Source: a virus
IMG/VR virus record: IMGVR_UViG_3300025326_000224
Span: 1-22,054 of that record
Reading direction: 5' to 3' (one strand)
Length of the DNA: 22,054 nucleotides
Notes under the pieces: generated by a model
The model's input: only the letters and a program-made list of their open reading frames with translations
What the model was told of the DNA's origin: nothing
Databases searched by the model: none
Part shown: piece by piece, positions 1 through 22,054 of the stretch
Numbering within the stretch: the first letter of the stretch is position 1
How the letters are laid out: every line of letters begins with the position of its first letter
Translations under genes and position numbers: made by a program

Positions 1-147
1 TCACTGGCCCTATCCCTGGCCATCGAGCGCGCCACCCGCGGAGAGGTGCGCCAGGGCCCGGCGGGCGGGCAGGCGCAGCATGATGTCACCGCCGCCGCAG
101 GCGGCCACCACAGGAGGATGAGATGCCGAACCGTAAACGTCCCATGA
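1..147 (+). CDS. C-terminal end of an unidentified protein (partial)
   Basis: The first reading frame is open from base 1 to a TGA at 145-147 and gives 48 residues beginning SLALSLAIERATRGEVRQ. Its codons end mostly in G or C like the real genes downstream, so it reads as the tail of a gene entering from the left. It would overlap the next start by 25 nt. A rival is the second frame, which stops at TGA 119-121 inside an AGGAGGATGAGATG junction exactly like the one ending the resolvase gene at 801-803, but that frame has poorer codon use. I do not recognise the family; the fragment is short and rich in Gly, Ala and Arg. Confidence 0.4.
   Translation, partial: SLALSLAIERATRGEVRQGPAGGQAQHDVTAAAGGHHRRMRCRTVNVP
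111..125 (+). repeat. 15-nt translation-start cassette, copy 1
   Basis: CAGGAGGATGAGATG occurs here and again, identically, at 793-807. It combines a perfect Shine-Dalgarno core (AGGAGG), a TGA and an ATG start. In both places it starts a gene on the + strand. Confidence 0.75.
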
Positions 148-311
148 GCGCAGCCGAGCAGGCCCTGCGCACCGAGCTCGGCGCCCTGAGGCGCATCGAG
201 CGGGCGCTGGAGGCGCTGGCGACCGCAGCTCAGCGCGTCCAGGTGCTGTCCCGGGCCCTCGAGGGCGTCCGAGAGCAGGCGGACTGGGAGTCCGAGGCGC
301 CGGACGCCTAG
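123..311 (+). CDS. small helical hypothetical protein
   Basis: A 62-residue protein with an excellent ribosome-binding site (AGGAGG at 112-117, 5 nt before the ATG). It is rich in Ala, Leu, Arg and Glu with heptad-like spacing from about residue 10 to 50, so it is probably one or two amphipathic helices able to form a coiled coil. There is no Cys, no signal peptide and no membrane segment. The stop TAG is followed directly by the ATG of the resolvase-like gene, so the two are likely co-translated. I do not recognise a family. The proximity to the resolvase hints at an accessory role in DNA metabolism, but that is only inference. Confidence 0.6.
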   Translation: MPNRKRPMSAAEQALRTELGALRRIERALEALATAAQRVQVLSRALEGVREQADWESEAPDA

Positions 312-803
312 ATGCTGATCCTTGGCATCGACCCTGGGCTCGGTGGCGGGCTCGCCGTCCTGCGCGGCGGCGAGCTCGTCCTCCTGGCCGACATGCCCAC
401 GATCTGGATCCAGCGCCCCAAGGGCCGCCGGCGCGAGTACCTCGTCGGCGAGCTGGTCGAGATGATGCACAGCGTCATCCTGATGCGAGAGCCGGGCGAG
501 GAGCTGCGCGCCATCGTCGAGAGGCAGCATGCTCGGCCAGGGCAGGGCGTCTCGAGCTGCTACTCGCTGGGGTACGGCACCGGCCTGGTGGCCGGCATCC
601 TGGCCACGCTGAGCATCCCGCTCGAGTGGGCGGAGCCGGCGGCGTGGAAGCGCGCCATGGGGCTGCCACGGGGCGCGGACAAGGGCGCGAGCATCGAGCT
701 GGCCTCGAGGCTGTTTCCGACCGCCGAGATCGGGCGCAAGGATGGGCGAGCCGAGGCGCTGCTGCTCGCTGAGTACGGGCGGCGGAGATCCGCAGGAGGA
801 TGA
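312..803 (+). CDS. RuvC-like Holliday junction resolvase
   Basis: A 163-residue RNase H-fold nuclease resembling RuvC and phage RuvC-like endonucleases, which cut four-way or branched DNA in recombination and before packaging. The first beta strand carries LGIDPG with Asp7. A second acidic residue, Glu70, lies in a VERQHARPGQG segment, which is the usual position of the RuvC second catalytic acid. The C-terminal helix has KDGRAEALLLAEYG with Asp144 and Glu148, matching the final acidic pair of the family. The length agrees with RuvC proteins (about 160-175). The ATG follows the previous TAG without a gap. The gene ends in the AGGAGGATGAGATG junction that starts the methyltransferase. Family assignment is good; the substrate is inferred. 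Confidence 0.82.
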   Translation: MLILGIDPGLGGGLAVLRGGELVLLADMPTIWIQRPKGRRREYLVGELVEMMHSVILMREPGEELRAIVERQHARPGQGVSSCYSLGYGTGLVAGILATLSIPLEWAEPAAWKRAMGLPRGADKGASIELASRLFPTAEIGRKDGRAEALLLAEYGRRRSAGG

Positions 804-807
804 GATG
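793..807 (+). repeat. 15-nt translation-start cassette, copy 2
   Basis: Identical to 111-125. It supplies the last codons and TGA of the resolvase gene and the Shine-Dalgarno sequence and ATG (805) of the methyltransferase. A degenerate relative, CAGAAGGATGACACGATG, sits at 3290-3307 before the small Cys/His protein. Confidence 0.75.
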
Positions 808-1683
808 ATACGTTGCCTGACTGATGCGCATGGCGAATCATTCGCGTGCTACGCAGGTGATTGCGTCGACGTGCTCGCGCAGCTCCCAGAGAGTAGCGTC
901 GGGTTCAGCATTTACTCGCCGCCGTTCGGCAATCTCTTTGTCTACTCAGACCAGGCCGCAGACATGGGTAACTCCACCGATGAGGAATTCGCGGAGCACT
1001 ACGGCTACGCGGTGCGCGAGCTCTACCGCGTCACGCAGCCAGGCCGCATCTCCGCGGTGCACTGCTCCGACCTGCCGCTCACGAAGTGGCGGGACGGCTC
1101 GGTCGGGATCAAGGATTTCTCCGGCCAGATCATTGACCTGCACGAGCAGGCTGGCTGGATCCTGCACTCGCGCCGAACCATATGGCGCTGCCCAGTCGTC
1201 GAGATGACGCGCACGAAGCACGTCGGACTGCTATACAAGCAGCTCCGGAAGGACTCGGCGAAGTCGCGCGGCGGCATGCCGGACTACCTGCTCACGTTCG
1301 TGAAGCCGGGCGAGAACGCGCAGCCGATCACGCACACTCCTGAGGAATTCCCGCTTGACCAGTGGCAGGAGTGGGCGTCTCCGGTCTGGATGACTGTCAA
1401 TCAGTCGAATGTGCTCAATGTCAAGCTGGCCCGAGAAGGCGCCGACGAGCGCCACCTCTGCCCTCTGCAGCTTGACGTGATCGATCGGGCCCTGGTGCTG
1501 TGGAGCAATCCTGGAGACATCGTGCTCTCGCCATTCATGGGGATCGGGAGCGAGGGCTACTGCGCGCTCAAGCGCGGTCGCCGGTTCATCGGGATCGAGT
1601 TGAAGGAGAGTTACTTTCGCCAAGCTGTCGAGTATCTCCGCACGCTCGAGAGCCAGCCGGATCTCTTCGGCGCCATGGCATGA
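805..1683 (+). CDS. DNA methyltransferase, beta class (N6-adenine or N4-cytosine)
   Basis: A 292-residue N6/N4 amino-methyltransferase. The catalytic motif IV is SPPF at residues 38-41, and the AdoMet-binding motif I (LSPFMGIGS, about 241-249) lies near the C terminus with FIGIEL (261-266) after it. Catalytic motif first and AdoMet motif last defines the beta class. HLCPLQL at 217-223 is typical of the family. SPPF/SPPY motifs occur in both N4-cytosine and N6-adenine enzymes, so the modified base is uncertain. The start at 805 is chosen for the strong AGGAGG; an in-frame ATG at 742 lies inside the resolvase gene. The C terminus contains QPDLF (284-288), resembling a beta sliding-clamp binding peptide. 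The stop overlaps the helicase start (ATGA), implying coupled expression with it. Confidence 0.88.
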   Translation: MIRCLTDAHGESFACYAGDCVDVLAQLPESSVGFSIYSPPFGNLFVYSDQAADMGNSTDEEFAEHYGYAVRELYRVTQPGRISAVHCSDLPLTKWRDGSVGIKDFSGQIIDLHEQAGWILHSRRTIWRCPVVEMTRTKHVGLLYKQLRKDSAKSRGGMPDYLLTFVKPGENAQPITHTPEEFPLDQWQEWASPVWMTVNQSNVLNVKLAREGADERHLCPLQLDVIDRALVLWSNPGDIVLSPFMGIGSEGYCALKRGRRFIGIELKESYFRQAVEYLRTLESQPDLFGAMA

Positions 1684-3062
1684 GCTATCTCGAATTCATC
1701 CGCTCCAAGGAACTGCGCGCGAGCGCACGTGGTATCGAGCACGTTCCGCCGCTCGCTTCGCATCTGTTCCCATTCCAGGCTCACTGCGTCGACTTCTTGC
1801 TGCGCTCTGGCTCTGGCGGGCTCTTCCTCGACACCGGGCTCGGCAAGACAGCGTGCGAATTGGAGTGGTGTAAGCACGCAGCTGCAGAGACGAACGGCCG
1901 CGCGCTGATCCTGACTCCGCTCGCGGTCGCGCGGCAGATCGAGGCCGAGGGTCGACGCTGGGGCTATGAGATCCACGTGATCCGAGAGCAGGCGGATGCG
2001 AAGGACGGGATCAGCGTCTGCAACTACGATCGGCTCGATCTGCTTGACCCGCAGGCGTTCGGCGCAGTCGCGCTCGATGAGTCGAGCATCCTGAAAAACT
2101 TCTCCGGGAAGACTTCGCGCGCGCTGATCGAGGCATTCGACGGCCATCGCTTCAGGCTCTCTGCTACCGCTACGCCGGCGCCAAATGATCACATGGAGCT
2201 CGGGCAGCACGCAGACTTTTGTGGGGTCATGTCTTCGAGCGAGATGCTCTCTAGATTCTTCATCAATGACACCTCGCAAGCATCGCAGCACTGGCGCTTG
2301 AAGAAGCATGCAGTCGTTCCATTCTGGGATTGGATGGCATCATGGTGCAGGATGGCTGCGATGCCATCAGATCTCGGTGACTCCGACGAGCGATTTGTGC
2401 TCCCACCGCTCAACGTCAAACGCCATCGGACTGGGACCACGGCGAAGCCGATCGAAGGTGAACTGTTCGCCTCGGAGATCGTCTCTGCGACGTCGATGCA
2501 CGCGATCAAGCGGCAGACCGCCGAGGCACGCGCACGACTTGCTGCGGATCTCGTGCGCGCGGAGCCGGTGGAGACCTGGGTGCTCTGGGTCGATACCGAC
2601 TATGAGGCTGACGCGGTCTGTGAAGCTCTGAGCGGCATCGATGGCGTGGCCGAGGTGCGCGGCTCATTCTCGATCGAGCGTAAGGAACATGCGATTGAAG
2701 GATTCAGCACGGGAGAGATCCGCGTATTGGTTACAAAGAGCAGTGTGACTGGATTCGGGCTCAACTGGCAGCACTGCGCGCGCACGATCTTCGTCGGTCG
2801 AAGCTTTTCGTACGAATCCTGGTATCAGGCGATCCGCAGGCTCTGGCGCTTCGGGCAGCTGCGGCCAGTGGAATGCCATCTCGTCGTCGCAGAAGGCGAT
2901 GAGATGATCGGCCGCGTGATCGACCGCAAGAGCGGCGAGCACGAGTCAATGAAGCGCGCGATGGCTGACGCGATGCGCCGATCGCAAGGACGCGGATCCG
3001 CTGTGCGCGTACCGTACAACCCGACGCATCAAGGGAGGTTGCCGAGATGGATGGCGTACTGA
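1680..3062 (+). CDS. SNF2-family (superfamily 2) DNA helicase/translocase
   Basis: A 460-residue superfamily 2 ATPase. Motifs in order: a Q-like motif FPFQAHC (Gln33), Walker A DTGLGKT (51-57), Walker B variant LDESS (132-136), motif III SATATP (161-166), a second RecA-like domain from about residue 295, motif V SVTGFGLNW (355-363) and motif VI QAIRRLWRFGQ (383-393) with arginine fingers. The DESS box and the RRxxRxGQ ending are SNF2-like. No nuclease domain is visible. It overlaps the methyltransferase by 4 nt, an arrangement seen in other phages, so the two probably act on the same DNA, for example in replication or modification. An in-frame ATG at 1500 lies inside the methyltransferase and was rejected. 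The 3' end overlaps the MazG-like gene by 16 nt. Confidence 0.85.
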   Translation: MSYLEFIRSKELRASARGIEHVPPLASHLFPFQAHCVDFLLRSGSGGLFLDTGLGKTACELEWCKHAAAETNGRALILTPLAVARQIEAEGRRWGYEIHVIREQADAKDGISVCNYDRLDLLDPQAFGAVALDESSILKNFSGKTSRALIEAFDGHRFRLSATATPAPNDHMELGQHADFCGVMSSSEMLSRFFINDTSQASQHWRLKKHAVVPFWDWMASWCRMAAMPSDLGDSDERFVLPPLNVKRHRTGTTAKPIEGELFASEIVSATSMHAIKRQTAEARARLAADLVRAEPVETWVLWVDTDYEADAVCEALSGIDGVAEVRGSFSIERKEHAIEGFSTGEIRVLVTKSSVTGFGLNWQHCARTIFVGRSFSYESWYQAIRRLWRFGQLRPVECHLVVAEGDEMIGRVIDRKSGEHESMKRAMADAMRRSQGRGSAVRVPYNPTHQGRLPRWMAY

Positions 3063-3301
3063 AAGAGATCGCGGACGAGGCGCTCGTCGCCGAGCGGCGC
3101 TACGGACAGCCCATGTCTACGCACGAGAGCTACGGCGTGCTCGCGGAAGAGATGGCAGAGCTGCTCGACGCGATCCGCGCAAATGCGCTTGAGTCGGTGC
3201 GCAACGAGGCGATCCAGATCGCGGCTGTTGCCGCGCGGCTTGCGCTTGCATGCCGTGGACGAATTGATTTCGCGCGGCGCTCGGGCGCCACAGAAGGATG
3301 A
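3047..3301 (+). CDS. MazG-like nucleotide pyrophosphohydrolase
   Basis: An 84-residue all-alpha protein of the MazG/phosphoribosyl-ATP pyrophosphohydrolase-like group, which hydrolyses NTPs or dNTPs to monophosphates and PPi. The metal-binding signature is visible: the EExxE box at residues 34-38 (LAEEMAELL) and the second helix NEAIQIAAVAARLA from residue 53, in which small phage members often have Gln where larger MazGs have Asp. The size fits single-domain phage members. The start has AAGGGAGG at 3031-3038, about 8 nt upstream, inside the end of the helicase gene. A likely role is nucleotide-pool cleansing or lowering of host alarmones during infection; the substrate is inferred. Confidence 0.78.
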   Translation: MDGVLKEIADEALVAERRYGQPMSTHESYGVLAEEMAELLDAIRANALESVRNEAIQIAAVAARLALACRGRIDFARRSGATEG

Positions 3302-3305
3302 CACG

Positions 3306-3512
3306 ATGAGCATGATGGGATGCCGCTACTGCGGCGAGTTCCCTGAGAAACACTCGAGCCGGTGCCGCAGCGCCGTCTTCCGCGGCGGGCGCATCTGGCG
3401 GTGCCTGCGCAATCGTGGGCACAGCCGCGGCTGCAGGTACGCGGATGATGCACCGCGCGAGCGCGGACGGGCGCGGGCGGAAACGTTGACAGCGCCGGCC
3501 GTGCGGCCGTAG
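3306..3512 (+). CDS. small Cys/His-rich putative zinc-binding protein
   Basis: A 68-residue basic protein starting 4 nt after the MazG-like gene, with AAGGATG upstream. Cys6, Cys9, His16 and Cys20 form a C-x2-C-x6-H-x3-C pattern like a CCHC zinc knuckle or short zinc finger. Cys33, His39 and Cys43 may be a second, less regular site. The remaining tail is rich in Arg and Ala and could bind nucleic acid. The gene's final codons overlap the putative -35 and -10 elements of the promoter at 3486-3515. The start at 3306 was preferred over an earlier in-frame ATG at 3183, which lies inside the MazG-like gene. Specific function unknown. Confidence 0.55.
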   Translation: MSMMGCRYCGEFPEKHSSRCRSAVFRGGRIWRCLRNRGHSRGCRYADDAPRERGRARAETLTAPAVRP

Positions 3513-3515
3513 GGT
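3486..3515 (+). promoter_or_regulatory. putative sigma-70-type promoter for the replication gene
   Basis: A perfect TTGACA at 3486-3491 is followed after 18 nt by TAGGGT at 3510-3515, a TAnnnT -10 of the type common in high-GC bacteria. It lies at the very end of the Cys/His protein gene and points to the replication gene 100 nt downstream. The spacer is very GC-rich. Confidence 0.55.
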
Positions 3516-3520
3516 GAGCA

Positions 3521-3615
3521 CCGGGGCACCGGTCCTGCAGACCGGGGGCTGCTGTACGCTTCTCTCCAGCGGCCCACGCCCCGGTCTCCTCCGGGGGAAG
3601 CGAGAGGAGAGAAGC
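3521..3615 (+). promoter_or_regulatory. structured 5' leader that buries the ribosome-binding site
   Basis: The roughly 95 nt between the promoter and the ATG at 3616 hold three nested or adjacent perfect helices. Hairpin A is CCGGTC (3529-3534) with GACCGG (3540-3545) and loop CTGCA. Helix B is a 10-bp pairing of GCTTCTCTCC (3558-3567) with GGAGAGAAGC (3606-3615), which contains the Shine-Dalgarno sequence of the next gene. Inside helix B, hairpin C is CCCCGG (3579-3584) with CCGGGG (3591-3596) around loop TCTCCT, itself complementary to the AGGAGA at 3605-3610. An alternative pairing, CCGGGGC (3521-3527) with GCCCCGG (3578-3584), would break hairpin C. This looks like a translational switch. 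Confidence 0.55.
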
Positions 3616-4491
3616 ATGCCGCGGAATCAGGCGCCGCACTTCAAGGTGCGATTCTCGGCGCAGAACCACTCCAAGCTCCGCGGCCTCTGGGATGATGACG
3701 CGCTACTGGCGATGTGGGTCAGAGCTGGCGTGCTGGCCATGGAGCGCTACGCCGACCGCACAGGCGACACCTGCCAATTGAGCCAGCGCGACCTGCTCCG
3801 GATTGCAGCCACCGAGCCCTTCGCGAATGCTCTCCGCAAGCTCCTCCGGCTGGTCGCTGCGACGCCGCTGCGAATCCGCTGCGGCTGCGCTGCGAAGGCG
3901 CTGGGAGAGCGCTGCGAGTGCGCTGGCTATTCGCTGACATTCCCTAACCTCGCGGAAAAGCAGTTCCCTCGCCGATCAGACGGCACCGTTAGGGAGGGCT
4001 CCGCCTCCGCCTCCGCCTCCGCCTCCGCCTCCAATACATCAGACCCCCATATAGGCCCCCACGAAACCGAGGCTCGACGCGCCCCCGGAGCCGCGCCTGA
4101 CGGCGCTCTCGCTGCCCGGGCCCGAGGGCCGAAGCCCCGGAAGCCGGACCCACGCATCGCCTCGGCCTGGACCGCGATGACCGAGGCCTTCACCGCCTGC
4201 GGCCGGGACCCGGCGCTCTGGCGCCTGACGCCAGCCCGGCAACGCGCGATCTCCGCGCGCCTCGCCGAGGGCTACGAGCCGGCGGACCTAGCCCTCGCCG
4301 TCCGCGGCTACCGCGCCATGCACGCCAGCAGATCGAGCAACGGCGACTTCGATCCCGAAGCCTACTTCGCGCCGGACACGATCCTCCGCCCCACGAAATT
4401 CGCCAGCTACGTCGAGGCTGCACGTCGCAGCGCTGCGCAGCAGGCGCCCAGGCGGGATCCAGATGCACCTCTCCCGCGGATGTACACGTGA
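3616..4491 (+). CDS. replication initiator / replisome-organizer-like protein
   Basis: A 291-residue two-part protein. The N-terminal 115 residues look like a winged-helix DNA-binding domain (LSQRDLLRIA near 55-64) with a CxC...CxC cluster (Cys89, 91, 100, 102) that may bind zinc. A disordered linker follows, containing a Ser-Ala repeat at about 129-139 and many Pro/Arg. The C-terminal part (about 180-270) has ARQRAISARLAEGY and PDTILRPTKFASYVEAA; a 'peTLFRPsKF..YL' ending is typical of phage replication proteins that load helicase. The start at 3616 has AGGAGAG at 3605-3611; the open frame continues upstream into the leader but lacks another good start there. The stop overlaps the next ATG (TGATG). 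Domain calls come from motif reading only. Confidence 0.65.
   Translation: MPRNQAPHFKVRFSAQNHSKLRGLWDDDALLAMWVRAGVLAMERYADRTGDTCQLSQRDLLRIAATEPFANALRKLLRLVAATPLRIRCGCAAKALGERCECAGYSLTFPNLAEKQFPRRSDGTVREGSASASASASASNTSDPHIGPHETEARRAPGAAPDGALAARARGPKPRKPDPRIASAWTAMTEAFTACGRDPALWRLTPARQRAISARLAEGYEPADLALAVRGYRAMHASRSSNGDFDPEAYFAPDTILRPTKFASYVEAARRSAAQQAPRRDPDAPLPRMYT
3998..4032 (+). repeat. hexanucleotide tandem repeat (GCCTCC)n
   Basis: Five uninterrupted GCCTCC units preceded by a degenerate GCTCC, coding for alternating Ser-Ala in the linker of the replication protein. Each unit adds two residues without changing frame, so copy-number slippage would alter only linker length. Confidence 0.9.
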
Positions 4492-5099
4492 TGAAAGCAG
4501 AAATCGACGACTTCCTGGGGAAACACGCAGCGCAACTCATGGCCGAAATCGCCGGGCTCGGGCCAAAGGAATGCCACGGCCGCATCGCTCAGATCGAGGC
4601 CCTGGAGCTCCTCACGCAGCCACTACGCGCGCACCCGTACCCGGCCGTTGCATGCCGCGAGCGCGATCGCCTCGCCGCCATGAGCCAGGACCGCCGCCGC
4701 AAAGCCCTCGAGGCCGGCGAGGACAAGGCCGTCGGCGAGCGCGTCGATCGCCAGCTGCTCTACGTGGGCCGCAAGGAGTTCGGCGCCTGGTACGCGCTCG
4801 TCCGCGAGGACCTCGAGCTCCTGGCCGATACCGCACGGCAGATCGGCCCGCAGACCCAGACCGGACAGCAGCTGGCTAGGGAGCTCGAGCGCCTGGCCAG
4901 CGCCTACGCCTCCATGCCAGCGCTCTGGCCACGCGATCGCGAGTTGCCGGACCGGACGCCGGCCACGACCCCCGTGAGCTATCAGCGCCTAGCCCGCCAC
5001 TGGCTCAGCGAGCTGAGGCTGGCCGATCCGCCGCCCCAAGACGACCCAGCCGAGCAATTCGGCGGCCCCCGCCAACGCAACGAGTGGTGGGATGCGTAA
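4491..5099 (+). CDS. hypothetical protein, 202 aa
   Basis: The ATG overlaps the TGA of the replication gene by one base (TGATG), so translation is probably coupled; a GTG one codon earlier is an alternative. The protein is mostly predicted helix, with a charged, Ala/Leu-rich body (about 1-150) that includes the aromatic segment KEFGAWYALVRED, and a Pro-rich tail (about 155-190) ending in RNEWWDA. Cys29 and Cys56 are the only cysteines. There are no membrane segments. I recognise no family. Its position after the replication initiator suggests a helicase-loader or replication accessory role, but nothing in the sequence proves that. The stop TAA overlaps a further ATG at 5099. Confidence 0.7.
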   Translation: MKAEIDDFLGKHAAQLMAEIAGLGPKECHGRIAQIEALELLTQPLRAHPYPAVACRERDRLAAMSQDRRRKALEAGEDKAVGERVDRQLLYVGRKEFGAWYALVREDLELLADTARQIGPQTQTGQQLARELERLASAYASMPALWPRDRELPDRTPATTPVSYQRLARHWLSELRLADPPPQDDPAEQFGGPRQRNEWWDA

Positions 5100-5155
5100 T
5101 GGGCCACAGAACGCGCAAGGATGCCCCAGGAGCGCGCAAAACGAGGAGACCTGAC

Positions 5156-5278
5156 GTGGATACCAACCAGAGCGAGAACCGCGATACAGCCGCCCCCGAA
5201 CGTGACCCGATCCTGAGGTGCGGTGATGCGGCCGAGCGTGGCGTCGCGCAAGCACTAGATATCGTGCTATTGCAGTAA
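5156..5278 (+). CDS. very small hypothetical protein
   Basis: A 40-residue ORF starting at GTG 5156 with a strong GAGGAG (5143-5148) 7 nt upstream. The same frame can also start at ATG 5099, which overlaps the previous stop as TAATG and would give 59 residues. The short version begins MDTNQSENRD and ends ALDIVLLQ; the last codons lie in the first copy of the palindromic repeat (5251-5268). It is acidic and polar with one Cys and no recognised domain. It may be a small regulatory protein or not a gene at all. Confidence 0.4.
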   Translation: MDTNQSENRDTAAPERDPILRCGDAAERGVAQALDIVLLQ

Positions 5279-5304
5279 ATGAGGCACTAGATATAGAGTG
5301 CCTC
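5251..5304 (+). promoter_or_regulatory. paired palindromic operator-like repeat at the small terminase start
   Basis: Two copies of GCACTAGATAT lie at 5252-5262 and 5284-5294. Each is the core of an inverted repeat: AGCAC-N8-GTGCT at 5251-5268, and a perfect 8-bp arm pair GAGGCACT (5281-5288) / AGTGCCTC (5297-5304) around an 8-nt centre. The two dyad centres are 33 bp apart, about three DNA turns. The second contains a possible -10 (TATAGA, 5292-5297; weak -35 TTGCAG at 5270-5275) and the GTG start of the next gene (5298-5300). It could be a dimer-binding operator, an RNA hairpin that hides the start codon, or a terminase recognition site. Confidence 0.5.
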
Positions 5305-5594
5305 TGGTGTCCACGGATCCAGCGCAGAAGCCCAAGCGCAAGCCGCCAGCCGCAGGCAGAGGGCGCAAAAAGGGCTCCAAGAACAAGGTTTCGCGCGACC
5401 TGAAAGAGATGATCTGGGGCGCGCTGGATCAGGCTGGCGGGCAGCAATACCTGCTAGAGCAGGCAGAGAAGAAGCCTGAGGCATTCCTGTCGCTCGTCGC
5501 GAAGACGATGCCGAAGGTGCAAGAGCACAGTGGCGAGACCACGGTGCGCGTGGTCGTGGTGACTGGAATCCCGTTGAAGGACGGGAACTTGTGA
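5298..5594 (+). CDS. putative terminase small subunit
   Basis: A 98-residue protein immediately upstream of the packaging ATPase region. It starts with a Lys/Arg/Pro/Gly-rich arm containing GRGRKKGSKNKVSRDLKEM, then a helical segment (IWGALDQAGGQQYLLEQAEKK) and a C-terminal beta-like stretch (TVRVVVVTGIP). This arm-plus-helix layout is often seen in short phage proteins encoded just before terL and assigned as small terminases, which recognise phage DNA for packaging. The start is GTG 5298, three codons before GTG 5307; neither has a good Shine-Dalgarno, and the first lies in the stem of an inverted repeat. An in-frame TGA at 5280 rules out a longer version. The assignment rests on position and general pattern. 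Confidence 0.6.
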   Translation: MPLVSTDPAQKPKRKPPAAGRGRKKGSKNKVSRDLKEMIWGALDQAGGQQYLLEQAEKKPEAFLSLVAKTMPKVQEHSGETTVRVVVVTGIPLKDGNL

Positions 5595-5779
5595 GCGCGC
5601 CAACGTCTCCGCGCGAGCGCGTCGTGGTGGCCAACGTCGCGATCTCAGCTGCACGCGCGAGGCTACCAGACCTGTCAAGCGCGATTTCCGGCTGTTTCGT
5701 GGTGAATCGCGGCGATTTGCGGCGATTACCGGCTGATTGCGCGAAAGATCGTAGAAATCCGATACGGTGCAGCGCATGA
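5591..5779 (+). CDS. doubtful 62-aa ORF between the terminase genes
   Basis: An ORF from GTG 5591, overlapping the small terminase stop (GTGA), to TGA 5779, overlapping the large terminase ATG. Both junctions look like translational coupling, which supports a real gene. Against it, the second half is less GC-biased at third positions and coincides with repeated GCGATT motifs, and the product shows no recognisable domain. It may simply be an open stretch over a DNA site. If it is not a gene, 5595-5775 is a 181-nt intergenic region holding the repeats. Confidence 0.3.
   Translation: MSAPTSPRERVVVANVAISAARARLPDLSSAISGCFVVNRGDLRRLPADCAKDRRNPIRCSA
5681..5738 (+). repeat. iteron-like GCGATT cluster between terminase genes
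   Basis: GCGATTTCCGGCTGTTT (5681-5697) and GCGATTACCGGCTGATT (5722-5738) match at 15 of 17 positions. Between them is a perfect inverted repeat AATCGC-G-GCGATT (5705-5717). Together there are three forward and one reverse GCGATT in 58 bp. Such clusters bind proteins in replication origins and pac sites; this one sits just before terL. Confidence 0.55.
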
Positions 5780-7101
5780 GGGATATCGAGCTCGGCCTGA
5801 AGCTGCATCCTGGCCAGCTCGAGGTGGCGGAGCGCATCGGCCGGCTCCCGCCATGCAAGCGGTTCGCGGTGGTCGTCGCGCACCGCAAATTCGGGAAGAC
5901 GACTCTCGCGCAGATGCTCCTCATCCAAGGCGCGCTGACCTCGACTCGCGAGCTGCCTCGATACGGGTACATGGCGCCGAGGCTCAAACAAGCGAAAGAC
6001 GTGTCGTGGATGGCGTTGCTCGCGCGCCTCGCTCAGATCCCCGGGATCCGCAAGTCGGAGTCCGAGCTGTGGATCGAACTGCCTCACAACGGCGCGCGCA
6101 TCGGTCTGTACGGCGCGAGCGAGGGACACGAAGAGGCATTGCGCGGGCTCTACTTCGACGGCCTCGTCGTCGACGAGTACGCCCAGGTCGGGCCCAATGT
6201 CTGGGGCGAGATCCTGCGCCCTACGCTCATGGACCGGCAGGGCTGGTGCCTCTTCATCGGCACCCCGCACGGCGTCGACGCTTTCCACGCGCTCTATCAC
6301 CGCGCTCTCGATGATCCTGATTGGTACACGGCGCTCTATCGTGCCGATGAGACGTGCTTGCCGTGGCTGCCGCCCGAGGAGCTCGAGCTCGCGCGCCACG
6401 CGATGGCAGACGCTCAATACAGGCAGGAGCTACTGTGTGATTGGTCTGCATCGTCCGATTACACGCTCATCACGATCGACCTCGTGAGCGCTGCGACGCG
6501 CCGCGAGTACGCGCTGCGCGAGATGGCCTACGCGCCGATGGTGCTCGGCGTCGACGTCGCGCGCTTCGGTGCGGACCGCTCTGTGCTGCAGCTGCGCCAA
6601 GGGCTGCATGCGCTCGAGCCTGTGGTGTATGAGGGGCTCGACAATATGCACCTCGCGGGGATGGTGGCGGACGTGGTGGCCAAGCGCAGCGTGGCGGCTG
6701 TGTTCGTCGACGCGGGGCGTGGTGAGGGGGTGATCGATCGTCTGCGGCAGCTCGGGCACAAGCAGATCCACGAGATCAACTTCGGGGGGAAGCCCCTGGA
6801 CGAGCGGTACGCGGACAAGCGCACGGAGATGTGGCACGAGGTCAAGAAGTGGCTCGAGGCGGGCGGCGCGCTGCCGAACCACAGCGACCTGAAGACGGAC
6901 CTGTGCGGTCCCACGTATGCGTTCACGCCTGCTGGCAAGATCAAGCTCGAGAGCAAGGACCGGATGCGCGAGCGGGGCCTGCGCTCGACGGATATCGGCG
7001 ATGCGCTCGCGTTGACGTTTGCGTTCCCGGTGGCGTCGCCTGATCTGCACTTGGCCGCTGGCCACCGCTACGTGCACCGGCAGCGGGTGGCGACGTTATG
7101 A
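5776..7101 (+). CDS. terL: terminase large subunit (packaging ATPase-nuclease)
   Basis: A 441-residue two-domain motor that translocates DNA into the prohead and cuts it. The ATPase domain has a variant Walker A AHRKFGKT (35-42, Lys41), the Walker B LVVDEY (130-135, catalytic Glu134) and a coupling motif IGTPHG (161-166). The RNase H-like nuclease domain has GVDVARFGADRS (Asp260), AVFVDAGRG (Asp312) and STDIGDALALTFA (Asp407/Asp410 region), the expected acidic triad. The length is at the short end of the family. Start at ATG 5776; a GTG three codons earlier (5767) is the only other nearby candidate. The stop overlaps the next ATG (ATGA). Confidence 0.95.
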   Translation: MRDIELGLKLHPGQLEVAERIGRLPPCKRFAVVVAHRKFGKTTLAQMLLIQGALTSTRELPRYGYMAPRLKQAKDVSWMALLARLAQIPGIRKSESELWIELPHNGARIGLYGASEGHEEALRGLYFDGLVVDEYAQVGPNVWGEILRPTLMDRQGWCLFIGTPHGVDAFHALYHRALDDPDWYTALYRADETCLPWLPPEELELARHAMADAQYRQELLCDWSASSDYTLITIDLVSAATRREYALREMAYAPMVLGVDVARFGADRSVLQLRQGLHALEPVVYEGLDNMHLAGMVADVVAKRSVAAVFVDAGRGEGVIDRLRQLGHKQIHEINFGGKPLDERYADKRTEMWHEVKKWLEAGGALPNHSDLKTDLCGPTYAFTPAGKIKLESKDRMRERGLRSTDIGDALALTFAFPVASPDLHLAAGHRYVHRQRVATL

Positions 7102-7679
7102 AGCGTGTGCTCGTGGCGATGCGTGATTGGTTGCTGGATCCAAGTGCGAGACATCTACTCGCGCTAGATGCGGAGCTGCCAGTAGTCGACAACCCTGATG
7201 CGTTCGACGGACACTACGCGCTCGAATTGGTGGCGTTCGATCCGATCCGGCATGAAACTATCCATACTCCTCTGAACGATGCCGAGGCAGCCGCATACCG
7301 TGTTGCGGAGACAGAAGCACGGTCTGCATTCGCTGAAGACTTCGCTCGAGCGGAGCTGAAGGTACGCGAGCAGCACGAACTTATGGCTCGTGCGCGCGCA
7401 CAACGCGAGGAGGACCTACGCAAGCAACAAGAGACCCAGGCGCGACAACGCGCTATTGCGCGCGAGCGACGATCTGAATTAATGCGACGCGAGAAGCATG
7501 CAAGAATGCTCGCATCGCAATCATACGGCTGCTTGGATGAAGTAGAAGAGCCCGCAGATGGCGATGTTGTCGACTACGAAGACAGTGTAACTGCCACTTA
7601 TGACGTGTACGATTACGTCAACCGTCGCGCTGCGCCGGTTGATTATCGAATGCGGGCGATTAGGCGCGGAGAATGCTGA
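7098..7679 (+). CDS. coiled-coil hypothetical protein
   Basis: A 193-residue protein whose middle (about residues 60-140) is a long, highly charged Glu/Arg/Gln-rich helix, almost certainly a coiled coil. The N terminus (1-55) is more ordinary, and the C terminus is acidic and rich in Asp, Val and Tyr (DVVDYEDSVTATYDVYDYV). No enzyme motif is visible. It overlaps TerL by 4 nt and the next gene by 7 nt. Base composition is unusual: near 7561-7620 GC falls to about 47%, against about 68% in part of the portal gene. Its place between terminase and portal suggests a packaging or head accessory protein, or a recent insertion. Function unknown. Confidence 0.7.
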   Translation: MKRVLVAMRDWLLDPSARHLLALDAELPVVDNPDAFDGHYALELVAFDPIRHETIHTPLNDAEAAAYRVAETEARSAFAEDFARAELKVREQHELMARARAQREEDLRKQQETQARQRAIARERRSELMRREKHARMLASQSYGCLDEVEEPADGDVVDYEDSVTATYDVYDYVNRRAAPVDYRMRAIRRGEC

Positions 7680-8086
7680 CCAGCGCTCCGACGAGGCGCT
7701 TCCGCGAGCTGATTGGCGCTGCTGACTGCCAGCGTGCGGCCGAGCTCGTTGGCAAGTGGGGCTATCCACGCGCGATCGAGTCCGAGGAGTTGGGGCTCGG
7801 CTACTGGTTCGTCTACGGGTCAGAGGTGGTGCTCTGGTACTGCTGGTTGATACCAGATCCAGGGACGCTGCTGGTGCATCTCTGCGTGGATCCCAAGCAC
7901 CGGCGGCGGATCTACCCGAGGCGGTTCCTGGTCGGGCTCGAGATCCTCGGCGAGGCACTCGGAGCGCAGCGGCTTCTGTTCGCGACGTCTGATCCGGCAG
8001 TGGAGATCCTCGGGTACGTCGAGCGGCTGGGCTGGACGCGCGAGTCGGACGAGGTCTGGAGCCTTTCGCTGGAGGATGCGGCATGA
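7673..8086 (+). CDS. GNAT-like acetyltransferase-fold protein
   Basis: A 137-residue protein with features of the GNAT fold: a central beta strand LLVHLCVDPKHRRRIYPRR, matching the strand-4 and acetyl-CoA-binding loop region (the usual Q/RxxGxG/A is here RRRIYPR, so degenerate), then a long helix (FLVGLEILGEALGA) and a strand plus aromatic turn (RLLFATSDPAVEILGYVERLGW) like the C-terminal 'GF' region. GNAT-like proteins between terminase and portal are recurrent in short-tailed phages, and T7 gp13 also has a GNAT-like fold with a structural role. It may therefore be structural rather than catalytic. It overlaps neighbours by 7 nt and 4 nt. Confidence 0.6.
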   Translation: MLTSAPTRRFRELIGAADCQRAAELVGKWGYPRAIESEELGLGYWFVYGSEVVLWYCWLIPDPGTLLVHLCVDPKHRRRIYPRRFLVGLEILGEALGAQRLLFATSDPAVEILGYVERLGWTRESDEVWSLSLEDAA

Positions 8087-8322
8087 CGGATCGGCACGAG
8101 TTTGCGCGGCGGTTGACGGCTGCGATCAAGGCGGTGCGCGAAGCGGATGAGCGTGCCCGTGAGCAGTTGGTCGTACTCCTGGCTGGGCGCCAAGCGGACG
8201 AGGCTGTCGCGCTCGAGCTCGATCGGCTGCTCAAGGACTCCATCGATCTCCGCGTGGCAGTGACCAAGCTCCGCGATGACCTGAAAGGGGTGCGAGATGG
8301 GAAGCAAGCCCAGCAAGCCTAG
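8083..8322 (+). CDS. small helical hypothetical protein
   Basis: A 79-residue, almost wholly helical protein (RLTAAIKAVREADERAREQ, then a Leu-rich segment with regular hydrophobic spacing), with no Cys or membrane segment. The start overlaps the previous stop (ATGA), and the 3' end overlaps the next gene by 26 nt. Probably a small coiled-coil head accessory protein; no family recognised. Confidence 0.65.
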   Translation: MTDRHEFARRLTAAIKAVREADERAREQLVVLLAGRQADEAVALELDRLLKDSIDLRVAVTKLRDDLKGVRDGKQAQQA

Positions 8323-8494
8323 GGTGGCGAAGTTGCCGCCTGCGCCTGATCCGGAGATTGCGCGAGCGGAGGAGGCTGCGCGACTACGTGAGCGTGAGCG
8401 GCGCAGGCATATGCGTGGGCGTGGTGCGACGCTGCTCGGTGGTGCGGGCGGGGATGCGCAGACGAGCGGTGCGAAGCTGCTCACGGGGAGCTGA
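8297..8494 (+). CDS. small pre-portal protein with C-terminal RGxA-LL-KLL motif (first of pair)
   Basis: A 65-residue basic protein: a Lys/Pro-rich start (MGSKPSKPRVAKLPPAPD), a charged Arg/Glu helix, then the C-terminal motif MRGRGATLLGGAG...GAKLLTGS. Small proteins with RGR-x-T-LL endings near the portal are frequent in short-tailed phages; T7 gp6.7 and gp7.3, virion or tail-assembly proteins near the T7 connector gene, are possible distant counterparts. It starts inside the previous gene with AAAGGGG upstream. The next gene ends in a related motif (see that entry). Role inferred only. Confidence 0.6.
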   Translation: MGSKPSKPRVAKLPPAPDPEIARAEEAARLRERERRRHMRGRGATLLGGAGGDAQTSGAKLLTGS

Positions 8495-8497
8495 GCG

Positions 8498-8770
8498 ATG
8501 GGCGACGCTGGCTCGACGATTGACGCGGTCAACCTGTTTCAGCGCGAGAAGCCTGGCGGCAAGAAAGCGCGGCATGAGGCTGGCACGTCCGCCAAGGAGG
8601 CTGAGCGCAGGCGCAAGCTGCAGATGAGGGATCGCGCGGCGACGCTCGAGTTCTCTGCTGAGCGTGCAGCCGAGGAGCAGCGCGCGAGGCGCTCCAGGCG
8701 TCTGCGTGGTGCGGCCTTGATGCTGGATCCTGTGACGGGCTCGACGGGCTCGAAGCTCTTGGGGGCGTGA
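8498..8770 (+). CDS. small pre-portal protein with C-terminal RGxA-LL-KLL motif (second of pair)
   Basis: A 90-residue charged protein ending LRGAALMLDPVTGSTGSKLLGA, which aligns with the C terminus of the previous protein: RG-x-A-x-L-L, a Gly-rich turn, then G-x-KLL-x-G. The N-terminal part is different (polar, then Lys/Arg/Glu-rich helix at about 20-65). It starts 3 nt after the previous stop, and its TGA shares a base with the portal ATG. The shared tail suggests that the two adjacent proteins bind the same partner, perhaps the portal or the packaged DNA. Family not firmly recognised. Confidence 0.6.
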   Translation: MGDAGSTIDAVNLFQREKPGGKKARHEAGTSAKEAERRRKLQMRDRAATLEFSAERAAEEQRARRSRRLRGAALMLDPVTGSTGSKLLGA

Positions 8771-10404
8771 TGGACGGCAAGACGGCGTTGCAGCGGCTCG
8801 AGGCGCTCAAGGGGCGGCGGACGAGCTTTGATGCGCAGTGGCAGGAGGTGAAGGACCGTTGCTTCCCGCACGGCGCGGATTTCACGTCGAGCCGGAGCCA
8901 AGGGCAGAAGACGAATCTCGAGATGTTCGACTCGACGGCCGCCGTGGACCTCGAGCGCTTCGCGGCTGTGATGGAGTCGATGCTCACGCCGCGGCAGCAG
9001 CGCTGGCACAGGCTGCGGTCAACGGTCGACGAGCTGAACGACCAGGAGGAGGTGCGGGAGTGGTTCGACACGGTGACCAAGGCGCTTTTCCGGGTACGCG
9101 ATGCGCCGCTGGCGGACTTCTACGGCCAATCGCACGAGGGGTACAAGTCGATCGGCGCCTACGGGAACCGCTGCACGTACGTCTACGAGGATGCGAGCAA
9201 CGTCATCCGGTATCGCAATTGCCACGTTGGCAGCACGTGGATCGCGCTGGATGAGCACAGGCGCGTGGATACGGTCTACCACACGTTCAAGCTCTCGGCG
9301 GCTGCGGCGGTGAGGCAGTGGCCTCAGACGGCCTCCGACAAGATGCGTGCGCTGGCGGAGCGGCAGCCATTCGAGCAGGTCGAGGTGCTGCACCTGGTAC
9401 AGCCTCGAGGTGCTGGGTACGAGCCAGGCCGGGCTGGCGACAATGGCAAGCCGTACCTCGCGATGGAGGTGCAGGTCGACGATGGCACGGTGCTCTCGAC
9501 GGGTGGCTACTACGAGCTGCCGTACATCTTCAGCCGGTACACGACGAACAGCGATGAGGACTACGGGCGCGGGCCGTGCATGCTCGTGCTGCCGGACATC
9601 AAGACGCTGAACGCGCAGGAGAGGGCGCTTCTGCGGAGCGCCGAGAAGATCGCTGATCCGCCGCTGCTGCTGCTGGATGATGGCGTGTTCGGGTGGCAGG
9701 GCCGCGACGTGACGCTGACGCCTGGTGGGCTGAACTACGGCGGGCTCGACCGTGAGGGCCGGCAGACGATTCAGCCGATGGTGACGGGTGGTCGGCCAGA
9801 GATGACGCTCGAGATGATGGAGCGCAAGCGGCAGACGATCCACGACGCGCTGCTCGTCTCGCTCTTCCAGATTCTCGTGGAAAATCCAGGGATGACGGCC
9901 ACGGAGGTGCTGCACAGGGCGCAGGAGAAAGGGATGCTGCTCGCGCCGTCGGTGGGTCGGCAGCAGAGCGAGATGCTCGGGCCGATGATCGAGCGCGAGG
10001 TTGCGATTCTCTTCCGCAACGGGCTGCTGCCACCGATTCCGCAGGCGCTTCTCGAGGCGGATGGTGAGTACAAGATCGAGTACGAGTCGCCTGCGACGCG
10101 GTACCAGCGATCCGAGGAGGTGCTGGCGTTCCAGCGTTCGATCGAGGCGTGGGCTCCGCTGCTGCAGGTGAACCCGAGCCTGCTCGAGAACGTGGACATG
10201 GACCAGGGCTTCCGGGAGACGCTGGAGATCAACGGCGTTCCGGCGAAGTGGATCAAGTCGCGTGAGGACGTGGATCGCGCGCGCGAGGCGCAGGCGGAGG
10301 TAGCGGAGCAGGAGGCTGCGGCCGAGCAGGCGCCTGGTGCTGCGGACACGATCAAGAAGCTCGCTGAGGCAGCGAACAAGGCGGGCGTGAGGCCCGCTGC
10401 GTGA
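8770..10404 (+). CDS. portal / head-tail connector protein (T7 gp8-like)
   Basis: A 544-residue podovirus connector, close to the 536 residues of T7 gp8. It forms the dodecameric ring at the capsid vertex through which DNA enters and leaves. Family-typical segments are visible: an N-terminal helical start (ALQRLEALKGRRTSFDAQWQ), SMLTPRQQRWHRLR, YKSIGAYGNRCTYV, a clip/stem region after YIFSRYTTNSDEDYGRGPC and LPDIKTLNAQERALLRSAEK, and PGMTATEVLHRAQEKGMLL. The C terminus (about 490-544) is Ala/Glu/Gln-rich, as expected for a crown or barrel tail. ATG 8770 (TGATG overlap) is chosen; GTG 8767 is possible. The stop overlaps the next GTG (GTGA). Confidence 0.95.
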   Translation: MDGKTALQRLEALKGRRTSFDAQWQEVKDRCFPHGADFTSSRSQGQKTNLEMFDSTAAVDLERFAAVMESMLTPRQQRWHRLRSTVDELNDQEEVREWFDTVTKALFRVRDAPLADFYGQSHEGYKSIGAYGNRCTYVYEDASNVIRYRNCHVGSTWIALDEHRRVDTVYHTFKLSAAAAVRQWPQTASDKMRALAERQPFEQVEVLHLVQPRGAGYEPGRAGDNGKPYLAMEVQVDDGTVLSTGGYYELPYIFSRYTTNSDEDYGRGPCMLVLPDIKTLNAQERALLRSAEKIADPPLLLLDDGVFGWQGRDVTLTPGGLNYGGLDREGRQTIQPMVTGGRPEMTLEMMERKRQTIHDALLVSLFQILVENPGMTATEVLHRAQEKGMLLAPSVGRQQSEMLGPMIEREVAILFRNGLLPPIPQALLEADGEYKIEYESPATRYQRSEEVLAFQRSIEAWAPLLQVNPSLLENVDMDQGFRETLEINGVPAKWIKSREDVDRAREAQAEVAEQEAAAEQAPGAADTIKKLAEAANKAGVRPAA

Positions 10405-10670
10405 GCCAGGTACAGACGCGGAAGCCGCAGGCTGCTCCGGCGCCCGAGCGGTACTGCGAGGACTGCCGGTTTGTGCGCTGGCGGTACGGGGCGCAGGCCA
10501 TCTGCCACTGGCCGATCAGGCGTGAGCAAGTGGGCGCGCCGTGGGTGCGCCGTCCTCGGCCTGTGCCGATCAAGGAGCCATGCGCTGAACAGCGTGCTGC
10601 TGTGAGCGGGTGCGGGCCAGAAGGCCGGCACTGGCAGGAGAAGCCGGTGCGGCACTGGGAGCTGCCGTAG
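10401..10670 (+). CDS. small Cys-rich putative zinc-binding phage protein
   Basis: An 89-residue protein from GTG 10401 (GTGA overlap with portal). It has Cys19 and Cys22 (YCEDCRFVR), Cys35 followed by His36 (ICHWP), Cys61 and Cys71 within CGPEGRHWQ. The spacing suggests a zinc ribbon-like site. The CxDCR...CGPEGRxW pattern is common in small proteins of phage head modules, but I know of no defined function. The stop TAG shares its G with the GTG of the next gene. Confidence 0.65.
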   Translation: MSQVQTRKPQAAPAPERYCEDCRFVRWRYGAQAICHWPIRREQVGAPWVRRPRPVPIKEPCAEQRAAVSGCGPEGRHWQEKPVRHWELP

Positions 10671-11014
10671 TGCTCGATCCGATCAGCCGCTCCAGGATCT
10701 ACAAGCGCGTGTTCGCGCGTGGCGCATGGGGTCGGCCGAGCTGGCGCGTGCGCCTCGTGATGGCCCTGCGCTCGAAACGGCAGGCGTACCGCGAGGTGTT
10801 CAGGCGCTACGACGCGGACATCGTGCTCGCTGACATGGCGAGGTACGGGAACGCTGGCCGCACGACGTTCGTGACGGACAGCGAGAGGTCGACGGCGTTG
10901 CTCGAGGGGCGGCGGCAGTTCTGGCTGTACGTCTCGCAGCTGGTTGACCTGGATGAGGAGACGTTGCGCGAGCAGATCAAGAGCGCGCAGCAGAAGACGG
11001 AGGCGAGGCAATGA
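10670..11014 (+). CDS. Bbp19-like phage head protein
   Basis: A 114-residue protein from GTG 10670. The middle and end show the Bbp19 family pattern: VFRRYDADIVLADMARYGN, then TALLEGRRQFWLYVSQLVDLDEETL, corresponding to the 'vlaDLarf...EGrRslvlril' signature of Bordetella phage BPP-1 Bbp19. The N-terminal 35 residues are basic and variable. BPP-1-type genomes place this gene between portal and scaffold, as here. Exact role unknown. The frame is open from ATG 10610, but starting there would run inside the previous gene. ATGA overlap with the scaffold gene. Confidence 0.7.
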   Translation: MLDPISRSRIYKRVFARGAWGRPSWRVRLVMALRSKRQAYREVFRRYDADIVLADMARYGNAGRTTFVTDSERSTALLEGRRQFWLYVSQLVDLDEETLREQIKSAQQKTEARQ

Positions 11015-11844
11015 GTACGGGTGCGGCGATCGTGACGGGTGAGCCTGGAGCGACTGCGCCTGCGCAGCCTGGCGCAGCGGCTCCTGCTGCGCCGGATGCG
11101 CTGGCGTGGGCAGGGGAGAACGCCGAGCTCCGGGCGCTGGCGCAGGGCAAGGGCTGGAAGGCGCCGGCAGACGCGCTCTCGGGGTACAAGCACCTCGAGA
11201 CGCTGCTCGGGCAGCGGGCTGGCAACCCGGAGCGGCTGGTGGTGCTGCCCGGGGACGAGTCGCCACAGGCGGAGTGGGATGCGTACTGGGCGAAGGCCGG
11301 GCGCCCCGAGAAGCCTGACGGCTACGACCTGAAGGACGTGCCGGAGGGCGACCTGCGGGACCGCTTCGGCGCCTGGGCGCACGAGGCTGGGCTCAGCCAG
11401 CGGCAGGCGAAGGCGGTGGCCGGCAAGTTCATGGAGTTCTCGACTGCAGCTGAGCAGGAGAAGGCTGCGACGTTCGAGCGAGACGCCAATGTGGTGATCG
11501 AGCAGAAGAAAAAGGAATGGGGCCAGGCGTACCCTGAGAACATCCTTGCAGGTCGGCAGTTAGCCGCGCGGTTTCGATTGACGGAGGAGGATCTGGACAC
11601 GTGGGAGATGGCATGGGGGACTGATAAATTCCTCACAAAGATGGCAGAGATGGGCCGGACCTTCGGTGAGCACAAGCCGGCCTCGGGCTCGGACAGCGGG
11701 CCGCTGGGGATGACGCCTGCCATCGCGCAGCAGCAGATCAAGGATCTCGAGGCGGACCCGGATTTCCGGGCGAAGTGGCTGGCTGGCAACCCGGAGGCCG
11801 CCAAGAAACGGTCCGACTTGTACAAGCTGGCCTATCCGTCTTGA
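11011..11844 (+). CDS. capsid scaffolding / assembly protein
   Basis: A 277-residue acidic, mostly helical protein directly before the major capsid gene, the standard scaffold position. It has an Ala/Pro/Gly-rich disordered N terminus (1-30), a conserved block WKAPADALSGYKHLETLLG followed by GRPEKPDGYDL, which occurs in many podovirus and siphovirus scaffolds, a coiled-coil core (about 115-190), and a basic C terminus (AAKKRSDLYKLAYPS), the part that usually contacts the capsid protein. T7 gp9 (307 aa) is comparable in length. ATGA overlap with the Bbp19-like gene. Its last codons run into the TTGACA of the promoter at 11841. Confidence 0.82.
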   Translation: MSTGAAIVTGEPGATAPAQPGAAAPAAPDALAWAGENAELRALAQGKGWKAPADALSGYKHLETLLGQRAGNPERLVVLPGDESPQAEWDAYWAKAGRPEKPDGYDLKDVPEGDLRDRFGAWAHEAGLSQRQAKAVAGKFMEFSTAAEQEKAATFERDANVVIEQKKKEWGQAYPENILAGRQLAARFRLTEEDLDTWEMAWGTDKFLTKMAEMGRTFGEHKPASGSDSGPLGMTPAIAQQQIKDLEADPDFRAKWLAGNPEAAKKRSDLYKLAYPS

Positions 11845-11868
11845 CACCGGAAAAGGACTGTGTACGGT
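11841..11868 (+). promoter_or_regulatory. putative promoter for the major capsid gene
   Basis: Perfect TTGACA at 11841-11846, overlapping the scaffold stop codon, and TACGGT at 11863-11868 with a 16-nt spacer. The -10 and following GAG resemble TAGGGTGAG in the promoter at 3486-3515. It would give the abundant capsid protein its own transcript. Confidence 0.5.
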
Positions 11869-12068
11869 GAGGCTGCATCTCGGACAAGCCTTTGGGCCCC
11901 GAGGTGCAGGATGAAGTAGCGCCCCTTCTGGCGCGGATAAGCCCATCTCAGGGGTCCCCGCAATGCCAGGAGGACAAGCGCAGGACTCATCGCGGCAACC
12001 CGCCTGAGTGGGTTTGACGCTGAGGACGCAACGCATGTTGCGCTCTCGCTCAACCTACGAGGCGGAGA
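11869..12068 (+). promoter_or_regulatory. 200-nt structured leader of the capsid gene
   Basis: No convincing gene here. It contains three foldable elements: GCGCC (11919-11923) with GGCGC (11930-11934); CCCA-T-CTCAGG (11942-11952) with CCTGAGTGGG (12003-12012), 10 bp with one bulge; and CGCAAC-GCAT-GTTGCG (12027-12042), extendable on both sides by TGAGG/TCTCG with one mismatch. No U-run follows any of them. A 14-codon ORF begins at ATG 11963 but has no clear ribosome-binding site. The capsid Shine-Dalgarno (GGCGGAG) follows at 12060-12066. Confidence 0.45.
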
Positions 12069-12941
12069 ATGTCGACTCAAGTAACAGAGGCACAGGTACG
12101 CGAGTACGCTGGCAACGTCCAGCTGCTCCTGCAGCAGCAGGGCAGCGTGCTCGCCGACAAGGTCGGAACGGGCACGCATGTCGGATCCGGCGCGGTGCCG
12201 GCCGATCAGGTGGGTTCCGTGACGGCGGTTCGCAGGACCACGCGGCACGCTGACACGCCGCTGGTCAACACGCCGCACGCAAGGCGCTGGGTCTTCCCGG
12301 TGGACTACGAGGTGGCCGATCTTCTGGACCACCAGGACATGATGCGGCTGCTCGCGGACATGAAGGGGCCCTACGCGCAGAGCCAGGCGTTCGCGCTCGG
12401 GCGAGCGAAGGACTCCGAGATCATCACGGCGTTAGATGCCACGGCGACCACTGGCGAGAACCAGGGCAGCACCGAGGCGTTCGATGCGACCAACTTCGGG
12501 CAGGTGTCCGGAGCGACGGGCCTGACGATCCTGAAGCTGCGGACGGCGCTGCTCCAGATGATGCGTGCGAATGTCCAGGTGGACCGCGAGAAGCTGTACT
12601 TCGTCATGTCTGCGCAGCAGCACGACGATCTGCTCGCGGATATCCAGGTGACCAGCCGGGACTTCAACTCGAACCCGGTTCTGGTCGAGGGGCGGATCCG
12701 GTACTACATGGGCATGGAGTTCGTGATCACGCAGCTCCTGCCGCTGACGGCTGCCGGTGGGGACCGCAGCTGCTTCCTGTTCGCGAAGAGCGGTGTCCAT
12801 CTCGGGATGTGGGGTAGCGACTCCCGCATCAGCGAGCGGGACGACAAGTCCTACTCCTGGCAGGTCTACTCGGCGCTGACCTGCGGCGCGACGCGCCTGG
12901 AGCAGGGGAAGGTGTGCCGGGTTCTCTGCGACGAACCGTAA
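12069..12941 (+). CDS. major capsid protein (HK97-fold, BPP-1-like group)
   Basis: A 290-residue shell protein. It follows the scaffold and its own promoter and leader, and has GGCGGAG just upstream of the ATG. The sequence has an N-terminal helical arm (EAQVREYAGNVQLLLQQQGS), RRTTRHADTPLVNTPHARRW, the block VDYEVADLLDHQDMMRLLAD with downstream AFALGRAKDSEIITAL, which is characteristic of podovirus capsid proteins of this group, and a C-terminal domain with FVMSAQQHDDLLAD and LVEGRIRYYMGMEFVIT. The length is modest for an HK97-fold protein, consistent with use of a separate cement protein. No protease or lysine/asparagine crosslink pair can be claimed from sequence alone. Confidence 0.88.
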   Translation: MSTQVTEAQVREYAGNVQLLLQQQGSVLADKVGTGTHVGSGAVPADQVGSVTAVRRTTRHADTPLVNTPHARRWVFPVDYEVADLLDHQDMMRLLADMKGPYAQSQAFALGRAKDSEIITALDATATTGENQGSTEAFDATNFGQVSGATGLTILKLRTALLQMMRANVQVDREKLYFVMSAQQHDDLLADIQVTSRDFNSNPVLVEGRIRYYMGMEFVITQLLPLTAAGGDRSCFLFAKSGVHLGMWGSDSRISERDDKSYSWQVYSALTCGATRLEQGKVCRVLCDEP

Positions 12942-12952
12942 TCCATGAGCTT

Positions 12953-12987
12953 CCGGTGGCCGCGGCGGGGTTCGTCGCGGCTGCCGG
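12953..12987 (+). terminator. strong GC hairpin between capsid and cement genes
   Basis: CCGGTGGCCGCG (12953-12964) pairs with CGCGGCTGCCGG (12976-12987); the stem continues inward to 12967/12973 with GCG/CGT, giving about 15 bp including three G-U pairs around a GGGTT loop. There is no U-run, so it is more likely a processing, stabilising or attenuating hairpin than a standard terminator. Confidence 0.5.
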
Positions 12988-13018
12988 TGGCGCAAAGCCA
13001 TAGAAGAGGGGTCTCGAC

Positions 13019-13567
13019 ATGGCGGCAACGTACTTCAGTCAGCATTATCAGTCGGTCGAAGGAGGCGGCGCAACCGCACAAACGACTGGGTTCAAGCCTG
13101 CAACTGGTGTGTCCCATGGCAGGCTGAGGGCAAAGGTCGCGAGTTTCGTGTTCCCTGCTGTTCCTGCGGCTGGCGACATTCTGTACCTGTTCAAGATCCG
13201 ATCAAGCGATCGTCCGCTCCGATTCTCAATCGCGAATCATGCACTGGCCGCCTCGGGTGCGGCCTATGACATCGGTCTGCGCAAGGAGAACCAAGGCGCA
13301 CTGATCGGGGACGCTGATGATGTCGTGGATGGGTTCGTCGCGAGCGGAGCATCCGACAAGCTCGTGGATGTGTTCGGCTCTGGGACGAACAGCGTATGGC
13401 AGGTGGATGCCGACGAGTTCGATGTTGGCCGTCCACTCTGGCAGATCATGGGTCAGGCTGCGGATCCTGGCGAGAATTGGGAGTTCTACTGCACCGTGCA
13501 GGCTGCAGGAACGACCCCGGCCGTGGGTGGCATCGTGTTCGTGCTCGAGTACTTGGCCGGCGACTGA
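13019..13567 (+). CDS. putative capsid cement / decoration protein
   Basis: A 182-residue protein in the slot directly after the major capsid gene, where BPP-1 encodes its cement protein Bbp16. It begins AATYFSQHYQSVEGGG and is mainly beta with many Gly, Ala, Val and Phe (KVASFVFPAVPAAGDILYLF, VGGIVFVLEYLAGD). No signal peptide, Cys-pair or enzyme motif. It has GAGGGG about 7 nt before the ATG and is flanked by two strong hairpins, so it may sit on its own processed mRNA and be highly expressed. The cement role is inferred from position and composition. Confidence 0.6.
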   Translation: MAATYFSQHYQSVEGGGATAQTTGFKPATGVSHGRLRAKVASFVFPAVPAAGDILYLFKIRSSDRPLRFSIANHALAASGAAYDIGLRKENQGALIGDADDVVDGFVASGASDKLVDVFGSGTNSVWQVDADEFDVGRPLWQIMGQAADPGENWEFYCTVQAAGTTPAVGGIVFVLEYLAGD

Positions 13568-13591
13568 TCTTCCTCCGGCGGTCGAGGGCCA

Positions 13592-13624
13592 GGGGCGGGA
13601 GGTTGGCGCATGGCCTCCCGCCCC
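13592..13624 (+). terminator. perfect 11-bp GC hairpin after the cement gene
   Basis: GGGGCGGGAGG (13592-13602) and CCTCCCGCCCC (13614-13624) are perfect inverted repeats with an 11-nt loop. ACTTGA follows instead of a U-run. It could be a U-less terminator of high-GC hosts or an mRNA-protecting end. Confidence 0.55.
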
Positions 13625-13645
13625 ACTTGAAGCGAAGGAGTTTGC

Positions 13646-13789
13646 ATGGCGTATCAGGGGCTCAAGAAATCAGGCAACGGAGCGAACAAGCTCGGCGTGA
13701 ACTACATGGGCCGCGCCAGCGGCTCGACGCCGCAGCGCGTCGGCGCCAAGATGCTGGTGTTCGCCGACGGCCGCATCATCGGGAACTGA
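13646..13789 (+). CDS. 47-aa protein, possibly the N-terminal part of the next ORF
   Basis: ATG 13646 with AAGGAG at 13635-13640. The product is basic and Gly-rich (MAYQGLKKSGNGANKLGVNY) and ends KMLVFADGRIIGN at TGA 13787. Codon use is strongly GC-biased, like that of neighbouring genes, so it is very likely translated. Reading +1 at the TGA (AAC, skip T, GAA CCT GAC) would join it to the open frame that leads into the next ORF. It is either a stand-alone small protein or the first part of a shifted gene. Confidence 0.65.
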   Translation: MAYQGLKKSGNGANKLGVNYMGRASGSTPQRVGAKMLVFADGRIIGN

Positions 13790-13853
13790 ACCTGACGTTG
13801 ACCAGGCAGTCCATCCACTCGGCGAGAACGTTCTCATCGCCTACAACGACGCC

Positions 13854-14222
13854 GTGAGCAAGGGAGTGATTTCGGCCCTCATGCTCAAGGCGCGGCTCGC
13901 CATCATGAACTACATGGTCAATCATCCTGCCCCAACGCTCGTCATCCTCGGAGTGGACTGGGCCGGCGACAAGCTCTCGCTCAGCCATCTCGGGGATGCT
14001 GCGGATACGGTGGGGATCCTGCCTGGAGTCGAGCTCTCAGGCGTCTCCACGACTGACGCCAGGGCTGTGCAGCCGAATGCGGTTTTCGCAGGTGCAGGCA
14101 CCTCGACGCTGCAGCATGACCTCGTGGTCATCTACGACCCGACCACGCCGCTGTGGATGCTCATGCAGCAGTTCGACCGGCTCTACTGGGGGTTCATCAA
14201 TCTGACCGCTGCCGTTACGTAA
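13854..14222 (+). CDS. hypothetical structural-region protein, 122 aa (start uncertain)
   Basis: From GTG 13854 to TAA 14222. The body has hydrophobic segments (LAIMNYMVNHPAP, TLVILGVDWAG) and a C-terminal part with DLVVIYDPTTPLWMLM and FDRLYWGFINLTAAV; no known family was recognised. The frame is open upstream to 13701 without ATG, GTG or TTG, and the stretch 13788-13853 reads EPDVDQAVHPLGENVLIAYN, which looks like real protein, whereas GTG 13854 has no good ribosome-binding site. So the true N terminus probably lies upstream, reached by a +1 shift from the 47-aa ORF, or a base has been lost or gained. Position between cement and tail tubular A suggests a head-completion or head-tail joining role. 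Confidence 0.55.
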   Translation: MSKGVISALMLKARLAIMNYMVNHPAPTLVILGVDWAGDKLSLSHLGDAADTVGILPGVELSGVSTTDARAVQPNAVFAGAGTSTLQHDLVVIYDPTTPLWMLMQQFDRLYWGFINLTAAVT

Positions 14223-14231
14223 GGGGCCAGC

Positions 14232-15038
14232 GTGGCCTCCGATATCGACATCTGCAATCGGAGTCTATCTCGGCTCGGGATGCCGAGGATTACGGCCCTC
14301 TCCGATGCCACCGAGAGCGGCTACGCCTGCAGCAGCGCGTGGTTGCTTGTGCGTGATGAGGTGCTGCGCGCGCACCCGTGGAATTGCGCGACGGTGCGCA
14401 AGACGCTGTCCGAGGTCGCTGCGAAGGCCATTATCTCGACGGACAACCTGAATCCGCTCAAGGTCGCTTGCACCGGGCACGCCTACATCGCCGGCCAGCG
14501 CATCTTCATCACTGGCGTCGCGACGATGACGGAGATCAACGACAAGTATTTCCGCGTCTCCGACACCAGCCTCAACGCAAACGACTTCAGGCTCGAGGAT
14601 GAGGAGCTGGTCGACGTGGACGGTACGTCCTACACGGACGGCACAGGCGGTACGGTTCGGGCTGTGCCTGACTGGGATTACGGGCACATGTATGCGCTGC
14701 CGACGGATTGCCTGCGGCTGCTCGAAGTGCAGGACCTTGAGGAGAACAGCTGGGTAGTCGAGAACGGCTTCATCCTCTGCGATGAGGACGAGACGATCCA
14801 TGTCCGGTACATCAAGAAGGAAGAGGATGAGAGCAAGTACGACCCGCTGCTGGTCTCGGCTCTCGCGGCCCGTCTGACGGTCGAGCTGATGGAGGAGCTG
14901 CCAGAGCTTTCCGGAACGAAGCGCCAGCTCTACGAGCAGCAGTATCAGCAGATCATGCTGCAGGCGCGCATGAGCGACGGGCAGGAGGGCTCCAGCAAGG
15001 GCTTCCGGGAATCGTCCTGGGTGCTGGCCCGGTATTGA
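14232..15038 (+). CDS. tail tubular protein A (T7 gp11-like) with inserted FCCH-like repeat
   Basis: A 268-residue head-tail adaptor that forms the upper nozzle ring under the portal. Family features: DIDICNRSLSRLGMPRITAL, the RDEVLRAHPWNCA segment, YALPTDCLRLLEV, and a helical C terminus with ALAARLTVELMEEL. T7 gp11 is 196 aa; the extra length here is mostly an insertion at about 75-145 with TGHAYIAGQRIFITGV and FRVSDTSLNANDFRL, which matches the repeat found three times in the next gene. Such repeats are annotated in phages as ubiquitin-activating-enzyme E1 FCCH-like domains. GTG 14232 with AAGGGG (14221-14226) overlapping the end of the previous gene's stop codon. Confidence 0.88.
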   Translation: MASDIDICNRSLSRLGMPRITALSDATESGYACSSAWLLVRDEVLRAHPWNCATVRKTLSEVAAKAIISTDNLNPLKVACTGHAYIAGQRIFITGVATMTEINDKYFRVSDTSLNANDFRLEDEELVDVDGTSYTDGTGGTVRAVPDWDYGHMYALPTDCLRLLEVQDLEENSWVVENGFILCDEDETIHVRYIKKEEDESKYDPLLVSALAARLTVELMEELPELSGTKRQLYEQQYQQIMLQARMSDGQEGSSKGFRESSWVLARY

Positions 15039-15041
15039 GGC

Positions 15042-18000
15042 ATGGCCGAGGCTGCGCCGATCCTGACCAGCTTCAACGCTGGCGAGCTATCGCCGCTTCT
15101 CGAGGGCCGTGTTGACCTCGCGAAGTACCAGAGCGGCTGCAAGGTCCTCGAGAATTTCGTTCCAACCGTGCAGGGTCCTGCGATCAAGCGCAGCGGCACG
15201 ATGTTCGTGCATCCGGTGAAGGACTCCACGAAGACGGTCAAGCTCGTGCCGTTCAAGCAGAGCACGGCTGCTGCCTACGTGCTGGAGTTCGGCGACTACT
15301 ACCTGCGCGTCTACAGGAACAACGCGATCATCACGGATGCCAGCGACACACTCGACGGCGTGACGACTGGCGCGACGACCACAATCCTGGCGACAGGGCA
15401 CCCATTCGCGAACGGCGACCGCGTGCTCATTACGGGCGTGGTGGGCACCACGGAACTGAATAACCGCGAGTTCCTGGTCGCGAACGTCACCGCCAACGAC
15501 TTCGAGGCGAAGGACCCGTACACTGGCGCGGCGATCGACTCGAGCACCTGGACGGCGTGGTCGAGCAGCGGGACAGCTGCGCGCATCTACGAGCCGGCGA
15601 CGCCATACGCGCACACGGACCTTGCTGCGCTGGCATCGTGGGCGCAGAGCGCCGACGTGCTCTACCTGGCGCACCCTGACTTCACTCCGTACAAGCTCTC
15701 GCGGACAGCGGACGCAGCGTGGACGCTCGAGAAGGTCGCCTTCGACTGGCCTGCGTTCCGTGATGAGAACGACGACAAGGATCTTGAGGTCTTCTTCGAT
15801 GGGCTGATGGGAGACTCGAGCACGCCCGGGCTGGGCTCGTTCCCTCTCGGGCGCACTGGCTCGCCGATTACGGTCACGGCCATCACGAACGCGGCCGCTG
15901 CGGCGGTAACGACGAGCGCAGCGCACGGGCTCGCGAGCGGAGATGAGGTGTTCCTTCTCGGCGTCTCCGGGATGACCGAGGTTGACGACGGCGTCTACAA
16001 GGTGAAGGTGACGGGCGCGAGCGCGTTCACGCTGGCCGATCCTGACAGCTACGCGGACGTGAACAGTTCGGGCTACGGCGTGTTCTCCGGGACGTGCCAG
16101 GCTCTGCCGCTAGGGATCGTCGCTGCGAACGTGCCAGGGCTCGCGTTCGAGATCAATACCATGAGCATCGTTGCTGATACGGCCACGATCACGACGAGCT
16201 CGGCGCATGGCTGGAGCACGGGCTACACGGTGCTGCTCTACGGGCTGGGCGGCACGAAACAGGCGAACAACCGCGTCTTCACGATCACGGTGACGGGCGG
16301 CTCTACGTTCGAGTGCACTGGGTTCACCGGCTACACGGCATACGACACGACGCCGCTTAAGGGGCTGTGCTGCCGGGTATCCGATCTGGACGCGAAAGGC
16401 ATCTTCGTTGCTGCGCTCGCTCCAGATGGGTTCATCAAGCTACGCGAGCCAGCGAAGAGCCGCTCGCTGGACTGGTCGCCGATCGATGCCTGGTACGCTG
16501 GCATGGGTGCGCAGAACGTCGCCGACAACGACGGCTCGCCGCAGCCTCCGGATATGGTTCGGCACGAGGGCAACTTCTACATCTGCACCGATGGAGGCAC
16601 GACGCCAGCGGCAGGAACGGCGCTGCCGCCGATTCATACGGTGCTCGGGCAAGAAGAGTTCGATGGCCCTGATGCTGGGACATCGGTTGGGTGGACGTTC
16701 CTGCACGACGGCGCCAGTTATCTGCGCATCGTAGATGTGCTCAATGGCGGTATCGCACGCTGCTACGTGCCTGCTGACCAGGATCCGGTGGCTGTCTCTG
16801 GCAACCTGACCTATGGCCCGGTCCCGATAACAGTCTGCCGGCAAGAGGACTCGGCCACTGGCACGACGAGCCTTGACGGCGGGAGCGTCAAGGTCCGCAC
16901 GCGCAACTGGGCGATCAGTGCGTGGAATGACGAGTATGGCTTCCCGCGCTGCACGACGTTCTTTGAGGACCGCCTGATCTTCGCCGGCAGCGAGCGCGAC
17001 CCTCAAACGGTGTGGATGAGCCGGCCTGGCGACTACGAGAACCACAAGGTGAGCGACGACGATGAATCGTCCATCGCCTACACGCTGAACACGGACGACC
17101 TGAACGTCATAGAGTGGCTGGCGTCCGGCAAGGTGCTCGCCATCGGGGCGTCTGGCGGCGAGTTCATCGCGTCGGCGTCTTCGCAGGAAGAGGCGCTAAC
17201 GGCGACGAACGTCCGCATCGTGCGGCACACGAACCACGGGAGCCGCGCCGCTGTACGGCCGGTGCTTGTCGAGAACGTGGTCCTGTTCACGCAGCGCGCG
17301 GGCCGCAAGATCCGCGAGTTCGTCTACCAGTTCGAGAGCGATTCCTACGCTGCGCCGGACATGACGGTGCTGGCGGACCATATGACCATGGGCATTGTGA
17401 AGGGAATGTCCATCCAGCAGGAGCCCTCCCGTCTCGTGCTGGCGTGGATGGAGGACGGCTCTTTTCGTGCGTTGACATACGAGCGGGCGCAGGAGGTAGT
17501 CGGTTGGCACAAGATCGTCATTGGCGGGACTGCTGCTGCAGTGGAGTCTGTCGCTGTCATACCGGATTCCGTGGAGGACGAGGACCAAGTCTGGCTGATC
17601 GTCTCCCGCACCATCGACGGAGGCACGCGGCAGTACGTCGAGCGGCTCGCGAGGCTCTGGCGCTCCAGCGACGCGCTCGAGGATGGGAAGTTCGTCGACT
17701 CGTGCCTCACCTATGACGCTGCGCCGACGACATCGCTTTCCGGGCTCTACCACCTTCGCGGGCAGACGGTCCAGGTTCTCGGGGACGGTGCTCAGCAGGC
17801 GGACAAGACGGTGGGCGCGACCGGGAAGATCACCGGCCTAACCTCGGCCAGCGTCTTTCAGATCGGCCTGAAGTTCGAGGCGTGGCTTCAGACCATGCGG
17901 CTCGAGGCGGGTGCGGCGAAGGGCTCCGCGCAGGGCCGACGCAGGCGGGTCTCGCAGGTGGTGATGCGGCTGTACGAGACCGGAGCCGGGCTCTATTTCG

Positions 18001-18221
18001 GGCCCGTCAAAGACGTGACGAAGATGGAGCTGCTGGCGCTGCGGGACAACTTCGACCCGGCCGGGGCGGTGGTGACGCGCTACACGGGCGACACCACGAT
18101 CAAGCCGTGGCCGAAAGGCACCGAGCGCGACCGTGACGCCAGGATCACGCTCTACCACGCGAGCCCGTTCCCGTGCGGCATCGTGGCGCTCATGCCTGAG
18201 ATCACGGTAGCGGAGGGATAG
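15042..18221 (+). CDS. tail tubular protein B (T7 gp12-like nozzle) with three FCCH-like repeats
   Basis: A 1059-residue tail nozzle protein. The N terminus (SFNAGELSPLLEGRVDLAKY, then GCKVLENFVPTVQGPAIKR) is the hallmark of the family, and RCTTFFEDRLIFAGS, with EFIASASSQEEALTATN and TNHGSRAAVRPV further on, is its conserved core. T7 gp12 is 794 aa; the extra length is largely three repeats at about 106-183, 274-355 and 369-445, containing TGHPFANGDRVLITGV, AAHGLASGDEVFLLGV and SAHGWSTGYTVLLYGL. These may be small beta domains that decorate the nozzle and contact the fibre or receptor. The gene begins 3 nt after the tail tubular A stop; the next gene's ATG abuts its TAG. Confidence 0.92.
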   Translation: MAEAAPILTSFNAGELSPLLEGRVDLAKYQSGCKVLENFVPTVQGPAIKRSGTMFVHPVKDSTKTVKLVPFKQSTAAAYVLEFGDYYLRVYRNNAIITDASDTLDGVTTGATTTILATGHPFANGDRVLITGVVGTTELNNREFLVANVTANDFEAKDPYTGAAIDSSTWTAWSSSGTAARIYEPATPYAHTDLAALASWAQSADVLYLAHPDFTPYKLSRTADAAWTLEKVAFDWPAFRDENDDKDLEVFFDGLMGDSSTPGLGSFPLGRTGSPITVTAITNAAAAAVTTSAAHGLASGDEVFLLGVSGMTEVDDGVYKVKVTGASAFTLADPDSYADVNSSGYGVFSGTCQALPLGIVAANVPGLAFEINTMSIVADTATITTSSAHGWSTGYTVLLYGLGGTKQANNRVFTITVTGGSTFECTGFTGYTAYDTTPLKGLCCRVSDLDAKGIFVAALAPDGFIKLREPAKSRSLDWSPIDAWYAGMGAQNVADNDGSPQPPDMVRHEGNFYICTDGGTTPAAGTALPPIHTVLGQEEFDGPDAGTSVGWTFLHDGASYLRIVDVLNGGIARCYVPADQDPVAVSGNLTYGPVPITVCRQEDSATGTTSLDGGSVKVRTRNWAISAWNDEYGFPRCTTFFEDRLIFAGSERDPQTVWMSRPGDYENHKVSDDDESSIAYTLNTDDLNVIEWLASGKVLAIGASGGEFIASASSQEEALTATNVRIVRHTNHGSRAAVRPVLVENVVLFTQRAGRKIREFVYQFESDSYAAPDMTVLADHMTMGIVKGMSIQQEPSRLVLAWMEDGSFRALTYERAQEVVGWHKIVIGGTAAAVESVAVIPDSVEDEDQVWLIVSRTIDGGTRQYVERLARLWRSSDALEDGKFVDSCLTYDAAPTTSLSGLYHLRGQTVQVLGDGAQQADKTVGATGKITGLTSASVFQIGLKFEAWLQTMRLEAGAAKGSAQGRRRRVSQVVMRLYETGAGLYFGPVKDVTKMELLALRDNFDPAGAVVTRYTGDTTIKPWPKGTERDRDARITLYHASPFPCGIVALMPEITVAEG

Positions 18222-18674
18222 ATGGGCGCTGCTGGTGCAATCGCTGCGCTGAGCCTGGCTGGGGCCGGGTACTCCGCGTACTCGCAGTACAAGCAGGCCG
18301 GCGCCGAGCAGGAAGCGGCCGAGGATGCTGCCGACTTCAACGCTCGCGTGCTGGCGGAGCAGGCGGCGATCGAGGAGGACCGCAGGCGCCGGATTGCCAA
18401 GCGCGAGCTGGCGTCGCAGCGGACGGCCTATGCGAAGGCCGGCGTCCGGCTCGAGGGCTCACCGCTCGAGGTGCTGGCTGCCAACGCGGCGGAGCTCGAG
18501 CGCGAGATCTTCAATCTGCGTCTGGAGGGCGCGCGGCGGGTCGATTACCAGATGTTGCAGCGTCAGGCTGCCGGCGCAACAGGCAGGGCCAAGCGCACAG
18601 CTGCAGGAGCGAGCCTGCTGTCTGGCGCAGCTGGCTCTGCCGGGACGTATGCCCAGCTGAGCGGGAAGTTCTAG
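18222..18674 (+). CDS. internal virion / DNA-ejection protein (T7 gp14-like position)
   Basis: A 150-residue protein beginning immediately after the nozzle gene stop (TAG|ATG). A hydrophobic Ala/Gly helix (GAIAALSLAGAGYSAYSQY, about 5-23) is followed by a long Ala/Glu/Arg helix (25-120) and a Gly/Ala-rich C terminus. Many podoviruses have a protein of this shape (Gly/Ala hydrophobic start, 'RVLAEQA', 'TAYAKAGVRLEGSPLEVLA') as the first of three internal core proteins; in T7 gp14 is ejected into the outer membrane. The 'GVRLEGSPLEVL' turn is typical. Identity by context and pattern; membrane role inferred. Confidence 0.75.
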   Translation: MGAAGAIAALSLAGAGYSAYSQYKQAGAEQEAAEDAADFNARVLAEQAAIEEDRRRRIAKRELASQRTAYAKAGVRLEGSPLEVLAANAAELEREIFNLRLEGARRVDYQMLQRQAAGATGRAKRTAAGASLLSGAAGSAGTYAQLSGKF

Positions 18675-20207
18675 ATGCCACGGATTCCGCGGATAGAGCC
18701 TGCAGCGGCTCCAGCGCCGCAGCTGCGGGCGCCTGTGCCGACGGAGGACTTCGGGGGCGGCGAGGCGCTTGGGCGCGCCATGTCGCAGGTGGCTGAGATT
18801 GGCACGAGGGTGGCGGATACATACCAGCGCTCCGAGGCGAATCGGGTCTTCGCCGAGACCCAATCGAAGCTCCTCGATCTGCAGCTGTCCTTCGCCTCCG
18901 ATACGGACTACGACACGCAGGTTGAGCGTTTCAGGAAAGAGCGCCAGCGCATCCAGGCAGAAGGGAACAAGCAGCTCGGCAAGACTGCATACGCAAAAGA
19001 CTACGAATTGCGCGCTAGCCAGATGGCTGATCGCATCCAATTCACGCTGGCCGAGGGCGCAAATGCTGGTCGAATCGGCAGGGCTCGCGCGAACCTCGAT
19101 ATTACGCTTGAGCAATACGGCTTCAACGCAGGCCGCGCGACCACAGAACACGACCGGCAGGCGATACTACGAGAAGCTCTAACGGATATCGCAGAGGCAG
19201 TAGACCGAGGCGTGTTGTCAGACAAGGACGGCGTCAATCAGGCGCAGGCATTCCTGGGCAACATAGAGATGGCCGCAGTGCGGCGCATGTTCCGAGAAGG
19301 CAATGCCGCAGATGGTGTGCGGCGCCTGCTTGATGGCGACTTCAACCTTAGCCCAGAACGCCGCGAAATCCTGATCGAGGAGGGCCAGAGAGAAGACGAG
19401 AGAGCGTTGCGCAGGAAGGTCCAGGAGGACAAGGCCAGGGCAACTGCAGCTAAGGCTGCGGTCAAGGAGCGAGCAAGGGTCGCGTTCACGGATTTGATCC
19501 GCCGTGCCAGGCCAGGCGGCGCGGGGATCACGGATGCGGATGTGGATGCTGCCGCGGCCGACTTGACAACGGAGCAACTGGAGAAGGCGACGAACATCGT
19601 CGCGAACGGTGGCTTCATACGCGACGCCTCGTCCGATCCTGTGCTATTTCTGGATCTCGTGAGGCGCGCAGAATCAGGGGATGGCGGTGCGGTTGATGAG
19701 GCCGCGCAGGCTGTGCTGGACGGCGCGCTAGGCTCTGGCGACATGGAGAAAGTGCGGATCGCTGCGTCACTTGAGAATCGCTACAGCAAGCAACTCGGCT
19801 TCCTGCGTGAATCGCTTGGAGTTGGCGAGGCGATGCTGCCTGCGAGAGATCGGTTCATAGCGCAGAACCGCTCGGCTCATGCCAAGCGGCGCTTCTTGGA
19901 GGAACTGATCGCGCATCCAGATATGACGCAGACGGATGCGGACACGCTTGCGGATGCCATCGTGGCCTCATCGCTCTATATCGATATCTCTGATATCCCG
20001 ATCGCAAACTCGCAGCTTCCGAAGACGCTTGACGACATCATGCGCTTCAAGCAGGAGAATGCTGCGGCGCTAGGAGCGACTACAGGCATTCAGGTGCTCG
20101 ATGAGACGAACCAGGCGGAGCTGGTACGGCGCTCGCAGAACTTGATGCGGTGGGAAGAGCTATTGAAGCGCCGCGAACGTGTGGGCGCTCAGAAGGGCAC
20201 GCCATGA
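18675..20207 (+). CDS. internal virion protein, coiled coil (second core/ejection protein)
   Basis: A 510-residue protein directly abutting the previous gene (TAG|ATG). It starts with a Pro/Ala-rich arm (MPRIPRIEPAAAPAPQL), followed by FGGGEALGRAMSQVAEIGTRV, a layout common to second internal proteins of podoviruses. The remainder is a long, alternating helical rod: heptad-like stretches near 90-130, 220-275 and 480-505. No catalytic motif or transglycosylase signature was seen. Length is shorter than T7 gp15 (747). A likely part of the ejected core or trans-envelope tube. ATGA overlap with the next gene. Confidence 0.7.
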   Translation: MPRIPRIEPAAAPAPQLRAPVPTEDFGGGEALGRAMSQVAEIGTRVADTYQRSEANRVFAETQSKLLDLQLSFASDTDYDTQVERFRKERQRIQAEGNKQLGKTAYAKDYELRASQMADRIQFTLAEGANAGRIGRARANLDITLEQYGFNAGRATTEHDRQAILREALTDIAEAVDRGVLSDKDGVNQAQAFLGNIEMAAVRRMFREGNAADGVRRLLDGDFNLSPERREILIEEGQREDERALRRKVQEDKARATAAKAAVKERARVAFTDLIRRARPGGAGITDADVDAAAADLTTEQLEKATNIVANGGFIRDASSDPVLFLDLVRRAESGDGGAVDEAAQAVLDGALGSGDMEKVRIAASLENRYSKQLGFLRESLGVGEAMLPARDRFIAQNRSAHAKRRFLEELIAHPDMTQTDADTLADAIVASSLYIDISDIPIANSQLPKTLDDIMRFKQENAAALGATTGIQVLDETNQAELVRRSQNLMRWEELLKRRERVGAQKGTP

Positions 20208-22054
20208 GCGCGCCGCAAACAGCTCCAGAGCCCAGCCTGCTACAGGAGATCGTCCCCGCGTTCGATGGAGGTGACCGCGATACGGGACAGCTTCATTCAG
20301 AGAACGTGAAGCTGGTCATGGACGAGTCCGCCTTGCAGTGGGCGCTGCGCGACTTGCCGCCGCAGGAGATTGATCCGAAACGACTGCCGAAGCCAAGAGC
20401 AGGTGAGCAGCCGAAGGGCTCGGCTATCGGACGTGCGGCGAAGGATACCGGCCTTGGTATAGTCGAGGCGCCTGTGCAGGCCGTGGGCGGCGTGATCGAC
20501 ATGGCGAACAGCGCTCTGCAGCTTGCCAGAGATCTATCTGATGGCTTGCCAAATCCAGGTCTGATCTTAGACGCTGAAGGCGTGCGGTTCGGTGGCACAG
20601 AAGATGTGCGCGCGGCGGAACCGCTGCAGCTTCCAACCACGCCAGGCGCCGCGACGGCTACAGGCGCCGCGATCCGTTCAGCTGCTCAATTCCTTTCCGG
20701 ATTCGCCGGCGCAGGGAAACTCAAGCCGATTCAGATGCTCGTGGCTCGCGGTACGAGAGGTTCAGCCTACGCTGCACAGGCATTGAAGGGGGCCGTTGCG
20801 GACTTCGCGGCGTTCGACGCAAGCGAGCAAGGCTTGTCGAATCTCATTCAGCAGGTGCCAGAGCTCGCCAATCCGATCACGGAGTTCCTGGCAGTAGAAG
20901 AGGATGATCCGGCGCTTGTATCGCGTCTCAAGCGCACGCTCGACGGCGCAGGTGTGGGCGTTCTGACGGATTCCGTTCTGCTCGGGCTCAAGACAGTACG
21001 GGCATCGCGCAGGGCCAGAACACAGCTGCAGGATGTTGCAGCACAGGCCGATCGCGAGATCAAGCAGATCGAGACGACCACGGCTATCCAGCGTGATCGC
21101 TTCAAAGAATTACAAGGCGGTGCACCGTCCGAGTCTCTCGTTAAGCTAGGAGCGGCACAGACCGCAGAGGGCGCGTCAAAGGATAAGGCCGACATCTTCA
21201 TCAACTGGTCGCGAATCGACACAGCCGATGACATAAAGGCCGTTCTCCAGAAGATCGCAGACGCGGATGCGGCACGGATTGACACCGCTAGGCGCGGCAG
21301 GAAGAGGACCTTTGAGCAGACCAAGCTCGACGCGGAAACCACGAATGCGTGGGAGACGCTGAACAGTCGTCGCAAGGGAGAGCCTCTCAACGCCGAGCAG
21401 AGCGTCGCGGTGCGCGAGCTGTGGGTGCGCTCCGGCAGCCATGTCCTGCAGATGGCGCAACAGGTACAGGCTGCGCCTGGCGATGTTGCTGCGGCGGTGG
21501 CATTCCGGAAGGCGCTGGCGGTCCATGCGACGATTCAGGAGCAGGTGATTGCTGCGCGCACAGAGACGGCGCGCGCGCTCGCGTCTTGGCGCATTCCCGT
21601 AGGCGAGACAGGACTCGACTTCTCCGCGGAGATGGATTCGTACTCTGCACTTCTGCAGCACGAATCCGGCAAGACGGCCGCTTTGGCCGAAGGCGTGCTG
21701 AATCTCAGCCGCAAAGGCCAGGTTGCCGAGCTCGACAAGTTCATCTACGGGTCCAACTGGGCGAAGACGGCAGGTGCAGTGCGCCAGCTCTGGTACTTCT
21801 CGCTCCTCTCGGGACCGCATACCCACGCCCGCAACATGCTTTCGCAATCAGCAGTGCTTGTGCAGCAGATGTACGAGCGCAAGGTTGCGAATCTGATCGG
21901 ACGCGCTGGCGGTATGGATCCAGCTGTCGCTGATGGTGAGGCGCTGGCGTATCTGTTCGGTGCGATCGAGGGCTTCAAAGACGCCTTCCGGGTCGGCGCC
22001 AAGGGCAGGAGCGCATTCAAGGAAGCGCTCTTGACTGGGCGCTCGAGCTTCGGA
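20204..22054 (+). CDS. large internal virion / ejection protein (partial, C terminus outside window)
   Basis: ATG 20204 (overlapping the previous TGA) opens a frame without a stop to the end of the window, 617 codons. Seen in order: a polar N terminus with acidic stretches, a hydrophobic Ala/Gly-rich region (TGAAIRSAAQFLSGFAGAG, about residues 150-170), several helical coiled-coil stretches, and QLWYFSLLSGPHTHARNMLS at about 535-555, a motif of the type LSxPxTHxxN that recurs in very large phage virion proteins. It is the third internal protein in order, the T7 gp16 position. No lysozyme or transglycosylase domain appears in the visible part. The total size and any enzymatic domain lie outside the window. 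Confidence 0.78.
   Translation, partial: MSAPQTAPEPSLLQEIVPAFDGGDRDTGQLHSENVKLVMDESALQWALRDLPPQEIDPKRLPKPRAGEQPKGSAIGRAAKDTGLGIVEAPVQAVGGVIDMANSALQLARDLSDGLPNPGLILDAEGVRFGGTEDVRAAEPLQLPTTPGAATATGAAIRSAAQFLSGFAGAGKLKPIQMLVARGTRGSAYAAQALKGAVADFAAFDASEQGLSNLIQQVPELANPITEFLAVEEDDPALVSRLKRTLDGAGVGVLTDSVLLGLKTVRASRRARTQLQDVAAQADREIKQIETTTAIQRDRFKELQGGAPSESLVKLGAAQTAEGASKDKADIFINWSRIDTADDIKAVLQKIADADAARIDTARRGRKRTFEQTKLDAETTNAWETLNSRRKGEPLNAEQSVAVRELWVRSGSHVLQMAQQVQAAPGDVAAAVAFRKALAVHATIQEQVIAARTETARALASWRIPVGETGLDFSAEMDSYSALLQHESGKTAALAEGVLNLSRKGQVAELDKFIYGSNWAKTAGAVRQLWYFSLLSGPHTHARNMLSQSAVLVQQMYERKVANLIGRAGGMDPAVADGEALAYLFGAIEGFKDAFRVGAKGRSAFKEALLTGRSSFG

Follow-up and report, generated by a model that had tools for sequence, protein, structure and literature searches.

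The locus and its probable replication gene

The window, i.e. the whole stretch of 22,054 nucleotides that was analysed (IMGVR_UViG_3300025326_000224, positions 1 to 22,054), is a 22-kb virus contig with 65% GC, on which a podovirus-type set of methyltransferase, helicase, terminase, portal, capsid and tail genes is found. The region of interest lies on the plus strand and comprises the following features:

3486..3515, plus strand: possible sigma-70-like promoter (TTGACA 3486-3491, 18-bp spacer, TAGGGT 3510-3515)
3513..3615, plus strand: intergenic leader of 103 nt, lying between the TAG that ends the upstream gene (3510-3512) and the ATG of the replication gene
3605..3609, plus strand: Shine-Dalgarno (SD) sequence AGGAG, read from the sequence, 6 nt 5' of the ATG
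3616..4491, plus strand: replication gene of 291 codons for a protein with an N-terminal domain, a Ser-Ala linker and a C-terminal domain
3855..3942, plus strand: within the replication gene, eight direct repeats of 11 bp (core CGCTG) that are putative origin iterons
3941..4032, plus strand: conserved block adjoining the iterons, with an inverted repeat TCCCTAAC (3941-3948)/GTTAGGGA (3988-3995) and CTCCGC tandem repeats at 3999-4032

The first-pass annotation had called 3616-4491 a replication gene, an assignment that is backed by position and by the internal iteron array, with profile matches that are weak: the product matches PHROG 428 (replication initiation protein) with an E-value of 9e-4, and scores 18.2 bits against Pfam Phg_2220_C (PF09524), under the cut-off of 27. 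The AlphaFold model of the N-terminal domain had a mean pLDDT of 40 and was unusable. In a related phage, L001 (IMGVR_UViG_3300025164_000339, 29 kb), a DnaB/AAA-type ATPase gene follows the counterpart of this gene, which also speaks for an initiator. Taking the profile matches, the position and the iteron array together, the gene probably encodes an O-type phage replication initiator.

The iteron array gives the highest lag-11 autocorrelation of the window (0.67-0.76 at 3855-3942, compared to a mean of 0.26), a value reached by no codon-shuffled version of the gene. Since 11 is not a multiple of three, the array is not a protein repeat; the CTCCGC tandem repeats that follow encode the Ser-Ala linker. 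At the same place in L001 (about 1683-1770), between conserved blocks, there are likewise eight 11-bp repeats, with a core of GA(C/T)(A/G)TC and some mismatches, and the block at 3941-4032 is about 90% identical in the two phages. This arrangement suggests a putative replication origin in the style of lambda O, the recognition sequence of which was swapped between the window and L001. In ori-lambda, the iterons also lie in the middle of the initiator gene (PMC7466680), but the repeats of the window differ in having an 11-bp period, eight copies and a core that is not the same in the window and L001. In a survey beyond these two phages, 9 of 13 further initiator genes gave a significant lag-11 signal (codon-shuffle P <=0.005), some of these signals being dominated by other periods of low-complexity linkers. 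O-like phage initiator genes with 11-bp repeats around or before the linker are many and include those of L007 (about 8557-8600), L008 (about 1325-1390), L013, L014 and L018, among others.

Upstream of the leader, the perfect TTGACA reported in the first-pass annotation was confirmed at 3486-3491, one of eight copies of this hexamer in the window. The promoter as a whole did not hold up as well: the -10 candidate at 18-bp spacing, TAGGGT, matches the consensus at only 3/6 positions, for which reason a consensus promoter scan did not report the pair, and L001 is devoid of this -35 and has TGATACGAT (TGn plus TACGAT) at the -10 position. The spacer contains an inverted repeat, CGGCCG-TG-CGGCCG (3496-3509), a possible operator that is missing from L001. 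An operator made of iteron cores was also considered and rejected, as the CGCTG array is absent near the promoter and the lone reverse copy, CAGCG at 3567-3571, is lost in L001. No intrinsic terminator was found in the leader.

Predicted fold of the leader and accessibility of the ribosome-binding site

At lowest energy, 3519-3610 is predicted to form a three-way junction (P1, P2 and P3), followed by a separate hairpin (P4) over the SD sequence. The elements of this fold, and two possible pairings of the P3 loop, are (all on the plus strand):

3520-3527 (ACCGGGGC) with 3578-3585 (GCCCCGGT), plus strand: P1, base of the junction, in the minimum-energy folds of the window and L001, invariant
3529-3534 (CCGGTC) with 3540-3545 (GACCGG), plus strand: P2 hairpin of the minimum-energy fold, loop CTGCA
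3546-3554 with 3567-3575, plus strand: P3 hairpin, with a 12-nt pyrimidine-rich loop containing GCTTCTC (10-nt loop in L001)
3586-3591 (CTCCTC) with 3604-3609 (GAGGAG), plus strand: P4, anti-Shine-Dalgarno hairpin spanning 3586..3609, probability >0.98 in both phages
3557-3562 (CGCTTC) with 3597-3602 (GAAGCG), plus strand: possible long-range pairing of the P3 loop, 6 bp, seen in the sequence
3558-3564 (GCTTCTC) with 3609-3615 (GAGAAGC), plus strand: possible long-range pairing of the P3 loop, 7 bp, extending to 10 bp in the window

The minimum-energy fold is identical in the window and in L001, the leader of which lies at L001:1377-1477, and the probability that the SD sequence is unpaired is at most 0.005 in each. 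The long-range pairings of the P3 loop are absent from these nested folding predictions. In composition-preserving shuffles of the loop, the 10-bp complement of the window arises with P = 0.002 and the 7-bp complement of L001 with about 0.1; the 6-bp complement (GAAGCG, 3597-3602), which is identical in both phages, is matched by 0.08 of the shuffled loops.

This fold differs from the one proposed in the first-pass annotation, in which a 10-bp helix was thought to cover the SD sequence. The two strands, 3558-3567 (GCTTCTCTCC) and 3606-3615 (GGAGAGAAGC), are indeed fully complementary, but the probability of the helix is about 0 and it is 5.0 kcal/mol costlier than the best fold; in L001, a deletion has shrunk it to 7 bp and it is 8.1 kcal/mol costlier. 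Similarly, a hairpin with a TCTCCT loop (CCCCGG-TCTCCT-CCGGGG) can form, but lies outside the best fold, where its anti-SD strand is used by P4. The pairing of 3521-3527 with 3578-3584, which had been regarded as a mutually exclusive alternative, is perfect and even reaches 8 bp with 3520/3585; rather than an alternative fold, it is P1 of the main fold.

One could still imagine a two-state switch with the 10-bp helix as its OFF state and the P1-P3 fold as its ON state. The complementarity is real and, as given above, improbable by chance, and the RNA of the window is predicted to adopt the 10-bp helix once the 5' strand of P1 is removed. However, the SD sequence is hidden in both states, the helix is the less stable of the two by the energies given, and the truncated L001 RNA does not adopt it, all of which makes such a switch quite improbable. 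More generally, the SD sequence stays buried in every modelled state, among them each 5' truncation of the window RNA up to about 3566, and an ON state was not found among the modelled states. Thus, the calculations show a closed ribosome site and not an on/off switch, and the claim of a translational switch was not borne out, as the helix proposed to act as the mask is not the one predicted and has not kept its full length in L001.

Two specific ways of opening the site were modelled and rejected. An RNA thermometer does not fit the predictions, in which the SD sequence stays closed with an unpaired probability of <0.01 at 45 C and 0.03-0.05 at 65 C. Coupling to upstream translation, through a ribosome that halts at 3512 and opens P1, was dismissed on the grounds that truncations removing P1 leave the SD sequence of the window unpaired with a probability of <0.01. 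In L001 RNA from which P1 was cut off by 5' truncation, the corresponding value rises to 0.19 at most.

In order to judge these structures against the composition of the genome, folding energies were compared to those of shuffled sequences, as the first-pass annotation had suggested. The outcome depends on the segment. For the 68 nt of P1-P3 (3519-3586), z was -4.85 to -5.1 and none of 1000 shuffles was equally stable, a z-score flattered by the selection of the segment after folding, whereas the 123 nt at 3518-3640 gave the weaker z of -1.95, with 6 of 200 shuffles equally good. In L001, P1-P3 had a z of -3.67 to -4.1. The fold is biased towards the plus strand in both phages (-4.85 on the plus versus -3.92 on the minus strand in the window; -3.67 versus -1.96 in L001). 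When 1100 segments of 68 nt were scanned, two other sites, 12001-12068 and 5521-5588, also came out at z -4.1 to -4.6 on recheck; with a few other sites reaching z of about -4 or below, P1-P3 belongs to the most structured parts of the contig, but is not unique. The first of these sites (plus strand, z about -4.6) adjoins the start of the major capsid gene (12069) on its upstream side, and the second (plus strand, z about -4.5) lies near the 3' end of a small gene preceding the terminase gene. Opening the SD sequence of the replication gene costs 3.6 kcal/mol, which ranks 19th of 24 gene starts in a range of 0.2 to 10.3 kcal/mol elsewhere. A buried SD sequence is thus ordinary in this 65% GC genome, and the replication gene is not among the most closed.

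These numbers bear on the simplest rival explanation, according to which there is no regulation at all: the leader would be a GC-rich spacer that folds by virtue of its composition and is common to the window and L001 owing to a recent recombination of the replication module. The ordinary opening cost and the modest z of the whole leader are in line with this explanation, whereas the stability of P1-P3, which exceeds that of every shuffle, is not.

Conservation of the leader in L001

Searches for further homologues of the leader in phages, plasmids, GTDB genomes and several viral-contig scans found L001 alone. The structural genes of L001 differ from those of the window, and the leader and the start of the replication gene are common to both. 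The gene directly to the left of the leader is a different one in L001, and the next gene outward is homologous. Between the two phages, the leader is about 94% identical, with 6 differences in 103 nt when a 2-nt deletion is counted once. The replication CDS diverges beyond about codon 15-20, its N-terminal part being 48-54% identical. Among degenerate codons for the same amino acid, 13/43 were changed in the upstream homologous gene (Fisher P 2e-4 against the leader) and 18/32 in codons 13-103 of the initiator gene. Hence the general claim of the first-pass annotation, a structured leader with a buried SD sequence before a probable replication gene, stands: P1-P3 is more stable than its shuffles, and the leader is more conserved in L001 than neighbouring synonymous sites.

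The differences in L001 are distributed as follows:

5' of P1, plus strand: one base
P3 loop, plus strand: one base, and the 2-nt deletion
P4 loop, plus strand: one base
3553/3568 (P3) and 3590/3605 (P4), plus strand: U-A to U-G changes

No pair of the fold is broken in L001, all differences being either unpaired or U-A to U-G, whereas random changes plus a 2-nt deletion leave every pair intact in 4% of trials. The covariation count from these two sequences is 0 double-sided, 2 one-sided and 0 broken.

That the differences spare the pairs of a plus-strand-biased fold speaks against the absence of regulation. On the other hand, the block of homology sets in at the stop codon of the preceding gene and fades out within the CDS like a mosaic junction, and the conservation of the leader could reflect recent exchange of the block. 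We regard an unregulated spacer as rather unlikely, though deserving serious consideration.

The leader might also act as DNA, its inverted repeats, four ACCGG boxes that occur in both orientations, serving as the operator at which a repressor would control the replication gene, with RNA folding as a by-product. The inverted repeats are present in the DNA, the promoter spacer is palindromic, and ACCGGGGC is unique to the leader within the window. Yet the box is not repeated at other promoters, and the two changes at paired sites preserve pairing, as G-U pairs, in the plus-strand RNA alone and not in DNA, the symmetry of which does not favour them; we therefore consider an operator very improbable. 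Even further from plausible is translation from GTG 3514, by which the leader would be an N-terminal extension of the protein: the frame of the window is open from 3514, but an SD sequence is missing before this position and the 2-nt deletion throws the matching ATG of L001 out of frame.

In both of the related podoviruses for which the beginning of the initiator gene was read, it overlaps the preceding gene and a leader is absent. The leader of EBPR podovirus 1 showed no excess folding stability.

Candidate translational control and its parallels

The whole window gave no match to Rfam 15 families at the gathering threshold. A hairpin ribozyme was rejected, since the Hairpin-meta1 score in the window (17.6 bits versus a threshold of 40) is at chance level and was not reproduced in L001, which carries a better CTGCTGTC match than the window, yet is without a Hairpin-meta1 match. 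No tRNA-like element was found.

Our tentative preference, which stops short of even confidence, is that the 103-nt leader is a cis-acting structured RNA that keeps translation of the initiator low or controllable. Repression without a named opener was given the highest weight because every computed state is closed. The GC-rich three-way junction P1-P3 would fold first, and P4, beside this rigid junction, would hold the ribosome-binding site closed. The P3 loop may additionally pair with bases around the ribosome site, where pairing with GAAGCG, 5' of the SD sequence, could open the site by competition with P4 in the manner of repZ, and pairing with GAGAAGC, 5' of the ATG, would add to closure. 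The outcome would be a low or controllable translation of an O-type initiator, the gene of which carries the origin iterons. What was computed are the complementarities, a fold that is common to two phages and unusually stable, and a leader that is strongly conserved; we infer that the RNA forms in vivo, represses translation and is opened by something, be it the initiator, a host factor, a small RNA or the ribosome itself.

The precedent for such an opening comes from plasmids. According to PMC8383071, which cites Asano and Mizobuchi 1998, a pseudoknot upstream of the ribosome site of ColIb-P9 repZ activates translation of this plasmid initiator and an antisense RNA blocks it. If the leader worked likewise, the P3 loop and GAAGCG (3597-3602) would disrupt P4 and open the site, which would be kept shut by an RNA, antisense or other, that binds the loop. 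The 6-bp complement of the loop, just 5' of the SD sequence, is identical in the window and L001, and two cyanophages, described below, have a three-way-junction leader with a similar, covariation-supported pairing of the loop to downstream bases. Against this, 8% of shuffled loops would be expected to contain such a 6-bp match, and, given that the GAAGCG partner sits inside the P4 loop, a kissing interaction in which P4 persists is just as possible. Moreover, neither an antisense RNA nor an antisense promoter was detected; the consensus scan, which covers GC-rich promoters poorly, found no sigma-70-like promoter on either strand. We hold a leader activated by a pseudoknot to be unlikely.

The preferred reading, a repressive structured leader, can be compared to two known systems. 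Like the rep leaders of IncI-alpha/IncB plasmids (ColIb-P9 repZ and pMU720 repA), the leader of the window is a structured leader of an initiator mRNA with a hairpin loop that is complementary to bases near the ribosome site; unlike them, it is phage-borne and comes with no demonstrated antisense RNA, leader peptide or pseudoknot. It also shares with tisB mRNA, in which a standby site accompanies a stable structure over the SD sequence and a structured 5' element (PMC7708055), both of these structures, but a single-stranded standby region was not found in the leader of the window, and tisB is a chromosomal toxin mRNA. By analogy, the leader resembles the RNA control of plasmid initiators in function, and the likeness does not extend to evidence of membership in any family.

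The cyanophage leaders were encountered among relatives of a related initiator. In Cylindrospermopsis phage Cr-LKS3, the 97-nt gap before the O gene folds as a three-way junction, and cyanophage Cy-LDV1 has a diverged counterpart of this leader one gene upstream of O. The leaders in the two Cylindrospermopsis phages are:

L012:2905-3000: three-way junction plus loop-to-downstream pairing
L022:342-439: three-way junction plus loop-to-downstream pairing

Between Cr-LKS3 and Cy-LDV1, 8 of 25 pairs are compensatory, 1 is one-sided and none is broken, a count that covers the pairs between the P3 loop and the bases just 5' of the ribosome site; these pairs were counted helix by helix and matched to the structure by hand. 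The folding energies of the two leaders are unexceptional (z -0.9 and 0.1), and together with the matching by hand this makes the parallel a lead. The L012 leader had no Rfam match. These leaders have in common with that of the window a three-way junction of similar size and a P3 loop complementary to bases just 5' of the ribosome site, but there is no sequence similarity and the junction strands differ. A model built from the window and L001 does not detect the cyanophage leaders, so they do not belong to the same sequence family as the leader of the window. It is conceivable, albeit doubtful, that three-way junctions with a third loop pairing beside the ribosome site have evolved again and again in the leaders of O-like phage initiators. 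They would constitute an unnamed class of translational control, with one occurrence in the window phage and L001 and an independent one in Cylindrospermopsis phages.

For plasmids, the control of initiators by RNA is a classical theme, whereas accounts of lambda-like phages usually centre on transcription and repressors. No comparable leader RNA is known for lambda. The level of the initiator governs the timing and frequency of phage genome replication. If the reading proposed here is true, a phage leader with this role would be a testable parallel to the RNA control of plasmid initiators, and the iteron arrays beside the leader make the origin directly testable.
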